64,000 nucleotides of DNA, from contig VYCF01000071.1 of assembly GCA_009844085.1 (NCBI GenBank), positions 78,886 through 142,885 of the forward strand. Reading direction: 5' to 3'. Made by a program: the position numbers and the translations under genes. This DNA comes from Gammaproteobacteria bacterium. Lineage in GTDB: Bacteria; Pseudomonadota; Gammaproteobacteria; Pseudomonadales; Pseudohongiellaceae. The notes below the pieces were generated by a model, which saw nothing but the letters and a program-made list of their open reading frames with translations, was not told the DNA's origin and searched no databases. Below are positions 1 to 64,000 of this stretch, one piece after another; the first letter of the stretch is position 1; every line of letters begins with the position of its first letter.

Positions 1-2
1 CG

Positions 3-998
3 ATCTTCTCGGACGTTGCCTACGTCATCCTGAATCCATTGGTGCATTCCGCCGCCCGCACCATGAACGTCGGCATCGCCGCCATGTCCACGGGGCTCGT
101 CGGCGCGCTGCAATTGACCCATGCCATCGTGCCGCCGACGCCCGGCCCGCTCGCGGCCGCCGCGCTGCTCGGCGCCGATATCGGCAAGACCATCATCTAT
201 GGCGGAATCGCCTGCCTGTTCGGCTCGCTGGCATGCTGGGCATGGGGCAAGTTCGTCTGCGGACCGCGCGTGAAAACCCCGGCGAGCGACGAGTTCGGCA
301 GCGTCGAAAGCAGTCTCGACGGCGGCGAGAATCTGCCTTCGACGCTCAGCTCCTATACTCCGATCGTGATCCCCATCCTGCTGATCGCGGCCCAGAGCGT
401 GGTATCGCTGGTATACGAGGACGGCCATATCCTGCGCAGCGTCTTTCGCTATCTGGGCTGGCCGGTGGTCGCGCTGTCGATCGGCGTCTGGCTCGCCTAT
501 CGCAATATCCGCAGCACCGAACAGCGCGAACAATCGCGCGACGCCTGGGTCGAAGCCGCCCTGAAGACTTCGGCGATGATCCTGGTGGTTACCGGACTCG
601 GCGGTTCGCTGAGCGCCATCCTGCGCGGCACTCCGGCGGTCGACTACATCGCGGCGCTGTTCACCGATTTCGGCCTGCCGGCGATTCTGCTGCCCTTCAC
701 CATCGGCATCATCGGCAACATGATCACCGGTTCGACCACGGTCGGGGTGATCACGGCGGCTTCGCTGAGCGCGCCCATGCTGGGCAATCTCGGCCTGTCG
801 CCGGAGGCGGCGATGCTCGCCGGCGCCAGTGGCTCGGTCATCATCAAGTATGTCAACAGCAGTTATTTCTGGGTCTGCACTTCGCTGTCACGGCTCAGCG
901 TACCCGACGCCGTATTCAGTTACGGCGGGGCGACGCTGATGGGCGGACTGGTTTCTTTCGCGGCTGTATGGGTATTCTGGGTAACGGGCCTCGTCTAG
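3..998 (+). CDS. GntP-family permease, C-terminal part (5' end outside window)
   Basis: The frame is open from base 3 (IFSDVAYVILNPLV...) with no start codon upstream in the window, so only the last 331 residues are present. The gluconate-permease family has a similar segment with a conserved FSDVxYVxLxPL-like stretch, followed by many membrane spans. Here hydrophobic helices cover most of the sequence, with a hydrophilic loop near residues 85-105 and a GNMITGSTTVGVITAAS segment typical of GntP transporters. Family members import gluconate or related hydroxy acids with protons across the inner membrane. The next gene, a GabD-like dehydrogenase, starts 37 bases downstream on the same strand and may be co-transcribed. 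The substrate could instead be gamma-hydroxybutyrate or another short hydroxy acid. That is inference from the neighbour. Confidence 0.85.
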   Translation: MFSDVAYVILNPLVHSAARTMNVGIAAMSTGLVGALQLTHAIVPPTPGPLAAAALLGADIGKTIIYGGIACLFGSLACWAWGKFVCGPRVKTPASDEFGSVESSLDGGENLPSTLSSYTPIVIPILLIAAQSVVSLVYEDGHILRSVFRYLGWPVVALSIGVWLAYRNIRSTEQREQSRDAWVEAALKTSAMILVVTGLGGSLSAILRGTPAVDYIAALFTDFGLPAILLPFTIGIIGNMITGSTTVGVITAASLSAPMLGNLGLSPEAAMLAGASGSVIIKYVNSSYFWVCTSLSRLSVPDAVFSYGGATLMGGLVSFAAVWVFWVTGLV

Positions 999-1035
999 CC
1001 CGGCGGACATCTGAAATTTTCCCGGAGGTGTTGTC

Positions 1036-2487
1036 ATGCAATTGCAAGATGAGGGCCTGTTGCAAACCAGGGCGTATTTCGATGGCGGCTGGCACGAAGC
1101 CGACGACGGCTCGACTACTCCCGTTCTGAATCCGGCGACGGGCGAAACCCTGGCGCAGGTTTCGCGCTGCGGGCAGGTTGAAACCCGCCGCGCCATCGCC
1201 GCCGCGCATCGTGCGTTTCTGGACTGGCGGCAGCGCACCGCGGAAGAGCGGGCGGCGGCCTTGGGCCGGCTGAACGATCTGATAATGGCCAACCTCGAAG
1301 ACCTGTCCAGGATTCTGACCATCGAGCAAGGCAAACCACTGGCCGAGGCGCGCAAGGAGGTTGAAATCGGCGCGGGCTACATCAAGTGGTTTGCGGAGGA
1401 AGCGCGCCGGGTTTACGGCGATACCATTCCGAGCCCCCGCAAGGACCACCGCCTGCTCGCCATCAAGCAGCCGGTCGGCGTGGCCGCGTGCATCACGCCC
1501 TGGAACTTTCCCAACGCCATGCTCGCGCGCAAGCTCGGTCCGGCGCTGGCCAGCGGCTGCACCGTGGTCTGCAAGCCCGCTAATGCGACTCCACTGTCGG
1601 CTCTCGCCCTGGCCGAACTTTCCGCGCGCGCCGAAATTCCCGCCGGCGTCGTCAACGTGCTGTGCGGGGACACGCAAGCCATCGGCGCCGAAATGACTTC
1701 CAATCCCAGGGTGCGCAAATTGACGTTTACCGGCTCCACCGAGGTAGGAAAACTGCTGCTGGAGCAATGCGCCGCAACGGTCAAGCGTACTTCGATGGAG
1801 CTGGGCGGCAATGCGCCGTTCATCGTCTTCGACGATGCCGATCTCGACGCCGCCGTACAGGGCGCCCTCGCCTGCAAGTACCGCAATGCCGGCCAGACCT
1901 GTGTCTGCGCCAACCGGATTTTCGTGCAGTCCGGGATATACAGGGATTTCGCCGAACGATTCGCCGCGGCTTCGGCGGCACAGCAAATCGGCAACGGGCT
2001 CGACGACGACACGGTCATCGGTCCATTGATCGACCGTCAGGCGGCCGATTCGGTGCTCGAGATGATCGAAGACGCCATGACGCTTGGCGCCGAAGTCGTA
2101 ACCGGCGGCAAGCGGGCCGGGAATGGAGAGTGCTTCGTGGAACCGACCGTGCTGACAGCCGTGAAACCGGAAATGCGGGTTTTCAGGGAAGAAATCTTCG
2201 GCCCGGTCGCGCCATTGTTCGAATTCGATACCGAGGAAGAAGCCATCGCTCTCGCCAACGATACCGATGCGGGTCTTGCGGCCTATTTCTATGCCCGGGA
2301 TGTCGGCAGAATCTGGCGCGTGGCGGAAGCCCTGGATTATGGAATCGTCGGCGTCAACGAAGGCATCGTCACCAATCCCATGTCGCCTTTCGGCGGCATG
2401 AAGGAATCAGGCTCCGGCAGGGAGGGATCGAAGTACGGCATGGACGACTACCTGGAGATCAAGTATCTCTGCATGGGCGGCCTGTAG
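1036..2487 (+). CDS. gabD: NAD(P)+-dependent succinate-semialdehyde dehydrogenase
   Basis: A full-length 483-residue aldehyde dehydrogenase that follows E. coli GabD almost from end to end. It oxidises succinate semialdehyde to succinate in the cytoplasm, the last step of GABA or gamma-hydroxybutyrate breakdown. The active site is visible: Glu255 in SMELGGNAPF and nucleophile Cys289 in NAGQTCVCANR. The nucleotide-binding FTGSTEVG motif lies near residue 231, and the family C-terminus SGSGREGSKYGMDDYLEIKY is intact. The ATG follows GGAGG (bases 1023-1027) at about 8 bases. Its place just behind a GntP-type permease and opposite a 2-hydroxyacid-type FAD oxidoreductase suggests a short-chain hydroxy-acid catabolic block. 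Confidence 0.93.
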   Translation: MQLQDEGLLQTRAYFDGGWHEADDGSTTPVLNPATGETLAQVSRCGQVETRRAIAAAHRAFLDWRQRTAEERAAALGRLNDLIMANLEDLSRILTIEQGKPLAEARKEVEIGAGYIKWFAEEARRVYGDTIPSPRKDHRLLAIKQPVGVAACITPWNFPNAMLARKLGPALASGCTVVCKPANATPLSALALAELSARAEIPAGVVNVLCGDTQAIGAEMTSNPRVRKLTFTGSTEVGKLLLEQCAATVKRTSMELGGNAPFIVFDDADLDAAVQGALACKYRNAGQTCVCANRIFVQSGIYRDFAERFAAASAAQQIGNGLDDDTVIGPLIDRQAADSVLEMIEDAMTLGAEVVTGGKRAGNGECFVEPTVLTAVKPEMRVFREEIFGPVAPLFEFDTEEEAIALANDTDAGLAAYFYARDVGRIWRVAEALDYGIVGVNEGIVTNPMSPFGGMKESGSGREGSKYGMDDYLEIKYLCMGGL

Positions 2488-2505
2488 GCCGTTTCAGGCG
2501 GGGGA

Positions 2506-5397
2506 TCAGGCCAGCGCCATTTCGAGTACCCTGGCTACGTGCAGGGCCTCGCGGGAAGCGCCGTGTCCGATCTGGCCGCGGCAACTGACGCCGTTGGCGA
2601 CGATGAGGTTGTCCTCGTCCGCGGCGCGCACCGCGGGCAGCAGGCTCAATTCCGCCATGTCCATCGAGTAGCGGTAATGTTCGGCCTCGTAGCCGAAGGA
2701 GCCGGCCATGCCGCAACAGGACGAATCGATCACCTCGATTTCCAGTTCCGGCACCAGCGCCAGCGTCTTGTTCAGCGCGGGCATGACGGCGAAGGATTTC
2801 TGGTGACAATGGCCGTGCACCAGCGCCCGCTTCTGCGCGAGCGGTTTCAGCTTCAAGGCGAGTCGGCCGGCTTCGTGTTCCGCGGCAAAGAATTCTTCGA
2901 ACAACACGGCGTTGTCGGCCAGTTTCTCCGCCTCGGGACCCAGCCCCATGACGAGATATTCGTCGCGCAGACTGAGCAGGCAGGATGGCTCCAGGCCGAC
3001 GATCGGCACGCCGCGTTCGACAAACGGCCGCAAGGCTTCGAGCATGCGCCGGGCCTCGGCCTTCGCCTCGTCTACCAGGCCGCTGCTGAGAAAGGTGCGG
3101 CCGCAACAAAGCGGCCGGGAATCGCCGGCCGCAGGCGCCGCCACGCGATAACCCGCCGCCTGCAGCACTTTCTGCGCCGCTCTGGCGTTCTCGCTTTCGA
3201 AGCAGCTATTAAATGTGTCGACGAGCAATACGACTTCCCTGCCCTCGCCCGCGGCGTCGGCGGGCTGAAACCGGTCCCGCCGCCAGCGTGGCAGCGGGCG
3301 GTTCGCGCTGAGACCGAACAGCCATTGGGACAGCAGGGCAAGGCCGGTAAGACGGTCGCGCAGATCCAGCAGCGAGCCGAGCGGCCCGAGACGATGAGCA
3401 TAACGCGGCAGCCAGGCAAACAGCCGGTCGCGCAGGCCAATCCGTACGCCTGAACCTTGCAAGCGCCGATGCTGATGCAGGAACTCGATCTTCATCCGCG
3501 CCATGTCGACCCCGGTGGGACATTCGCGCCGGCAGGCCTTGCAACCCACGCACAAGGCCATGGTTTCGTACAACTCCTTCGACTGAAGCGCTTCGGCGCC
3601 CGCGGCCCCGCTCAAGGCCAGCCGCAGACTGTTGGCGCGGCCCCGGGTGAGATGGACTTCCTCGCCCGTAACGCGGAAGGAAGGACACATGACGCCGCCT
3701 TGCGCCTTGCGGCAGGCGCCATTGTTGTTGCACATCTCCAGGGCGCGGTCGTAGCCCTGCCATGCGGACCAGTCGAGCGCGGTTTCGACCGGCTCGCATT
3801 GGTAGCCGGAGGGATAGCGCATGATCGCGCGGTCGTCGAAGCGATGCGGATTGACGATCTTGCCGGGGTTGAAGACATTGTCCGGGTCGAACCAGCGTTT
3901 CACCTGTTCGAAGTTCTCGACCATGCGGCGGCCGAACATGGGCTCGTGAAACTCCGAGCGCGAGATGCCGTCGCCATGTTCGCCGGAATGGGAGCCCTTG
4001 TACTCACGCACCATTTCCAGCGCTTCTTCGGCGATGGAACGCATCGCCTTCGCTCCTCCCGCCTGTTTCATGTCGAGCACGGGACGTACATGCAGGCACC
4101 CGACCGAGGCGTGGGCGTAGAAGGTTCCCGTCGTGCCATGTCGCGCGAACACTTCGCTCAGGCGCGCGGTGTACTCCGCCAGGTCCTCCAGCGCCACGGC
4201 GCAGTCTTCGATGAAGGAAACCGGTTTGGCGTCGCCTTTCATCGACATCATGATGTTCAGGCCCGAAGCCCTAACTTCCCAGACCGCCTGCTGGAACGAA
4301 GGATCGACCGCTTCGACCACGGACGACGGTTGTCGCTGATTTTCAGATAGCGATTCCACTAATTCCACGAGTTGCCGCAACGAGGCCAATTGCTCGCCGT
4401 GATCGTCGCCGGCGAATTCGACCAGTAACAGGGCGTCGGGTTCGCCTTTCACGAATCGGGCGACGGTCGGTGCGAACAGCGGGATTTCCCGGGCCAGTTC
4501 GATCATGGTGCGGTCCATCAATTCGACGGCGGCGGGATTGAGTTTGACGATATGGCGCACACTGTCCATGGCGTCGTAGAAGCGGGCGAAATGGCAGATT
4601 CCGAGCACCTTGTGCGGGGGAATCGGCTGCAGGTCGAGATGTATGCGCCGGAAGAATCCCAGGGTGCCTTCCGAACCTACGAGCAGCCGCGCCAGGTTGG
4701 GCCGGTCCAGGGTCAGTTCGTCAATGTTGTAGCCGCCGACGCGGCGCAGCAATTTGGGAAAGCGGCGCCGGATTTCATCGGCCTCACTGTCGCCGAGGTC
4801 AAGCAGGTTTTCCACGAGTTCAGACGGCATGTCGCCGTTGCCCGAATCACCAAGGCCGGAAACAGCGCGGAAATGGGCCTTGACGCCGCCCGCGAGCAAA
4901 GCTTCGATCGAACGCACGTTATGCACCATGTTGCCATAGCGGATTGAACGCGCGCCGCAACTGTTGTTGCCGGTCATGCCGCCGATGGTGGCGCGATTGG
5001 CGGTGGACACGTCGACCGGATAGAACAATCCATGGGGTTTGAGATAACGATTGAGTTGTTCGAGCACGATGCCGGGCTGCACGCAGACCGTGCGCGCCCC
5101 GGCGTCGAAATCGACGACATTGTTCAGATGGCGGGTGCAGTCGAGGATCAGCGCTTCGCCGATGGCCTGGCCGTTCTGGGACGTGCCGGCGCCCCGCGGC
5201 AACACGGGTACGCCTTCTTCCTCGGCGATGGCGAGCGCAGCCGCGGCGTCTTCCTCGTCGGCGGGCACGGTTACGCCGACGGGCATGATCTGGTAGATCG
5301 AAGCGTCGGTGCTATAACGCCCGCGATTGAAGGCGTCGAACCAGACCTGCCCCCTGATTTCCCTTTCCAGCCGGCGTTGCAGGTTTCCCGAAGTCAT
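2506..5397 (-). CDS. FAD-linked oxidase / Fe-S oxidoreductase fusion (D-2-hydroxyacid dehydrogenase, YdiJ/GlcD-GlpC type)
   Basis: A 963-residue fusion. Residues about 40-270 form a PP-loop FAD-binding domain (PRGAGTSQNGQAIG, TIGGMTGNNSCGARSIRYG). The FAD-oxidase C-terminal domain follows to about residue 540 (GEHGDGISRSEF). A ferredoxin-like region has two cysteine clusters, CNNNGACR...MCPSFR and CVGCKACRRECPTG. The end has two CCG domains (PLCCGRTF, SSCCGMAG). Such proteins oxidise D-lactate, D-2-hydroxyglutarate or similar acids and pass electrons through Fe-S centres to the respiratory chain. D-2-hydroxyglutarate is attractive because gabD lies next door (convergent, 18 bases apart), but the sequence does not fix the substrate. 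Confidence 0.88.
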   Translation of the reverse strand: MTSGNLQRRLEREIRGQVWFDAFNRGRYSTDASIYQIMPVGVTVPADEEDAAAALAIAEEEGVPVLPRGAGTSQNGQAIGEALILDCTRHLNNVVDFDAGARTVCVQPGIVLEQLNRYLKPHGLFYPVDVSTANRATIGGMTGNNSCGARSIRYGNMVHNVRSIEALLAGGVKAHFRAVSGLGDSGNGDMPSELVENLLDLGDSEADEIRRRFPKLLRRVGGYNIDELTLDRPNLARLLVGSEGTLGFFRRIHLDLQPIPPHKVLGICHFARFYDAMDSVRHIVKLNPAAVELMDRTMIELAREIPLFAPTVARFVKGEPDALLLVEFAGDDHGEQLASLRQLVELVESLSENQRQPSSVVEAVDPSFQQAVWEVRASGLNIMMSMKGDAKPVSFIEDCAVALEDLAEYTARLSEVFARHGTTGTFYAHASVGCLHVRPVLDMKQAGGAKAMRSIAEEALEMVREYKGSHSGEHGDGISRSEFHEPMFGRRMVENFEQVKRWFDPDNVFNPGKIVNPHRFDDRAIMRYPSGYQCEPVETALDWSAWQGYDRALEMCNNNGACRKAQGGVMCPSFRVTGEEVHLTRGRANSLRLALSGAAGAEALQSKELYETMALCVGCKACRRECPTGVDMARMKIEFLHQHRRLQGSGVRIGLRDRLFAWLPRYAHRLGPLGSLLDLRDRLTGLALLSQWLFGLSANRPLPRWRRDRFQPADAAGEGREVVLLVDTFNSCFESENARAAQKVLQAAGYRVAAPAAGDSRPLCCGRTFLSSGLVDEAKAEARRMLEALRPFVERGVPIVGLEPSCLLSLRDEYLVMGLGPEAEKLADNAVLFEEFFAAEHEAGRLALKLKPLAQKRALVHGHCHQKSFAVMPALNKTLALVPELEIEVIDSSCCGMAGSFGYEAEHYRYSMDMAELSLLPAVRAADEDNLIVANGVSCRGQIGHGASREALHVARVLEMALA

Positions 5398-5430
5398 GAG
5401 CGAAACCGCGCCGGCGCCGAAGAGGCCGGA

Positions 5431-7146
5431 TCAATAACCCACCGCGGCGCCATCCCCCCGGCGCGAATCGGAAGCGCCGAGAAAGAGGCCGGCTTCACGG
5501 TCATGATAAACCCCCATGGCCGCTCCCTGGCTGCCGCGGGACATGAGGCTGTGGCCCATGGCTTCGTATAGCCGGATCGTGTCCGCCGACAGGGCGTTCG
5601 GCTCCATGCTCGTGACATCGGGCAGCCACTGGTGATGAATGCGCGGCGCTTCGACCGATTCGGCGATGTTGTAGTCGTGATCCACGATATTCAGGATCAA
5701 TTGCAGGACGGTATTGATGATGGTCTTCCCACCCGGACTGCCGACCGCGAAAACCGGCTGGCCGTCCTGGGCGACGATGGTCGGCGTCATGCTCGAAAGC
5801 GGCCGCTTCCCGGGACGGATCAGGTTCGGCGGAGTGCCGATCAGGCCGTTGGCGTCGGTGACGCCGGGAACGGCGTTGAAATCGCCCATTTCATTATTGA
5901 GCAGATAACCGCCGCCATCGACGACGATGGCCGAGCCGTAACCGAATTCCAGCGTATAGGTCAGGCTGACCATGTTGCCGTCCTTGTCGACCACGGAGAA
6001 ATGCGTGGTCTCCTCGCTTTCGTATGCCTGGGCGAACAGATCGGGATCGCTGTTCGAGGCGCGCTCAAGATCAATGGTGCCGCGCAGGTCTTCGGCGTAT
6101 TCCTTCGAAGTGAGCCGATCCAGCGGCATGCCTTCGTTGAAATCGGGGTCGCCGAGATGCTCCGCGCGGTCGGCGTAGGCCCGGCGCATGGTTTCGGTCA
6201 GGACATGCAGATAGGCGGCCGAGTTATGGCCCATTGCCGCGAGATCGTATCCTTCCAGGACGTTGAGCATTTCCACGAGCACCACCCCGCCCGAACTCGG
6301 CGGCGGCATGCTGACGATTTCATAACCGCGATAGCTGCCGCGGATGGGTTCGCGCTCGACGGCTTCGTAAAGAGCCAGGTCCTCTTCGGTGATCACGCCG
6401 CCGATATCGGCCATGAACTGCGCGAGCCGCCTGGCGTTCTCGCCCGCGTAGAAGCCGTCCTTGCCATTGTCGCGGATCAGCTCCAGCGTCGCCGCCAGAT
6501 CCGGCTGCACCCAAATTTCGCCGAGTTCGTAGAGCGAGCCATCCGGCTTGAAGAACACCGCCGCGCTCGAAGGATATTGCCTGAAGCGGCCCTGATTGCC
6601 CGCGAAACTGCGTTGCAGCGTGTACGTGATGGGAATGCCTTCTCTTGCGAGCGCCACGGCGGGCGCGACGAGATCGGCCCAGGGCAGGCTGCCGAGTTCC
6701 TGATGCGCTTTCCAGAGTCCGGCTACGGTGCCGGGCACGCCTACTGCGAGCGGTCCGAAATGATTGGAGTTGTTGACGACCCGGCCATCGACGCCGAGAT
6801 ACATCTGTTCGGTCGCGGCCAGCGGGGCCTTCTCGCGGAAATCGAAGGCCGTGGCGTTGCCGTCGCCGCCGTGATAGACCAGAAAGCCGCCGCCGCCGAT
6901 ATTGCCCGCGCTCGGCCAGGTGACCGCCAGGGCGAATGCCGTGGCGATGGCCGCGTCAACGGCGTTGCCGCCGTTCCTGAGCGTCTCCACGCCGACTTCG
7001 GAAGCCAGGCGGGACGCGCTGCTGACCATGCCGTTCTTTGCATAAGTCGGCGTGCGGCCGCCCTCGGCGAAGGCCTGGCTGACGAGGGCCAGCAAAAGGA
7101 AAGAAACAATAATCCGGAAAATTCGATGCTGCATCACGAAGCTCAT
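5431..7146 (-). CDS. ggt: Gamma-glutamyltransferase (secreted, self-processing)
   Basis: A 571-residue precursor with a Sec signal peptide (hydrophobic run IIVSFLLLALVSQAFA). Gamma-glutamyltransferases hydrolyse or transfer the gamma-glutamyl group of glutathione and gamma-glutamyl peptides in the periplasm. The Ntn-hydrolase nucleophile is the first Thr of EETTHFSVVDKDGN, where the precursor would cut itself into large and small subunits. The substrate-binding motifs RPLSSMTPTIV and GSPGGKTIINTVLQ are present, and the C-terminus SDSRRGDGAAVGY is complete. The start at 7146 is used here; a second ATG four codons in (MQHRIF) is possible. A secreted dipeptidase further on (8278-9456) could split the Cys-Gly product. 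Confidence 0.93.
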   Translation of the reverse strand: MSFVMQHRIFRIIVSFLLLALVSQAFAEGGRTPTYAKNGMVSSASRLASEVGVETLRNGGNAVDAAIATAFALAVTWPSAGNIGGGGFLVYHGGDGNATAFDFREKAPLAATEQMYLGVDGRVVNNSNHFGPLAVGVPGTVAGLWKAHQELGSLPWADLVAPAVALAREGIPITYTLQRSFAGNQGRFRQYPSSAAVFFKPDGSLYELGEIWVQPDLAATLELIRDNGKDGFYAGENARRLAQFMADIGGVITEEDLALYEAVEREPIRGSYRGYEIVSMPPPSSGGVVLVEMLNVLEGYDLAAMGHNSAAYLHVLTETMRRAYADRAEHLGDPDFNEGMPLDRLTSKEYAEDLRGTIDLERASNSDPDLFAQAYESEETTHFSVVDKDGNMVSLTYTLEFGYGSAIVVDGGGYLLNNEMGDFNAVPGVTDANGLIGTPPNLIRPGKRPLSSMTPTIVAQDGQPVFAVGSPGGKTIINTVLQLILNIVDHDYNIAESVEAPRIHHQWLPDVTSMEPNALSADTIRLYEAMGHSLMSRGSQGAAMGVYHDREAGLFLGASDSRRGDGAAVGY

Positions 7147-7175
7147 TACGATATTACCCGCGGGACAAAACCCGG

Positions 7176-7204
7176 ATTATACTTGCGATCTGCCTGGAAT
7201 ATAA
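7176..7204 (-). promoter_or_regulatory. Possible ggt promoter
   Basis: On the minus strand there is a perfect TATAAT (7176-7181) about 30 bases upstream of the ggt start. The matching -35 region, TTATAT at 7199-7204 with a 17-base spacer, is weak. The site sits in the 87-base divergent gap between ggt and the methyltransferase gene. Confidence 0.35.
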
Positions 7205-7233
7205 AAAACCGTGGCCACAACAAGGAGCGCGAC

Positions 7234-8262
7234 GTGCTGAAAAAAATATCCGAACCCTTGTGGAATGCGTACAGGGGCTGGGACGTCCCCAGCCGCGTGA
7301 GGCGCCTCGGCGGCTGGCTGGAAAGAAGGCGGCAAGACGATTCCGGCGGCGGCTACGACCACTCGGAGACAGTCAACGAGTATTACGACCTCTGCAACGA
7401 ATTCATGCAGTTTGGATGGAACGAATCGCTGCACTTCGCGCCGCTGAGACCCGACGAGTCGTTGGCGCAGTCCATCGTCCGCCACCAGCGATTGATGATC
7501 GAAAAATTGCAATTACGCGAAGACATGCGCGTGATCGACGTCGGCTGCGGCGTGGGCGGTCCGATGCGGAGCGTCGCCCGGGAGACCGGCTGCAAGGTTC
7601 TCTGCCTCAACAACAACGAACAGCAACTCGAAACGGCGCGGAAAAGAAACAGCGAGCAGGGGCTCGATCATCTGGCGGAATACATGCGCTGCAACTTCAT
7701 GGATATGAGCGCCATCGAAGCCGATTCATTCGATGCGGCTTACGCAATCGAGTCCACCTGCCATGCCCCGGACAAGCAAGGCGCGTTCGAGCAGATATAC
7801 CGCGTGCTGAAACCCGGCGCATTGTTCTGGGGCCAGGAGATGTGCATGACCGACAAGTACGATCCCGCAAACGCCCGGGACCGGGAAGTAAAGGATGAAC
7901 TCATGCTCGGAATCGCGCTTGACGGCATCGCCACCTATTCAGAAGTGAATCGCATGCTCGAAGCCGCTGGCTTCGATATCGTAGAGGCGGTTGACAGGGG
8001 AATTGCGGATGAGTCCGGCACGCCCTGGTACCGACCCATGGAAGGCCTTGAAGGAACCTTGCAAAGCAGGTTCCGCGGAACGCCCCTCGGCCGCAAGGCG
8101 ATGATCGCCGGATTGCGGGTAGGCGAGGCGTGCCGATTCGTTCCCAAGGGATCCACAGCGGTGGTTCAACTGATGAATCGAACCGCCGACGCTTATGTCG
8201 CGGGCGGCAAGTCGGGGATATTTTCTCCGTTATACTGCTTTCTCGTCCGCAAACCGATGTAA
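7234..8262 (+). CDS. Sterol C24-methyltransferase (Erg6/SMT) homologue
   Basis: 342 residues from a GTG start preceded by AAGGAG (7223-7228). A much longer open frame upstream is antisense to ggt and is not used. The protein follows eukaryotic Erg6. It has an SMT-type aromatic region EYYDLCNEFMQFGW (about 49-62), the SAM-binding motif VIDVGCGVGGP (about 100-110), then LNNNEQQLETA, YAIESTCHAPDK and EQIYRVLKPGA. It also keeps the C-terminal sterol-methyltransferase domain ending VAGGKSGIFSPLYCFLVRKP. Erg6-type enzymes add a methyl from SAM to C24 of a sterol side chain. Bacterial SMTs are known but uncommon, and no squalene epoxidase or oxidosqualene cyclase is in this window. It starts a plus-strand run that includes a Rieske oxygenase and a P450. 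Another isoprenoid lipid as substrate cannot be excluded. Confidence 0.82.
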   Translation: MLKKISEPLWNAYRGWDVPSRVRRLGGWLERRRQDDSGGGYDHSETVNEYYDLCNEFMQFGWNESLHFAPLRPDESLAQSIVRHQRLMIEKLQLREDMRVIDVGCGVGGPMRSVARETGCKVLCLNNNEQQLETARKRNSEQGLDHLAEYMRCNFMDMSAIEADSFDAAYAIESTCHAPDKQGAFEQIYRVLKPGALFWGQEMCMTDKYDPANARDREVKDELMLGIALDGIATYSEVNRMLEAAGFDIVEAVDRGIADESGTPWYRPMEGLEGTLQSRFRGTPLGRKAMIAGLRVGEACRFVPKGSTAVVQLMNRTADAYVAGGKSGIFSPLYCFLVRKPM

Positions 8263-8277
8263 CCTGGAATCGCCGCC

Positions 8278-9456
8278 ATGACTGAACTGCCGAAGAAACT
8301 GCCACATCAGACCGGTTCCTTCCCGCTCGCCGCCCTTCTGCTGGTCACTCTTCTGCTGACGCTGGCCGGCTGCGGCGACAGCGGCGCGCCGGCCGAACCG
8401 GTCGCGGCCGCGCCGGAACCCGTAGCCGAAACCGAACAGCAATTGATCGAACGCGCCAGGGGAATACACGACCGGGTCATCACGCTCGATACCCACGTCG
8501 ATATCGATACTTCGAATTTCACCCAGGACAACAATTACACGAGCGATCTCGACACCCGGGTGACCTTGCCTAAGATCGAGGCCGGCGGGCTCGACGTGGT
8601 CTGGTTCATCGTCTATACCGGCCAGGGCCCGCTCGATGAGGAAGGCTATGCGGCGGCCTACGCCAACGCCATCGACAAGTTCGACGCAATTCATCGGCTA
8701 GCAGAGGAAATCGCCCCTGATCGAATCGGCATCGCGCTGACTTCGGACGATGTCCGCGAGATCGCCGCGAGCGGACGCAAGGTCGCCATGATCGGCATCG
8801 AGAACGCATATCCCCTCGCACTCGATCTGTCCCGAATCGAGGAGTTCCATGACCGCGGCGGGCGCTACATGTCGCTCGCCCACAACGGGCACAACCAGTT
8901 GTCAGACTCCCATACCGGCGAAGCCGAGGGCGATTTCCTGCACGGGGGACTGAGCGAACTCGGCCGGCAAGCCATAGCCGAAATGAACCGGCTCGGCATC
9001 ATGGTCGATCTCTCGCATCCTTCGGCCGAAGCCATCTCGCAGATGCTCGACATCAGCACCGCGCCGGTCATCGCGTCGCATTCCTCGGCCCGGGGGCTGA
9101 CCGACAACAGCCGCAACCTGAGCGACGAGTTGCTGCTCCGGATCCGCGATAACGGCGGCGTGGCGCACGTCACGGCTTTCGGCGCCTACGTCAGCGATAC
9201 CGAGCCGGCGACAGTCGCCGACTTGGTTGACCATGTGGACTACATGGTAGACTTGATCGGCATCGAACATGTTGGCATCAGTTCGGATTTCGACGGGGGC
9301 GGCGGCATCGAAGGCTGGAGCGACGCCTCCGAAACCTTCAATGTCACCCTTGAACTCGTCAGGCGCGGCTATAGCGAGGAAGAAATCGAAATGCTGTGGA
9401 GCGGCAACCTGTTGCGCGTACTCGACGAAGTCCAGCGCATCGCCGCCGCGAACTGA
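8278..9456 (+). CDS. Membrane dipeptidase (peptidase M19), lipoprotein
   Basis: 392 residues with a lipoprotein signal, a long hydrophobic stretch ending in the lipobox LAGC (Cys at about residue 31). The M19 family hydrolyses dipeptides, including Cys-Gly and some D-residue dipeptides, using two metal ions. The metal and active-site segments are visible in order: LDTHVDID (HxD), an acidic helix around MIGIENAYPL, VDLSHPSAE, ASHSSARGLTDNSRN and GISSDFDGG. It starts 15 bases after the methyltransferase and is probably co-transcribed. With the secreted gamma-glutamyltransferase it could complete extracytoplasmic glutathione or peptide breakdown. Confidence 0.9.
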   Translation: MTELPKKLPHQTGSFPLAALLLVTLLLTLAGCGDSGAPAEPVAAAPEPVAETEQQLIERARGIHDRVITLDTHVDIDTSNFTQDNNYTSDLDTRVTLPKIEAGGLDVVWFIVYTGQGPLDEEGYAAAYANAIDKFDAIHRLAEEIAPDRIGIALTSDDVREIAASGRKVAMIGIENAYPLALDLSRIEEFHDRGGRYMSLAHNGHNQLSDSHTGEAEGDFLHGGLSELGRQAIAEMNRLGIMVDLSHPSAEAISQMLDISTAPVIASHSSARGLTDNSRNLSDELLLRIRDNGGVAHVTAFGAYVSDTEPATVADLVDHVDYMVDLIGIEHVGISSDFDGGGGIEGWSDASETFNVTLELVRRGYSEEEIEMLWSGNLLRVLDEVQRIAAAN

Positions 9457-9471
9457 AGCCGTATTGCAGTC

Positions 9472-9493
9472 ATTCCGCGCGCAGTCGCGGAAT
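9472..9493. repeat. REP-like palindrome
   Basis: ATTCCGCG and CGCGGAAT (9472-9479 and 9486-9493) form an 8-bp perfect inverted repeat with a 6-base loop between two genes of the plus-strand run. Related palindromes built on TTCCGCG/CGCGGAA or TTCTGCG/CGCAGAA occur at 47161-47196 and 44097-44136, so this looks like a dispersed repeat rather than a terminator. No T-run follows. Confidence 0.5.
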
Positions 9494-9524
9494 CTCGGCG
9501 GTTCTGCACAACTCGGAGAGATTC

Positions 9525-10670
9525 ATGACCAGCAAAGTAAGCAGAAGACAACTGTTGCTCGGCGGCTCGGCGCTGTTCGCCGGAGGCGCCTTGCAGTCGA
9601 TTGCGGGCGGCAAATTCCTGCCCGGCCTCGATTTGATGCCAGGCGCCCATGCGCAGGATGTGATACCCAGGCCGGATTACATCATTCGCATGAGTTCGAA
9701 CGAGAATCCCTGGGGGCCGTCGCGGGTCGCCTTGCGCGCGATCTATAACGCGATCGACGAAGCCAATCTGTACTCCTTCTACGGCAACCCCCTGCCGGCG
9801 CTGATCAGCAGGCAACAGGATATCGGCATCGACCACATCAGCCTCGGCGCGGGTTCGGCGGAACTGCTGAAAGTGGGCGGTCTGCTCGCGGGCATGCGCG
9901 GCGGCTCGATCGTCATTCCCCATCCCACGTTCGAGGATCTGCCGGACTACGCCGAAGCCAATGGCACCGAGGTGATCCGCGTACCCGTGGACGGCGACAT
10001 GAAAACCGACCTGGAAGCCATGGCGAGCGCCATCCGCGCCGACACCAGGCTGGTCTATCTGTGCAATCCCAACAACCCGATTCCCAACGTCATCGAAAAG
10101 AACGCGCTGCGGGATTTCATCCTCGAAATCGCCCGGGACCGCATGGTCTTCCTCGACGAGGCCTACCACGAATTCGTGGACAATCCCGACTACAGCACGA
10201 TGATGGACCTGGTCCGCAACGGCCAGCGTAACCTGATCATCACCCGCACCGCCTCCAAGATTCACGGCCTCGCCGGGCTGCGCGTGGGTTTCGCCTTTTC
10301 CCACCCTGAACTCGCCCGGGAAATCACCAACCGGCAAACGGGTTTGCAAAACATCGTCGGCGTGCGCGCCGCCGAGGCCAGCTACCAGGATGAGGAACAT
10401 TCGAGTTTCGTGTTGCGAACCGCGCGCGAGTCGCTCGACATCGTCGAAGGCTATCTGGATTCGGCCGGAATCAATTACATCAAGTCCAACGCCAATTTCA
10501 GCTTCATCGAAACCGGGCATCCGATCGAGGAAGTCCAGGCCCGTTTCCTGGCGGAAAACATCCAGGTCGGAAGACCGTTCCCCCCATTCACCGACTGGAT
10601 GCGGCTGAGCATGGCGAAACCGGATGAGATGCGCTATTTCGTACAGACGTACCGGAAGCTGTTCGCCTGA
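9525..10670 (+). CDS. Tat-exported class I/II aminotransferase (HisC-like fold)
   Basis: 381 residues. I start at ATG 9525, behind GGAGAG (9515-9520); the open frame continues upstream without support. The N-terminus has a twin-arginine signal (KVSRRQLLLGG, then a hydrophobic stretch and AHAQD cleavage site). The mature part is a PLP enzyme of the histidinol-phosphate aminotransferase group: SSNENPWGPS, the NPNNPI motif, FLDEAYHEF and the PLP-binding Lys in TRTASKIHGLAGLRVGF, with the phosphate/carboxylate Arg near the end in WMRLSMAKP. Similar Tat-signal aminotransferases exist in proteobacteria, but their substrate is unclear. Export of a PLP enzyme is unusual and suggests action on a periplasmic amino compound, perhaps peptide-derived given the dipeptidase upstream. 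Confidence 0.85.
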   Translation: MTSKVSRRQLLLGGSALFAGGALQSIAGGKFLPGLDLMPGAHAQDVIPRPDYIIRMSSNENPWGPSRVALRAIYNAIDEANLYSFYGNPLPALISRQQDIGIDHISLGAGSAELLKVGGLLAGMRGGSIVIPHPTFEDLPDYAEANGTEVIRVPVDGDMKTDLEAMASAIRADTRLVYLCNPNNPIPNVIEKNALRDFILEIARDRMVFLDEAYHEFVDNPDYSTMMDLVRNGQRNLIITRTASKIHGLAGLRVGFAFSHPELAREITNRQTGLQNIVGVRAAEASYQDEEHSSFVLRTARESLDIVEGYLDSAGINYIKSNANFSFIETGHPIEEVQARFLAENIQVGRPFPPFTDWMRLSMAKPDEMRYFVQTYRKLFA

Positions 10671-10713
10671 TCGGAATCGAAAATAACAATATCAGCGAAA
10701 CGGAATCGCGGTC

Positions 10714-11724
10714 TTGAAATACGACACAAGACTGCCGCCATTTCCTGAAGGCTGGTATTTCCTGACCGACCGCAAGACCGTAACGGCCAAAAAGCTGATC
10801 GAACGCACCTGGATGGGTGAGGAAATCGTCATCTGGTGCGATGCCGACGGGAATATCTGTGTGGCCGATGCCTTTTGTCCGCATCTCGGTTCGCATCTCG
10901 GCCCCAGGGCCGGCGGCAAGGTGCGCGACGGCTGCCTGGTTTGTCCCTTCCACGGCTTCGAATTCGACGCTTCAGGAAATTGCGTGGCGACGCCGTTCGC
11001 CCCGCCACCGCCCAATGCGCGGCTGAAGTTGTACGAGATCCGGGAGATCGCCGGCATGATCTTCGCCTGGTGGGGACACGAAGGCAGACCGCCGCAATGG
11101 CATATGCCGGACGTACCCCAGGGCCCGGAATGGTGCGGTATCGGCTACCGGCGCTTCCGCTTCCGCGGACACCCGCAGGAAACCGCCGAGAACTCGGTCG
11201 ATATCGCCCATCTGCGCTATGTCCATGACTACGACAACGTCTATCCGATCGGCGAGGTGGAAGTCGATGGCGCGTATCTGCTCAGCAAATTTCATTTTAC
11301 GCGGAATCGCCGGATCGCAAATATCTGGAAAATGATGAACGACGTCGACGCCGTGACTCATGTCTACGGCGTGGGTTACTCCTTCGTCGAAGTGCATGAA
11401 AACACCATTGAAATGGACCTGCGCCTGTGGGTGCTTGCCACTCCCATCGACGGCAGGGAAATTTATCTTACGCTCGCCTGCCAGGTGCGCGAATTGCGGA
11501 GGCCGAAACGATTTTTCATGGGCGCGCGCTTTCTGCCGCTGCGCTGGCGCGCGCCGGTAATCAACCAGTTCATGCTCACCAACCAGAAGCTCGACGTGGC
11601 GCAGGACGAGAAGATCTGGAGCCGCAAGCGCTACAGGAAACGGCCGGTCCTGAGCCGGTCCGACGGCGAAATCGGGCTCTACCGCCGCTGGTGCCGGCAG
11701 TTTTATCCCGAATCCACGGAATGA
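10714..11724 (+). CDS. Rieske-type non-haem iron oxygenase (sterol/steroid or aromatic oxygenase alpha-like)
   Basis: 336 residues from a TTG start (a weak start; no closer ATG fits). The Rieske [2Fe-2S] site is complete: CPHLGSHLG (CxH) and CLVCPFHG (CxxH). The mononuclear iron site follows as ENSVDIAHLRYVH (D-x2-H-x4-H). The single-chain size and layout fit the group that includes steroid oxygenases such as KshA and Neverland-type cholesterol 7-desaturases and bacterial sterol-demethylating Rieske proteins, but also other hydroxylases. It would need a separate reductase, which is not seen nearby. Its position between a sterol methyltransferase homologue and a P450 makes a sterol or other polycyclic lipid plausible. 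That substrate is inference. Confidence 0.82.
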   Translation: MKYDTRLPPFPEGWYFLTDRKTVTAKKLIERTWMGEEIVIWCDADGNICVADAFCPHLGSHLGPRAGGKVRDGCLVCPFHGFEFDASGNCVATPFAPPPPNARLKLYEIREIAGMIFAWWGHEGRPPQWHMPDVPQGPEWCGIGYRRFRFRGHPQETAENSVDIAHLRYVHDYDNVYPIGEVEVDGAYLLSKFHFTRNRRIANIWKMMNDVDAVTHVYGVGYSFVEVHENTIEMDLRLWVLATPIDGREIYLTLACQVRELRRPKRFFMGARFLPLRWRAPVINQFMLTNQKLDVAQDEKIWSRKRYRKRPVLSRSDGEIGLYRRWCRQFYPESTE

Positions 11725-11884
11725 CGATGAGTACGGCTGCGTCGGCGGGAATGTGCGGATCGGCCCGGAACGGCCGAGAATTTAATGCAAAATACACTAT
11801 ACTTGTTGAGATAAGTTGTCCATGTCGGAACGCCGGACTCAAGAATATCGCTGTCCGGACAGGCGCCAGCAGCGGAGGGATGCC

Positions 11885-13885
11885 ATGCGGCTGACCGAAG
11901 AACTGATTTTACTCATGCTCAATGAGGATACGGGCTATCTGGAAATGGAGCCCGGCTGGGCGTTTTCCTGCGTCATCGCCGGCTCGGTAATCGCCGACCT
12001 CGCGATGGAGAATCGCATCGACACGGATCTCGAAAAGGCCATTCTCATCGACCCAACGCCGGTTGGCGACGATTTGCTCGATCCCACCCTGGATGAATTC
12101 GCCAAAGCGAAGAATACCCATGACGCGCAATACTGGGTGGAGAAGAACACCAGGCGCGCCGACGAAATACTCACGCAAACGCTGCAGCGGCTGGTGAACA
12201 AGAAAGTTCTGAATTACGAAACCGGCGGCTTCTGGTCGCTTACCAAGGAAGTCAAGCGGTCGAAGACCTACCCCGCCAATCTGAAATTGCGCGAGGAAGC
12301 GAGAACGAGAATCCTCAACGTGATCATGGATGAGTCCATTCCGGATCCGCGGGACGCGATACTCATCAACCTTCTGCACAACTGCAATGGCTTTTCGACA
12401 ATCCTGACGCAGGAAGACTATACGGAGAAACTTGAGCACATCGAACTGGTCTGCAAACTGGATCTGGTCGGCCAGGCCATATCGAAGGCGGTCAAGCAGA
12501 GTGTCATCGATCCCAAAATACATGTGAAACTCAAGGCCAACCGCATTCCGAAACTTTCGTTCATGGACATATTGCGGCAACGGGATTTCTGGACAGGGAA
12601 TATCTCCAAGGCGATTTGCGGGGTCTACGAGAAGCACGGTCCCGTTGTCGAAGTGCCAATAAAGGTCCGAAAGAAGCGGCTTGTCGCGCTAATGGGTCCG
12701 AAGGCGAACACCTGGGTGCACAAGCACGGCAGATTCTATATGCGCTCGAAGGACTATATCGAACACTTCGAACGTTCCATGGGCGCCTCGAAATCCCTGC
12801 CGGGCCTCGACGGCCCCGAACACTACAAAATGCGGAAGAGTCTCAGCACGGGATACTCGAGAGCGACTCTCGCCAATCGGCTGCCCGAGTTGATTCATCG
12901 TTGCGACACTTCGATCGGACGCTGGAATCAGGGCGACGTCATTCCAGGCACCAGGACCTTTCAGAACCACATCAGTTCCCAGGTTTCGCACTTTACGATC
13001 GGGATTGACTGCTCCGAATACGTTGACGATCTGCTCGCATACATGCACCGCGCGCTGGTTGTGCATGTACAAGGCGGCTTGCCCAAGCTCATGATGTACA
13101 CGCCGAGAATGATCAAGGCGCGAAAGTCCATCCACCGGATGATCAATGACATACATGCCTCGCATACTCCGGCGCAACGAAAGGGCAAACCGCCGGACCT
13201 GGCGGATTATCTACTGGATCTGCATCGCAATGATCCCATGTTCCTGCCTGAGACCGACCTCAGTTTTCCCATCGCCGCCGCGATGGTGGCCAGCATCTAT
13301 CTCGGCAGCGCTCTGGCATTTTCAATTTATTCCATGGTTCGCGACCCCGCTTTGTACGACAAGGTTTACCAGGAGGCCGAATCCATTTTCGGCAATGGGC
13401 GGCAACCCTCGGATGACGACTTCACGTTCGACAACGCAAGCGTCGCCAATCGGCTCTGGCTTGAATGCCAGCGCGCGTATCCGGTTATACCCTGGCAACT
13501 CAGGACAACGATGAATTCCTGCATCGTCGAAGGGTACAAGATTCCGGCCAACACGATGATCCTGTTATGCCAGACGGCTTCCCATTACCTCGATAGTCTC
13601 TATAAGGATCCTTCGAAGTTCGATATCGACCGTTATCTCCCGGACAGGGAAGAGCATATGGCTCCCGGCGCGTACGCTCCTTACGGCCTGGGAACCCATA
13701 CCTGTCTGGGACATCGCTGGGTAGACCTGCAGATGACGGTGAACATATTGATGATCGCCCACCGCCTGAAACTGGAAATCGCGCCCGCTGATTACCGTCT
13801 GGGCATTAATCCGTTTCCCACATGCGCCCCGAACCGCAAACTCAAGTTCAAGGTTGTCGAGGTCAGGAATTCGGCCGAAGGGTAA
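11885..13885 (+). CDS. GPP34 (Golgi phosphoprotein 3-like) domain fused to cytochrome P450
   Basis: 666 residues from ATG 11885, which has a good ribosome binding site (GGAGGG, about 11874-11880). Residues 1 to about 215 look like a GPP34/GOLPH3 domain (MRLTEELILLMLNEDTGYL, then a Gly/Ala-rich hydrophobic helix, AGSVIADLAMENRI). GOLPH3/Vps74 proteins bind phosphoinositide-containing membranes. Residues from about 235 form a P450: K-helix ExxR in LECQR and haem-ligand Cys607 in YGLGTHTCLG. The I-helix where CYP51 has GxHTS reads IYLGSALAFS here, so the usual acid/alcohol proton-relay pair is missing. The fusion suggests a monooxygenase or isomerase held at the membrane next to a lipid substrate. 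Fold calls are by pattern only; the P450 call is firm, the GPP34 call good. Confidence 0.85.
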   Translation: MRLTEELILLMLNEDTGYLEMEPGWAFSCVIAGSVIADLAMENRIDTDLEKAILIDPTPVGDDLLDPTLDEFAKAKNTHDAQYWVEKNTRRADEILTQTLQRLVNKKVLNYETGGFWSLTKEVKRSKTYPANLKLREEARTRILNVIMDESIPDPRDAILINLLHNCNGFSTILTQEDYTEKLEHIELVCKLDLVGQAISKAVKQSVIDPKIHVKLKANRIPKLSFMDILRQRDFWTGNISKAICGVYEKHGPVVEVPIKVRKKRLVALMGPKANTWVHKHGRFYMRSKDYIEHFERSMGASKSLPGLDGPEHYKMRKSLSTGYSRATLANRLPELIHRCDTSIGRWNQGDVIPGTRTFQNHISSQVSHFTIGIDCSEYVDDLLAYMHRALVVHVQGGLPKLMMYTPRMIKARKSIHRMINDIHASHTPAQRKGKPPDLADYLLDLHRNDPMFLPETDLSFPIAAAMVASIYLGSALAFSIYSMVRDPALYDKVYQEAESIFGNGRQPSDDDFTFDNASVANRLWLECQRAYPVIPWQLRTTMNSCIVEGYKIPANTMILLCQTASHYLDSLYKDPSKFDIDRYLPDREEHMAPGAYAPYGLGTHTCLGHRWVDLQMTVNILMIAHRLKLEIAPADYRLGINPFPTCAPNRKLKFKVVEVRNSAEG

Positions 13886-13900
13886 CGGGCCGCGGCCTGT

Positions 13901-16900
13901 TCAGATCGCAGCGGCCACCCGCCGCGGCCGGATCAGATTCAGGTGCATGGTCGAAATCGCCGGCACCACCAGCATCAGGACGAAGGTAGTGATCAGGATG
14001 CCTATGCCGAGGGAGGCGGCGAAAGGCATCATGAACTGGGCCTGGATCGAGCGGTCGAGAATCAGCGGCGTGAAGCCCATAAACGTCGTTACCGAAGTCA
14101 GCAGAATCGGCCGGAATCGCCCCTTGGCGCCTTCGATCACCGCATTGCGCGCAGGCATTCCGTCCCGCAACTTCTGATCGATGAGGTCGACCATTACCAG
14201 CGAGTCGTTGACGATTACGCCGCTGAGTCCCAGGACCCCCATGATCGTGGTTGCGCTGACCGGCACCTGCAATATGAAATGTCCGATCATCACCCCGATC
14301 AGGCCGAAGGGAATGATCGACATGATGATGAAAGGCTTGGTGTAGGAGCGCAACGGAATCGCGAGCAAGGCGAAGATCAGCAACATGGCCAGCGCGAAAC
14401 CGCGAAACAGCGAGCCGAGCGAATCGGCCTGCACTTGTTGCTCGCCGCCGAGGATATAGCTCAACTCCGGGTCTTCCTCCATGAGATTCGCCAGAATCGT
14501 ACCGGTGAGTATGCCGTTGGCTTCTCCCGCCGAGATTACATCGATGTCGATATCACCGGCGACTGTGACGACGCGTTGCTCGTCCCGGCGCGAGATCGCC
14601 GGCGGGGAATTGCCCGAATTCATCGAAGCGACCTGCCGCAGGGGAACCTCGGCGCCCGAAGGCGTGCGGACAATGTATTCCTCGATATCGGTAATCGCAT
14701 TGCGCTCCGCCTCGGGCAATCGGGCGTAAACGCGAACCTCTTCTCCGCCGCGTTGTACGCGCAAGGCCTCGGCGCCGAAAAACGCGGCCCGTGCCTGCAA
14801 GGCAAGATCCTGAAGATTCAGACCGAAGGTGCGAGCTTCAGGCCGCAATTCCAATTGCATTTCGCGCACGCCTGGAGTGTGATCGGAGCGTATGTCGAAT
14901 ACGCCTTCGATATTGCGCAAGCTGGCGACTACGGATTCCGCATGTTCGACAAGCCGCTCGGGATCCGGATGCGACAATATCGCTTCTATGGGATTGCCGA
15001 GATCGATTATGTCGCCGCTGAAAACGACCCCGCGCACATGAGGAAGAATGCCGACTTCGTCGCGCCAGGCCTGTGCGATTTCCGTGGTGGTGATGCCCCT
15101 GTCCTGAGCGCTGATCAACTTGAATTCCACGGTCGCGAGATTGGCTTCCGGATTCAGACTGGGTTGAGACGCCAGACCGCCGCCGGGTATCCGCGGCCGC
15201 TGGCCGACTACGACGATGCCTCCGTCGAGCAAATCCGGAGATCCGTCCGGCTGTTCGGCCGAGAGTCGTTCGATAACTTGCAGACCCGAGGCTTCCAGTT
15301 CCCTTGCGACTTCCCAGGTTCGCGCGGCCGTGGTTCCGTCGGGCATTTCCAGCGAGGCGGTGACGAAATCGCCTTCCACAACATCGGCGAAAAGGACCGC
15401 GATCAGGCCCGCGGGCAGCAGCGAGACGCTGACAATGAGAGCGCCGACGGCGCCGGCGACTACCACCAGCGGCTGGGCGGTGGTGAATTTGAGCCCCCGG
15501 TCGAGCGGCCCTTCGACGAAGGCTTGCAGTCCCCGGTCCACCATACCCTGGACGTCGGCGAAAAACCGGTCGACCACATTGGTTGGACGCCAGTCCGGAC
15601 CCGGCAGATGCGACAGGTGGGCGGGCAATATGAACAGTGATTCCACGAGGGAGATCACCAGCATGCCGATGACGATGATCGGCAGTGCCCGCCAGATATC
15701 GCCGATCCCGCCTGGAATGAAAAGCAGGGGAATGAATGCCGCGATCGAGGTCAGTACGGCGAAGGTCAGGGGAATCTTGATTCTGCGCGTTCCGCGAATC
15801 GCCGCGGCTACGCCGGGCAATCCCTGCTTGCGTTCCTTGTAGATACTGTCCGCCGTCACGATGGCGTCGTCGACGATGATGCCGATCGCCAGCACGAAGA
15901 CAAACAGGGAAACCGTGTTGATGCTGACATCGAACAGCAACATGACAGCGAGCGCGCCGACAAAGGCCGTGGCCAGGCCCACGGTCACCCAGATCGCCAG
16001 CCTGATCTGCAGGAACAGCGCCAGCGCGAAGAATACCAGCAGTAATCCGAGGGAGCCGTTCTTCAGCAACAAGGCTGCACGTTCGGAATAATCCGTCGAT
16101 TCGTCGTTCCAGATGTCGATGCCGACGCCTTCGGGCAGGGAGGGTTCGATCGTTCCAGCGAGTTGTTCATACACCGCCGTGGCGACATTCATTATCTGTT
16201 CGCTTTCGGAACGGTAGATCTCTATGAAAACCGCCGGTTGATTCCTGTGCCGGACGATGATGTCCACCTCCTGAAACTCGTCGCGGACCGTGGCGATATC
16301 GCCGAGCCGCAACACGGTTCCATCGTCCTGGGCCACGACCACGATGTCCTCGAATTCCTGTTGCACATAGCGCTGACCCAGGGTCCGCACGCGCACCTGG
16401 GCCTCTGAGGTATCGATGCTTCCGGCGGAAAGGTCCAGCGAATTGGCGCGAACGATATTCGCGATATCGTCCAGGGTAAGGCCGAGAGCGCGCAGCCGCT
16501 GACCCGGAACTTCGATGGAAATTTCGTATTCGCGTACGCCGCTGACTTCCGCCAGGGAGACTTCGGGCAAGGCGGTGAACTCGTCTTCGATCTGATGGGC
16601 CAATTCCTTCAGCGATCGCTCGGCCATGTCGCCGTAGAGAATCAAGCGGATAATGCTATGACCGCTGGTCATCTCGCGAATTTCCGGCCGCTCGGCGCCG
16701 GTCGGAAAAGTCTGGATTCTGGCCACCGCCGATTCCACGTCGTTGAGCGCCTGGGCCATATCGACGCCGGAATTCATTTCCACGCGCACGGAAGCGATTC
16801 CCGGCGCGGCCACCGACCGTACCGTATTGACGTCTTCCAGACCGCTGACCTGGTCCTCGATCTTGATGACAATGGACTCTTCGATTTCTTCCGGGTTCGC

Positions 16901-17092
16901 GCCCGGATAGGCCATGGAGACTTCGACGGTATAAAAGTTTATGGCCGACCAGGCTTCCCGTTCGAGACCGGTCAGGGAGACGAGCCCGGCGGCGAGGATC
17001 GCCAGCATGAGCAGATTGGCGGCAACGCCGTTGCTCGCCATATAGGCGATGGGGCCCGGCGGTTCTCCCTGGTAAGGATCGCCGCCGTTCAT
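13901..17092 (-). CDS. RND-family efflux pump, inner-membrane permease
   Basis: 1063 residues of the AcrB/MexB-like hydrophobe-amphiphile efflux family. An N-terminal membrane helix is followed by a large periplasmic porter domain (YPGANPEEIEESI near residue 64), a block of helices at about 340-530 containing the proton-relay segment (IGIIVDDAIVTADSI), a second porter domain and a C-terminal helix block (GLSGVIVNDSLVMVDLI). It exports small hydrophobic or amphiphilic compounds using the proton gradient. The start overlaps the stop of the adaptor gene by one base (TAATG), so the two are translationally coupled. The real substrate range cannot be read from the sequence. Confidence 0.92.
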   Translation of the reverse strand: MNGGDPYQGEPPGPIAYMASNGVAANLLMLAILAAGLVSLTGLEREAWSAINFYTVEVSMAYPGANPEEIEESIVIKIEDQVSGLEDVNTVRSVAAPGIASVRVEMNSGVDMAQALNDVESAVARIQTFPTGAERPEIREMTSGHSIIRLILYGDMAERSLKELAHQIEDEFTALPEVSLAEVSGVREYEISIEVPGQRLRALGLTLDDIANIVRANSLDLSAGSIDTSEAQVRVRTLGQRYVQQEFEDIVVVAQDDGTVLRLGDIATVRDEFQEVDIIVRHRNQPAVFIEIYRSESEQIMNVATAVYEQLAGTIEPSLPEGVGIDIWNDESTDYSERAALLLKNGSLGLLLVFFALALFLQIRLAIWVTVGLATAFVGALAVMLLFDVSINTVSLFVFVLAIGIIVDDAIVTADSIYKERKQGLPGVAAAIRGTRRIKIPLTFAVLTSIAAFIPLLFIPGGIGDIWRALPIIVIGMLVISLVESLFILPAHLSHLPGPDWRPTNVVDRFFADVQGMVDRGLQAFVEGPLDRGLKFTTAQPLVVVAGAVGALIVSVSLLPAGLIAVLFADVVEGDFVTASLEMPDGTTAARTWEVARELEASGLQVIERLSAEQPDGSPDLLDGGIVVVGQRPRIPGGGLASQPSLNPEANLATVEFKLISAQDRGITTTEIAQAWRDEVGILPHVRGVVFSGDIIDLGNPIEAILSHPDPERLVEHAESVVASLRNIEGVFDIRSDHTPGVREMQLELRPEARTFGLNLQDLALQARAAFFGAEALRVQRGGEEVRVYARLPEAERNAITDIEEYIVRTPSGAEVPLRQVASMNSGNSPPAISRRDEQRVVTVAGDIDIDVISAGEANGILTGTILANLMEEDPELSYILGGEQQVQADSLGSLFRGFALAMLLIFALLAIPLRSYTKPFIIMSIIPFGLIGVMIGHFILQVPVSATTIMGVLGLSGVIVNDSLVMVDLIDQKLRDGMPARNAVIEGAKGRFRPILLTSVTTFMGFTPLILDRSIQAQFMMPFAASLGIGILITTFVLMLVVPAISTMHLNLIRPRRVAAAI

Positions 17093-18306
17093 TACAGCGG
17101 TTCGGCCTCGGTCAGCACGCGCATCCCATCGATGGCGAATTGCAGGCCGCCGGTAATCACCGGCTGGCCGGGCTGCAGGGAACCGGTGACGTAAGCTTCA
17201 TCGTCGGCGCGCTGGAAAATCCGAACGGGAACAATGCTTATCGTGCCGCCGCCGTTCACCGCCCAGACTTCGTTGCCGGCTTGCAGCGCCGCGCGTGGAA
17301 TCCGGTAAATGTTTGCCATGGCGACGCCTTCGATTTCGACATCGACGTATTCGCCGACGAGCAAGGGGGGATTGCCGCCGGCCGCCGGGCCGTTGACCGG
17401 AGACCCCGCGGTGAAGGGCTCCGGTACGCGTATGACGACGTCAACGGTCCTGGTTTGCGAATCGACCGAAGCTTCGGCCCGGTCCACATAGCCGTTCCAG
17501 ACGAAGCTCTGTTCCCCGTATTCGGCGATTACGCGTACAGCCACCTGTTGCGAGTCGTCTCCCGCGCGAAGTTCCCAAAGTCCGGGAATCAGGGCGGCGT
17601 CGCTGTCGGGCAGGGCTACCAGGATTTCCGCCGCATCCGCCGCAAACAGGCTTCCGACCACTTGTCCGGGCGCCACGATCTGGCCGGCATCGACAGACTC
17701 CGCGCGCACAAAGCCATCGAAAGGGGCCGTGATCACGGTCCGCGACAAGGCCAGCCGGGCTTCGGCGAGCCGGGCCTCGGCGCGCCTGAGCGCGGCCTCG
17801 GCGGCCTGCAATTGAGGCTGCCGCAAGGTTAGCAGACCAGGTTCCGCGAGCGCATCGCCGATTTGCCGCCGGGAGAAACTCTCGTATTCGGCCGCCGCGA
17901 TCTCGGCCCGCTCCTCCGCTTCGAGCATGGCCACCTGGCTTGCCGCCAGATCGGCCATGGCGAATTCGACCCGATAGCGGTAATCCTCTTCTTCGATTTC
18001 GAACAGCGTCTGCCCCGCTTCCACCCGGCCGCCGCTCACAAACGCGGGGTTTACGCTTTCAACCTTGCCGCCCACTTGCGGCGCGATATTGACTTCCTCG
18101 GCTGGCCGCACGGTCCCCGAGCCGAATACGGGAATGGCGCCAGGCGCTGAAGTCACCGTGCCGGTCAGGACAAAAGGTATCTGAGGCGGAAGTTCGCGGC
18201 TTTCCGGTTCCGGCGCAAGCGAAATCAGTAACATCGCCAAGGCCCCCGATGCGGCGACGATGACTATGGCGGCTAAAAATCCGGTAATTCTGCCCATGGC
18301 GTTCAC
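17092..18306 (-). CDS. RND efflux periplasmic adaptor (membrane fusion protein, HlyD/AcrA-like)
   Basis: 404 residues with one N-terminal membrane helix (FLAAIVIVAASGALAMLLIS) and then the adaptor order: lipoyl half-motif (VNIAPQVGGKVESV), a long alpha-helical hairpin (about 120-190, rich in Ala, Glu and Arg), the second lipoyl half (VITAPFDGFVRAE), beta-barrel and membrane-proximal domains. It links the inner-membrane pump to the outer-membrane channel. The gene overlaps the outer-membrane factor gene by four bases (ATGA) and the pump by one, giving a tight three-gene operon. Confidence 0.92.
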   Translation of the reverse strand: MNAMGRITGFLAAIVIVAASGALAMLLISLAPEPESRELPPQIPFVLTGTVTSAPGAIPVFGSGTVRPAEEVNIAPQVGGKVESVNPAFVSGGRVEAGQTLFEIEEEDYRYRVEFAMADLAASQVAMLEAEERAEIAAAEYESFSRRQIGDALAEPGLLTLRQPQLQAAEAALRRAEARLAEARLALSRTVITAPFDGFVRAESVDAGQIVAPGQVVGSLFAADAAEILVALPDSDAALIPGLWELRAGDDSQQVAVRVIAEYGEQSFVWNGYVDRAEASVDSQTRTVDVVIRVPEPFTAGSPVNGPAAGGNPPLLVGEYVDVEIEGVAMANIYRIPRAALQAGNEVWAVNGGGTISIVPVRIFQRADDEAYVTGSLQPGQPVITGGLQFAIDGMRVLTEAEPL

Positions 18307-19820
18307 TCGTTCGACAAGTATTGGATATCATCGGCGGTCCAGGCGCCGCCGAGAGCGCGATGCAGAGCCAGTCGGGAGAAACCGAGATCGCGCTCCGCGG
18401 CGGAAAGCGCGGCTCTGGCGCCGACGAGAAGTTGCGCAGCGCTCAGCACTTCCTCGTAACTGCCGATTCCGGCGGAGTATCTTTCGCCCTGCAATCCCGA
18501 TTCGGCCAGGGCTTCGTCAAGAAAGGAAACCAGCACATCGTGACGGCGACGGCCGGCTTCGAGACCTGCCAGGGCGGCCTCGACTTCGTTGACGGCAGTA
18601 ACGACGGAACTCCCGTAAGCGGCCGCGGCTTCGTTCAATTGCGCTTCGGCCAGTTCGACATTATCGCGCAGGCGCGAGCCCTGGATTGCGGGCCCCAGCA
18701 GATTGACGCTGAGATTGCGGAACCATTGATCCGGATCGAACCAGTCTCCGGCATCGGTAGCCTGCAGGCCGATCGAGCCTGACAGGGAAAGCGCCGGCAA
18801 CAATTCGGCGCGTCTGACGCCGAGAGCGAAACGAGCCGCTTCCATACGCTGCCTGGCGCTGGCGACGTCGGGACGCTGAACGAGCAAGTCGGCCGGAATT
18901 CCTGCAGGCACCGGCTCGCCGCTGTCCGCGATGGACAATGCGTCAGGCAGCGAGCCGTCGATGTCGTCCCGAAATCCTCCGAGCAGGATCCACAGCCGCG
19001 CTTCGGCTTCGGCCAGCCCGGCTTCGAGTTGCGGCAGCCCTGCGCGGGCATCGCGCAGAGCCCGGCGCATGGCGTACAAGCCCAGGGCGTCGATCAATCC
19101 GCTTTCATAACGAGATTGCGCCAATGCCTCGCGCTCGCCGAGAATTTCTATGTTCTCAAACGCCAGTTCGCGTTGTCGCCGCAGGTCCACGAGTTCCAGG
19201 TAAGTGCGGACGGTTTCCGCGAGCACCGAAATCCTCGCTACCACATAATCCGATTCCGACGCGAGTTGCTGCGCGCCGGCAGCCAGCCGGGTGTTGCGAT
19301 TGCGGCCCCAGAAATCCACCTCGTACGCGAATTCCGCGCCGAAGGTGTACGTCGTCAAGCCCAGGCGTTCGGGCAGCGTTATACCGAAGGCTTCGGTCAA
19401 TTCGGAACCGAGTCCGAGTTCATCGAGTTGTGCGCCGATTCCCGCATTGGTGGGAGTATCGAAATCCTCAATGCCCGCGACGGGATTGACCAAGGGGTAG
19501 ACAACGGCATCGGCAATGCGCGCCCTCGCCCGGGCCTGATCGACCCGCGCCACCGCCTGGGCGAGGTCGAAATTGGTTTCGAGCACGGCTTCCACGACCT
19601 GGTTGAGTACCGGGTCGGCGAAAGATTCCCACCAGGCCAGAGGCTGAGGAAAACCGTCGACTTCGCTCGCGGCAACCTGATCCTGTAGTTCAACAGCGGG
19701 TTCCGGGGTGGGCGGAAGCTGGGAAAACGGGATTGAACAGCCGGCCAGCAAGGCGCCCGCTGCCAACGCGAACATAATTCTTATTGGAATACTTTCCACC
19801 CGGTCAAATCCTTGGGTCAT
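18303..19820 (-). CDS. RND efflux outer-membrane factor lipoprotein (OprM/NodT family)
   Basis: 505 residues from ATG 19820, which follows a GGGGA-type ribosome binding site; longer upstream frame is not needed. The signal ends in a lipobox (AGALLAGC), so the channel is lipid-anchored. Two outer-membrane efflux repeats follow, each with long heptad-like helices (QAVARVDQARARARIADAVVYPLV; EVEAALAGLEAGRRRHDVLVSFL) and LVQRPDVASARQRMEAA, a hallmark of NodT/OprM proteins. It forms the TolC-like exit duct for the pump encoded downstream. A short divergent gap separates it from the SSS symporter. Confidence 0.9.
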   Translation of the reverse strand: MTQGFDRVESIPIRIMFALAAGALLAGCSIPFSQLPPTPEPAVELQDQVAASEVDGFPQPLAWWESFADPVLNQVVEAVLETNFDLAQAVARVDQARARARIADAVVYPLVNPVAGIEDFDTPTNAGIGAQLDELGLGSELTEAFGITLPERLGLTTYTFGAEFAYEVDFWGRNRNTRLAAGAQQLASESDYVVARISVLAETVRTYLELVDLRRQRELAFENIEILGEREALAQSRYESGLIDALGLYAMRRALRDARAGLPQLEAGLAEAEARLWILLGGFRDDIDGSLPDALSIADSGEPVPAGIPADLLVQRPDVASARQRMEAARFALGVRRAELLPALSLSGSIGLQATDAGDWFDPDQWFRNLSVNLLGPAIQGSRLRDNVELAEAQLNEAAAAYGSSVVTAVNEVEAALAGLEAGRRRHDVLVSFLDEALAESGLQGERYSAGIGSYEEVLSAAQLLVGARAALSAAERDLGFSRLALHRALGGAWTADDIQYLSNE

Positions 19821-19908
19821 GCGTCCCCAACGGCAAAAAATTATAACACCCTGCAACTTGCGGGCAATCGGAAGCCTTTTTGCGCACCGGCGTGTTAAGG
19901 TATGGCGC

Positions 19909-21342
19909 GTGGAAAGAGCCAACATCGTCATCACCGTCCTCGTGATTTATCAGGTCGTGCTCCTGGGCATAGGTTTCTGGGCGTCGCGCCGCACCACGGA
20001 CGGCAAGGATTTCTTCCTGGCGGGCCGCCAGCTCGGTCCGGTAGTGGCCGGAGTCAGCTACGCGTCAAGCGCTTCCTCGGCGTGGACCTTGCTCGGGCTG
20101 AGCGGAATCGCCTACGCAGCGGGAGTCTCGGCAATCTGGGTCGCGGCCGGCTCGATCAGCGGCATGTTCGTGGCCTGGTGGTGGATCGCGCCGCGGCTGA
20201 TGCAATACAGCCGCACCCACGACCATATGACCCTGACGGACTTCCTGGCTCACGGGGCGGAAGGCGGCGCCCGCCGCGCCATCGTCTATCTGTCCTCCCT
20301 GGTCATCATATTCTGTTTCGTGTTTTACATAGCCGCGCAATTCCAGGGCGCCGGCAACATGTTTTCCTCGACTTTCGACATGTCGTTGCCCGCCAGCATT
20401 GGCATCGGCGCTGTCGTCATCATGATCTACACATTTCTCGGCGGCTTCTGGGCGGTAAGCGTCACCGACACCTTGCAGGGAATCCTGATGGCGATTACCG
20501 CCCTGTTGCTGCCCGCGGCGGCGATGATCTCGGTCGGGGGATTGCCCGGCCTGATTGAAGGCCTGCATGCGGTAAGCAGCTCCGAGCAGGTGAGCTTTGT
20601 CGCCGGGGGCGGATTCTGGTTTGCCGCGGGCGTCATTGTCGGCGGCATCAGTATCGGCATCGGCACATACGGTCAGCCGCATCTGCTCGTTCGTTTCATG
20701 GCTCTGCGCGACGAGCGGGCGCTGTTGCAGGCGCGCTGGATCGTGACTTTCTGGTACCTGGCGGTATATCTCGGCATGATTCTGCTGGGGCTGGCGGGAC
20801 GAATCCTCTTGCCCGAGCTTGGCGATCCCGAAACCGTATTTTTCAATGTCAACGAAGAATTGCTGCCGCCGATCATCGGCGCGGTGCTGCTGGCGGCCGT
20901 ACTGTCGGCGATCATGTCCACGGCCGACAGCCAGTTGCTCGTGGCCGCCGGCGTCATCGCCCACGATCTGGGCCTGGGCCATCTCGGACGGGCTTCGCTG
21001 CTGCGGGTGTCGCGGGTCGTGATCGTTCTGCTCGTGGCGGCCGCCGTCGCGGTCGCGCTCTATCTGCCCGAGAGCATCTTCAATCGGGTTCTCTTCGCCT
21101 GGATTGCCCTGGGCTCGGCTTTCGGGCCGCTGGTGTTTCTGCGGCTGGCGGGATACGACGCGGCGCCGGCGGCGATCGTGCTATCGATCCTGACCGGATT
21201 TTCGCTATCGGTGCTGTTTTACCTGATGCCCGACACGCCGGGCGAAATTCTCGAGCGGCTGGCGCCTTTCTGTTGCGCATTCGCGGTATTGCTGGCGGTT
21301 CGCAAACTGCAAATCGCCGCGCCGCGCCCCGAAACGGCCTAA
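19909..21342 (+). CDS. Sodium:solute symporter (SSS family, PutP-like)
   Basis: 477 residues from GTG 19909 (AAGG at 19897-19900). Long in-frame sequence upstream is antisense to the efflux lipoprotein and is left out. About 13 hydrophobic segments are seen. The SSS pattern includes DFFLAGRQLGPVVAGVSYASSASSAWTLLG near the N-terminus and an AVLSAIMSTADSQLLVAAG segment near residues 325-345, where PutP-type carriers bind sodium and substrate. It would import a small solute such as proline or another amino acid with Na+. It converges on a secreted S9 peptidase, and the stop codons overlap by four bases, which fits amino acid uptake after peptide breakdown. Confidence 0.88.
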   Translation: MERANIVITVLVIYQVVLLGIGFWASRRTTDGKDFFLAGRQLGPVVAGVSYASSASSAWTLLGLSGIAYAAGVSAIWVAAGSISGMFVAWWWIAPRLMQYSRTHDHMTLTDFLAHGAEGGARRAIVYLSSLVIIFCFVFYIAAQFQGAGNMFSSTFDMSLPASIGIGAVVIMIYTFLGGFWAVSVTDTLQGILMAITALLLPAAAMISVGGLPGLIEGLHAVSSSEQVSFVAGGGFWFAAGVIVGGISIGIGTYGQPHLLVRFMALRDERALLQARWIVTFWYLAVYLGMILLGLAGRILLPELGDPETVFFNVNEELLPPIIGAVLLAAVLSAIMSTADSQLLVAAGVIAHDLGLGHLGRASLLRVSRVVIVLLVAAAVAVALYLPESIFNRVLFAWIALGSAFGPLVFLRLAGYDAAPAAIVLSILTGFSLSVLFYLMPDTPGEILERLAPFCCAFAVLLAVRKLQIAAPRPETA

Positions 21343-23369
21343 AACCCGCAGTCGTTTTCCAGGAAATCGAACAGCGCGGTGTAGAACTGCATGTTGTGGT
21401 CGAAGCCGAGCGTGTCGACCGTATGCGCGGCGTCGATCAGTTTTTCGTAGCGAAAGGGCTTGCCGCGCCGCTCGAGTTCGAGCGCGAACAGGTCGCTATG
21501 CCGGATCGGCACGATGAGATCGCGGTCGCCATGGACAAGCAGGATCGGGATGTTGACATCGTCCATGTTCGCGATCGGCGAAAGGCCGCCGCGCGTACGC
21601 TGGAACATTTCGCGGAAACGGTAATTCCATTCCTCCTTCTCGATCAGTTCCATGCTGCTCACGCCGGCGCCGGCGATCGAGCACTTGTAGATGTTCGGCT
21701 CGCGCATGGCGCCGACCATGGCCGAATAACCGCCGTAACTCCAGCCGAAAATCGCCATCCGTTCGGGATCGGCGATGCCCTGTTCGACAAGAAACTGCAT
21801 GCCGTCGTCGACGTCGTCCTGCATCCTGTAGCCCCATTGCCGGTCGCCGGCCGCGAAATAGTCGTAACCGAAACCGGTCGAGCCGCGGAAATTGGGCTGC
21901 AATACCGCATAGCCGCGGGAGGCAAGCAGATGCGGCCATTCGTCCCAATAGGAGGAATTCCAATGCAGCGAATCCCGCGATTGTGGCCCGCCATGAGGAT
22001 TCGCTATCGTGGGATATGGCGGTTCGCCACTGGGGGGCAAGGTCAGCACCGCGTTCAGCATCATGCCGTCGCGCGCTTCGTACCAGACCACGCGGCTGTC
22101 GCCGATCTGTTCCGGTTCGACTGCCGTGGTGCGGCCGATCAGTTGCAATTGCTGCTTGTCGGTCAGCAGATAGTAACGGCCGGGCTCACTGGGTCCGGTC
22201 GACTGGATGACGATGAACTTGTCATCGGCGGCGCGGTCGTGGATCGAATTGAAATTGCCCGGGGGAAGCGCGGCGTCTATTGAGCGCTGCAACAGTTCGG
22301 CTTCCTCGTCGATGTAATAGATCTGCGGCGCGTCTCCGACGAAATAGAATCCCACCAGGCGCGGATCCTCCTCGCCGTCGATACAGGCCCGGGAGATACA
22401 CGCGGTAACGACGTTTCCGGCGTCGTAGCGGTCAATGGCGAACAACAGTTCGGGCTCGACGTCCGGCGCGGTCATGTCGTAGAGGAATATGCCTTCGGTA
22501 TCCCTGTTCTGGGCCGTAAGCACATAGACCTGATTCGGTTCGCCCGGCACGAATCCGAGCACCGACAGCGGACGGCGATCGTCCACGTCGAAACTCAGCC
22601 ATTCGTTCCATTCGGTTTCGTCCTTGAGCCGGTATTGCATGTATATCCGGTTTTCGTTGCGGGCTACGACCGAACGGATTCGCAGATCGCCGTCGTAGTC
22701 GAAACGGTAGTCGAAATAGCTCGAAGAGAGCTGCAACAGCGATTCGCTGCGTCCGTCCTCGATATTGACTCTGAATATCTCGGTGCCGACGTCGTTCGAA
22801 CCGAACCAGCTTATCAGCACCCAGTCGTCCTCGTCGGGCAGGCGGTGCACGACGTTCGGACTCGCCAGTCGCTGAACGACAGTTTCCGAGACAAAGCGCG
22901 CGATATTCGACTTGCTGGGCAATTCCACCCAGCGGCCGCCGTCAAACCCCACCGACAGCAACTTGTATGCATAGGTCTTGACCCGGCCGGGTTGACCGAT
23001 GCCCGGAGTGTTGTAGCCGACGCGCCGGCCGGGGACTTCCACCGGCTGCCTGGTGCGAACGAGCAGGCGTTCGTCGTTGGCCCAGTTGATGCCGATGATA
23101 TCCATCGTGTCCGAGCCGAGCGTATAGGGCGCCGCGGACATGTCGGCGGTCTCGAATACCTGGATCACGTAATTCTCGCCTTGTCCGGGCAGACGCACGA
23201 CGGCCAGGTTTTCGCCCGAGGGCGACAGATCCACATCGAGAATGATGGGACGCATGGCGAAAGCTTCGAGCGGCGGTTGCTCCTGCGCCTGTATGCTTGC
23301 CGGCAACAGCAAGGCGGCAAGCAAGCCGGCCAGGGCGGAAAAGTCGAAGATTCTGCTTCTGCAACTCAT
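21339..23369 (-). CDS. Secreted prolyl-oligopeptidase-type peptidase (S9)
   Basis: 676 residues with a Sec signal peptide (ALAGLLAALLLPASIQAQ). The N-terminal two-thirds reads as a beta-propeller (repeated W/Y-rich blades), and the C-terminal third is an alpha/beta-hydrolase. The catalytic triad is visible: Ser in FGWSYGGYSAM, Asp in VHGDRDLIVP and His in DAAHTVD. HGGPQSRD carries the oxyanion region. Members are dipeptidyl-peptidases or acylaminoacyl-peptidases acting on oligopeptides in the periplasm. The next gene on the same strand is a TonB receptor upstream (23397-26426), 27 bases away, so they are likely one transcript for peptide capture and cleavage. Confidence 0.92.
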   Translation of the reverse strand: MSCRSRIFDFSALAGLLAALLLPASIQAQEQPPLEAFAMRPIILDVDLSPSGENLAVVRLPGQGENYVIQVFETADMSAAPYTLGSDTMDIIGINWANDERLLVRTRQPVEVPGRRVGYNTPGIGQPGRVKTYAYKLLSVGFDGGRWVELPSKSNIARFVSETVVQRLASPNVVHRLPDEDDWVLISWFGSNDVGTEIFRVNIEDGRSESLLQLSSSYFDYRFDYDGDLRIRSVVARNENRIYMQYRLKDETEWNEWLSFDVDDRRPLSVLGFVPGEPNQVYVLTAQNRDTEGIFLYDMTAPDVEPELLFAIDRYDAGNVVTACISRACIDGEEDPRLVGFYFVGDAPQIYYIDEEAELLQRSIDAALPPGNFNSIHDRAADDKFIVIQSTGPSEPGRYYLLTDKQQLQLIGRTTAVEPEQIGDSRVVWYEARDGMMLNAVLTLPPSGEPPYPTIANPHGGPQSRDSLHWNSSYWDEWPHLLASRGYAVLQPNFRGSTGFGYDYFAAGDRQWGYRMQDDVDDGMQFLVEQGIADPERMAIFGWSYGGYSAMVGAMREPNIYKCSIAGAGVSSMELIEKEEWNYRFREMFQRTRGGLSPIANMDDVNIPILLVHGDRDLIVPIRHSDLFALELERRGKPFRYEKLIDAAHTVDTLGFDHNMQFYTALFDFLENDCGF

Positions 23370-23396
23370 TTCCTGGTACCTCCGGTCACTTCGCGG

Positions 23397-26300
23397 TCAC
23401 GGGCCCGTGAAACTGTAGCTCACCGACGCGAAGAGGCGCCGGCCCAGGTAGTCGTAACCGGCGCCGATGGGGATGTTGAAATTTACCGGCGCGGTTGCCG
23501 ATGGACCCCATGCGGCCCAGCCCACTCGCGGAGGCTCGTCGTCCAGCAGATTGATGATGCCGGCCACGAGGACAAAGCGTCCGTTGGGATCGACAAAGCG
23601 GGCCGACAGGGTATGGTACAAGGTGCCGTCGGCCTTGTGCAGATTGGTTACGGACCTGTCGCTGAACAACTCGTAAACCGGCTCTTCGTCCGTGGAACCG
23701 ACATAGTCCATGGACCAGGTCAAGGTGTAGTCGCGCCAGTCGAAGCGAAGGTCCGCTTCCCCGCGCCATTTGGGGTAGGCATGGTGGCCGATGTACTGGA
23801 ATGGATCGCTGTCCCCGGTCAGTCCGTACTCGTAGCCGAGAACTCGCGTAGCCAGTACGTCGAAGCTCAAGTCGCCGAACCCGAATTCCCGATCGGTGCG
23901 CAGGGAAATGTCGAAACCGCGGGATCCTTCGACGGCGACGTTTACAAACGAGGAATTTACGAAGCTGAGGTCGCCGCTCTGCGTACGGTCTCCTATCAGC
24001 GCGCATTCCGGCGCCGTGAAGTTTGCCGAACTGTAGCAACGTGACAATACGGTTCCCGCCCCGAGCCGCGATATCGAGTTGTTCAGGTCGATATCGTAGT
24101 AGTCGAACGCCAGGCTCAAATCCACGCCGAGTACGGGTATATAGTCGGCAAGGTCTGGAGTTACTACCAAGCCCACGGTTTTGGATTTGGAAGTTTCGGC
24201 CTTGAGGTCGAGATTACCCCCGGTGATCACATTGACCGAAGAAGTGGCGGCGTATCCCGGCGGTATGACTCCCTGCTCCTCCAGTCTGGCGCAGTTCTTG
24301 AAACGCTCGCTGCCGGAATCGATATCACTCGCCGGGTCACGGTAGTTGTTGCAGGGATCGATGGATGCGCTGGCGAATCCCGTCTGGTTGGCGAGGAACA
24401 ATTCGTAGATCGCCGGCGCCCGGAACGAGGTTCCCAGCGACGCGCGCAATCGAAACGTCGTATTCGGAGCATAGTTGAGCAAGGCGCGCCACGTGGTGTC
24501 GTCGCCATAGGAGCTGTAATCGGTCCAGCGATAGGAAGTATTCAGCGTCAGTTCCTCGACCCAGGGCCGCCCGCCGAGCAGCGGCAACTCCACTTCGCCA
24601 TAGACTTCGCTGACCCGGTCATCGCCTTGGGTACGCCCGGCGCCGGTGAATCCCCATTGGTTGTCGTTGACCGAAGCCATGGACGGGCGGTCGTCGAGTT
24701 CCCTGCTGCGCCATTCCAGGCCAAGTACGCCACGCGCCTCGCCGGCCGGCATGTCGAACAGGCGCCCTTCGAGGTTGAAGGTCGCTGTGAGCAGGTCGTA
24801 GTCCGTCTCCAGATGCTGGATTTCGCTGATATAGTCCGCCGCGCTCCGGTCCACTCCTCCCCTGATTGCCCTGGCGTTGAACAGATCGAGGGGAACGCAG
24901 GACGGATCGAGGCCCTCCGACAGAATTCTGCTCAATACGGCGTCTTCAAATCCGGACCCGGACGCGTAATACATCTGCAATGGATCAAAGACGCATTGCA
25001 GGCTTCCGTCCGGCGCGACGCCACTCGAGAGGGAACGCGCGACCTTGTCCTTGAGCCAGCTATCGTAGCTCCAGCCGCCCCGGCTCCAGGAATAACCGAC
25101 GTTCACGTCCCAGGAGAAATCGCCCCGGTCGCCGTCGAATCCGAGATTCAGCGCCGTGACGTCGTTTTCCACGTGGGTGTCCGGGTCGAGCATGTCGTAG
25201 CTCATGACGATGGGGCGGGCAACGCCGCCGACGACACCGAACGGATTGGTCGGATTGTTCGGATGTACGAAGGGGAAAAACTGCCGATGGACGCCACCGA
25301 ACACATCTTCGCGGCGGCTGAAGTAAAACTCGTAGGTGGCGCTGGCTGCGCCGAGGACATCGCCCAGATCGAGATCGAGCAGGCCGTCGCTGTAGAGTTG
25401 CACGAGTTCGCGTTGCGGCAGCAGGTCTTCGTCAACCCAGTTGCGGTCGTCACGAAATCCGGTTTCGACGATACGGCCGCCATCGGGCCCGTATGTCGCC
25501 TGGCGCCAGGGGATGCCGAGGCCGAACAGATTGCCCGAATTGTCGGGAATCAGGGATATGGGGGTGCGGGCAATGCCATATACATCGGCGTAGCCATTGA
25601 TCGAACCGAAACATCGGCCCGCGGTCGGCGCGAACAGCGAAGGATGCAATTCTCCGTTGGTCAATTGCCGCTCGCTGCAGGTGCTGAACTCGCGTTCGAA
25701 GCGCTTGACCGGCCCGAACTTCGAGGTCTCCAGGGCGAAGTCGATATAACCGCGGTCGAAGGTCTGGCCCCACAACATGCTTACCGCGCCATAGTCGGCG
25801 TCGTCCTGCCAGTCCACTTCGACGATGAAATCGTCGAATCGCCGGCGGGTGATGATGTTGACGACGCCTGCTACCGCGTCGGCGCCATATACCGAAGACG
25901 CGCCGTCCTTGAGTACTTCGATGCGTTGTACGGCGATGAATGGAATCGAACTGAGATCGACGTTGGAAACCTGTCCGCGAGTGCCCGCGGCGGTGAAGCG
26001 GCGGCCGTTCAGCAGTACCAGGGTGCGGCCGGCGTCGAGATTGCGCAGGCCGAACGTGCTTGCGCCGGGACCGCCGGAAACGACGAAGCCGGTAAAGGTA
26101 TTGTCGATCTGCACACCGGAAGCGAGAGCGCTGCCCTGCAATATCTCGGAGACGTTGTCGAGCCCGCTGAGCAGGGCCTGCTCGTTGGTGATCACCGTCA
26201 GCGGCAGCGAATCCGAATAGGCGTCGCGCCGGATGCGCGAACCGGTGATGACGATTTCGTCGATTACCGGTTCGCCGATGGCGTCCCCGAGGATCGAGGA

Positions 26301-26426
26301 TTGTACCGTGGTTTCCTCGACGGCCTGATCGTCGTCGGCATCCGCGGCCGGCGGTTGCGCCAGCGCGGACCCACTCAATAGCATCAAGCCGGCGATTGCC
26401 ATCGCCAGCCATGTGACTGTCTTCAT
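23397..26426 (-). CDS. TonB-dependent receptor (peptide/oligomer-type, long)
   Basis: 1009 residues with a Sec signal (AMAIAGLMLLSGSALAQ). The TonB-box/plug region EIVITGSRIRRDAYSDSLPL starts near residue 58, and the plug continues through RNLDAGRTLVLLNGRR and VLKDGASSVYGADAVAGVVN. The beta-barrel fills the rest and ends in an aromatic terminal strand (LFASVSYSFTGP), as required for outer-membrane insertion. Receptors of this length with an RIRR plug opening are common in proteolytic proteobacteria. The neighbours (S9 peptidase downstream, M14 carboxypeptidase upstream) point to peptides as substrate, which is inference. Confidence 0.92.
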   Translation of the reverse strand: MKTVTWLAMAIAGLMLLSGSALAQPPAADADDDQAVEETTVQSSILGDAIGEPVIDEIVITGSRIRRDAYSDSLPLTVITNEQALLSGLDNVSEILQGSALASGVQIDNTFTGFVVSGGPGASTFGLRNLDAGRTLVLLNGRRFTAAGTRGQVSNVDLSSIPFIAVQRIEVLKDGASSVYGADAVAGVVNIITRRRFDDFIVEVDWQDDADYGAVSMLWGQTFDRGYIDFALETSKFGPVKRFEREFSTCSERQLTNGELHPSLFAPTAGRCFGSINGYADVYGIARTPISLIPDNSGNLFGLGIPWRQATYGPDGGRIVETGFRDDRNWVDEDLLPQRELVQLYSDGLLDLDLGDVLGAASATYEFYFSRREDVFGGVHRQFFPFVHPNNPTNPFGVVGGVARPIVMSYDMLDPDTHVENDVTALNLGFDGDRGDFSWDVNVGYSWSRGGWSYDSWLKDKVARSLSSGVAPDGSLQCVFDPLQMYYASGSGFEDAVLSRILSEGLDPSCVPLDLFNARAIRGGVDRSAADYISEIQHLETDYDLLTATFNLEGRLFDMPAGEARGVLGLEWRSRELDDRPSMASVNDNQWGFTGAGRTQGDDRVSEVYGEVELPLLGGRPWVEELTLNTSYRWTDYSSYGDDTTWRALLNYAPNTTFRLRASLGTSFRAPAIYELFLANQTGFASASIDPCNNYRDPASDIDSGSERFKNCARLEEQGVIPPGYAATSSVNVITGGNLDLKAETSKSKTVGLVVTPDLADYIPVLGVDLSLAFDYYDIDLNNSISRLGAGTVLSRCYSSANFTAPECALIGDRTQSGDLSFVNSSFVNVAVEGSRGFDISLRTDREFGFGDLSFDVLATRVLGYEYGLTGDSDPFQYIGHHAYPKWRGEADLRFDWRDYTLTWSMDYVGSTDEEPVYELFSDRSVTNLHKADGTLYHTLSARFVDPNGRFVLVAGIINLLDDEPPRVGWAAWGPSATAPVNFNIPIGAGYDYLGRRLFASVSYSFTGP

Positions 26427-26505
26427 CTCCTACCCCTGTCCCCCCGCAAGCTATTGCGGAAAAACTTCAAATGTACCACAGCGAATCGCATGAATCGCCG
26501 ATTTC

Positions 26506-29202
26506 TCAACGCACCGGACGCGCGTGGGCGGAGCCTCTGAATATCGCGTTCACGAGTATCACGTTGAGACCGTCAAGGTACGCGCGAACCGTCGGATCCT
26601 GGGTGAACGCGATCACCTGGCCGGCGCCCCGGGGCTGGGACAGCGCAAACGGCTTGTATGCCAGTTGACGCCGGTTTTCCTCCCAGAGATAGCCGCTCGC
26701 GAGCAATTCGTCGGACCCCTGGAATCGCGCCACGTTGACGCCGTCGTCGATGCGGATGGGCGTGTAGATTTCCGAACCGCGGATCAGGACATTGAGAACC
26801 GGGGCGACGCCCGCGGCGAGCCAATGTTCCGGATGCACGTCCGCTCTCGCCATCACGCCGGAGACCGGGTATGGACTGTCTTCCAGCGCGATGGTTCTTT
26901 GCCTGAACTGTTCCTCTTCCGTCAGATACGTTCCGGCCACCGTGGCGCCCTCTTCTTCCTCTTCGCCGGGCTCGACTTCCACGACCGCCCTTTCGCGTCT
27001 TACCGCGAGCAGATCGACTTCCGGGTCGGCCAGAAAGCGCGTGGCGTTGCCCATGGCAATCAATACGCCGCCGTCGCTGACCCAGTTCTTCAGGTTTTCC
27101 ACGCCTGCTTCACCGAGTGTGCTGTTATAGCTTCCGCCGGCGGTCAACGGCAGAAGCAAAACCTGGTAGCGATCGAGATCTGCCGAACCAAGCCGATCGG
27201 TGCGGATCGGAGTGACCGGGTAATCGAACTGCCGTTCGATGACGAAGCGCGTATTGCCGGCACTGTACGCCGCGGTCGGCTCATCCCAGGCGATCGCTAC
27301 CCTGGGAGCGTTGAATCGCACTACGTTGCCGCTGCCGAAACTCGGACCGTCGGTCACCCAGCTATCGTTCACGGCGACGACTTCGGCGCCGGTTTCGCGC
27401 GCGAGTTCGGACATGGTTCCGTACAAATCGCCGGGATTGTCGGCAACATCGATGATGAGCGTTCCGGCCGGGTAGTCCCTGCCGAGATTGGTGAAGGCGA
27501 GATCGTTGCTCTTGATATCGAGTCCGGCAAGCAGGCCCTTCGCCAGCAGCCGCGCTGCCGGGGCCGAACCCCAGGGAACCAGATAGGCGACTTGAGCCTC
27601 GCCGCCTTGCACCTCGGCGGGTATGAACAGTTCCGGTCCGGCGGCTTCGAACTCGCCGGCGGGTACGCGGTCGCAGATATTCATGTCGACATTGAACATG
27701 TGCGGCAGCGACCAGGCGGTCACGTCGTAGATCTGATCCGGCAGATTGTTCGCCCGCCGCTCTTCCTGTTCGGCGAGAAAGTCGTCCTCCATGGATACCT
27801 GGGGTTCAAGCAAGGTGCGCACGAAGCGCTTGGCGGGCTGGTCCGCCCTGATCAGGTAGCTGCCGGCTGCATAGTCGATTCCGCAGGCGTCGAATGCCCC
27901 GGTTGCGCGCAATACTTCAACTCCCTGACGGGTCAGCAGTCCGGAAATGCGGGTTACGGCGGCCTGGTCGGCCTGCACCGGAAACAGATAGGCGCGGTTT
28001 TCCTCCTGCTCGCCTTCCTCGATGGCGGTGACCTGGTAGTCGTAAAAATCGGTCAGGAATTTCTCGCGGTTGACGGCAACCGTTTCCGCCGTGGAAAGCG
28101 AAGTCAGAAATTGATTGCGCACGGTATAGGCGTAGGTCAGGTCGTTGCCGTCGTATTGACGGAACACCAGTCCCCGCGACGAAGCCTGCTCGTAGGTCAT
28201 GGCGATGCCGCCGTAGTACGACGGCCAGCTCGCGCCATAGCCCGGATAGAAAGCGTCGTAGATCTCGCGGGTAAAGTAATCGAGGCCGAATTCGTCGAAC
28301 CATCTGGCATGGTTGCGGCCGAACAATTGCAGGCTTTCGGTCTGGTCCGCAGCGAGGTGCGGATTGTAGGGAACCGCCTCGGGGGCGAAGAAATAGGTGC
28401 TGTCCCCACCCATTTCGTGCGCGTCGACAAAGACCACCGGATACCATTCCTGCAAGGCGGCGATGCGGCCCCGGGTTTCCGGCTGGGTCATGATGAACCA
28501 GTCCCGGTTCATGTCGAACAGATAGTGATTGGTGCGGCCGCCGGGCCAGGGCTCGTCGTGTTCCGCCGAGAGCCGGTCGGAATCGGGCTCGAGTCCGAGA
28601 GAACTCGTGAAATGGTGGATGAAGCGGTCGCGGCCATCGGGGTTCTGCATCGGATCGATTACGACCACGGTGTCGTCCATGATGTCCGCCACGCGTTCGT
28701 CTCCGCGCGAGGCGAGCAGATGATATGCGGTCAACATCGCGGCGTCGGTGGAGGATATTTCATTGCCATGCACGCCATAGGAAAGCCAGGTTACCGGCGG
28801 CTGGTTCCCGATGATGGCCTCGGCTTCGTCCGGAGGAGTCTGCCGGGGGTCTCTGAGGCTTTGCATGCCGGCTTTTACGTCCTCGATCCGGTCCATGTTG
28901 TCTGCCGACGAAAGCGCCACGTAGATCAGTTCCCGCCCCTGCCAGCTTTGCGCGTATTCGACGATTTGCACGCGATCGGGCGCGGCCTCGGCGAGCGCTT
29001 CGAAATAGCGGATCGCATCGCGATGCCAGGTGATCCGCTCGCCGGGGGCGTAACCGAGTACCTGCTCGATCGAGGGAATCGCCGGATCGTAGTCGTCGTC
29101 GGTCCAGAACCGGAATTCGTCCTGGGCTGCCGTCATTGACGTCCAGCAGAACAGCACAATTGCGCAGACGAGCACTTTCAGTTCAGACGGTTTTCGTAAC
29201 AT
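26506..29202 (-). CDS. Secreted M14-family zinc carboxypeptidase with C-terminal glutaminase-like domain
   Basis: 898 residues from ATG 29202 (AAGAG about 9 bases upstream); ATG 29211 is an alternative. A signal peptide precedes TAAQDEF. The M14 domain has the zinc motif HGNE (His and Glu) in SYGVHGNEISSTDAA, NPDGRDR as the substrate-binding Asn/Arg segment, and a third zinc ligand candidate in VFVDAHEMGG. A region near residues 640-740 resembles a class I glutaminase-like fold (LLPLTAGGSYNST, WVSDGGVLIAMG), often found at the C-terminus of large secreted M14 proteins. It would trim peptides from the C-terminus in the periplasm. A terminator lies just upstream, so it has its own promoter. Confidence 0.9.
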   Translation of the reverse strand: MLRKPSELKVLVCAIVLFCWTSMTAAQDEFRFWTDDDYDPAIPSIEQVLGYAPGERITWHRDAIRYFEALAEAAPDRVQIVEYAQSWQGRELIYVALSSADNMDRIEDVKAGMQSLRDPRQTPPDEAEAIIGNQPPVTWLSYGVHGNEISSTDAAMLTAYHLLASRGDERVADIMDDTVVVIDPMQNPDGRDRFIHHFTSSLGLEPDSDRLSAEHDEPWPGGRTNHYLFDMNRDWFIMTQPETRGRIAALQEWYPVVFVDAHEMGGDSTYFFAPEAVPYNPHLAADQTESLQLFGRNHARWFDEFGLDYFTREIYDAFYPGYGASWPSYYGGIAMTYEQASSRGLVFRQYDGNDLTYAYTVRNQFLTSLSTAETVAVNREKFLTDFYDYQVTAIEEGEQEENRAYLFPVQADQAAVTRISGLLTRQGVEVLRATGAFDACGIDYAAGSYLIRADQPAKRFVRTLLEPQVSMEDDFLAEQEERRANNLPDQIYDVTAWSLPHMFNVDMNICDRVPAGEFEAAGPELFIPAEVQGGEAQVAYLVPWGSAPAARLLAKGLLAGLDIKSNDLAFTNLGRDYPAGTLIIDVADNPGDLYGTMSELARETGAEVVAVNDSWVTDGPSFGSGNVVRFNAPRVAIAWDEPTAAYSAGNTRFVIERQFDYPVTPIRTDRLGSADLDRYQVLLLPLTAGGSYNSTLGEAGVENLKNWVSDGGVLIAMGNATRFLADPEVDLLAVRRERAVVEVEPGEEEEEGATVAGTYLTEEEQFRQRTIALEDSPYPVSGVMARADVHPEHWLAAGVAPVLNVLIRGSEIYTPIRIDDGVNVARFQGSDELLASGYLWEENRRQLAYKPFALSQPRGAGQVIAFTQDPTVRAYLDGLNVILVNAIFRGSAHARPVR

Positions 29203-29245
29203 CGCATTCATCTCTTCGGTAAGTGTCGATACTTTCGATTCCACA

Positions 29246-29276
29246 AAAAAGCCCACTCAAGGCGAGTGGGCTTTTT
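29246..29276 (-). terminator. Rho-independent terminator (bidirectional)
   Basis: AAAAAGCCCACTC (29246-29258), loop AAGGC, then GAGTGGGCTTTTT (29264-29276): a 13-bp perfect stem with flanking A and T runs. It ends the transcript of the secreted protein gene at 29295-30131 and would also stop plus-strand transcription. Confidence 0.9.
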
Positions 29277-29294
29277 CGATCAATCACATGAGCG

Positions 29295-30131
29295 TTATTG
29301 CGGGGGATTCCCGATCGGGGTTCCCTCCCTGCGCCATTCTCCGTACAGGAACTCCTCGGAGAATTCCGCGCATTTGAACTCGAGCAACTGCATGTTGGGC
29401 TCCATGCGCCGGTATAGCGGCAGGCTGATCGTCCAGGGTTCGGTGAAGGTCTGGGGATCGGTGATGGTGGCCTCGTAGTCGATATGGTCGGGGCCGCTGA
29501 AGGTCCAGCGTTCTTCGACGACCATTTCCCAGCTATGGTGATTGCCCGCCCGGTCGAACCAGGTGTCGGGCATCTGGCCGGTCACGCGCACGACCAGGGT
29601 ATCGCCCTCCCAATGTGCGTTGGAATGGCCCATCCAGGCATCGACCTGGGAAGTGATTTCAGGCTGATCTACATAGAGTATGCGGTTGGCTTCGGCATAT
29701 TCGTAGGCGATCAGGATCACATCCGTCGATTGCACGATCTGGAAGGGGAAAGGCATATAGTTCGCACGCGGCACGCCGGGCATGAAACACTTCGTGAGCG
29801 GATCGTTTTCCAGCGCATTGGCGCGATTGGCGTCGCGCACCCGCAAAGCCTGCTCATTGTAGGGAATGCGTCCTCCCTCGACGATGCCGAGACTGGCCGG
29901 AATTGCCGAATGGGCGCCGAACAGGCCGGGGTGAGGACCCATTCGCGCCGCATGAGGTTCGATATCGTAATGCGCCGAAGTGATCGCCTGCCAGATGCCA
30001 CTGAAATCGGGCTTGCCGGACGGCGTACGCGGAATGTCGTCGTTCTGCGCCCAGGCCGGCGTCGCCAGCAGCAACGCACAGCCCAGAATTGCGGCGGCCG
30101 CCGCGCGGCGCGTGTCTAAAGTGCTATTCAT
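29295..30131 (-). CDS. Secreted protein of unknown function (PDFSGIW family)
   Basis: 278 residues with a clear signal peptide (AILGCALLLATPAWAQ). I do not know its activity. After the signal comes RTPSGKPDFSGIWQA; the same opening pattern (RTEWGQPDLQGVWNF) is in the next gene upstream, so the two are distant paralogues. The shared middle/end blocks are a Cys before PGVPR/VGFNSGPP, AYEYAEANRILYVD, HWEGDTLVVRVTG (compare WWDGDTLVVETKN) and ERWTFSGPDHIDYEATITDPQTFTEPW. Such proteins are widespread and often tandem near TonB receptors in soil and marine bacteria, without assigned function. A strong terminator follows. Confidence 0.75.
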   Translation of the reverse strand: MNSTLDTRRAAAAAILGCALLLATPAWAQNDDIPRTPSGKPDFSGIWQAITSAHYDIEPHAARMGPHPGLFGAHSAIPASLGIVEGGRIPYNEQALRVRDANRANALENDPLTKCFMPGVPRANYMPFPFQIVQSTDVILIAYEYAEANRILYVDQPEITSQVDAWMGHSNAHWEGDTLVVRVTGQMPDTWFDRAGNHHSWEMVVEERWTFSGPDHIDYEATITDPQTFTEPWTISLPLYRRMEPNMQLLEFKCAEFSEEFLYGEWRREGTPIGNPPQ

Positions 30132-30162
30132 CAGACTAAAGTTTCCTGAGTTGTGAATGGAA

Positions 30163-31206
30163 TCAATCGCGCTCGGGCAAATCGTCGCCCTCGGCCAGAC
30201 GCTGCTCGTCGACGCGCGCGCCGCGCAAGGTGTTCATCATGCCGTAGTTGCCTTCGTGGCAGGCATATTCGTAGATCTGCCCCGCCACCTTGATCATCGG
30301 AACCACGGCCGTGATCCTGTCGGTGAAAGTGGACGGATCGTCGATGGTGAACTCGTATTCGACGGTGTCATACGCGGTGCGCGTGAAGCGTTCGGTCAGC
30401 ACCATGTCGTAATCCGTGCCGGTGCTCGCGAAAGTCTGGCGGTAGCCGGTGAAATTTTTCGTTTCCACCACCAGCGTGTCGCCGTCCCACCAGCCGCGGG
30501 AGTCGCCGGACCACAGTCGGACGTCGTCATGCAGGGGCGGCTTCTCCACCAGCGGCACGATACGGGCGTCGTGAATCATTTCGGTCATGATGACCGCGGT
30601 GTCGCGGTTCTGGAAAATCTGCATGTTGTTGTTGTACAGGCTCGGCACGAAGGGCGGGCCCGAATTGAAGCCGACGATGCAGCGCTCGGACAGGCCGCGA
30701 TCTTCCGGTCCGTCCTTGCTGATGCCGCCGACCACGTATCGCACCGGGCGTTCGCCGGGGATATCGGGGCCGAGGCCGCCGAATTGCCGCGCCGCGCCTT
30801 CAACCGCGGGCGGAATCCTGCCGTCTTCGGGGTGAATGATGTGCGAGGTGCGAACTACGTCGCCGAGTCCCGCCACTTCGATCCAGAAATCGTTATAGCC
30901 GCCGGGGTTGCTCGTCGCCTCGGGAGCTTCCGGGTCCAGCACGAGTTGCGCCGCGGCGGCGTCGGCGGCGGCGCGGTTGGCCGCGACCTGGGCCCGGCGT
31001 TCTTCAAGTTCTTCCTCGGTCAGGAATTGCTGCGCGCCATATCTTTGCGGCCGCTGCATGGGCACGTCGGAGGAGAAATTCCATACGCCTTGCAGATCGG
31101 GCTGCCCCCATTCCGTGCGCGGAACCTGGTAATCCCCGTTCTGGGCCAATGCGAACGATCCGGCGAACAGAAATGCGATAAAACCGGTCAAAGTCTTGAT
31201 TTTCAT
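30163..31206 (-). CDS. Secreted protein of unknown function (paralogue of 29295-30131)
   Basis: 347 residues from ATG 31206; longer frame upstream is not used because the signal peptide (TLTGFIAFLFAGSFALAQ) starts right after this Met. It shares with its neighbour the opening PRTEWGQPDLQGVWNF, a single-Cys block (SERCIVGFNSGPPFVPS), the GWWDGDTLVVETKNFTG block and the ending ERFTRTAYDTVEYEFTIDDP STF. Residues 70-95 form an Ala/Glu-rich helix absent from the neighbour. The 31-base spacing suggests an operon of two. The pair lies downstream of receptor A on the same strand, but a terminator separates them from it. Confidence 0.75.
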   Translation of the reverse strand: MKIKTLTGFIAFLFAGSFALAQNGDYQVPRTEWGQPDLQGVWNFSSDVPMQRPQRYGAQQFLTEEELEERRAQVAANRAAADAAAAQLVLDPEAPEATSNPGGYNDFWIEVAGLGDVVRTSHIIHPEDGRIPPAVEGAARQFGGLGPDIPGERPVRYVVGGISKDGPEDRGLSERCIVGFNSGPPFVPSLYNNNMQIFQNRDTAVIMTEMIHDARIVPLVEKPPLHDDVRLWSGDSRGWWDGDTLVVETKNFTGYRQTFASTGTDYDMVLTERFTRTAYDTVEYEFTIDDPSTFTDRITAVVPMIKVAGQIYEYACHEGNYGMMNTLRGARVDEQRLAEGDDLPERD

Positions 31207-31274
31207 CGTTAGTCTCGTTTCATCGATTGGATGAGTTCGGTGAGGCGCTAAGTTTAAACGCTGGAGCCCCAAAG

Positions 31275-31302
31275 AAAAAGGGCTCCCGAAGGAGCCCTTT
31301 TT
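31275..31302 (-). terminator. Rho-independent terminator of receptor A
   Basis: AAAAAGGGCTCC (31275-31286), tetraloop CGAA, GGAGCCCTTTTT (31291-31302): a perfect 12-bp stem with A/T flanks, 22 bases past the receptor A stop codon. Its GGGCTC core is shared with the terminator behind receptor B (39108-39133), so the two receptor units look duplicated down to their ends. Confidence 0.9.
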
Positions 31303-31323
31303 CGGTTGTGGGCGATTTCCGGA

Positions 31324-34305
31324 TCAGAAATCGTAAACCAGTCGAGCGTAGAGGATTCGGCCCATTACATCCTGCAAGCCGCCTACCACGCCCATGAACT
31401 CCGGAGAGCGCTGGGGTTCGCGGTCGAACACGTTGCGCGAGCCGATGGTCATGGCCATCTCGCCGTCGAACAACTCAAGGCCGCGATAGGTATACGCCAG
31501 GTCCATGTCGGTCCAGGCATAGATGCCGGTCTCGAAGATTCCGCCAGGTCGATAGAACCCGCTGAAGAAATCCATGTGCGAGTAGGACGGTCCGTCGTAA
31601 GGCAGGTCGTCGATGTAGTGGACCGTGGAAACCACGGAGTGGTTGCCGTTGGTCCAACTCATGCGCATATTGACCTTCCAGGGCGGCAATTCAGGCGCAG
31701 CGCCGGTGCCCCAGTTGTACTTGCCTGCCACGTCGCGCGGCGGGGATTCCGGGTCGCTTTGCACCAGGAATTCCTGCACGTATGTGGCCTGCAGTCCGAT
31801 GCGGAAATCACCGATATTGTCGAAGCCGAACGTGTAGTTGGCGTCGAAGTCCATGGCGGTGACCTTCACGAATTCCGCGTTGATCGACCCGCGGCAGCAA
31901 ATCTCCAGAATCGTGGCGACATCGCCCCGGGAACGGAGGATTTGCTTGTTGGAGCGGGGATCGTTCACCCAGGCCTGCAACTGGTCCAGCGAAGGCTTGC
32001 CGCTACCGGAAAATCCGGTCGCCTGCCTGAACACCTCGAATTCCTCGTTGAGGATGTCCTGGGCGTTCTTGCCGACGATTCGATTCTGGAAGTCGATCTG
32101 CACCCATGTCGCGCTGAAATCGAAATCGTCGAAGGCGATATCGAAACCGAGCTGCTTGGAGTCGGAAGTCTCATTGTCCAGATTCGGATTGCCGCCGCCG
32201 CAGGTCGTTGTCCAGGCTTCGAAAGTGCTGAACGGGTCGCTCACCGTACCGAGTCCGCAAGTGACCGGATTCAGCAATTGCTCCAGCGTCGGCGCGATGA
32301 ACGCCTCGCCCGCGGTGGCGCGCAAGGTGAGCCAGTCGAGCGGGGCGAAAGTTATGCCATACTCGGGGACCGTAGCGGTCTGGCCGGTACTGAACTCCTC
32401 GTGGCGCACCGCCAGTTCCACTTCAACGGTGTCGAGCACCGGCAGGGCGAACTCGGCGAAATACGCGTCGATGTTTCGCGATCCGCTGCTGGCCCGCTCC
32501 CTGTTCGAGCTGCCAATCCAGGTGACGCCGGCCAGTTCCTCTTCCGAAGGAATGTTGAGGTACTTGTCGTCGCGGAACTGGTAGCCGAGGGCTGCGCCGA
32601 TCGGTCCGCCGGGCAACTCGAATCCGCCCAGCGGAACCTCGCCGTTGATGACGATGTCAACCGTGGTCAACTTGTCCTCGATGACTTCAATGCTGCGTCC
32701 GGCGACCGCGTTCATCACGTGAACCGAATTGTTGTCCTCGGGGTTCACGATCAGGAACGGGCTGTAACAGGCGCTGCGGTCATACACGATATCGCATTGC
32801 AGACCCTGTTGCATTGCGGTGATGTCGTAGTTCTGGTTCGACATGAACTGCAGTTCGCGATAACCGTGGGTATACGCTGCCTCGCCTTGCCAGCCTTCCA
32901 GGAACGGGACCGTGAATTCCGCCTCGAACGAGTAACGGCTGATGTGGTCGATATTGTCGGACAGGTTGGCTGCGTCAGCCGAGTGGCCGTGGGACCGCGT
33001 ATGCGTCTTGTTGATCGGACGCAAGGTTCGCGCCACGACGTCTTCGTACAGCGGAATCCAGCCGTTCGGATGCACGATCGCGTCCATCAGTCCGTCGTTG
33101 TTCAGGTCATCCATGCCGCGATCCGGAAGACCGTCCCCATTCCAGTCGACGCCGAAAAGGTTATCGGCCGGGTCGGAGCAAACGAAGGGGTTGAAACGAT
33201 CGAATCTGCCGCCCGCACAAGCCCGGAAAGGATTGCCCGGGTGTTCGCCGCGAACCGCCGGCAATTCGCCGATGCGCGAGTTGCCCGGATTGGAGGTCGA
33301 GGTGTAAGTCCGCTCGGCTATGCGGGTGTGGTAGCCCTGGAAGGAAAGCGTCAGATCGTCGTTGACGTCGTAGGAGAGATTGGCGAACAACTGCGTTTTT
33401 TCGAGCGGCTCGCGCGCACTGCGCTGGTCGCCGAAATCGAAAAAGCAGCTTGTGCCCAGTCTCATGCCGTAGGCGTTTGCGGCCACGCCGGGGGTATAGT
33501 CTGTTCGTTGCGAGCCCGGAGTACAACTGGGATCGGCCGCTCGACCGCGGCTGCCAGTATACATGCCGTCCTCGTCGCGATTCGGCACGAACCAGTTGCC
33601 CGGCGCGTTCGACGAAATCACCAGGCCCGAGTTGGCCAGCAGGCTCCGCTCGTTCCAGGCCAGCCGGCTGTTCTGGTGAAACTGTCCGGCCAACACCATG
33701 TCGACGCCGCCGAGATCGCCGCCCCAGAGGAACTGCACCGAATGCTCGTCGTAGTCGCCGCGGGTATCGCCTTCGGCGAATGTCTCGATCCTGAACCCGT
33801 CATACGAGGTGTAGGGCACGAAGTTGACGACTCCCGACACCGCCTCGTTACCGTACAGCGCCGCGTTTCCGTCCGCCACGATATCCATTCGCTGGATCGC
33901 GATCGTGGGGATCATGGCGAGAACGTTCTCGTTTACGACGCGCTTGCCGTCGAGCAAGGTCAATGTCGAGCGGGCTCCCAGGCCGCGCAGGTCGACAGCG
34001 GTGGAACGGGAATCCTGTCCCTGGATCGTATTGGTGATCTGGGAAGCGTCGCCGTTCACGAACGTAAGTTGCGACACCACCTCACCGAGGTTCAGGGTGC
34101 CTTCGGCTTCCAGATCTTCTGCAGTAAGAGTAACTACCGAAGATGCCTGATTGAAGCCTTCCGTGCGACGGATATAGGAACCCGTTACGATAACCTCTTC
34201 TACCGTGGCCTCGTCCTGCGCAAGGCTCGTGCCGGCGACCGGCAAGAGCGATAGCGAGACGGCCGCGCAAAGCAGGCTTCGCTTATGTGGAATCTTGAAC
34301 TGCAT
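31324..34305 (-). CDS. TonB-dependent receptor A (currently expressed partner of the inversion switch)
   Basis: 993 residues, complete. The signal peptide ends near GTSLAQ (residues about 20-30), the plug opens with EEVIVTGSYIRRTEGF at residue 36, and the barrel ends in LYARLVYDF. The ribosome binding site GGAGAG is at 34311-34316, five bases before the ATG. A promoter is predicted at 34571-34600. Receptor B (36160-39084) is a paralogue over its full length, for instance LRGLGARSTLTLLDGKR versus LRGLGPRSTLTLLDGKR, QRMDIVADGNAALYGNEAV versus GSAALYGNEAV, and matching C-termini. Codons 36-42 coincide with a 16-bp inverted repeat shared with B. Everything upstream of codon 37 lies in a segment that can be flipped, so expression of A should depend on orientation. 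Substrate unknown. Confidence 0.92.
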   Translation of the reverse strand: MQFKIPHKRSLLCAAVSLSLLPVAGTSLAQDEATVEEVIVTGSYIRRTEGFNQASSVVTLTAEDLEAEGTLNLGEVVSQLTFVNGDASQITNTIQGQDSRSTAVDLRGLGARSTLTLLDGKRVVNENVLAMIPTIAIQRMDIVADGNAALYGNEAVSGVVNFVPYTSYDGFRIETFAEGDTRGDYDEHSVQFLWGGDLGGVDMVLAGQFHQNSRLAWNERSLLANSGLVISSNAPGNWFVPNRDEDGMYTGSRGRAADPSCTPGSQRTDYTPGVAANAYGMRLGTSCFFDFGDQRSAREPLEKTQLFANLSYDVNDDLTLSFQGYHTRIAERTYTSTSNPGNSRIGELPAVRGEHPGNPFRACAGGRFDRFNPFVCSDPADNLFGVDWNGDGLPDRGMDDLNNDGLMDAIVHPNGWIPLYEDVVARTLRPINKTHTRSHGHSADAANLSDNIDHISRYSFEAEFTVPFLEGWQGEAAYTHGYRELQFMSNQNYDITAMQQGLQCDIVYDRSACYSPFLIVNPEDNNSVHVMNAVAGRSIEVIEDKLTTVDIVINGEVPLGGFELPGGPIGAALGYQFRDDKYLNIPSEEELAGVTWIGSSNRERASSGSRNIDAYFAEFALPVLDTVEVELAVRHEEFSTGQTATVPEYGITFAPLDWLTLRATAGEAFIAPTLEQLLNPVTCGLGTVSDPFSTFEAWTTTCGGGNPNLDNETSDSKQLGFDIAFDDFDFSATWVQIDFQNRIVGKNAQDILNEEFEVFRQATGFSGSGKPSLDQLQAWVNDPRSNKQILRSRGDVATILEICCRGSINAEFVKVTAMDFDANYTFGFDNIGDFRIGLQATYVQEFLVQSDPESPPRDVAGKYNWGTGAAPELPPWKVNMRMSWTNGNHSVVSTVHYIDDLPYDGPSYSHMDFFSGFYRPGGIFETGIYAWTDMDLAYTYRGLELFDGEMAMTIGSRNVFDREPQRSPEFMGVVGGLQDVMGRILYARLVYDF
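34183..34210 (-). repeat. Crossover site L (dif-like, inside receptor A)
   Basis: Read on the minus strand: left arm GGCCACGGTAG, 6-bp spacer AAGAGG, right arm TTATCGTAACG. The right-hand 16 bases (AAGAGGTTATCGTAAC, 34184-34199) are an exact inverted copy of 36158-36173. The two arms are imperfect inverted repeats of each other, as in binding sites for a pair of tyrosine recombinase subunits. The site encodes codons 33-42 of receptor A. Confidence 0.75.
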
Positions 34306-34570
34306 AATATCTCTCCATCGAAAATTCGACTGTTTTATGAGCGAAAGCGGCGCGGAATGCCGTTCCGATCAGTTTTTGCGGCGATCTCCCGCGGGGCGAT
34401 TTCTCCGCCGGCGTCCGGGCCGGGCTGCATGACAAAACCAGTACGTACTTGAAGATCAGGGTTCTGTCCTGCGGCGACGGTCATGTCCCGATCGGCCAAT
34501 CCCTCGCCGACCCTGCCGAACCAGACCTTCCGGACGAGAAATCGCCATGCCGGAATCTCCGCATCGCCGC
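34306..34570 (-). other. Long 5' leader of the invertible receptor transcript
   Basis: About 260 bases lie between the predicted transcription start (near 34564) and the receptor A ATG. No convincing gene is here. An 82-codon frame (34583 to 34335) starts inside the -10 region and has no homology I recognise, so I do not call it. The length leaves room for post-transcriptional control, but I see no riboswitch I can name. Near the end is the receptor's ribosome binding site. Confidence 0.45.
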
Positions 34571-34600
34571 ATACTAAAAACATTTATTCGGGAGTGTCAA
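34571..34600 (-). promoter_or_regulatory. Sigma70-type promoter inside the invertible segment
   Basis: Minus strand: perfect -35 TTGACA (34595-34600), 18-base spacer, -10 TAGTAT (34571-34576). It points toward receptor A in the present orientation. It would point toward receptor B after inversion. AT-rich flanks on both sides contrast with the GC-rich surroundings. Confidence 0.6.
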
Positions 34601-34690
34601 ACAAAAAAGCCGACTTCTCGGCACGCAAGTGTTACATGCCCACACATTTACCCGAATTCGCGCCTCGGCTGCGCGGGAAGAGACGCCGGG

Positions 34691-35092
34691 TCATAGATCG
34701 GCCACGGGGTCCGGTTCCGGCATGGCGCCGTCACCGGGCGGGGATTCCGGAGATGCGGGAGGCGCATTGCCGAAGACGCCGGATTCGACTCTAATCAGGC
34801 GGCCGTTCAGGTCGAAAAGTTGGCCGTCGATTCGTTCCAGGCGGTTTTCGACGCGGTCAAGACGATCGTCCACGCGATCAAGGCGGCCGTCTATTCCGTT
34901 GAATCGAATGTCTACAGCATCAAACCGGGCGTTTACTTCGCCACGGAAAGAACTCATTTCGTTGCGGAGCGAACCGGTCATCCATGCCATGGAGCCAACA
35001 GTAGAGCCAATAATCGCCAACACGGCCACGAGCAGGTTCAAGTTTTCAGCTACCGGGCGCCGGGCTGTTTTCACAAGATTGGACATATCCAT
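34691..35092 (-). CDS. Small membrane-anchored coiled-coil protein in the invertible segment
   Basis: 133 residues from ATG 35092 (ATG 35086 two codons in is also possible). One membrane helix (NLLVAVLAIIGSTVGSMAWM, about 18-37) is followed by a repeated coil of the type RFDAVDIRFNGIDGRLDRVDDRLDRVENRLERIDGQL, with a 7-residue period. The end is Pro/Glu/Asp-rich. The layout resembles short phage-hemolysin-like or DUF1640-like coil proteins, but I cannot assign a function. It lies between the recombinase and the receptor promoter on the same strand and would flip with them. A related coil sequence appears at 41094-41264. It may help the receptor, the recombinase, or neither. Confidence 0.6.
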   Translation of the reverse strand: MDMSNLVKTARRPVAENLNLLVAVLAIIGSTVGSMAWMTGSLRNEMSSFRGEVNARFDAVDIRFNGIDGRLDRVDDRLDRVENRLERIDGQLFDLNGRLIRVESGVFGNAPPASPESPPGDGAMPEPDPVADL

Positions 35093-35160
35093 TTCGGGAC
35101 AATCGTAGCAAGTCGCGGTTACATGGCAAGTTTTTGCGAAAAAAACCGCAGGCGGGCGGC

Positions 35161-35184
35161 TTCCGGTCATTTTCCGTAACGCAG
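35161..35184 (+). repeat. 24-bp direct repeat, copy 1 (recombinase 3' end)
   Basis: TTCCGGTCAT, TTTC, CGTAACGCAG: 21 of 24 bases match 41088-41111 in the same orientation. It covers the last codons of the recombinase. The proteins encoded at the two places are unrelated, so shared coding does not explain the match. The CGTAACG part resembles the arms of the inversion sites. Confidence 0.4.
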
Positions 35185-36126
35185 TCGGGCGACGGCGGAG
35201 CGGCCGGCTATTTCCGCCCGGGCGTACCTGGCGGGCATCCCAGGCGACTTCCAGCGCCCGACGGTCTGCAACTCCACGAGTCCTGCGCCGGCGCCGGCCA
35301 GACTCTGCGCCGCACCGACGCGCAAGGAATGCCCTCTGACGGTTCCTTCAATGCCGGCGTCTTTTGCGCATCGTTGAATGATTGCGCGCATGGAATGTGC
35401 GCTGAGTCCATTCTTCAGGACCGCTCCGTCTTCGCGTACCTGGCGGAACAGGGGGCCGTCGTCAATGGCGGCGCACCCAATCCATGCCTGTAAACGGGTC
35501 ACCGTGGAAGCGCCGAGATAGAGTACGGCGCCGAGACCTTCCTGATCCGTTTTGGAGAATCGAATGACAAGGCGGCCCGAACCGTCTTTGCGAGCGGCGA
35601 AGTCACCTGTCTGCAATGCCGAAAGTTCGCCGACTCTAAGCAAGGCGTCGCTCGCGGTGGCGACAATCGCGGCGTCTCGAATACCGGCGAGTTTCTTTCG
35701 TCGCCCGGACGCAATTTCCGCCATTCGGTCGGCTTCTTCCCAGGTAATGCCTTGCGCCTGACCGCGGCCACGTTCTCGCCCGGCGCGGCGGATCCCCGCG
35801 AGAACCCGTTTTGACGATGGGCCATAAGGAACATCCCAGTCGGCTACTTTCGCGGCGAATTGAATGGCGGCGACCACCTGGGAGCAAGTAGCCGGCGAGT
35901 TCCCGGATTCGTGCAACCAGGCAAGGTATTCGGCGAAAGTCTCGTCTGTTAGCTGGTGGTTGCCCAACCATGAATTCAATCTCGCGATCGCACCCTGATA
36001 CGCGCGCCGCGTCGCTGGCGCAACCGAATCGGAGGCAAGCTCGCGCGCGGAATTCGAGAAGCTTTTGCAAAACTCGGATTTGATGCACAAGTTCGGAGAG
36101 AATCCCGAAGAGGTAAGTAACGGCAT
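35167..36126 (-). CDS. Tyrosine recombinase (site-specific integrase), proposed DNA invertase
   Basis: 319 residues from ATG 36126, which has GGAG (36135-36138) eight bases upstream; a TTG six codons earlier is possible. An N-terminal SAM-like core-binding domain (APATRRAYQGAIARLNSWL) is followed by the catalytic domain. Active-site residues are visible in order: Arg in ALLRVGELSAL, Lys in RFSKTDQEG, HxxR in GHSLRVG, Trp in VGRWKSPG and the nucleophile Tyr in PARYARAE. It is complete and likely active. It lies inside the segment bounded by inverted dif-like sites, and a possible -10 (TATAAC, 36153-36158 on the minus strand) overlaps the right-hand site, so the enzyme could influence its own expression. 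No excisionase or other phage genes are nearby. Confidence 0.88.
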   Translation of the reverse strand: MPLLTSSGFSPNLCIKSEFCKSFSNSARELASDSVAPATRRAYQGAIARLNSWLGNHQLTDETFAEYLAWLHESGNSPATCSQVVAAIQFAAKVADWDVPYGPSSKRVLAGIRRAGRERGRGQAQGITWEEADRMAEIASGRRKKLAGIRDAAIVATASDALLRVGELSALQTGDFAARKDGSGRLVIRFSKTDQEGLGAVLYLGASTVTRLQAWIGCAAIDDGPLFRQVREDGAVLKNGLSAHSMRAIIQRCAKDAGIEGTVRGHSLRVGAAQSLAGAGAGLVELQTVGRWKSPGMPARYARAEIAGRSAVARLRYGK

Positions 36127-36146
36127 AACCAAAGCTCCATGCAAAA

Positions 36147-36174
36147 GGTTACGTTATAAGAGGTTATCGTAACC
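36147..36174 (+). repeat. Crossover site R (dif-like, 5' edge of receptor B)
   Basis: Left arm GGTTACGTTAT, 6-bp spacer AAGAGG, right arm TTATCGTAACC. The left arm and the reverse complement of the right arm match at 9 of 11 positions. Bases 36158-36173 are an exact inverted copy of 34184-34199. The match resumes after one mismatch (GGTTC), then falls to about two-thirds identity in the following receptor codons. The TAA at 36157-36159 sits at the arm/spacer border, in frame with receptor B. Confidence 0.78.
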
Positions 36175-39084
36175 GGTTCGTACATCCGCCGTTCGGAGGG
36201 ATTCACCCAGGCGTCCTCGGTAACCCAACTTACCGCCGAGGATTTGGAAGCCGAAGGCACGATGAATCTGGGCGAAGTGGTGCAGAATCTGTCGTTCGTT
36301 AACGGCGGCGCTTCGGCTATCACGAACACCTTCCAGCGCTCCGGCGCGGATTCACGCGCCACCAATATCGACTTGCGAGGATTAGGACCCCGTTCCACGC
36401 TGACCTTGCTGGATGGCAAACGTCTGGTGAACGAAAACGTAAATGCATTGATCCCGACGATCGCCATCCAGCGAATGGACATCGTTGCCGACGGCTCCGC
36501 AGCGCTTTACGGCAACGAAGCCGTGGCCGGCGTGGTCAACTTTGTGCCATACCGCAGCTATGAAGGCTTGCGCATAGATACCTTTGTCGAGCAGGATTCC
36601 CGCGGCGACTATGACGAACATGCGGTTCAGGTGTTATGGGGTGAACAGTTCGGCGACCTGGACCTGGTGCTGGCTGGCGAGTTCCGCCAATCCGGGCGGC
36701 TCGGCTATGACGAGCGGCCCACGCTCGCCAACTCCGGTCTCACCTGGTCGTCCGTCGCACCGGGCAACTACTGGCTGCCGACACGCGACGAGAACGGCGA
36801 ATATACCGGCGAGAGGATCAGGGCGAAGGATCCGAATTGCGGCGCGGAAAGAGACTTTATCACGGCGCACCTGGTGGCGAGCCGTTACGGCTTTGCCCAC
36901 TCCGACGGCGTCAGTTGCATGCTCGAATACGGGGACAATCACAGCTATCGCAATCCGATCGGCGCCAACAAGTTCTTCGCGAACGCGACTTGGGACGTAA
37001 ACGACGATCTCACGCTTTCGCTGCAGGGCTTCGTGACGCGCTACGGCGAATTGGGTTACGGTTCGACTTCCAACCCCGGCAACCAGCGTGTGCGGGAACT
37101 GCCCGCAGTTCGCGGCGAAATGCCGCACAATCCTTTCCGGGCCATGAATGCTCTGGGGCAGCCGCTTTACGCCGTAGACTACAATGCAGACGGCATTCCG
37201 GATCGGGATTCCGACAAGGACCTCAACAACGACGGCTGGCCCGATCCAATCCTGACCCCGAACGGCGGTCTGGTTCCCTGGCTGCCCTTGTACGAAGACG
37301 TGGGGATCCGCGGCATTCGCATTCTCAACAAGTCCATGACGCAGATTTCGGCGCATTCAGCAGACAAGGACAACCTGTCAGACAACATGGACCGACTGCA
37401 CCGCATTACTTTTCAGGGCGATTTCAATGTGCCCTTTATCGAAGGCTGGCAGGGTATGGTCGCCTATACGTACAACTACCGCGAGATCGATTTTATGTCG
37501 AATCAGAATTATGACTTCGACGCGATCGTGCAAGGTCTGGAGTGCGATGTGGTAAACGACCGCGAAGGCTGCTATACACCTTTCTATATTACGGATCCTT
37601 CCCAAGGCACCCATGCCCATGTGCTTGACGCTATCGCGGCGCGGGAACGCGAGCAGGTGGAAGATACGCTGGGCTTGTTGGATATCGTGTTCAATGGCGA
37701 AATTCCGCTATTCGGCTTCGAATTGCCGGGTGGGCCAGTGGCGGCCGCAGTCGGCTACCAATACCGTGACGGCGCGTATAAAAACACGCCATCCGCCGTG
37801 GAGATCAGGGGCGCCCCCTTCATCGGGTCTTCTACTCCCGAAGACATTACCCAAGGCAACCGGGAAGTGGATGCCTTTTTCGCTGAGTTGTCGGTTCCGG
37901 TGTTGGACGACTTGGTGCTGGAATTCGCGGTGCGTCGCGAGGAGTTCAGCACCGGTCAGACTTCCACCGACCCGAAATACGGAATTACCTATGCGCCGCT
38001 GGAATGGCTGACTCTGCGGGCGACCCAGAGCGAAGCGTTTATCGCGCCAACGCTGGAACAGCTTTTTGCTCCCGAAGTGTGCGGTCTGAGTTCCGTGACT
38101 GATCGATTCGGTCCATGGGACGCATTCACCAGCCGCTGTGGGGGCGGAAACCCCAACCTCAAGAACGAGAGTTCCGAATCACAGCAGTTCGGTGTTGACC
38201 TCGTTTTCGACGATTGGGATCTGAGCATCACCTGGAACCAGACGGATTTCGGCAACCGCATCGTGTCCGCACCCGGCCAGTTGATCATGGATGTTGATTT
38301 CCTCAATTTCCAGAACTGGTCCGGCTTCAGCGGCACCGGCGAAGGCCCAGGCCAGCAGCCCAGCCTGGACCAGCTTCGTTCGTGGCTCGCCAGCGGCCTG
38401 TCGGACCCGCGCATCGTGCGCGACCCGGAAGACATACACCAGATTCTGCTGGTGCAAACCGGCAGCACGAACGCGTCCCAGGTTTCCGTAACCGCCTATG
38501 ACATTCAGGGTAACTACAATTTCTCCCTGAACGACTGGGGTAATTTGCGGCTCAACTTGTTGGCCACCTATATCGACGAATTCACGTACCAGAACAACCC
38601 GACGCAGAATGTCCGTCATGCCGAGGGGCTGTACAACATAGCCACGGACGCGGCGCCGGCGCTGCCCGAGTTGAAGGCGAACCTGAGGGCTGTCTGGTCG
38701 ATGGGCAATCACTCGGTGAACGCCACTATCCACTACATCGATTCAGTCGAGTACAAGACCGAAAGCGAGGACGGCGACGGCAATCGAACCTACGTTGGCG
38801 GGCCGACCTACGGCAGTTCGTTCGGCAATCCAGCCGTGGCCAACAGCACCTACAACGTAGGTCCGTGGATTACCCAAGCCGGTATCTTCGCCTGGACTGA
38901 CATGGATATCGCCTACACCTACCGGGGCTTCGAGTTCTGGGACGGCGAGATGGCGTTCACGATCGGCTCGCGCAACGTGTTCGACCGTGAAGCGCAACGT
39001 TCCCCGCTGTTCTCCGGCGTCATCGGCCAGTTGCAGGATCCGCTAGGACGCATGATCTACGGGCGCGTGGTCTACGACTTCTGA
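36160..39084 (+). CDS. TonB-dependent receptor B (silent partner lacking start and signal peptide)
   Basis: 974 codons are open from the base after an in-frame TAA (36157-36159). The frame begins EVIVTGSYIRRSEGFTQ, exactly the point where receptor A's mature plug begins, and runs to a normal barrel end (IYGRVVYDF). No ribosome binding site, start or signal peptide precedes it; the first usable in-frame start (TTG 36244) would lose the TonB-box region and give no exported protein. There are no frameshifts or internal stops, unlike a decaying pseudogene. Joined to receptor A's first 36 codons by inversion, it would give a 1010-residue receptor. Loop regions differ strongly from A (for example around residues 190-260 and 770-830), so the ligand or phage/antibody exposure probably differs. 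Confidence 0.85.
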   Translation, partial: EVIVTGSYIRRSEGFTQASSVTQLTAEDLEAEGTMNLGEVVQNLSFVNGGASAITNTFQRSGADSRATNIDLRGLGPRSTLTLLDGKRLVNENVNALIPTIAIQRMDIVADGSAALYGNEAVAGVVNFVPYRSYEGLRIDTFVEQDSRGDYDEHAVQVLWGEQFGDLDLVLAGEFRQSGRLGYDERPTLANSGLTWSSVAPGNYWLPTRDENGEYTGERIRAKDPNCGAERDFITAHLVASRYGFAHSDGVSCMLEYGDNHSYRNPIGANKFFANATWDVNDDLTLSLQGFVTRYGELGYGSTSNPGNQRVRELPAVRGEMPHNPFRAMNALGQPLYAVDYNADGIPDRDSDKDLNNDGWPDPILTPNGGLVPWLPLYEDVGIRGIRILNKSMTQISAHSADKDNLSDNMDRLHRITFQGDFNVPFIEGWQGMVAYTYNYREIDFMSNQNYDFDAIVQGLECDVVNDREGCYTPFYITDPSQGTHAHVLDAIAAREREQVEDTLGLLDIVFNGEIPLFGFELPGGPVAAAVGYQYRDGAYKNTPSAVEIRGAPFIGSSTPEDITQGNREVDAFFAELSVPVLDDLVLEFAVRREEFSTGQTSTDPKYGITYAPLEWLTLRATQSEAFIAPTLEQLFAPEVCGLSSVTDRFGPWDAFTSRCGGGNPNLKNESSESQQFGVDLVFDDWDLSITWNQTDFGNRIVSAPGQLIMDVDFLNFQNWSGFSGTGEGPGQQPSLDQLRSWLASGLSDPRIVRDPEDIHQILLVQTGSTNASQVSVTAYDIQGNYNFSLNDWGNLRLNLLATYIDEFTYQNNPTQNVRHAEGLYNIATDAAPALPELKANLRAVWSMGNHSVNATIHYIDSVEYKTESEDGDGNRTYVGGPTYGSSFGNPAVANSTYNVGPWITQAGIFAWTDMDIAYTYRGFEFWDGEMAFTIGSRNVFDREAQRSPLFSGVIGQLQDPLGRMIYGRVVYDF

Positions 39085-39107
39085 CCTTCCGGCCCTTCTC
39101 AACCGGG

Positions 39108-39133
39108 AAAAGGGCTCTTTAGGGAGCCCTTTT
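39108..39133 (+). terminator. Rho-independent terminator of receptor B
   Basis: AAAAGGGCTC (39108-39117), loop TTTAGG, GAGCCCTTTT (39124-39133), 23 bases past the stop. It mirrors the terminator behind receptor A. Retention of a terminator by a silent gene supports occasional transcription. Confidence 0.85.
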
Positions 39134-39182
39134 CATTTGCTGAGCGAAATTCAGGGTTACCGGCCAGTCAGCGAAACGATCT

Positions 39183-39581
39183 TCAGATCCAGGGCAAGGT
39201 CCGCTTCATGAACTCATCGAACAGCGGGACGGTGAACGCCGTATCGCCATGGCCGGAACTGAAGATCATGCCCTTGGCAATGAGCGAGTTGCGCACTGGC
39301 GCAACGGAGGTGACTTTTTGATTCAGGACATTTGCGACATCGCCGGAACGGTGGGGTCCGAGCCCAAGTTCCGTCAGCGGTTGCAACTGGCCCCATGGGT
39401 CGTTTTCCATGGCCGCGAGAATCGTGTCGTCGTCGAGCGTGACGAATCGGCCGAGACTCAGGATGTCGCGTAACAGTGTCGTTTTCCCGCCTGACGGGGC
39501 CAACGATTTCCGGCGAAGGCGTACCGGCGCCGGAAGCGTACGGGTTCTGACAAGGATCCATAAATTATCGAGCTTATCCAA
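39183..39581 (-). pseudogene. Chimeric remnant of two ATPase genes
   Basis: A 132-codon frame made of two unrelated-looking pieces. The first (SGGKTTLLRDILSLGRFVTL, then DDDTILAAMENDP) matches the start of AAA_14/DUF4143 ATPases but lacks the GPRQ part of the Walker A loop and everything after the first domain. The second (LTELGLGPHRSGDVANVL, LIAKGMIFSSGHG, AFTVPLFDEFMKR) looks like the C-terminal winged-helix end of a different AAA ATPase family. An internal deletion joining two neighbouring ATPase genes would explain it. It is unlikely to encode a working protein. Confidence 0.6.
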
Positions 39582-39657
39582 GTTTAGGCTTTGAAGATAA
39601 TATGCGATAAGTTTTATATAAATCGACTTTCATTGGGGCGACATTCAGGCTTGAGCA

Positions 39658-39685
39658 TTGACTAATGACTAAATTTAGCTATTCT
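39658..39685 (+). promoter_or_regulatory. Possible promoter of the DUF4143 ATPase gene
   Basis: TTGACT (39658-39663), 16-base spacer, TATTCT (39680-39685) in a markedly AT-rich gap. An 8-bp inverted repeat, GACATTCA (39640-39647) and TGAATGTC (39686-39693), encloses the promoter and could be an operator. Confidence 0.4.
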
Positions 39686-39717
39686 TGAATGTCTAATCCT
39701 TATCAAGTCGTATTGCC

Positions 39718-41106
39718 GTGGACGCCCGGTTTCTTGCCCACAACAGCCATCTCATCGATTCGCGGCGATTCGCCGAGACCGATCCGCAACTCAGGCACCT
39801 GGCCAGCCGGCCCCTTCGGCACCGCTCATCCCTGCTCGATCGGTTACCGACGTCGGTTCCGGGAATTTACAGCCTCGGCGGCGGCAGGCAGACAGGCAAA
39901 TCCACGCTGCTCAAGCAGTGGATGAACGAACGTCTGCGCGACGGCGTTCGGCCCGAAGCGATCGCGTACTTCTCCGGAGAACTGATCGACGACCACCACA
40001 GCCTGTTGCTGCACATGGAGGATCAACTCAACGCCGCACCGGATACGGGGATGAATTTTCTGATCGTGGATGAAATCACTTATATCCGCGACTGGGACAA
40101 GGCCGTGAAATACGCCGCCGACGCCGGATGGCTGGCGCGAACCGCGCTCATGATCACGAGTTCGGATCTGGCGTACGTACAGGAAGCAAGGATGCGGTTT
40201 CCGGGCCGGCGGGGGAGCGCCGAGGTCGTCGACTTCCATCTCCATCCGCTCTCGTTCAGGGAATTTCTCGCGCTGGAAGGCGGGGTGAGCGATCTGGAGG
40301 GCAGTCTCGATGAGCCCGCGCGAATCCCGGCTCAAACTGTAGAAGCCGTATTCGACGCGTTTTCCCGCTATTTGCTGCATGGCGGCTACCTCACGGCCAT
40401 AAACGATCTGACCGAATACGGAACGGTGCGCCGCGGCGCCCTGGCCACGCACTCCGATTGGATTCGTGGCGATGTGCTGAAACGCGGTCGGCGCGAGACG
40501 TACCTGCGGGAGATTCTGTCGGCGATCGTCACCCGATACGGATCCCAGGTGACATGGAACGCGCTGGCCCGCGACCTGTCTATCGATCATCCTGGAACCG
40601 TGGCCGAATACGTGGCGCTGCTTGAGCGCATGGACGCCGTGTGCGTATTGTCCGCCTTGCGGGAGGACAAACTGACCGGGGCGCCGAAGAAGGCCAAAAA
40701 ACTGATGTTCAACGACCCGTTCATCCTGCACGCGGTGCGGGGCTGGCTGACGCCGGGAGACGATCCTTTCGCGAGTCAGATTCGCCCTGCGAGCGAAGAC
40801 CCGCATTGGGCTTCGAGAATAGTCGAGGCGTGTGTCGCCAGTCATCTGCGCCGCTTTTACCCGACCTTTTATATAAAGGCGCAAGCGGAAGTGGACGTTG
40901 CCTATGTGCGCGGCGAGCGTTTCTGGCCGGTGGAAGTCAAGTGGAGCAATCAGCTTCGGCCGAAAGCACTGAAACAGATCGCCCGCTATGCCAACGGCGA
41001 AATCTGGAGCAAGGACCGGCGCCCCGGCGAAATTGGCGGTGTCAAAGTCATGCCCCTGCCGATTCAACTATTGCGCCTGGGTCCGGATTCCGGTCATCTC
41101 TCGTAA
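39718..41106 (+). CDS. AAA_14/DUF4143-family ATPase
   Basis: 462 residues from GTG 39718 (no strong ribosome binding site). Walker A is GGGRQTGKSTLL (about residue 54), Walker B is FLIVDEITYIRDW, and a sensor-like segment follows (ALMITSSDLAYV). The C-terminal DUF4143 part ends in a nuclease-like pattern, VDVAYVRGERFWPVEVKWSN, with the D and E-x-K residues of the PD-(D/E)xK fold. The family is widespread, often mobile, and has no settled role; links to stress or toxin-like functions are only suggested. It lies in the accessory region with a broken relative next door, and its 3' end overlaps the minus-strand coil gene by 13 bases. Confidence 0.85.
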   Translation: MDARFLAHNSHLIDSRRFAETDPQLRHLASRPLRHRSSLLDRLPTSVPGIYSLGGGRQTGKSTLLKQWMNERLRDGVRPEAIAYFSGELIDDHHSLLLHMEDQLNAAPDTGMNFLIVDEITYIRDWDKAVKYAADAGWLARTALMITSSDLAYVQEARMRFPGRRGSAEVVDFHLHPLSFREFLALEGGVSDLEGSLDEPARIPAQTVEAVFDAFSRYLLHGGYLTAINDLTEYGTVRRGALATHSDWIRGDVLKRGRRETYLREILSAIVTRYGSQVTWNALARDLSIDHPGTVAEYVALLERMDAVCVLSALREDKLTGAPKKAKKLMFNDPFILHAVRGWLTPGDDPFASQIRPASEDPHWASRIVEACVASHLRRFYPTFYIKAQAEVDVAYVRGERFWPVEVKWSNQLRPKALKQIARYANGEIWSKDRRPGEIGGVKVMPLPIQLLRLGPDSGHLS

Positions 41107-41111
41107 CGCAG
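41088..41111 (+). repeat. 24-bp direct repeat, copy 2
   Basis: TTCCGGTCAT, CTCT, CGTAACGCAG: 21 of 24 bases match 35161-35184. It lies where the DUF4143 gene and the minus-strand coil frame end. The two copies bracket 5.9 kb holding the recombinase, receptor B and the ATPase genes, so they could be the ends of an older mobile unit. No recombination evidence is visible. Confidence 0.4.
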
Positions 41112-41264
41112 CCCGGATTCGATCCTCTCGAAACGCCGCTCCAAATGCCCGATGCGCTGATTCACGGCATCGAAACGGTAATCCATCCGCTGATTTGCGG
41201 CATCCAAACGATGATCAATCGTATCGGATCGGATGTCCATTTCGTTTCGAATAGAGTTCGTCAC
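41094..41264 (-). CDS. Short coiled-coil protein or gene fragment
   Basis: 56 codons from a GTG 13 bases after the stop of the next coil gene; the frame can extend to 41357 only by overlapping it. The sequence RFDAVNQRIGHLERRFERIE resembles the coil of the protein at 34691-35092 (RFDAVDIRFNGIDGRLDRVD) but has no membrane helix. It may be a small soluble coil, the second gene of a pair, or a fragment of a once larger membrane coil protein. No clear ribosome binding site. Confidence 0.35.
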   Translation of the reverse strand: MTNSIRNEMDIRSDTIDHRLDAANQRMDYRFDAVNQRIGHLERRFERIESGLRYER

Positions 41265-41277
41265 CCGCGAGGCTGAC

Positions 41278-41613
41278 TCATTCGGGCTCGCTCTCTCCAC
41301 CGGGCGGCTGCTCGGCGACCGCTTCGTAGGCCGCGTCCCCGTTGAGCACACCCTCAACCCGCCCCAGCCGTTTGCTCAATTTCCCCATTTCTTTGCGCAG
41401 GTCATTCATTTCCTTGCGCAGTTCGTTCATTTCCTTGCGCAAGTTGTCCTTCATTTCGGACATCTCCTTGCGCAGGTCGTCCTTCAGTTCGGACATTTCC
41501 TTGCGCAAGTCGGTGCTTAACGTGTGAATTTTCGCCTGCAAGTAAATTGCCAGCAATAATATCGCCCCAAGGATGAGGCCCTGCTCGGCAAATGCGTTGA
41601 CGATGGCGTTCAT
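41278..41613 (-). CDS. Membrane-anchored coiled-coil protein with LRKEM repeats
   Basis: 111 residues. One membrane helix (LILGAILLLAIYLQAKI, about 13-29) is followed by five copies of LRKEM spaced 11, 11, 7 and 7 residues apart, a continuous charged coiled coil, then an acidic tail. The DNA repeats behind it (41388-41520) are near-identical and could expand or contract by slippage. The layout matches the coil protein in the invertible segment (membrane helix, then coil, then acidic end) without close identity. Function unknown. The start has an upstream GGAGT. Confidence 0.65.
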   Translation of the reverse strand: MNAIVNAFAEQGLILGAILLLAIYLQAKIHTLSTDLRKEMSELKDDLRKEMSEMKDNLRKEMNELRKEMNDLRKEMGKLSKRLGRVEGVLNGDAAYEAVAEQPPGGESEPE

Positions 41614-41823
41614 GGCGGACTCCTTCCGATTCCCTGTAACTTCGTGGAACAGCTTAGGCAGGCTTCATCGTGAAAGGCAATTTTTCGGCGAAAATACTTT
41701 GCCGCCGGGAATCGGCGCAACGGCCGCCGTGGGGGAGATCGCAGTTCGACCTACGAAATTATCGGTTTTTCCGATGAAAACGTGCAGTAATATCAATTAT
41801 CCAAATGATTCGAAATGTGCTAA

Positions 41824-44091
<2,268 letters not shown>

Positions 44092-44096
44092 GAGTG

Positions 44097-44136
44097 GATT
44101 CTGCGTCTGCGCGGAGCGAAGCACAGTCGCAGAATC
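44097..44136. repeat. REP-like palindrome behind katG
   Basis: GATTCTGCG (44097-44105) and CGCAGAATC (44128-44136) form a 9-bp perfect inverted repeat. It belongs with the similar palindromes at 9472 and 47161. Confidence 0.45.
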
Positions 44137-44156
44137 TCACTGCTTGCGAACCCGAC

Positions 44157-44183
44157 AAAAAAGGGGGCGGCGCATGCGCCCCC
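44157..44183 (+). terminator. Probable katG terminator
   Basis: GGGGGCG (44163-44169), 7-base loop, CGCCCCC (44177-44183), preceded by six A's and followed by GCTTTGCTT. The T-run is weak on the plus strand. Confidence 0.55.
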
Positions 44184-44287
44184 GCTTTGCTTCGAGCGCT
44201 CATTGATGGTATTTTACCCACTTCGAGTATAAAAAACCGGGTGTTGGCGTAGCCTCCAACCACGTGACGCCGCAAAAAGGGAAAACG

Positions 44288-45544
44288 ATGGATCTCGACG
44301 CGGCCCGCGCGATCCTCCGACAAAACGACCTTGGCGGCTACACAGTGCCCACCCGGGGGTTGTATCCGTTCCAGTGGAACTGGGACTCCGCCATCACGGC
44401 GCTGGGCTGGCACTGCTTTGACGAAGCGCGCGCCTGGCGCGAGGCGCGCAAGATGTTCAGCGGCCAGTGGGATAACGGCCTGCTGCCGCATATTCTTTTC
44501 CACGACGAGTCGGACTCGTACTTCCCCGGCTCGGATATCTGGGGCGCCGAATCCCGCATCCCGTCGAGCACGATCTCGCAACCGCCGGTCTGGGCGCTGG
44601 CGGTCGCGCTGATGCTTGAGCGCTCCGGCACTGGCGCCTCGGCACGGGCCGAGGCGCGAGAACTGCTGCCCAAACTCGTGGACCATCACCGCTGGTGGTT
44701 CCGGGACCGCGACCTCGGCAACAGCGGCCTCGTGGAGACGTATCATCCCTGGGAGTCGGGCATGGACAACAGCCCGGCCTGGGACGGCCCGCTGGCGAAC
44801 GTACCGCAGGTCGAGTGGGAATACCAGCGCCGCGACCTCAGCCATGTCGACCCCGCCCAGCGTCCGAGCCGGCGGGAATACGACCGCTATCTGTATCTGA
44901 TCGAATTCCTGAAGAACAACGAGTTCGACCCGCACCGCCTGAGCGCCGCCTCGCCCTACCGGGTTGTCGATATCGCCACGGTTTCCATCCTGCACCGGGC
45001 CACCCGTGAACTCGTCGGGCTGTGCCAGCAATTCGATTTCGAGTCTGCCATTCCTGAGCTTGAAGCCGCGCTCGCCCGCACGCAAGAGGCGGTCGGCGAT
45101 TGCTGGTCCGAAGAACACCGCTGCTTTCTCAATCGGGACAAGCTTGCCGGAGCGCTGCTGCGCGAGCGCACCACCGCCACCCTGCTCCCGCTATTCGGTT
45201 TGCTCGCCGACGAGAGACAGGCCGGCCAGATGGCTGCGCTGGTGGAGGAATGGCTTGCCGCGAGCCGCTTTTCGCTGGCGTCGACCCATCCCGAAAGCCC
45301 GCGCTACGAACCCGAGCGCTACTGGCGCGGCCCGGTCTGGCTGCACATCAACTGGATGATCGCCGAAGGCCTGCGCGCCTATGGCTACGACGGACTCGCC
45401 GGGCAAGTGCGGGCGGAAACCCGTGAATGCGTCGAGGAGGCGGGCGGTTACTTCGAGTACTACTGTTCGAAAACCGGCAAGGGTTGCGGCGGCGGCGATT
45501 TCTCCTGGACCGCCGCAGTGGCGCTGTTCTGGCTCGCCGGGTAG
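44288..45544 (+). CDS. GH63/MGH1-like glycoside hydrolase, possible glucosyl- or mannosylglycerate hydrolase
   Basis: 418 residues from ATG 44288 (AAGGGA about 6 bases upstream). The protein is an all-helical (alpha/alpha)6 barrel type. Motifs typical of the mannosylglycerate/glucosylglycerate hydrolase group are visible: FQWNWDSAITALGW (about 27-40), TYHPWESGMDNSPAWD (catalytic Asp region), YWRGPVWLHINWMI and YFEYYCSKTGKGCGGGDFSW near the end, where the catalytic base Glu is expected. No signal peptide, so it acts in the cytoplasm. Trehalase-like GH37 proteins are a looser alternative. The symporter and TonB receptor on the opposite strand (45554-49715) and the dehydrogenase at 51092 would supply substrate and use the glycerate released. 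Confidence 0.78.
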   Translation: MDLDAARAILRQNDLGGYTVPTRGLYPFQWNWDSAITALGWHCFDEARAWREARKMFSGQWDNGLLPHILFHDESDSYFPGSDIWGAESRIPSSTISQPPVWALAVALMLERSGTGASARAEARELLPKLVDHHRWWFRDRDLGNSGLVETYHPWESGMDNSPAWDGPLANVPQVEWEYQRRDLSHVDPAQRPSRREYDRYLYLIEFLKNNEFDPHRLSAASPYRVVDIATVSILHRATRELVGLCQQFDFESAIPELEAALARTQEAVGDCWSEEHRCFLNRDKLAGALLRERTTATLLPLFGLLADERQAGQMAALVEEWLAASRFSLASTHPESPRYEPERYWRGPVWLHINWMIAEGLRAYGYDGLAGQVRAETRECVEEAGGYFEYYCSKTGKGCGGGDFSWTAAVALFWLAG

Positions 45545-45553
45545 CGGGCGCCT

Positions 45554-47134
45554 TCAGCCGTCGAGCACAATCGGCGCAAGCCAGCCGATCAGCAACATGG
45601 CCGCAAAGGCCAGCAGCAGAATGACCGTTTCATCGCGACGCCAGACGCCGACAGCCCCGTCGGCGTCGGCTTGCCGCCCCGGCGCTCCGTCACCGGCTCC
45701 GACGAAAGCGGCGACGAGCAAGGCGACACCGATGGCGGCGAGACAGCCGGTGACGTTCCACCACAGCCAGAACACCTGGAGCTGCGCCGCCCAAAGGTAG
45801 ACATTCAGGCCCACTCCCGTGAGCAGGCCGGCGTTGGCGCCCTTTGAGCCAACTCCGGGGCGCAGGATCGCCAGCAGGAATGTCGCGAGTATCGGCCCGT
45901 AGAACACCGAGCCGATCATGTTGATCGCCTCGATCACCGTCGGCGCGATGCCGCCGCCGAAAATCGACAGCGCCACAATCGCCGCGCCCCAGAACAGCAC
46001 GGTCACCCGGGACCAGAACACATAGGCGTCCCGTTCGAGCTTCCTGCCGCTCAGGCGCGTGTAGTCCTCGATGCTGACCGCCGAAAGAGAATTGACCACC
46101 GAACTCAGCGACGACATCGAAGCCGCAAGCAGGGCCACGATCAGCAGCCCGATCAGTCCGTTGGGCATGTATTCGACGATGAACAGCGGCACCAGGGTGT
46201 CAGGGGAATTCGGGTCCACCCGGGAGAGGAATTCCGGGTTCAGCACCGTGAAGACGCCGAGCACGAGGCCGGTAAAGCAATACAGCAGCACCACCGGAAA
46301 CCTCGCCAGCCCGTTGAGCATCAGGATGCGCCTGACCGAGCCCTCGTCTTTCGCCGAAAGGGTGCGCTGAGCCTGGGTCTGATCGCAGCCGTAATACGAG
46401 GCGTATAGCACGATGCCGCCGAAAATCATCGGCCAGAGCCCCCATTCGTCACCCGCGAAACCCCAGGAGTCGGTGCGCAGCACGGTCAGGCGGCTGCTGT
46501 CGATGTTCGCCAGAAAAACCTCGAAGCCGCCCATGTTGCGCAGCGAGAACAGCAGGATCATGGCGACGCCGGAGAAAATCAGGATCATCTGCGCCGCGTC
46601 GGAATACACCACGGCTTTCATCCCGCCCTGGAACGAGTAAATCAGCGTAATCACACCGATCACGGCGATGGCGAGATAAAAGTCGATGCCCATGGCGGTG
46701 TTGAGGATGAGCGCGGTGGCGTAGATGGCGATGCTGGTGCCGAAAGCGCGGCTGATCATGAAAACCAGCGAGATCAGCAGGCGGTTGGAAAGCCCGAAGC
46801 GGCTTTCGAGGAAATCGTAAATGCTCACCACGCCCGAGCGGTACAGCGCCGGCAGCACATAGACCATCAGCAACAGCATCGCCAGCGGCACGGCGAACTC
46901 GTAGGACAGCCACACCATGCCGCCGCCCTCGCGCAGCCCGACGAACGCCGGGGCGGAAATGAAACTGATGGCCGAAAGCTGGGTGGCCATGGTCGACAAC
47001 GTGAGCGGAAACACGCCGAGCTGGCGGCCGCCGAGGAAGTAGTCTTTCTTGGAATGCTGCTCCTTGAAGAAGTAGCCGAGACCGAGCAGCATCGCCAGAT
47101 AGATCACGATGATGCTGTAGTCGAGAACATTCAT
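45554..47134 (-). CDS. Sodium:solute symporter (SSS family, SGLT-like)
   Basis: 526 residues with about 14 membrane helices. Family marks are KKDYFLGGRQLGVFPLTLS and TMATQLSAISFISAPAFVG near the N-terminus, FQGGMKAVVYSDAAQMI in the middle, and an AASMSSLSSVVNSLSAVS segment with the sodium-site serines near residue 335-355. SGLT-like members import sugars or glycosides with sodium. It lies 76 bases downstream of a TonB receptor on the same strand, consistent with two-step uptake through the outer then inner membrane, and it converges with the glycoside hydrolase gene. Confidence 0.9.
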   Translation of the reverse strand: MNVLDYSIIVIYLAMLLGLGYFFKEQHSKKDYFLGGRQLGVFPLTLSTMATQLSAISFISAPAFVGLREGGGMVWLSYEFAVPLAMLLLMVYVLPALYRSGVVSIYDFLESRFGLSNRLLISLVFMISRAFGTSIAIYATALILNTAMGIDFYLAIAVIGVITLIYSFQGGMKAVVYSDAAQMILIFSGVAMILLFSLRNMGGFEVFLANIDSSRLTVLRTDSWGFAGDEWGLWPMIFGGIVLYASYYGCDQTQAQRTLSAKDEGSVRRILMLNGLARFPVVLLYCFTGLVLGVFTVLNPEFLSRVDPNSPDTLVPLFIVEYMPNGLIGLLIVALLAASMSSLSSVVNSLSAVSIEDYTRLSGRKLERDAYVFWSRVTVLFWGAAIVALSIFGGGIAPTVIEAINMIGSVFYGPILATFLLAILRPGVGSKGANAGLLTGVGLNVYLWAAQLQVFWLWWNVTGCLAAIGVALLVAAFVGAGDGAPGRQADADGAVGVWRRDETVILLLAFAAMLLIGWLAPIVLDG

Positions 47135-47160
47135 CCGAAGCGCCTCAGCTTCGCGCGTCC

Positions 47161-47196
47161 CGTCATTCCGCGACTCAGCGCGAGCGCGGAACGACG
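47161..47196. repeat. REP-like palindrome
   Basis: CGTCATTCCGCG (47161-47172) and CGCGGAACGACG (47185-47196) pair at 11 of 12 positions with a 12-base loop, between the TonB receptor and the symporter. Same family as 9472-9493. Confidence 0.55.
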
Positions 47197-47210
47197 GCTT
47201 TCCTCACTGT

Positions 47211-49715
47211 TCAGAAATCATACGTCATTCTGAGCGCTACCCTTCGGGGAAGGATAGGCCGGCCTACAAAAAACTGCGCCGGCTGGCCCGATTGCGCGTT
47301 GCCCTGCCGCGGCGAGCCTTCGGTGATCCCCTGCGCATCGGTCAGGTTGAACGCGTGCAGGCTCACGCGGATGCTGTCGTCATCGTCAAGCCCGAAGGAG
47401 TATCCCGCTTCGAGCCGCCACAGCCCATAGGAGTCGAGGCTGACGGTGTTCGAATCATTGGCGAAATTGTCGCCGTGATAGTTGTACATCAGCAGTCCGT
47501 CGAAGTTTTCGTAGGCGAACCGCGCGCCCAGATTGGCCATTTCGTTGGGCTGCCGCCGCAATTCGTTGCCGATGATCGCGGGATTGCCGTCGGCCTGGGT
47601 GAACTCGGCGTCGCGCAGGGTGACATTGCCGTTCAGCGTCACATAGTCGTTAAGGTACCAGACAATGCCGGCCTCGATACCGTAGGCCTCGGTCGATTGC
47701 AGCGAAACGTCCTCGATGATGTTGCCGGGATTGTTGGGATCGTTGATGAAGTCCACATTGCGGCGGTCGTCGAGGGTTGAGCGGAAGAAAAGCGCCTGGG
47801 CGGTGATCGATTGGTTTTCGTACTTCACGCCCGCCTCGATGGTGTCGATGATTTCACCTTCGTAAGAGGCGAGCCGGCCCTGGTTGAACGGCACACTGCG
47901 AATCTGCGGAAAGAAGAAACCGCGCGAGGCGTTGGCGAACAGGTTGACCTCGTCGCTTAGGCGGTACAGCGCGCCGGCGGAAATGGCCCATTCGGTGGCG
48001 CCGAGCGAGTCGCTGGTCAGCGAGCCGTTGGTATAGCTGACGGTTTCGATCTGGTCGTTCACGCTCGGGTCGTCGCTCATCGCGAAGGCGCTGGTGTTGA
48101 ATTGCTTGACATCGCCTTCGAGCCTTTCCACGCGGGCGCCGACGTCGAAGGACCAATCGCCGGTTTCGATCTGGTCAGCGATGTAGAAAGCGGACCGGCG
48201 CGCGCTGCGGTCACGGTAGCCGACTAGTCCGTTGCTCCTGGCGAGACCGTTGCGGGTCCAGTGGTAAACTGCGCCGGGGTCGTCGGCCATGACGAGATTG
48301 CCGGCCTCGTCTTCGACCACACCCATTAGCTGCACGTCCACGAGCAATGGCGCGTTGCGGAAATCGCCCAGATAGGTGGTGATGTAATTCAGGTCGTCGG
48401 CCTGGGAGTTCGAGAAGAAGCCGCCGATCGTCAGCCCGTGCACCGCGTCGCCGATGTACAACTCGCGCCCGAGGCTCGCCTCCAACGACATGTCGGTGGC
48501 GTCGCGCCAGCGGTCCAGCGTGCGGTTGCCGAAGACGAGATGGTTCGGCGCCAGATTCCTGCCGGTCTGGACATACTTGAAGCGGGCGTGGCCGTGGAGC
48601 GCCGGATCGATGCCGCGCCGGGCAAGATATTCGGACTGGGTCTCGGGCGTGTTCGGGCCAAGCGCGTCGCCGTCGAGGAACAGATTGAACTGGTGGTCGT
48701 AGCGCGCGTAGCGCAGTTTGGCGTTCAGCGACCATTCGTCGTTGAGGTCCCGGTCAAGGACCGTTGCAATCATGTGTCCGCGGGTGAGCACGCCGTCGCC
48801 GATCGGAGTCTGGAAGCGGCCGCCGGGCGTGTCGTAGCCAAGCCCGACCGCCTCCACGGTGTTCATGGTGAACACCGTGGCGCCGTCGTTGCCGGCGACG
48901 CGTTCGCGGCTGCGGCCGTCGACGGGCAGCGGCAGGAAAAACTGCACGCTGTCGTCGATCAATTGGGTGTAAAGCGTCAGCGAGCCGGAACCGTCGTCGA
49001 ACTCGTGCCTGATGTTGCCGCGAAGCTGGAAACCCTGGGTGTCCAGGCCCGACTCAAGCGGTCCCTCGTCGTTGCGGAAGTAGCCCGAGAAGGAGTAATA
49101 GGTGTCGGAATCTTCACCGCCGACCGGGCCGCTGAAGAAGAAGTCGCCCCGAACCCTGCCTTCTTCGGCGGTTTCAAGCTGCACCGTGCCTTCCGGCTCC
49201 GGCCCTCCCGTGGCCGAGATATAGTTGATGATGCCCGCCACCGAGCCGGGTCCGAACAGGTTCGACACCCCGCCGCTGACGAACTCCGAACGCTCAATGC
49301 CGAGATCGTTGCGGAAATACACGTCGAAAGCAGAGGAATTCAACCCGAAGGTGGTGAACGCCGGCATGCCGTCATAAAGCAGCGGCGTGAATGAGAACTG
49401 ACCCCCCGAAGGCAGGGAGCGATGGAAAACGTTAGTCGCGACTTCGCCGCCGCCACCCTCGGCGCTGATGCCGGGCAACTGGGTCAGGATATCGGCCTGA
49501 CTCGACGAATTGAACGACCTGAGATCCTCCTCGGCGAATTGGGACACCGATTGCGGCGTGTCGAAGCCCGTGCGTTCGACGCCGGTGCCGGTGACGACGA
49601 TCTCTTCGATTTCACCGCCGGACCCCGGCTCGGAAGCGGCCTGCGCGAGAACCGCAGGGCTTGCCAGTGAAGCGATGATGGCGGACAGAGCGCCCGCCGC
49701 GCGTACGTGTTGCAT
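47211..49715 (-). CDS. TonB-dependent receptor (glycoside locus)
   Basis: 834 residues from ATG 49715 with a GGGGG ribosome binding site; an upstream 37-codon extension is not needed. A signal peptide (IIASLASPAVLAQ) is followed by the plug opening IEEIVVTGTGVERTGFDTPQ and ends in the terminal strand VALRMTYDF. The plug lines QADILTQLPGISAEGGGG and SNLFGPGSVAGIINYIS are typical. It sits between a ROK regulator upstream and an SSS symporter downstream, so it likely imports a glycoside or sugar-like compound. Not a close relative of receptors A and B, and no inverted repeat is seen near it. Confidence 0.92.
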   Translation of the reverse strand: MQHVRAAGALSAIIASLASPAVLAQAASEPGSGGEIEEIVVTGTGVERTGFDTPQSVSQFAEEDLRSFNSSSQADILTQLPGISAEGGGGEVATNVFHRSLPSGGQFSFTPLLYDGMPAFTTFGLNSSAFDVYFRNDLGIERSEFVSGGVSNLFGPGSVAGIINYISATGGPEPEGTVQLETAEEGRVRGDFFFSGPVGGEDSDTYYSFSGYFRNDEGPLESGLDTQGFQLRGNIRHEFDDGSGSLTLYTQLIDDSVQFFLPLPVDGRSRERVAGNDGATVFTMNTVEAVGLGYDTPGGRFQTPIGDGVLTRGHMIATVLDRDLNDEWSLNAKLRYARYDHQFNLFLDGDALGPNTPETQSEYLARRGIDPALHGHARFKYVQTGRNLAPNHLVFGNRTLDRWRDATDMSLEASLGRELYIGDAVHGLTIGGFFSNSQADDLNYITTYLGDFRNAPLLVDVQLMGVVEDEAGNLVMADDPGAVYHWTRNGLARSNGLVGYRDRSARRSAFYIADQIETGDWSFDVGARVERLEGDVKQFNTSAFAMSDDPSVNDQIETVSYTNGSLTSDSLGATEWAISAGALYRLSDEVNLFANASRGFFFPQIRSVPFNQGRLASYEGEIIDTIEAGVKYENQSITAQALFFRSTLDDRRNVDFINDPNNPGNIIEDVSLQSTEAYGIEAGIVWYLNDYVTLNGNVTLRDAEFTQADGNPAIIGNELRRQPNEMANLGARFAYENFDGLLMYNYHGDNFANDSNTVSLDSYGLWRLEAGYSFGLDDDDSIRVSLHAFNLTDAQGITEGSPRQGNAQSGQPAQFFVGRPILPRRVALRMTYDF

Positions 49716-49889
49716 GATCGAACCCCCCTGAATTCCTGGGATTCCCTGATTGGCCAGGGCGCCCCATTGATTCGGCTCACATTGAGCATTGGCCTCGATG
49801 TTATACCCGATATGCGTGAATAACAACAGAAAAACGTAACTTTATTCAATTTTATTTACGCATTATGGATATATTTATTGAGGTAGCGG

Positions 49890-51095
49890 TCAGCGGAATG
49901 CGTATTTGGAGAACGGGAGCGCCGCGGCGCCCACAGAGACCGATTCTCCGCCGGCCTCGGCGGCGACGATCGGCGGCAGCGGGCGCTCGAAGGAGCGGCG
50001 GCGCTGATCGTAGATTTCGATATGCGGAATCACTTTACGGACCAGGGCTTGGGGGATGCGGCCGCCGATGACGATGGCCGCGGGATCGAGCAGCGCCGCT
50101 CCCGCCGAAGCGATCAGTGAGAGCGAATCGCGCGACCGGGCGATCCAGTCGTCGACTCCGGGCCAGTCCGGCTCGAACTTCCCGATCAGTTCGGAAACCG
50201 AATCGACTTCGATTCCCTCACGGCAAACGAGTTCGCGCAGCAGTTTCAGATTCGGGTGCGGATAAATCTGCGGCGGCAGCAGTTGCCCGATCTCTCCCGC
50301 GTTGCCGAAGGCGCCGCGGACGAGCCGGCCATCGTGGATGACGCCGCCGCCAATCCCGGTGTCGATATAAAGATAGATGAAATCGGCCGCCCGGCGGCCG
50401 ACACCGAACAGGCTCTCGCCGATGGCTGCGGCATTGCCGTCGTTTTCCACCCAGACGGGCAGTTCCAGATCGTCGGCCAGCGCTTCTTCCAGATTGATAT
50501 TGGCCCACTCTTCGAGAATCAGGGGCGTGTTGACCTTGCCGGTTTCGCGCATGAAAGTTCCTGGAATGCCGGCGCCGGCGGCGAAGATGCGGTCGGCATC
50601 GAGCGAACAGTCCGCTTTCAGTTCGCCGATCATTCGGCGCAATTCCGCCACGACGGAATCGTGAGACATGGTCGCCATGGCGCGCTGCCTGCTGCCCAGG
50701 ACTTCCCCGCCGAAATTCATCAGGGTCACGGCCAAGGCCTCCCACAGGATCGAAATGCCGAATGAATAGGCATAGTCGGGAACGATCTCAATCTTGACGC
50801 TGAGCTGCCCCCGCTTGCCGCTCGACACCCGCTCGCCCGGGCGCAGCATGCCCCTTTCCACCAGCCGCGAGAGCAGCCTTGAGACGGTTTGCTGGGGGCG
50901 GTTGATCGCCCGCGAGATTTGCGCCTGGGTCATGGCGCCGCGGCGCAGCACGAGCCCGCTGATGTCCCGTTCAACCTGGCTGTTCGGGGGGAAGACGTCG
51001 CCGCGAAAGTACTTCACCGCGGCGGGATCGAACTCCCTGGGCGGAGTCTGCCGGGGGTCCGGCGCAGTGTCTGAGTTTCTCGCCATCCGCTTCAA
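49890..51095 (-). CDS. ROK-family transcriptional regulator (NagC/Mlc-like)
   Basis: 401 residues. A winged helix-turn-helix occupies about residues 45-90 (AQISRAINRPQQTVSRLLSRL, then a KRGQLSVKI wing). A ROK sugar-kinase-like domain follows (GAGIPGTFMRETG, WVENDGNAAAIGES, YLYIDTGIGGGVI, RGAFGNAGEIGQLLP). The CxCGxxGCxE zinc motif of typical NagC/Mlc proteins is not seen; the stretch HPNLKLLRELVCREG takes its place. ROK regulators repress sugar genes until a sugar or phosphosugar binds. It overlaps the dehydrogenase gene by four bases (ATGA) and likely controls this locus. Confidence 0.88.
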   Translation of the reverse strand: MKRMARNSDTAPDPRQTPPREFDPAAVKYFRGDVFPPNSQVERDISGLVLRRGAMTQAQISRAINRPQQTVSRLLSRLVERGMLRPGERVSSGKRGQLSVKIEIVPDYAYSFGISILWEALAVTLMNFGGEVLGSRQRAMATMSHDSVVAELRRMIGELKADCSLDADRIFAAGAGIPGTFMRETGKVNTPLILEEWANINLEEALADDLELPVWVENDGNAAAIGESLFGVGRRAADFIYLYIDTGIGGGVIHDGRLVRGAFGNAGEIGQLLPPQIYPHPNLKLLRELVCREGIEVDSVSELIGKFEPDWPGVDDWIARSRDSLSLIASAGAALLDPAAIVIGGRIPQALVRKVIPHIEIYDQRRRSFERPLPPIVAAEAGGESVSVGAAALPFSKYAFR

Positions 51096-51961
51096 TCGGA
51101 ACGGGTGAAACGCCGCAGCAGGCTTGAGGTGTCCCAGCGGCTGCCGCCCATCTGCTGGACTTCCTCGTAGAAGCCGTCAACGATTTTCGCGACCGGCAAC
51201 TCCGCCCCGATGCGCTCCGCCTCTTCCATCGCCATGCCCAGATCCTTGCGCATCCAGTCAACCGCAAACCCGAATTCGTATTCGTCCCGCAACATTGTCC
51301 GGTAGCGATTGCTCATCTGCCAGGAACCCGCCGCGCCCTTTGATATCGTTTCGATCACCGCCTCCGCGTCGAGTCCCGCGCGAAGCGCGAAGTTGAGCGC
51401 CTCCGCCAAGCCCTGGACGACGCCGGCGATACAGATCTGGTTGACCATCTTGGCCAACTGGCCGCTGCCCACCGGGCCGATCAACTTGCTGAAAGCGGCA
51501 TAGGACGCCAGTATCGGCTCGGCTCTCTCGTACGTTTCCGGCTCGCCGCCGATCATGATCGTCAGGGCGCCGTTTTCCGCCCCCGCCTGGCCGCCCGAAA
51601 CCGGCGCATCGAGAAAATCGACGCCGCGTTCGCTCGCAGCGGCCGCAAGTTCGCGCGCCAGCGTGACCGAGGCCGTCGTATGATCGATCAGGATCGAACC
51701 CGGTTTCATCCCCGCCAGCGCTCCGGTTTTGCCGAGAACCACCTGGCGCACATCGTCGTCATTGCCTACGCAAACCATGACGAGGTCGCAATCCTGCGCC
51801 GCCTCCGCCGGTGTCGGCGCGCTCTCGCCGCCATGTTCCCCGGCCCACTTGCGGGCCTTGTCCGCAGTGCGGTTGTAAACGCGGACCGCGCCCGCCTTCT
51901 GTTGCAGATGGCCGGCCATGGGATATCCCATGACGCCCAGACCGATGAAAGCAAGATTCAT
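51092..51961 (-). CDS. Beta-hydroxyacid dehydrogenase (3-hydroxyisobutyrate dehydrogenase/tartronate-semialdehyde reductase family)
   Basis: 289 residues from ATG 51961 behind a strong AAGGAG site. The Rossmann nucleotide-binding loop is FIGLGVMGYPMAGHL, the substrate motif is DAPVSGGQAGAENG and the catalytic Lys is in GQLAKMVNQI. The family interconverts hydroxyacids and their semialdehydes with NAD(P). Tartronate semialdehyde/D-glycerate and 3-hydroxyisobutyrate are the common substrates. If the locus releases glycerate from a glycosylglycerate, a glycerate-type role is attractive, but the sequence does not decide it. First gene of the minus-strand run leading to the ROK regulator. Confidence 0.85.
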   Translation of the reverse strand: MNLAFIGLGVMGYPMAGHLQQKAGAVRVYNRTADKARKWAGEHGGESAPTPAEAAQDCDLVMVCVGNDDDVRQVVLGKTGALAGMKPGSILIDHTTASVTLARELAAAASERGVDFLDAPVSGGQAGAENGALTIMIGGEPETYERAEPILASYAAFSKLIGPVGSGQLAKMVNQICIAGVVQGLAEALNFALRAGLDAEAVIETISKGAAGSWQMSNRYRTMLRDEYEFGFAVDWMRKDLGMAMEEAERIGAELPVAKIVDGFYEEVQQMGGSRWDTSSLLRRFTRSD

Positions 51962-52003
51962 GATTTCTCCTTTGTGTTTCGGGCGAGGCATGCCTCGCCC
52001 CTG

Positions 52004-53713
52004 CTAGTCGCCGGATTCGCGGCGGAAAATCGAACGCCCGCGGGCGAAAGTCTCGAGTACCGGAATGTCGGCCAGTTCCGCAGGGTCGGCTGTAAGCGGA
52101 TTCGCGCCGAGGATGACGAAGTCGGCGCGTTTTCCTGGCGCGATGCTGCCTTTTTCATCCTCCTCGAAATACTGGTAGGCCGCACCGAGAGTGACCGCAT
52201 GCAGCGCTTCCTCCGCGTTCAGCCGCTGCTCCGGCCCCAGGACGAATCCGCCCCGGGTTACGCGATTCACCGAGATGGAAAGCAGCCGCATCATGTCCGG
52301 CGGCACGATCGGCGAGTCGTTGTGGATGGTAAAGGGAATATCCCGCTCAAGCGTCGCCCGCGCGGGTGAAATGAAGGCGGCCCGCAGTTCGCCGAAACTG
52401 CGCCGGTGCCAGTCGCCCCAGAAGAAGGGATGGACGGCGTAATACGAGGGGACGATGCCGAGGGCCGGCAGGCGGTCGAGTTGGTCCGCGCGAATCAGTT
52501 GCGCGTGAATGATGACCGAACGATGATCCGGCGCCGGCGCGCCCGCGAGCGCATCGTCGATGCCGTCGATCATGAGTTCGATGGCGGCGTCGCCGTTGGC
52601 GTGGGCCAGCACCGGCATACCGCGCTCCAGCATGACCCCGATCCGGTCCAGCCAGGCCTGGGGTTCGTAACTGGGATAAGCCACGTAATCATCGGCGGCG
52701 CCGGGCGGACCTTCGGTATAGGGCTGCGACATCCATGCCGTGCGTCCCTGGGGCGATCCGTCGAGGATGAACTTGACGCCGCCGTTGCGGAAGCCGCCCG
52801 TATATTCGCTGTCGTGGCGAACCGCCGCGAGTTCCTCGTCGCTCAGATTGTTGGCCGTAATGAAACTGACGATATCGATGGGAAACGGCGCCAGCTCGGC
52901 TTCTTCGCGCAAGGTCTGCACGTAGGCGGGCGACAGGTTGCTGTCCTGCGCCGTGGTGATTCCGTAGGATGCATAAATTTCCATCGCCTGGCGGCGCAAT
53001 TCCCGGTAGCGTTCGGGAGTCAGTTGGCGCGAGGGGAACAGCGCCATGGCGGTCTCTTCCATGACGCCGTTCGGCTCGGCGCCATCGGCGCGGCGGCGGA
53101 TGATGCCGCCCGGCGGGTCGGCGGTATCCGCGTTGACGCCGGCCGCATCGAGAGCCGCCGAATTCGCCGCCAGCAGATGGCCCGACACATGCCGCAGGAC
53201 AATGGGATGGTCAGTCGACGCACGGTCGAGATCGTCGCGGTCGGGATGCCGCTGTTCCGCGAGGAGCGAATCGTCATAGCCGAATCCCTGCACGAGTTCG
53301 CCGGCCGGAATCGCTTCGTTCTCGATGAATTCCCGGATCGAATCCACGATGTCGTCTACGCCGGTGATCTCCCCTACCGGCGGCGACGACAGGTCGAGCA
53401 GGTCCAGATATCGCGCCACGGCGGAGAAATGACCGTGGGCGTCGACGAAACCGGGCAGCAGCGCCCGCTCCCCCAATTCCACGACTTGCGTGTCGGGGCC
53501 GACATATCCGTCGATTTCCTCCCGGCTGCCCACGGCGACAATGCGGTCACCTTCGACCGCGACCGCTTCCGCCTCGATCTCATCCATGGTGACGATGTTC
53601 GCGCCGCGGAAAACCAGGTCCGCCGCCTGCGCCGGCGACTCCGGTTCGACGCCGCAGCCGGCAAGCAGCACAGCCAGGCCAAAGATAACCGCCGCAACTT
53701 GAAATGACCGCAT
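52004..53713 (-). CDS. Amidohydrolase lipoprotein (YtcJ-like, amidohydrolase family 3)
   Basis: 569 residues from ATG 53713, which has a perfect AGGAGG seven bases upstream. The N-terminus is a lipoprotein signal (FGLAVLLAGC). The metal-dependent amidohydrolase fold shows LLPGFVDAHGHFSAVARY as the first metal motif, HVSGHLLAANSAAL, further His at LAHANGDAAIELMIDG and VIIHAQLIRADQLDRL, and the Asp in FTIHNDSPIVPPDMM. The end (GSIAPGKRADFVIL) is the usual small beta domain. Such exported amidohydrolases cleave amide or cyclic amide bonds in unknown small molecules. It shares no obvious pathway with its neighbours and is 14 bases upstream of the kinase stop on the same strand. Confidence 0.85.
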   Translation of the reverse strand: MRSFQVAAVIFGLAVLLAGCGVEPESPAQAADLVFRGANIVTMDEIEAEAVAVEGDRIVAVGSREEIDGYVGPDTQVVELGERALLPGFVDAHGHFSAVARYLDLLDLSSPPVGEITGVDDIVDSIREFIENEAIPAGELVQGFGYDDSLLAEQRHPDRDDLDRASTDHPIVLRHVSGHLLAANSAALDAAGVNADTADPPGGIIRRRADGAEPNGVMEETAMALFPSRQLTPERYRELRRQAMEIYASYGITTAQDSNLSPAYVQTLREEAELAPFPIDIVSFITANNLSDEELAAVRHDSEYTGGFRNGGVKFILDGSPQGRTAWMSQPYTEGPPGAADDYVAYPSYEPQAWLDRIGVMLERGMPVLAHANGDAAIELMIDGIDDALAGAPAPDHRSVIIHAQLIRADQLDRLPALGIVPSYYAVHPFFWGDWHRRSFGELRAAFISPARATLERDIPFTIHNDSPIVPPDMMRLLSISVNRVTRGGFVLGPEQRLNAEEALHAVTLGAAYQYFEEDEKGSIAPGKRADFVILGANPLTADPAELADIPVLETFARGRSIFRRESGD

Positions 53714-53727
53714 GAAAATTCCTCCTT

Positions 53728-54762
53728 TCAGATCAGATCGGATTGCCAGTCCTGGCGCATCGCCCGCACCATGTCGCCCATGCTGGCGAAGCGCTTGCCG
53801 GGATCTTTTTCCAGGCAACGCATCGCAACCTGTTCAAGCAGCCGCGGAACGTGCATGGCAGCGACTTCCGAAGGCGGCGGCGGCGTATCCTTCAACACGC
53901 TTTCGATAATCTGGTGAAGTTTCTCGCCCTTGGCGGGCGGCTTGCCGCAAAGCGCTTCGTACAGCACCGCGCCAAGGCTGAACACGTCGGTTCGGTAATC
54001 GATGTCCGGATCCTGGTTGATCTGTTCGGGCGACATGTACCACGCCGAACCCTGGGCCTTGTGCTTGCCGGTGATATTGATATCGCCGACCGAGATCGCC
54101 GATTGCCCGATGGCGTCGTTCATGCCGTCGCCCCGGGCGCCCCAGACCTTGGCCAGGCCCCAGTCGAGCAGCAGCACTTCGCCGTAAGGCCCCGCGAGAA
54201 TGTTTTCGGGCTTGATATCGCGATGTGCGACGCCATGGGTATGTGCGTATTCGAGTGCGTAACCGATCTGCTTCACGACTTCCATCAGTTGCGTCAGATC
54301 GTAGCGCTCGCGGTAATCGAGAATCTCGCGCAAGGTGTAGCCGTGCACCAGTTTCATCGTGAAAAAGGGATTGCCGCGACCATCGCGCCCCAACTCGTAG
54401 GTCGGAACGGTATTGGGGTGCTGCAACATGGCGGAAACCCGCGCCTCGCGGATCAGGCGCTGCTGTTCGACTTCGTCCTGGGCAAACTCGGGCCGCAAGG
54501 TCTTGTAGCAGACGAAGCGCGACAGGTGCTGGTCCTTGCAGGACTTTATCAGCGACTTGCCGCCTTCGGCGATGGTGCTGAAAAAAGCGTAGCGGGTGCG
54601 CTGATCGATCTTTTTCGGCAGGGTCTTGTCGGTCTCTTCCAGGAATATCGAGTCGTATTCTCTGGGCGGCTCGGGAAAGTTCAGCATGATCTGGAGGCCG
54701 CAACCCCGCGTCGAAAAATCGGACTCGGCACAGTAACAGATATCGACCCGATTCGCAGCCAT
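53728..54762 (-). CDS. Hanks-type serine/threonine protein kinase
   Basis: 344 residues if started at ATG 54762 (other starts at 54795 and 54687 are possible; none has a strong ribosome binding site). Kinase motifs are present: catalytic lysine in FVCYKTL, Glu in REARVSAM, HRDIKPEN with catalytic Asp, the metal motif DWGLAK (DFG changed to DWG), and SAWYMSPEQ. The Gly-rich loop is altered (AEGGKSLIKSC instead of GxGxxG), as in a group of bacterial kinases with a similar opening. No membrane helix or sensor domain is seen, so it is cytoplasmic. Target unknown. Divergent from the thioesterase gene. Confidence 0.85.
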   Translation of the reverse strand: MAANRVDICYCAESDFSTRGCGLQIMLNFPEPPREYDSIFLEETDKTLPKKIDQRTRYAFFSTIAEGGKSLIKSCKDQHLSRFVCYKTLRPEFAQDEVEQQRLIREARVSAMLQHPNTVPTYELGRDGRGNPFFTMKLVHGYTLREILDYRERYDLTQLMEVVKQIGYALEYAHTHGVAHRDIKPENILAGPYGEVLLLDWGLAKVWGARGDGMNDAIGQSAISVGDINITGKHKAQGSAWYMSPEQINQDPDIDYRTDVFSLGAVLYEALCGKPPAKGEKLHQIIESVLKDTPPPPSEVAAMHVPRLLEQVAMRCLEKDPGKRFASMGDMVRAMRQDWQSDLI

Positions 54763-54877
54763 GTGGCTTCGATCCGTCGTCCGCCGACGACTCACACTTG
54801 TGGGTCGTATAATGCGCGCTGATTTCGAATGGGCCGGATTTCTTATGCAGATTTACTCACGCGAGAGGTGGAGGTTT

Positions 54878-55276
54878 GTGGATAGCGAGTTCCATGTTCG
54901 GTATGCGGAGACCGACAACATGGGGATTGTTCATCATTCGACGTACTTCGTTTATTTTGAAGAGGGCCGCAGCGAATACATGCGCCAGATGGGAAGCGAT
55001 TACGCCCATGTGGAAGCGAGCGGATACAACTTGCCGGTGACCGAAGCCCAGGTGCGCTTTGCGGGCAGCTTGCGCTACGGCCAGAAGGTGCGCGTGCGGA
55101 CCTGGATCGCCGAAAGCCTCAGCCGCCGCCTCACCTTCGCCTACGAGATCACCGCCGGCGACGATCCCGAAGTGCTCGTGACCGGCTTTACCCGCCACGT
55201 CTGGACCGGCCGGGATGGCAAGGTCACCCGGCTGCCCGGGATCTGGCAGAGTCATTTCCGGACGTGTGCGGAATAG
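54878..55276 (+). CDS. YbgC-like acyl-CoA thioesterase (hotdog fold)
   Basis: 132 residues from GTG 54878, preceded by a purine-rich GAGAGGTGGAGG; ATG 54845 would add 11 residues. The active-site region VRYAETDNMGIVHHSTYFVY has the catalytic Asp of the 4-hydroxybenzoyl-CoA thioesterase group. These enzymes hydrolyse short or medium acyl-CoA thioesters in the cytoplasm, and YbgC is linked to phospholipid metabolism and the Tol-Pal system. Overlaps the acyltransferase gene's 3' end on the opposite strand by 53 bases, so both are unlikely to be fully expressed together at high level. Confidence 0.85.
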   Translation: MDSEFHVRYAETDNMGIVHHSTYFVYFEEGRSEYMRQMGSDYAHVEASGYNLPVTEAQVRFAGSLRYGQKVRVRTWIAESLSRRLTFAYEITAGDDPEVLVTGFTRHVWTGRDGKVTRLPGIWQSHFRTCAE

Positions 55277-56144
55277 CTTTCGCCAGCGACTGTACCCGGC
55301 CATAAAGAAAGTCCGTCAGTTCCTGCCGGCCGCCGAGCGCCTGCATGGCGGTCCAGGGGATGGGCTCGCCGATTTCGACGCGAAAGGTCTTGCCGAACTT
55401 GTTACGCGCCTCGTGAATCAGCAGGGCCGTTCGCAGCGGCTCGGCGATATGCGAAGCGATGTGGAACTTGCGGCTGTTGCGGCCGTGGAAATAGACCGGA
55501 ACGACCGTGGCACGGGCGTCCCGGACGATCTTCGCGGCAAAATTGGTCCAGGGGCCGTCCCTGACTTCGCCGAAGCCCAGCTTGCCGGCCGTGGACACCG
55601 CGCCGGCAGGGAAGATCAGCACCGGAATATTGTCTTCGAGCGCTTCCAGCGCGAGTTGCCTGGAACGGATATTGGTCTTGCGCGCCAGCGGCGTACCGGT
55701 GAAATCGATGGGCAGGAAGTAAGGTGCGAGCTGCCGGTCCTGGCATAGCAGGCTGTGCAGCATGATGCGGAAATTGCCGCGCAGCTTGACGGCGATATCG
55801 CATAACACCATGCCGTCGACCACGCCGAAAGGATGATTGGCGACGAAAACCAGCGGCGCTTCCGGCGCCAGTCCGGCGAGAGCGTTGCGCTTCATGTCGA
55901 TCCTGATTGAGGCGGCCCGAAGACCTTCCTCGAAGAAATTGTCAATGCCGAGCTTTCTCCCTTTCAACTGCCAGTAGATGCGCTCGATCCGGCGGCGGCC
56001 GGAAAGCAACTCCAGCGCGGCAATCAGCCGCCGTTCCAGCCAGGAATCGTCCGGCTGCACGTAAGACACCCGCGGCGGATCGCGCAGATAGCAGGCGAAT
56101 TGCGGGTCGACTTCCATCGCCGGCGTGTTCGGTTCAGTGCGCAT
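55224..56144 (-). CDS. PlsC-like lysophospholipid acyltransferase
   Basis: 306 residues from ATG 56144, which overlaps the stop of the upstream gene by 11 bases; an upstream extension is the antisense-like shadow of that gene. The acyltransferase motifs are NHPFGVVDG (an H-x5-D variant of the usual H-x4-D), then LPIDFTGTPLARKTNIRSRQ and LIFPAGAVST in place of the usual EGTR block. This spacing is found in the hemolysin-like/ornithine-lipid branch of the family. It transfers a fatty acyl group to a lysolipid at the inner membrane. Last gene of the minus-strand run from the ABC transporter. Confidence 0.82.
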   Translation of the reverse strand: MRTEPNTPAMEVDPQFACYLRDPPRVSYVQPDDSWLERRLIAALELLSGRRRIERIYWQLKGRKLGIDNFFEEGLRAASIRIDMKRNALAGLAPEAPLVFVANHPFGVVDGMVLCDIAVKLRGNFRIMLHSLLCQDRQLAPYFLPIDFTGTPLARKTNIRSRQLALEALEDNIPVLIFPAGAVSTAGKLGFGEVRDGPWTNFAAKIVRDARATVVPVYFHGRNSRKFHIASHIAEPLRTALLIHEARNKFGKTFRVEIGEPIPWTAMQALGGRQELTDFLYGRVQSLAKAIPHTSGNDSARSRAAG

Positions 56145-57846
56145 GGTGATAGGTGAAGTAACCGGTGAACATCTCTTCCCAGCTTTCCACGCCGAAACGG
56201 AGTTCGGCGTCGGGATTGGGATTGTTGGGATTGGAAATCGAGTTGTCAAAAGCGCCGATGACGTGAAGCGTCGCGCCGGCGGGAATCGCAAGCGGTTCAT
56301 CGAGCCTGTAATAGGGCTGCCAGCCGTAGTTGTAGGCCGGCACCGAAAATATCTCGCGCAGCGGTTCGCCAGGCGCCTGGTAGGCGAACTTCATTTTCTT
56401 GCCGCGGAAGTTCATCCGCGCGCGTACGCCGGTAAGCACTGCGTCGCGTTCGAGGCGCCGGCTGGCGCGCAGCGGGAATTCGGGGACATTGGGCGGCAGC
56501 AGGAAACGGGTCGATACCGCGTCCGTGAAAATCTCGCGCTCCGGCGGCTCATCGTAAAAATACAGGCCGATGCGGGTGGCGTCGCTGGTGGACTGGCCAT
56601 TGGTCACATAGTGGAATTGCATCGAGAGTTTCTCGCCGGGCCTGATGCGCACACCGGTTCCCGGCGGGAATTCCCGCAACAGGTCCTGACCCGGCGCATA
56701 GCCGTCCAGAAACCTGCGCGTGCTGTTTTCCTGGCGGCGTTCCGCGCCCCAGAAATCCTCGCCTTCCCCGGTGACGAAACTCATCAGGTGATGCAACACC
56801 GATTGGTCGCCCGGCAGGTATTGCAAGGCGCGCACCCATTCTTCCTCGCCAAGGCCGAGTTCGGTTTCTTCATAGGTGTAATCGAGTACGCCGACGGGCG
56901 GTATGTCCTGCCGCGGCGCCTGCACGATGTAGTCGGGCTCGCCGAGTTGCCAACCCGGCGCCGGCGCCTCGGCCAGCGCCAGCAGGGGATCCGCTTCCCC
57001 GGCCGGTCCGGGCGCGCCGGCGTCGATCCAGTTGACCAGCACTTGCAGATCCTCGGCGGCGATATATTGCGCGTCCCGGGAATGACCGATGTGCGGATCC
57101 ACCTGCATCGGCGGCATGCGCTTGTTGAGCAGCACCTCGCGGATCATCGGCGACCAGCCGAGCAGCATCAGATGGCTGTCGAGGGCGAAGGGGCCGACGC
57201 CGCCGCGGCGATGGCACATGCCGCAATTCTCGATGATTCGCGGCGCCACTTCGCCGGCGTAATCGGGGGCCTCGGCAAGCATGGTTTCACGCACCGGAAA
57301 CTCAAGCGGACAACCCGCCTCCAGCGGCGCCCGGATGCTGTCGGCGATGCTGTTTGTGACTTCGGCCGCCAGCACGGCGTCCAGGGTTTGTTCAAACCCG
57401 GCGCCGGCCGCGCCCTGGTAAAACAGCGACAGCCGTTCCGGAAACAGCAATGCCACTTCTCCCGCCTGTCCGAATTCCAGCGCTGCGGAAACGAGGCGCC
57501 CGCCATCGTCGAGAATCGGCAGTTCCAGTTCGAGTCCGCGCAATTGCCCGCGGTCGAGCCCCTGGGTGTCGATAAAGAGGAAGGCAATATCCCGATCACT
57601 GAGCGTGTCGCCGAGATCTTCAAACCTCGCCGCCATCTCCGCCATGGCCGGACAATCGGCGCTGTAGGCCATGACCGCGAGCGCGCGCATATGGCGATAG
57701 CGGCTCAACTGGTGAAATTCGCCGTGCTGGTCGAGCAAGGCGAAATCGTCGACGCGCTCGAGCGCCCCCTGGGCCGGCGCAAGCCAGACCAGCAGCGGCA
57801 GCAGCAGACTGCATCGGACAAACATGTTCCGGGCTATGAATCGCAT
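56134..57846 (-). CDS. Secreted thioredoxin-like/c-haem/copper-monooxygenase-like fusion protein
   Basis: 570 residues from ATG 57846 with a signal peptide (MFVRCSLLLPLLVWLAPAQ). Three parts can be seen. Residues about 25-180 form a redoxin-like domain (DDFALLDQHGEFHQLSRY, a single-Cys YSADCPAMAEMA site). A c-type haem motif CGMCH follows in ENCGMCHRRGGVGPF. The C-terminal half resembles the copper-containing ascorbate-dependent monooxygenase/PHM fold (SVLHHLMSFV with paired His, MQFHYV, and FDNSISNPNNPNPDAELRFG). A gene with the last two parts is at 62522-63871. The enzyme would act in the periplasm on an unknown substrate. It begins 42 bases after the ABC permease and is likely in the same transcript. 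Confidence 0.75.
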   Translation of the reverse strand: MRFIARNMFVRCSLLLPLLVWLAPAQGALERVDDFALLDQHGEFHQLSRYRHMRALAVMAYSADCPAMAEMAARFEDLGDTLSDRDIAFLFIDTQGLDRGQLRGLELELPILDDGGRLVSAALEFGQAGEVALLFPERLSLFYQGAAGAGFEQTLDAVLAAEVTNSIADSIRAPLEAGCPLEFPVRETMLAEAPDYAGEVAPRIIENCGMCHRRGGVGPFALDSHLMLLGWSPMIREVLLNKRMPPMQVDPHIGHSRDAQYIAAEDLQVLVNWIDAGAPGPAGEADPLLALAEAPAPGWQLGEPDYIVQAPRQDIPPVGVLDYTYEETELGLGEEEWVRALQYLPGDQSVLHHLMSFVTGEGEDFWGAERRQENSTRRFLDGYAPGQDLLREFPPGTGVRIRPGEKLSMQFHYVTNGQSTSDATRIGLYFYDEPPEREIFTDAVSTRFLLPPNVPEFPLRASRRLERDAVLTGVRARMNFRGKKMKFAYQAPGEPLREIFSVPAYNYGWQPYYRLDEPLAIPAGATLHVIGAFDNSISNPNNPNPDAELRFGVESWEEMFTGYFTYHHAH

Positions 57847-57887
57847 CGCGGCGAATCGCAAGAATTCGGGCAAATCAACGCGCCACT

Positions 57888-58769
57888 TTACTGATCCCGG
57901 CCCAAAAATTCCAGCCGCCGAAAGAGCAGCGACAGACCGAAGCACAAGACGAAATAGAACGCCGCGGTAGTAATCCACGCTTCGAAGACTGCGCGAGTCG
58001 AAGAGACCAGCTCGACTGTCCTGTAAGTCAGTTCCTGTACCGAAATCAGCGATACGATCGAACTGTCCTTGACCAGGGTGATGAATTGGTTGGCCATGGG
58101 CGGCAAGGCCTTGCGCATCGCCTGGGGCAGGACGACGAAGCGAAGTTCATGCAGTGAGCCCATGCCGAGCGCCCGGGCCGCTTCCTTCTGACCAGGATCG
58201 ACCGATTCCAGGCCCGCCCGCACGATCTCGCCGACGAAGGCGCTTTCGAACAGCGCGAGTACGAGCGTTCCCGAGAGCAGGACCGGCAGCAGTCGCGGGT
58301 CGCCGACGAAAAACTCCCAGATTCGCGCGTTATCTCCCTGGGCGACTTCGCGCGCCCATTGCTCGATGCCGAAGGCGGAGATCAGTTGCTCGGACAGGAA
58401 AAAATAGAAAATGAAGACAACGACGACCGGAGGAACATTGCGCAGGCATTCGAGCCAGGTCCGGGCCAGCAGATTGACGGTGAGATTGCTCGCGGTGCGC
58501 GCCAGGCCGAGAATCACTCCGAAAATCAGCGCCAGGACGCTGGCGTATATGCAGATTCGCAAGGTCGTCAGAAACCCGGTCACGAACAGATTGGCGACCC
58601 AGCGGCCCTCGGCCTCGTCGAACCGGAACATGTAGGCGGGAATGATTTCCCAGCGCCAGACGTAGTTCAGCCTGCCGTCGATCTGTATCCAGACGTAAGC
58701 GGCGAATGCCGCCAGCACCGCCAGCAAAGCGGCATCGATCCAGGTGAAGCGCCTTATGAGAGTCTGCAT
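57888..58769 (-). CDS. Amino-acid ABC transporter permease (HisM/GlnP-like), second permease
   Basis: 293 residues, six or more membrane helices. The ATPase-contact loop (EAARALGMGSLHELRFVVLPQAMRKALPPM) and the polar-amino-acid permease segments LVKDSSIVSLISV and FESAFVGEIVRAGLESVD are present. Part of a four-gene transporter; it lies 9 bases downstream of the binding protein gene. Confidence 0.92.
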   Translation of the reverse strand: MQTLIRRFTWIDAALLAVLAAFAAYVWIQIDGRLNYVWRWEIIPAYMFRFDEAEGRWVANLFVTGFLTTLRICIYASVLALIFGVILGLARTASNLTVNLLARTWLECLRNVPPVVVVFIFYFFLSEQLISAFGIEQWAREVAQGDNARIWEFFVGDPRLLPVLLSGTLVLALFESAFVGEIVRAGLESVDPGQKEAARALGMGSLHELRFVVLPQAMRKALPPMANQFITLVKDSSIVSLISVQELTYRTVELVSSTRAVFEAWITTAAFYFVLCFGLSLLFRRLEFLGRDQ

Positions 58770-58778
58770 CGTGGGCGT

Positions 58779-59612
58779 CTATTGCAGCACCTGGCTGCTC
58801 CACTCCTCGGTGGTGAACCAGTAGTCGTGGCGCTCCTGCAGCCAGCCCGTGCGCCAGTTATGGGCGATCCAGTTATTGAAGAAATTCAGCGCGTCGGGGT
58901 CGCCCTTGCGCAAGGCGAAGCCCTCGCCCAACTGGTTGAACAACACGTCGAAGGGGATGTACAGGATGTCCGGATAGCTGCGGGCCTCACGCGATGGCAG
59001 CGGCTCCGACGCCATGGTCGCATGGGCGTTTCCGTTCAGGACTTCCTGCACTACCGCGCCCTCGTCGTCGAACAGCAACAATTCGGCATTCGGAAATTGT
59101 CCAGCGATCACCGTTGCGGGGACGGCGCCCCGCCTTGCGCTGAAAGTCACTTCCGGGCTGTCGAAATCTTCGAGCCTGAATCCCTCGGTCAATTGCCGAT
59201 TGGCAAGGATCGTCATGCCGGAATACGAGTAGGCGTCGGTGAAATTGACGGTCAGATTGCGCTGCGGAGTAATCGACATGCCGCTGATGATGACGTCGAA
59301 CCTGCCCGCCAGCAGCGCCGGGATGATTCCGTCAAAGGCAGTGGGCACGAATTCGACTTCGACGCCCATGTCTTCCGCGAGCTTGCGGCCGACGTCGGGT
59401 TCGAACCCGATCAACTCGCCATTTAATGCGCGCATCGACCACGGCGTGAATGTCGACAGGCCGATCTTGATCACGCCCTGCCGCTTGATGGATTCGATCA
59501 CGCTCTCGGCCGCGATCGATTGGCGGACGTCCTGGGCGAGCGCGGGCGCGGAAGCCCCGAGAGCGAGCCCCGCGGAAATCAGCAACGCTGCCAGACCAGT
59601 TCTGAAAATCAC
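58779..59612 (-). CDS. Amino-acid ABC transporter periplasmic binding protein
   Basis: 277 residues from GTG 59612 (GGGAGG 5 bases upstream). A 128-codon in-frame extension runs over the upstream permease and is not coding. After a signal peptide (LAALLISAGLALGASAPALAQ) comes a family 3 binding fold: IKIGLSTFTPWSMRALNGELIGFEPDVGRKLAEDMGVEVEF, FDVIISGMSITPQRNLTVNFTD and the C-terminal helix. The GTG overlaps the permease stop by four bases (GTGA). It captures a polar or acidic amino acid; the exact one is not readable. Confidence 0.92.
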   Translation of the reverse strand: MIFRTGLAALLISAGLALGASAPALAQDVRQSIAAESVIESIKRQGVIKIGLSTFTPWSMRALNGELIGFEPDVGRKLAEDMGVEVEFVPTAFDGIIPALLAGRFDVIISGMSITPQRNLTVNFTDAYSYSGMTILANRQLTEGFRLEDFDSPEVTFSARRGAVPATVIAGQFPNAELLLFDDEGAVVQEVLNGNAHATMASEPLPSREARSYPDILYIPFDVLFNQLGEGFALRKGDPDALNFFNNWIAHNWRTGWLQERHDYWFTTEEWSSQVLQ

Positions 59613-60439
59613 TTTGCCCTCCCGGCAATGGCGTATCGTTTTTCCATTTGCGACGCCGCCAAAGACAATACAAGAATAACCAGCAGATACACCGCGGCTA
59701 TGGTGAACCAGATCTCGAAACTCATATAGGTGTCGGCAATGATATTCCTGCCGACCGTGGTCATCTCGACCACCGCGATCACGCTTACGATCGCCGAACT
59801 CTTGATCAGATGCACCGCCTCCCCGGTCATCGGCGGCAGCAGGAATTTCATCGCCTGCGGCATGACGATGTGGCGATAGGCCTGCATGTTCGACATGCCC
59901 ACCGATCGCGCCGCTTCCAACTGGCCGCCATCGACCGAATTGACGCCCGCCCGCAGAATTTCGGAAACGAGCGCGGCGTGATATACGCCGAGGCAAAGCA
60001 CCGCGGCGGCGTATCGGTCCAGGTCGAATATCGGCCCCAGAACATAGTAGAACAGATATAGCAGGACGAGCAGCGGCGTATTTCTCACGATTTCGAGAAA
60101 CGCCACGGCAATGGCGGTTCCGACCACCAGCTTCGACATCCGCAGCAAGGCGACGATCGCGCCCAGGCCGGCCGCCAGCAGGAAGGAAAGCAGCGAGAGT
60201 TCAAGCGTCGCTGCCAGGCCCCGGGCGATTTCTCCCCATTCGAAGCCGTCATCGGTGAATCGGAACAGGTAATCGGGCACCCGGTACCATTGCCAGTTGT
60301 AGCCCATGGCGCCAGCGCCGTTCAGCGCCAGTCTGACCAGCAGGTAGATGACGATCAGATACAACGCGATCGAGAATACGCCCGATCCCGCGGGAAACGG
60401 AAATCGGCTCCATGGCCGCGGCCGCGCGTTCGAAGTCAT
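59609..60439 (-). CDS. Amino-acid ABC transporter permease, first permease
   Basis: 276 residues with the same layout as its partner: VRNTPLLVLLYLFYYV, LVSEILRAGVNSVDGGQLEAARSVGMSNMQAYRHIVMPQAM (ATPase-contact EAA loop) and LIKSSAIVSVIAVVEM. It follows the ATPase gene by one base and overlaps the binding protein gene by four. Confidence 0.92.
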   Translation of the reverse strand: MTSNARPRPWSRFPFPAGSGVFSIALYLIVIYLLVRLALNGAGAMGYNWQWYRVPDYLFRFTDDGFEWGEIARGLAATLELSLLSFLLAAGLGAIVALLRMSKLVVGTAIAVAFLEIVRNTPLLVLLYLFYYVLGPIFDLDRYAAAVLCLGVYHAALVSEILRAGVNSVDGGQLEAARSVGMSNMQAYRHIVMPQAMKFLLPPMTGEAVHLIKSSAIVSVIAVVEMTTVGRNIIADTYMSFEIWFTIAAVYLLVILVLSLAASQMEKRYAIAGRAK

Positions 60440-60440
60440 G

Positions 60441-61187
60441 CTAGTGCTCCAGGATGCGGTCCAGGAATCTCCGGCAGCGATCGCTTGCCGGATTCGAGAA
60501 AAACCTGGCGGCCGGCGCCGACTCGATGATCTCGCCTTCGTCCATGAAGATCATCCTGTCGGCGACCCTGCGCGCAAAGCCCATTTCATGCGTGACGCAG
60601 ATCATGGCCATGCCGCTTTCCGCGAGATCGGTCATCACTTCGAGCACTTCGTTGATCATTTCCGGATCCAGCGCCGAAGTGGGCTCGTCGAACAGCATCA
60701 CGCTCGGCTCCATGCACAGCGAGCGGGCGATCGCCACCCGCTGTTGCTGTCCGCCGGAAAGCTGGGACGGATACTTCTCCGCCTGCTCGAGAATATTCAC
60801 GCGTTCGAGATACTCGAGGGCGAGTTCGACGGCCCGGGCTCTGGCCAGTTTGCGGACCCTGATTGGCCCGATAGTCAGATTATCGAGCACGGAAAGATGC
60901 GGGAACAGATTGAACTGCTGGAAAACCATGCCGACCTTCATGCGAACCTTGCGAATGTCGGTCTTGCCGTCTCCCAGTTCCTCCCCGTCGACGAATATCC
61001 GGCCGGCCGAGTGTTCTTCCAGCCGGTTGACGCATCTGACCAGGGTCGACTTCCCCGAACCCGAAGGCCCGCAGATCACTACGCGTTCTTTCGGACCCAC
61101 TGCCATGCTGACGTTCGAAAGCGCCTGAAAGTCGCCGTAAAACTTGTCTACGTTGCGAAGTTCTATGACAGGATGGCTATCGGTCAT
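60441..61187 (-). CDS. Amino-acid ABC transporter ATPase (GlnQ/ArtP-like)
   Basis: 248 residues. Walker A is [15 protein letters not shown]-loop [22 protein letters not shown] signature [15 protein letters not shown], Walker [15 protein letters not shown] and H-loop [15 protein letters not shown]. It powers the import system of the following three genes and heads a tight operon. The upstream 270-base gap is shared with the divergent 61458 gene. Confidence 0.95.
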
Positions 61188-61347
61188 GAGGAGCGCCCCG
61201 CCTCCGTTCGCGCCCGGAATTGACGCAGCTTCGACGCGGCGTGGATGCGGGTGAAGCTACACATTCAATACTTTGTTGTCCAATCCCAAGCCGTCCGGCA
61301 GCGTAACACTTGCTTACAATTCAGGCGCTTCCGGGCCTTTCGGACAC

Positions 61348-61376
61348 TGGACGATTCGCGACCTTGCCATTATGCT
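61348..61376 (+). promoter_or_regulatory. Possible promoter of the 61458-63871 unit
   Basis: TGGACG (61348-61353), 17-base spacer, TATGCT (61371-61376), about 80 bases before the first ATG. Each hexamer matches the consensus at four of six positions. Only the position and spacing support it. Confidence 0.3.
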
Positions 61377-61457
61377 TTGCGTCTGCCTGGGGCGGGTGGC
61401 CGCAGCGGCCTTCCATCGCCCGCAAGCTTTCAGAATCGTACGAAGAGGAACAATTTG

Positions 61458-62393
61458 ATGCGACGCATGTACAAATCATTGCTGGCGCCCGCCGCCCTGC
61501 TGCTGTTGGCCGTTTCGCCGCTGTCACAGGGTCAGGACGACCAACCTCGTTTTCTGTCCCTGACGCCGCCCGAAGGCCTGCCGATCATTCCCCTGATGGA
61601 AGGCTGGGTCGCCAATGAAGACGGCACCACGACCATCTCGTTCGGATTCATCAACCGCAATACCGATGAGGACGTCGATATTCCCCTCGGCGAGAACAAC
61701 TATATCGAGCCCGCCGAGTTCGACGGCATGCAGCCCACGCATTTTCCTTCGGGCCGCAGCACCGGCGTCTTCACTGTCACGTTGCCGGAAGACCAGTCAG
61801 ACATAGACGTCTGGTGGAATCTGCAGACCGGCGAAAGCGAAGTGCTCCGGGTTCCGGGCCGGCGCGGCGCCTCCGCCTATGAGCTCGACTTCATCCGCCC
61901 GCGGCCCCAGGGTTCGCTGCAGCCGCTGGCCGCGTTCGGCGATACCGAACTTTCCGCCGGCCTGACGGCCAACATTTCCAATTACGGCTCCAGCGCCGCC
62001 GTGGGGGAGACGGTCGAACTCGTGCTGAACGCGAGCGATCCCGCCGATCGCGACCCTGAAGATCCCCGCTTCGGCGAACCGCTCGACATGAACGTCGAGT
62101 TCAGCAAGCACCAGGGCCCGGGCAACGTGACTTTCGAGCGCGATCCCAACGCCCCCGAACCGGAGAATCCGTTCGACCCGGACGATCCGCGTTTCGAGTT
62201 CTTTACCGGCCCGCAGCCCAACCAGGCGATCGTCGAGGGCGGCGCCGGATCCGCCATGGTGATGGCAACTTTTTCCGCGCCCGGCGATTACATAATCCGC
62301 GCCGCCGTCGACGTGCATACGGCGCCGGACAGCTCATACGGCGACCAGTGCTGCTGGACCAATGTCTACCAGCGGGTCACGGTAACCGAGTAA
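61458..62393 (+). CDS. Secreted protein of unknown function, neighbour of haem/copper protein
   Basis: 311 residues from ATG 61458 (GAGGA about 9 bases upstream) with a signal peptide (SLLAPAALLLLAVSPLSQ). The mature part is Pro/Asp/Asn-rich and predicted beta-structured (PPEGLPIIPLMEGWVANEDG; VWWNLQTGESEVLRVPGR; VGETVELVLNASDPADRDP). A C-terminal CC in DQCCWTNVYQRVTV is notable. It looks like one or two immunoglobulin-like domains. No activity can be named. The co-directional gene downstream is a haem/copper protein, so it may be an accessory or carrier for that protein. Confidence 0.7.
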   Translation: MRRMYKSLLAPAALLLLAVSPLSQGQDDQPRFLSLTPPEGLPIIPLMEGWVANEDGTTTISFGFINRNTDEDVDIPLGENNYIEPAEFDGMQPTHFPSGRSTGVFTVTLPEDQSDIDVWWNLQTGESEVLRVPGRRGASAYELDFIRPRPQGSLQPLAAFGDTELSAGLTANISNYGSSAAVGETVELVLNASDPADRDPEDPRFGEPLDMNVEFSKHQGPGNVTFERDPNAPEPENPFDPDDPRFEFFTGPQPNQAIVEGGAGSAMVMATFSAPGDYIIRAAVDVHTAPDSSYGDQCCWTNVYQRVTVTE

Positions 62394-62521
62394 GTCCTGT
62401 TTCAAATTGTTGCATTCGTCGGCGCTTTTCCGCGCCGCGAATCATGGACTTGGAACAGGTAAATATTTAGTATTTGGCGGGTATTCCGTCAGCAAGAGAA
62501 CGCTCAATCGAGGAGAACGAT

Positions 62522-63871
62522 ATGAAACTGGCGCAAGCACTAATCCTGATCGGCGGCGCTATTGCATTCGGCGCCCAGGCGCAAAGTCAGGAAAACCAGC
62601 ACGAAATCACCTACAACGGTGACGTCGCGAGAATCATCAACGAGAACTGCGTGGTCTGCCATCGCGAAGGCGGCATCGGCCCGATGCAGTTCGAGAACTA
62701 CGATCAGATCCGCCCCTGGGCGCCCCTGATCTCGTTCAAGGTGGCGAGCCGCGAAATGCCTCCCTACGCCTATGACCACGGCATCGGCATCCAGGAGCTT
62801 GAAGGCGACTGGCGACTGGCGCAGGAAGACATCGACGCCATCGTCGCATGGGTTGAGCAGGGCGCGCCCCAAGGCGATCCCGACATCGTCCCCCCGGCCC
62901 CCGATCTGCCCGATCCGGACGCCTGGAACTTCGAGCCTCAATTCGGCGCTCCCGACCTGATCGTTCCGTCGATCCCCATGGACATTCCGGCCAACGGCAA
63001 TGACCTGTGGAGCAAGCACTACGTCGAAAGCACGCTGACCGCCGACCGCTGCATCAAGGCGGTGCAGGTGAAGCCGCGCGGAGACGCCAAGGCGGTGGTG
63101 CATCACGCCAACTCCTACATTGAAGCCATGAACGAAGACGGCGAATACGAGCGATTCGGCCAACTCACCGAATACGCCATGGGCAAGTGGGGCGAAATAA
63201 TGCCCGAAGGCGTCTGCCGCACCATCCCAGGCGGTTCGCGCGTTTCCTGGGACATCCACATGTTTCCCGGTGGGGTCGGCGCGACTGCTGAAGGCCTGAT
63301 GATCAAGGACAACGTCGTTGAAATCGGCCTCTGGTTTCACGACGAGGACTATGTCGAGATCGAGCAGCCCTACAAGCAGGACCTGCGTCTGTATCCGATG
63401 CGTTCCGGCTACGAAGGCGGCCACCTGATCGTTCCGCCCCATGGCTACACCATGACCCAGGGCTTCCACTCTTTCGATCACCCTGTCCGCATCGACAGCT
63501 TCCAGCCCCACGGCCATCTGCGCATGAACGCCGCTTCCCTGGAGATTTTCTATCCGGAAACCGGCCGCACCGAGCAGATCAGCCAGATCTCCAACTGGAG
63601 CGCGACCTGGCACCACAGCCATATCTATGAAGCGGACGTGGCGCCGCTGTTGCCGACCGGCGCAATCCTGGTGATCAAGCAGTGGTACGACAATTCCGCC
63701 GACAATCCCAACAACCCCGACCCGGATCAGTGGGTATACGGCGGCAGCCGCACCGGTGACGAAATGTCCCATGCCTGGATCGCCATTACTCACCTGGACG
63801 AAGAGGGTTATGAAAAGATCGTCGCCGAGCGCAGGGCAGCCGAACAGCGCTCGCTTGCCGGTTCCGACTGA
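62522..63871 (+). CDS. Secreted c-haem/copper-monooxygenase-like protein
   Basis: 449 residues from ATG 62522 (GGAG about 7 bases upstream; extension to 62474 unsupported). A signal peptide is followed by a c-haem motif CVVCH in NENCVVCHREGGIGPM, then a copper-monooxygenase-like part with VVHHANSYIEA (paired His), SWDIHMFPGG, FQPHGHLRMNAASLEI, ATWHHSH and YDNSADNPNNPDPDQWVYGG. It matches the second and third parts of the protein at 56134-57846, without a redoxin domain. PHM/DBH-type proteins use two copper sites for hydroxylation, but members with a fused haem are not well studied, so the reaction is open. Confidence 0.78.
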   Translation: MKLAQALILIGGAIAFGAQAQSQENQHEITYNGDVARIINENCVVCHREGGIGPMQFENYDQIRPWAPLISFKVASREMPPYAYDHGIGIQELEGDWRLAQEDIDAIVAWVEQGAPQGDPDIVPPAPDLPDPDAWNFEPQFGAPDLIVPSIPMDIPANGNDLWSKHYVESTLTADRCIKAVQVKPRGDAKAVVHHANSYIEAMNEDGEYERFGQLTEYAMGKWGEIMPEGVCRTIPGGSRVSWDIHMFPGGVGATAEGLMIKDNVVEIGLWFHDEDYVEIEQPYKQDLRLYPMRSGYEGGHLIVPPHGYTMTQGFHSFDHPVRIDSFQPHGHLRMNAASLEIFYPETGRTEQISQISNWSATWHHSHIYEADVAPLLPTGAILVIKQWYDNSADNPNNPDPDQWVYGGSRTGDEMSHAWIAITHLDEEGYEKIVAERRAAEQRSLAGSD

Positions 63872-63904
63872 GCAATCATCGGCAAGATTTTTTCAGCAGT
63901 ACGA

Positions 63905-63940
63905 AAAAAGGCCGGCCGGAGTAATCCGGCCGGCCTTTTT
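63905..63940 (+). terminator. Rho-independent terminator
   Basis: AAAAAGGCCGGCCGGA (63905-63920), GTAA loop, TCCGGCCGGCCTTTTT (63925-63940): a 16-bp perfect stem with A and T runs, 34 bases past the stop of the haem/copper gene. No gene is seen in the last 60 bases. Confidence 0.93.
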
Positions 63941-64000
63941 CTTTGCCCCCAGCGATTCCCGCTGAAAATCGTATTCCAATAGAATCAATGGGTTGCGACA

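Follow-up and report, generated by a model that had tools for sequence, protein, structure and literature searches.

Can a single gene start serve two outer-membrane receptors in turn? This question is raised by a locus in the window (the whole 64-kb stretch of gammaproteobacterial DNA that was analysed), where two TonB-dependent receptor genes are divergent and point away from a segment of about 2 kb between them. Receptor A is complete and receptor B is an open body without a start. The best reading is a self-contained, Cre-type variant of an inversion switch in which the signal-peptide-coding start travels along with the promoter. With a probability of roughly 0.8, the locus is a two-way switch by which A or B, not both, gets the predicted promoter, leader and signal-peptide-coding start. 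The feature positions of the original prediction are borne out by the sequence and the list of open reading frames (ORFs), and the layout is as follows.

31270..31301, minus strand: terminator-like repeat 3' of receptor A (by eye; inverted-repeat pair I11)
31324..34305, minus strand: receptor A, TonB-dependent receptor of 993 aa, complete and on in this assembly (above cut-off for both PF07715 Plug and PF00593 barrel)
34184..34209, minus strand: candidate recombination site A, lox-like, GCCACGGTAG / AAGAGG / TTATCGTAAC (arms mirror each other at 6/10)
34194..36163, no strand: predicted invertible segment, 1970 bp with both spacers included (in-silico inversion)
34198..34305, minus strand: head of A within the segment, comprising the start plus the first 36 codons, which by eye resemble a signal peptide (ORF list, in-silico inversion)
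34434..34450, minus strand: leader palindrome AAGTACGTACTGG, which would move along with the head (alignment, genome search)
34571..34600, minus strand: predicted promoter of A, TTGACA-18-TAGTAT (consensus match, 10/12)
34609..34622, minus strand: weak terminator-like stem between the coil gene and the A promoter (two found in the region vs 2.7 expected)
34691..35170, minus strand: coil protein, 159 aa, its start overlapping the recombinase stop (ORF list)
35167..36126, minus strand: predicted Cre-type tyrosine recombinase, of 319 aa when started at ATG and 325 aa at TTG 36144 (profile search, homologue alignment, PDB and fold matches)
36148..36173, plus strand: candidate recombination site B, lox-like, GTTACGTTAT / AAGAGG / TTATCGTAAC (arms mirror each other at 8/10)
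36157..36159, plus strand: in-frame stop TAA directly 5' of the headless B body; TAG in the second species G043 (sequence)
36160..39084, plus strand: receptor B body, 974 codons, without start or signal, off in this assembly (ORF list, profile search)
39108..39139, plus strand: matching terminator-like repeat 3' of B (by eye; inverted-repeat pair I11)

The 1.97-kb segment contains the recombinase gene, the coil-protein gene and the predicted promoter, leader and first 36 codons of A. As originally described, B consists of 974 open codons right after a TAA. When the segment is inverted in silico at AAGAGG, the 36-codon start of A joins B in frame, as had been proposed, and the product is a receptor with an A head and a B body (36 + 974 = 1010 aa). 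Across the junction in the inverted window, the hybrid reads MQFKIPHK...ATVE joined to EVIVTGS... The same operation leaves A headless, with an in-frame TAA ahead of its body. In the cell, the recombinase would bind the two inverted lox-like sites, and strand exchange within the identical, asymmetric spacer AAGAGG would invert the 1.97 kb. B would then be read as A's 36 codons followed by its own 974, and A would be left behind an in-frame stop. We infer that the inversion occurs and is reversible; the recombinase may work without helper proteins.

Judging from its homologues, the enzyme is a Cre-type tyrosine recombinase. All PDB sequence matches at E <= 1e-5 (17/17) are Cre or Tre, as are ranks 1-33 of a fold search, for which the query model had a mean pLDDT of only 67.9. 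Residues R170, K198, H272, R275, W298 and Y307 are invariant in 20/20 aligned recombinases. We take these six to be the catalytic residues of Cre, an equivalence drawn from the PDB alignment and partly from general knowledge. The resulting catalytic set R-K-H-R-W-Y lies in a Cre-like context (GHSxRVGAA, W not H). An assignment to Xer/dif was rejected: the XerC and XerD scores are 36.2 and 36.1 bits vs cut-offs of 335 and 330, and the PDB and fold matches are Cre. The sites, previously called dif-like, are better termed lox-like because the enzyme appears to be of the Cre and not the Xer type. The start at ATG 36126 is likelier than TTG 36144 since 18 aligned database homologues begin at the ATG position. 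Viral contigs scanned for related recombinases yielded a single locus, with 27% identity.

Both sites carry the spacer AAGAGG (34194-34199 in site A, 36158-36163 in site B), each reading toward the receptor bodies. Site pairs were defined by two 9-base arms, an identical 6-base spacer, 20/24 matches and a distance of 1-4 kb. Under these fixed criteria, the window holds exactly one inverted pair, namely sites A and B, and no direct pair; 20 simulated windows pooled gave one inverted and no direct pair. Genome-wide, the core has two exact copies and a third place with two mismatches, and among 84 genomes of the genus the exact B-type site occurs in G000 (the source genome) and G043 only. From the spacer onward, 21 of 22 bases are identical between the two receptors, as originally counted. 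The accompanying claim that this repeat is not explained by paralogue similarity was too strong, because relatives without this recombinase match there too. Over the same codons, the A and B cores agree at 26/30 bases in the window, and at 29/30 (G082), 30/30 (G045), 26/30 (G044) and 26/30 (G042) in such relatives. The 22-base match was for that reason discarded as proof of a recombination site. The outer arm TTATCGTAAC corresponds to codons of the conserved receptor motif EEVIVTG; more speculatively, with this coding sequence as half-site, any receptor of the family might serve as the silent body. The inner arm of site B, GTTACGTTAT, does not belong to receptor sequence. It matches the outer arm in mirror image at 8/10 positions and is kept in G043 as TACGTTATA while the sequence above it is unrelated; receptor homology does not explain it. 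The -10-like TATAAC of the recombinase overlaps this inner arm, and the overlap alone could account for its conservation without recombination. The arm-mirror comparison was made without the site rows G043_A, G000_C and G050_C.

Where relatives lack this recombinase, each of the two receptors has its own head, so B has lost its promoter and head; the A-type head is the same in relatives. The headless body is under purifying selection, with a pairwise dN/dS of 0.047-0.066 vs four headed orthologues. The ratio of amino-acid to silent changes is 24:94 for B of the window vs 10:114 for headed B genes (Fisher p 0.009), and A of the window lineage changes alike (9:44; p 0.68 vs B). A comparison with relatives at this locus had also been suggested, and G043, a second species, repeats the layout: A is complete and B is headless, open for 960 codons directly after a TAG. 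Its spacer is AGGAGG at both sites, a matched change that concerns one base in two species and may by itself be due to chance. A is 97% identical and the recombinase 65% identical to those of the window, and a different B body occupies the same slot. The sole promoter-like site of G043 belongs to A; A is on in both assemblies, and a flipped copy is found in neither. Protein P0122 is a B body of the G043 type (97.7%) carrying a head that fits the A-type and the B-type about equally.

Promoter calls are consensus matches at a near-chance rate (two sites found in the region vs 0.9 expected) and denote predicted promoters; both hexamers of the A promoter are kept in 8/8 aligned A loci. The leader palindrome occurs genome-wide at one exact place and at one with two mismatches, vs three places for the backward control. 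The coil protein gave no matches in Pfam or NCBIfam. It is not counted in the inserted unit, because the coil ORF is also found upstream of A in G044 and G045, both of which lack this recombinase. A sharp homology break at 34603 was likewise dismissed as an insertion edge, since the upstream regions of A in species without this recombinase also diverge from each other just above the -35.

A recombinase 97% identical to that of the window, P0001, is encoded on a metagenome contig of 55 kb. Related recombinases lie in comparable settings. A second one in the same genome is located between divergent receptors C and D, with lox-like sites upstream of both starts, and a related predicted C/D switch is present in G050. 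Both C/D spacers read TTCCAG in G000, and both read TTGCAG in G050. Each of these segments has one promoter-like site, beside C and directed at C (0.7 and 0.2 expected, respectively), and both loci occur in one orientation only in the assemblies. In a Rhodobacteraceae MAG, two loci have a related recombinase between two divergent porin genes, and inverted sites lie upstream of the start of each porin; at one of these loci (L051), the two spacers differ by one base. A family search of 295 genomes for more porin switches (E <= 1e-60) returned one genome, the same MAG. Among the recombinase loci readable on both sides, 6/76 lie between divergent paralogues; the rows of this survey labelled 'convergent' are the same genes read in antisense, and the divergent row of L049 is the porin pair in a shifted frame. 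A first pair scan, which accepted any match of 26 bases, did not separate sites from low-complexity and coding repeats in either orientation and was replaced by a second scan. The original interpretation as an inversion switch is thus supported by the anatomy, the second species with its matched spacer change, the selection on the headless body and these further predicted switches. More tentatively, at somewhat less than even odds, Cre-type recombinases may act across Proteobacteria as a portable switch for outer-membrane proteins, having settled in at least three separate branches of the enzyme family between divergent paralogues, receptors or porins, of which they choose the one to be made.

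Part of this evidence also fits other explanations. The recombinase gene may have landed beside B and removed its promoter and head, in which case B is dying, nothing switches and the likeness of the sites is receptor homology. The core codons that A and B share in relatives without this recombinase, the loss of promoter and head compared to the orthologues, the single orientation in the window and G043 assemblies and the excess of amino-acid changes in B all agree with such decay. However, the frames of 974 and 960 codons are unbroken in two species whose B bodies differ, dN/dS is about 0.05, a stop codon stands directly 5' of the core in both species, the G043 spacer is altered at both sites and related recombinases lie between divergent receptor or porin pairs, which makes decay improbable.

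We regard it as decidedly unlikely that the enzyme serves as integrase for a small mobile unit inserting at lox-like sites, with inversion as an unselected by-product. Related recombinases do occur in compact units between inverted TTAACTCGCGTTA sites next to unrelated genes (L052, L054, L061, L071 and L136), and the C/D-type unit of G041 lacks a receptor on the readable side. Yet excision needs direct sites, while the sites here are inverted and a direct pair, like the repeats flanking the integrase in an integrative element with att sites, is present at 0/90 recombinase loci under the criteria of the second pair scan. The head-swapping geometry is, moreover, kept in two species. Exchange between A and B by ordinary homologous recombination of diverged paralogues, with the recombinase uninvolved, could draw on the inverted paralogues on both sides of the segment (56% protein identity), but is hardly credible. 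Over the five longest inverted-repeat arms, the DNA is 71-75% similar (a 191-base repeat beginning at the recombination site is 75% complementary), the exact run common to A and B at the junction is just 16 bases, and each switch-like locus has a recombinase gene between the pair.

The two-way inversion switch combines traits of several known systems. Cre of phage P1 resolves dimers and acts at loxP, in which two inverted arms surround an asymmetric spacer of eight bases that must match. The recombinase family, the catalytic residues and the arm-spacer-arm site are alike here, whereas inversion of a chromosomal segment is predicted and the spacer as drawn has six bases. In the sap system of Campylobacter fetus, a promoter segment flips between divergent surface-protein genes using RecA and no local recombinase; the likeness lies in this flip. 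Salmonella Hin, a serine recombinase that moves only a promoter, resembles our locus in that its gene lies inside the flipped segment. In the mollicute UU172 system, too, genes for two surface proteins lie in opposite orientation, and there are short inverted repeats, of which one falls within the 5' sequence of UU172. The inversion changes which of the proteins is made, and N-terminal parts are exchanged according to a figure legend and a cited title. The suggested enzyme there is the tyrosine recombinase XerC, encoded elsewhere, compared to a Cre-type gene inside the segment here, and the proteins are mollicute antigens instead of TonB receptors of a gammaproteobacterium. In the intergenic SusC/SusD (RagA/B) shufflons of Bacteroides fragilis (region EE, Tsr0667), there are TonB-linked outer-membrane receptors, inverted repeats over the start codon and recombinase-driven inversion, as here; several gene pairs are moved to an invertible promoter, and many regions are the target of one master enzyme (PMC5729914, PMC4747536). 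Our locus has instead two fixed bodies outside, head and promoter inside and one local enzyme. A Bacteroides SusC shufflon needs more than two bodies with site copies, whereas two exact copies exist genome-wide here. Receptor A also falls outside the SusC/RagA family (TIGR04056, 18.9 bits vs a cut-off of 368), and B is absent from the matches listed. A limited literature search in open-licence papers agrees with the original impression that this arrangement is unreported in Gammaproteobacteria.

The switch may serve to vary surface receptors, for example against phages or for different substrates. Each of eight relatives has 36-55 plug domains per genome. Should inversion be demonstrated, a gammaproteobacterial lineage whose TonB receptors number in the dozens would have single-locus, either-or control by a self-contained Cre-type enzyme, with a signal-peptide-coding start moved as a cassette. 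Nature would then also offer lox-like sites that differ in their spacers, and long reads would allow a direct test of phage escape or substrate switching in such bacteria. Receptor inversion in the outer membrane, for which Bacteroides is the best-known case, would extend to Proteobacteria.

The receptor locus is best read, from its sequence, as a self-contained inversion switch for the either-or expression of two outer-membrane proteins. All features named in the original prediction of such a switch are present in the window, where two TonB-dependent receptors (56% identity) diverge:

31324-34305, minus strand: receptor A, TonB-dependent receptor, 993 aa (Pfam)
36160-39084, plus strand: receptor B, TonB-dependent receptor, 974 codons, opening right after a TAA (Pfam)

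The interval between them comprises, on the minus strand, the head of A (its start and first 36 codons), the leader and predicted promoter of A (TTGACA-18-TAGTAT; two promoter-like sites in the region versus 0.9 expected), and the genes of a coil protein and a tyrosine recombinase. The latter gene probably starts at ATG 36126, as 18 aligned database homologues start there. Inverting the segment in silico with both AAGAGG spacers reproduced the proposed in-frame joining of A's head to B: the product (MQFKIPHKRS...ATVE followed by EVIVTGS...) counts 1010 aa and stays in frame to B's end, and A is then preceded by ...GTTACGTTATAAGAGG with an in-frame TAA. The leader also holds a palindrome at 34434-34450 (AGTACGTACTGG), exact in six of eight aligned A loci and carrying a single mismatch in the remaining two, with one exact place in the window's genome (G000); it is possibly an operator, which would move with the head. 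Small coil proteins (41278-41613 and 34691-35170) recur next to receptors at this locus, at a second receptor locus of the genome (C/D) and in relatives, and an AAA_14/DUF4143 ATPase (39718-41106) adjoins receptor B.

The recombinase is of Cre type. In Pfam and NCBIfam it is assigned to Phage_integrase, with XerA, XerC and XerD below threshold. A profile of 20 relatives gave 17 matches to PDB sequences at E <= 1e-5, all of them Cre or Tre, the latter a Cre derivative. Cre or Tre likewise occupied ranks 1-33 of a fold search with a modest-quality model (mean pLDDT 67.9), and the C/D recombinase alone matched Cre at 4e-26, against 0.002 for XerD. R170, K198, H272, R275, W298 and Y307, presumably the Cre catalytic residues (from the PDB-profile alignment), are invariant in 20/20 aligned recombinases. 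Cre needs no helper and its spacers must match, a requirement that the matched spacers here fit.

Each putative site consists of an outer arm, a 6-base spacer and an inner arm. Under fixed site criteria, the 64-kb window holds one inverted and no direct pair, while 20 simulated windows together gave one inverted and no direct pair. The site core occurs in the 3.43-Mb genome as two exact copies and at one place with two mismatches. The claim that the junction repeat exceeds paralogue similarity is weakened for the outer arm and spacer, but receptor homology does not account for the inner arm of the B site. Among relatives that lack this recombinase, four have both A and B in readable form, and over the corresponding 30 bases the two genes agree at 29 (G082), 30 (G045), 26 (G044) and 26 (G042) positions, versus 26 in the window. 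The outer arm and spacer therefore belong to the receptor coding sequence (EEVIVTG) and are very likely older than the switch. Lying outside receptor sequence, the inner arm of the B site (GTTACGTTAT) mirrors the outer arm at 8/10 bases. Its TACGTTATA is retained in a second species, G043, though the sequence above is unrelated. With up to 3 mismatches allowed across 84 genus genomes, CGTTATARGAGGTTATCGTAAC occurs at 11 places in 9 genomes, against 4 places for its backward control; only the B sites in G000 and G043 match exactly. Caution on the arm's meaning is warranted, since its opposite strand contains TATAAC, a possible recombinase -10 box. This candidate box (36154-36159, minus strand) overlaps the recombinase's own site B, and the overlap would possibly allow self-repression.

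A recombinase search matched 7/84 genus genomes at E <= 1e-15, and the window type was found only in G000 and G043 (66% identical; next best match 39%). The G043 locus (L014; L020 is on the same contig) carries a recombinase, an A 97% identical to window A, a B body of 960 codons beginning after a TAG, and AGGAGG as spacer at both sites. Its one promoter-like site (0.8 expected) belongs to A, and a different small coil-like ORF, seen by eye, gave no match in a Pfam search. As G043 B is 65-67% identical to window B, versus 91-94% for B of G082, G042, G044 and G045, the silent slot in G043 holds another receptor; the recombinase has diverged as much. The comparison of related genomes called for by the original prediction thus found the layout repeated, but with A on in both assemblies.

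In G082, G044 and G045, A and B are divergent neighbours, each with its own head, and a search of these three found no such recombinase; the two G042 receptors are on different contigs. Since both are headed in relatives and the window head is of A type, B must have lost its promoter and head. A coil ORF upstream of A is also present in G044 and G045, so that the recombinase is the only clearly added part. Window B has dN/dS values of 0.047, 0.048, 0.066 and 0.052 against the four headed orthologues, which among themselves range from 0.021-0.057. Its lineage-specific changes (24 amino-acid, 94 silent) compare with 5/59 and 5/55 for headed B of G082 and G044 (Fisher p 0.009 versus both together). 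Window A shows 9/44 (p 0.68 versus window B) and G043 A 0/34 (p 0.011 versus window A). By these values B is under constraint, slightly below its headed kin, and slightly weaker constraint may apply across the whole window lineage.

A second predicted recombinase-bearing inversion switch, of promoter type, occurs in the window's own genome (contig C31, L016 4863-11824) and in G050 (L131). On C31, the headed TonB receptors C and D diverge from a 36% identical recombinase, with inverted sites upstream of both starts, listed here with those of G050:

G000, C side: CGATAA-TTCCAG-TTATCA
G000, D side: CGATAA-TTCCAG-TTATCG
G050, C/D sites: CGATAA-TTGCAG-TTATCG and TGATAT-TTGCAG-TTATCG

Spacers agree within a species but not between the two. 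In either segment, a single promoter-like site adjoins C and is directed to it (G000: TTGACT-17-TATCCT, 0.7 expected; G050: TTGACT-17-TATTCT, 0.2 expected). The C/D type would be a plain promoter inversion, whereas the window type would move a coding head as well. Near-full-length C/D-type recombinases occur in 3/84 genomes (G000, G050, G041), and the G055 copy is broken. The G041 unit has inverted sites and, by eye, a similar outward promoter, with no receptor on its right and the contig end on its left.

A scan of GTDB species genomes yielded 206 relatives, of which the best 80 were kept; the 90 loci examined are 79 of these (L020 repeats L014) and 11 others, L015 and L062 being one contig. 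Inverted site pairs occur at 11/90 loci and direct pairs at 0/90, although the inverted matches listed for L016, L131 and L051 are coding repeats, their actual sites having been identified separately. Divergent paralogues flank the recombinase at 6/76 loci with both sides readable (window, L014, L016, L131, L049, L051), the other 14 of the 90 being readable on one side. Because divergent paralogues favour inverted matches, these six were left out of a recount, which gave 5/84 inverted (L017, L052, L054, L071, L136) and 0/84 direct pairs. L049 (1-3700) and L051 (8859-12500), from one Rhodobacteraceae MAG (COS2_bin_10), each carry a recombinase of the same family between divergent porin paralogues (PF13609; by domain match for L051, by similarity for L049). 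Both starts have inverted sites with the pattern TTCCGATA...TTATCGGAA upstream of them; the spacers differ between the loci, and the two of L051 mismatch at one base. Next to the spacer, an arm core TTATCG recurs, exact or one base off, at the sites of the window, of C/D and of the porins. A tree built from 66 of 71 recombinases offered places the three switch types on three separate branches (support 100/100, 100/99 and 100/100), with a partly weak deeper order and long branches meeting near the C/D type. Compact units, possibly mobile, in which one recombinase gene lies between inverted TTAACTCGCGTTA-like sites sharing their spacer, adjoin unrelated genes:

L052 818-1985
L054 9784-10950
L061 9849-11004
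L071 5338-6494
L136 7588-8751

On a 3.1-kb contig of G024, a distant recombinase (28%) has a perfect lox-like dyad, ACCTACGATAA-TGCTCA-TTATCGTAGGT, upstream of it (L134 1344-1371).

The open-licence papers found on phase variation of TonB-dependent receptors by recombinase DNA inversion concern gut Bacteroidales or gut communities. TonB-dependent receptors are placed among the genes adjoining one gut inverton group (PMC11892184), so inversion next to these receptors is already known in gut bacteria. The closest described systems are Ureaplasma mba/UU172 (PMC3599477) and the Bacteroides SusC shufflons (PMC5729914, PMC4747536). The text of PMC5903667 has zero occurrences of TonB. Searches of open-licence literature, with subscription papers mostly outside their scope, found no report of an inverton with TonB in Gammaproteobacteria, nor, for sponge Gammaproteobacteria, of a TonB-dependent receptor with recombinase inversion. 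The isolate names suggest that the source MAGs are sponge-associated, as we presume. As a guess, either-or expression of the two receptors might serve in phage escape or substrate choice.
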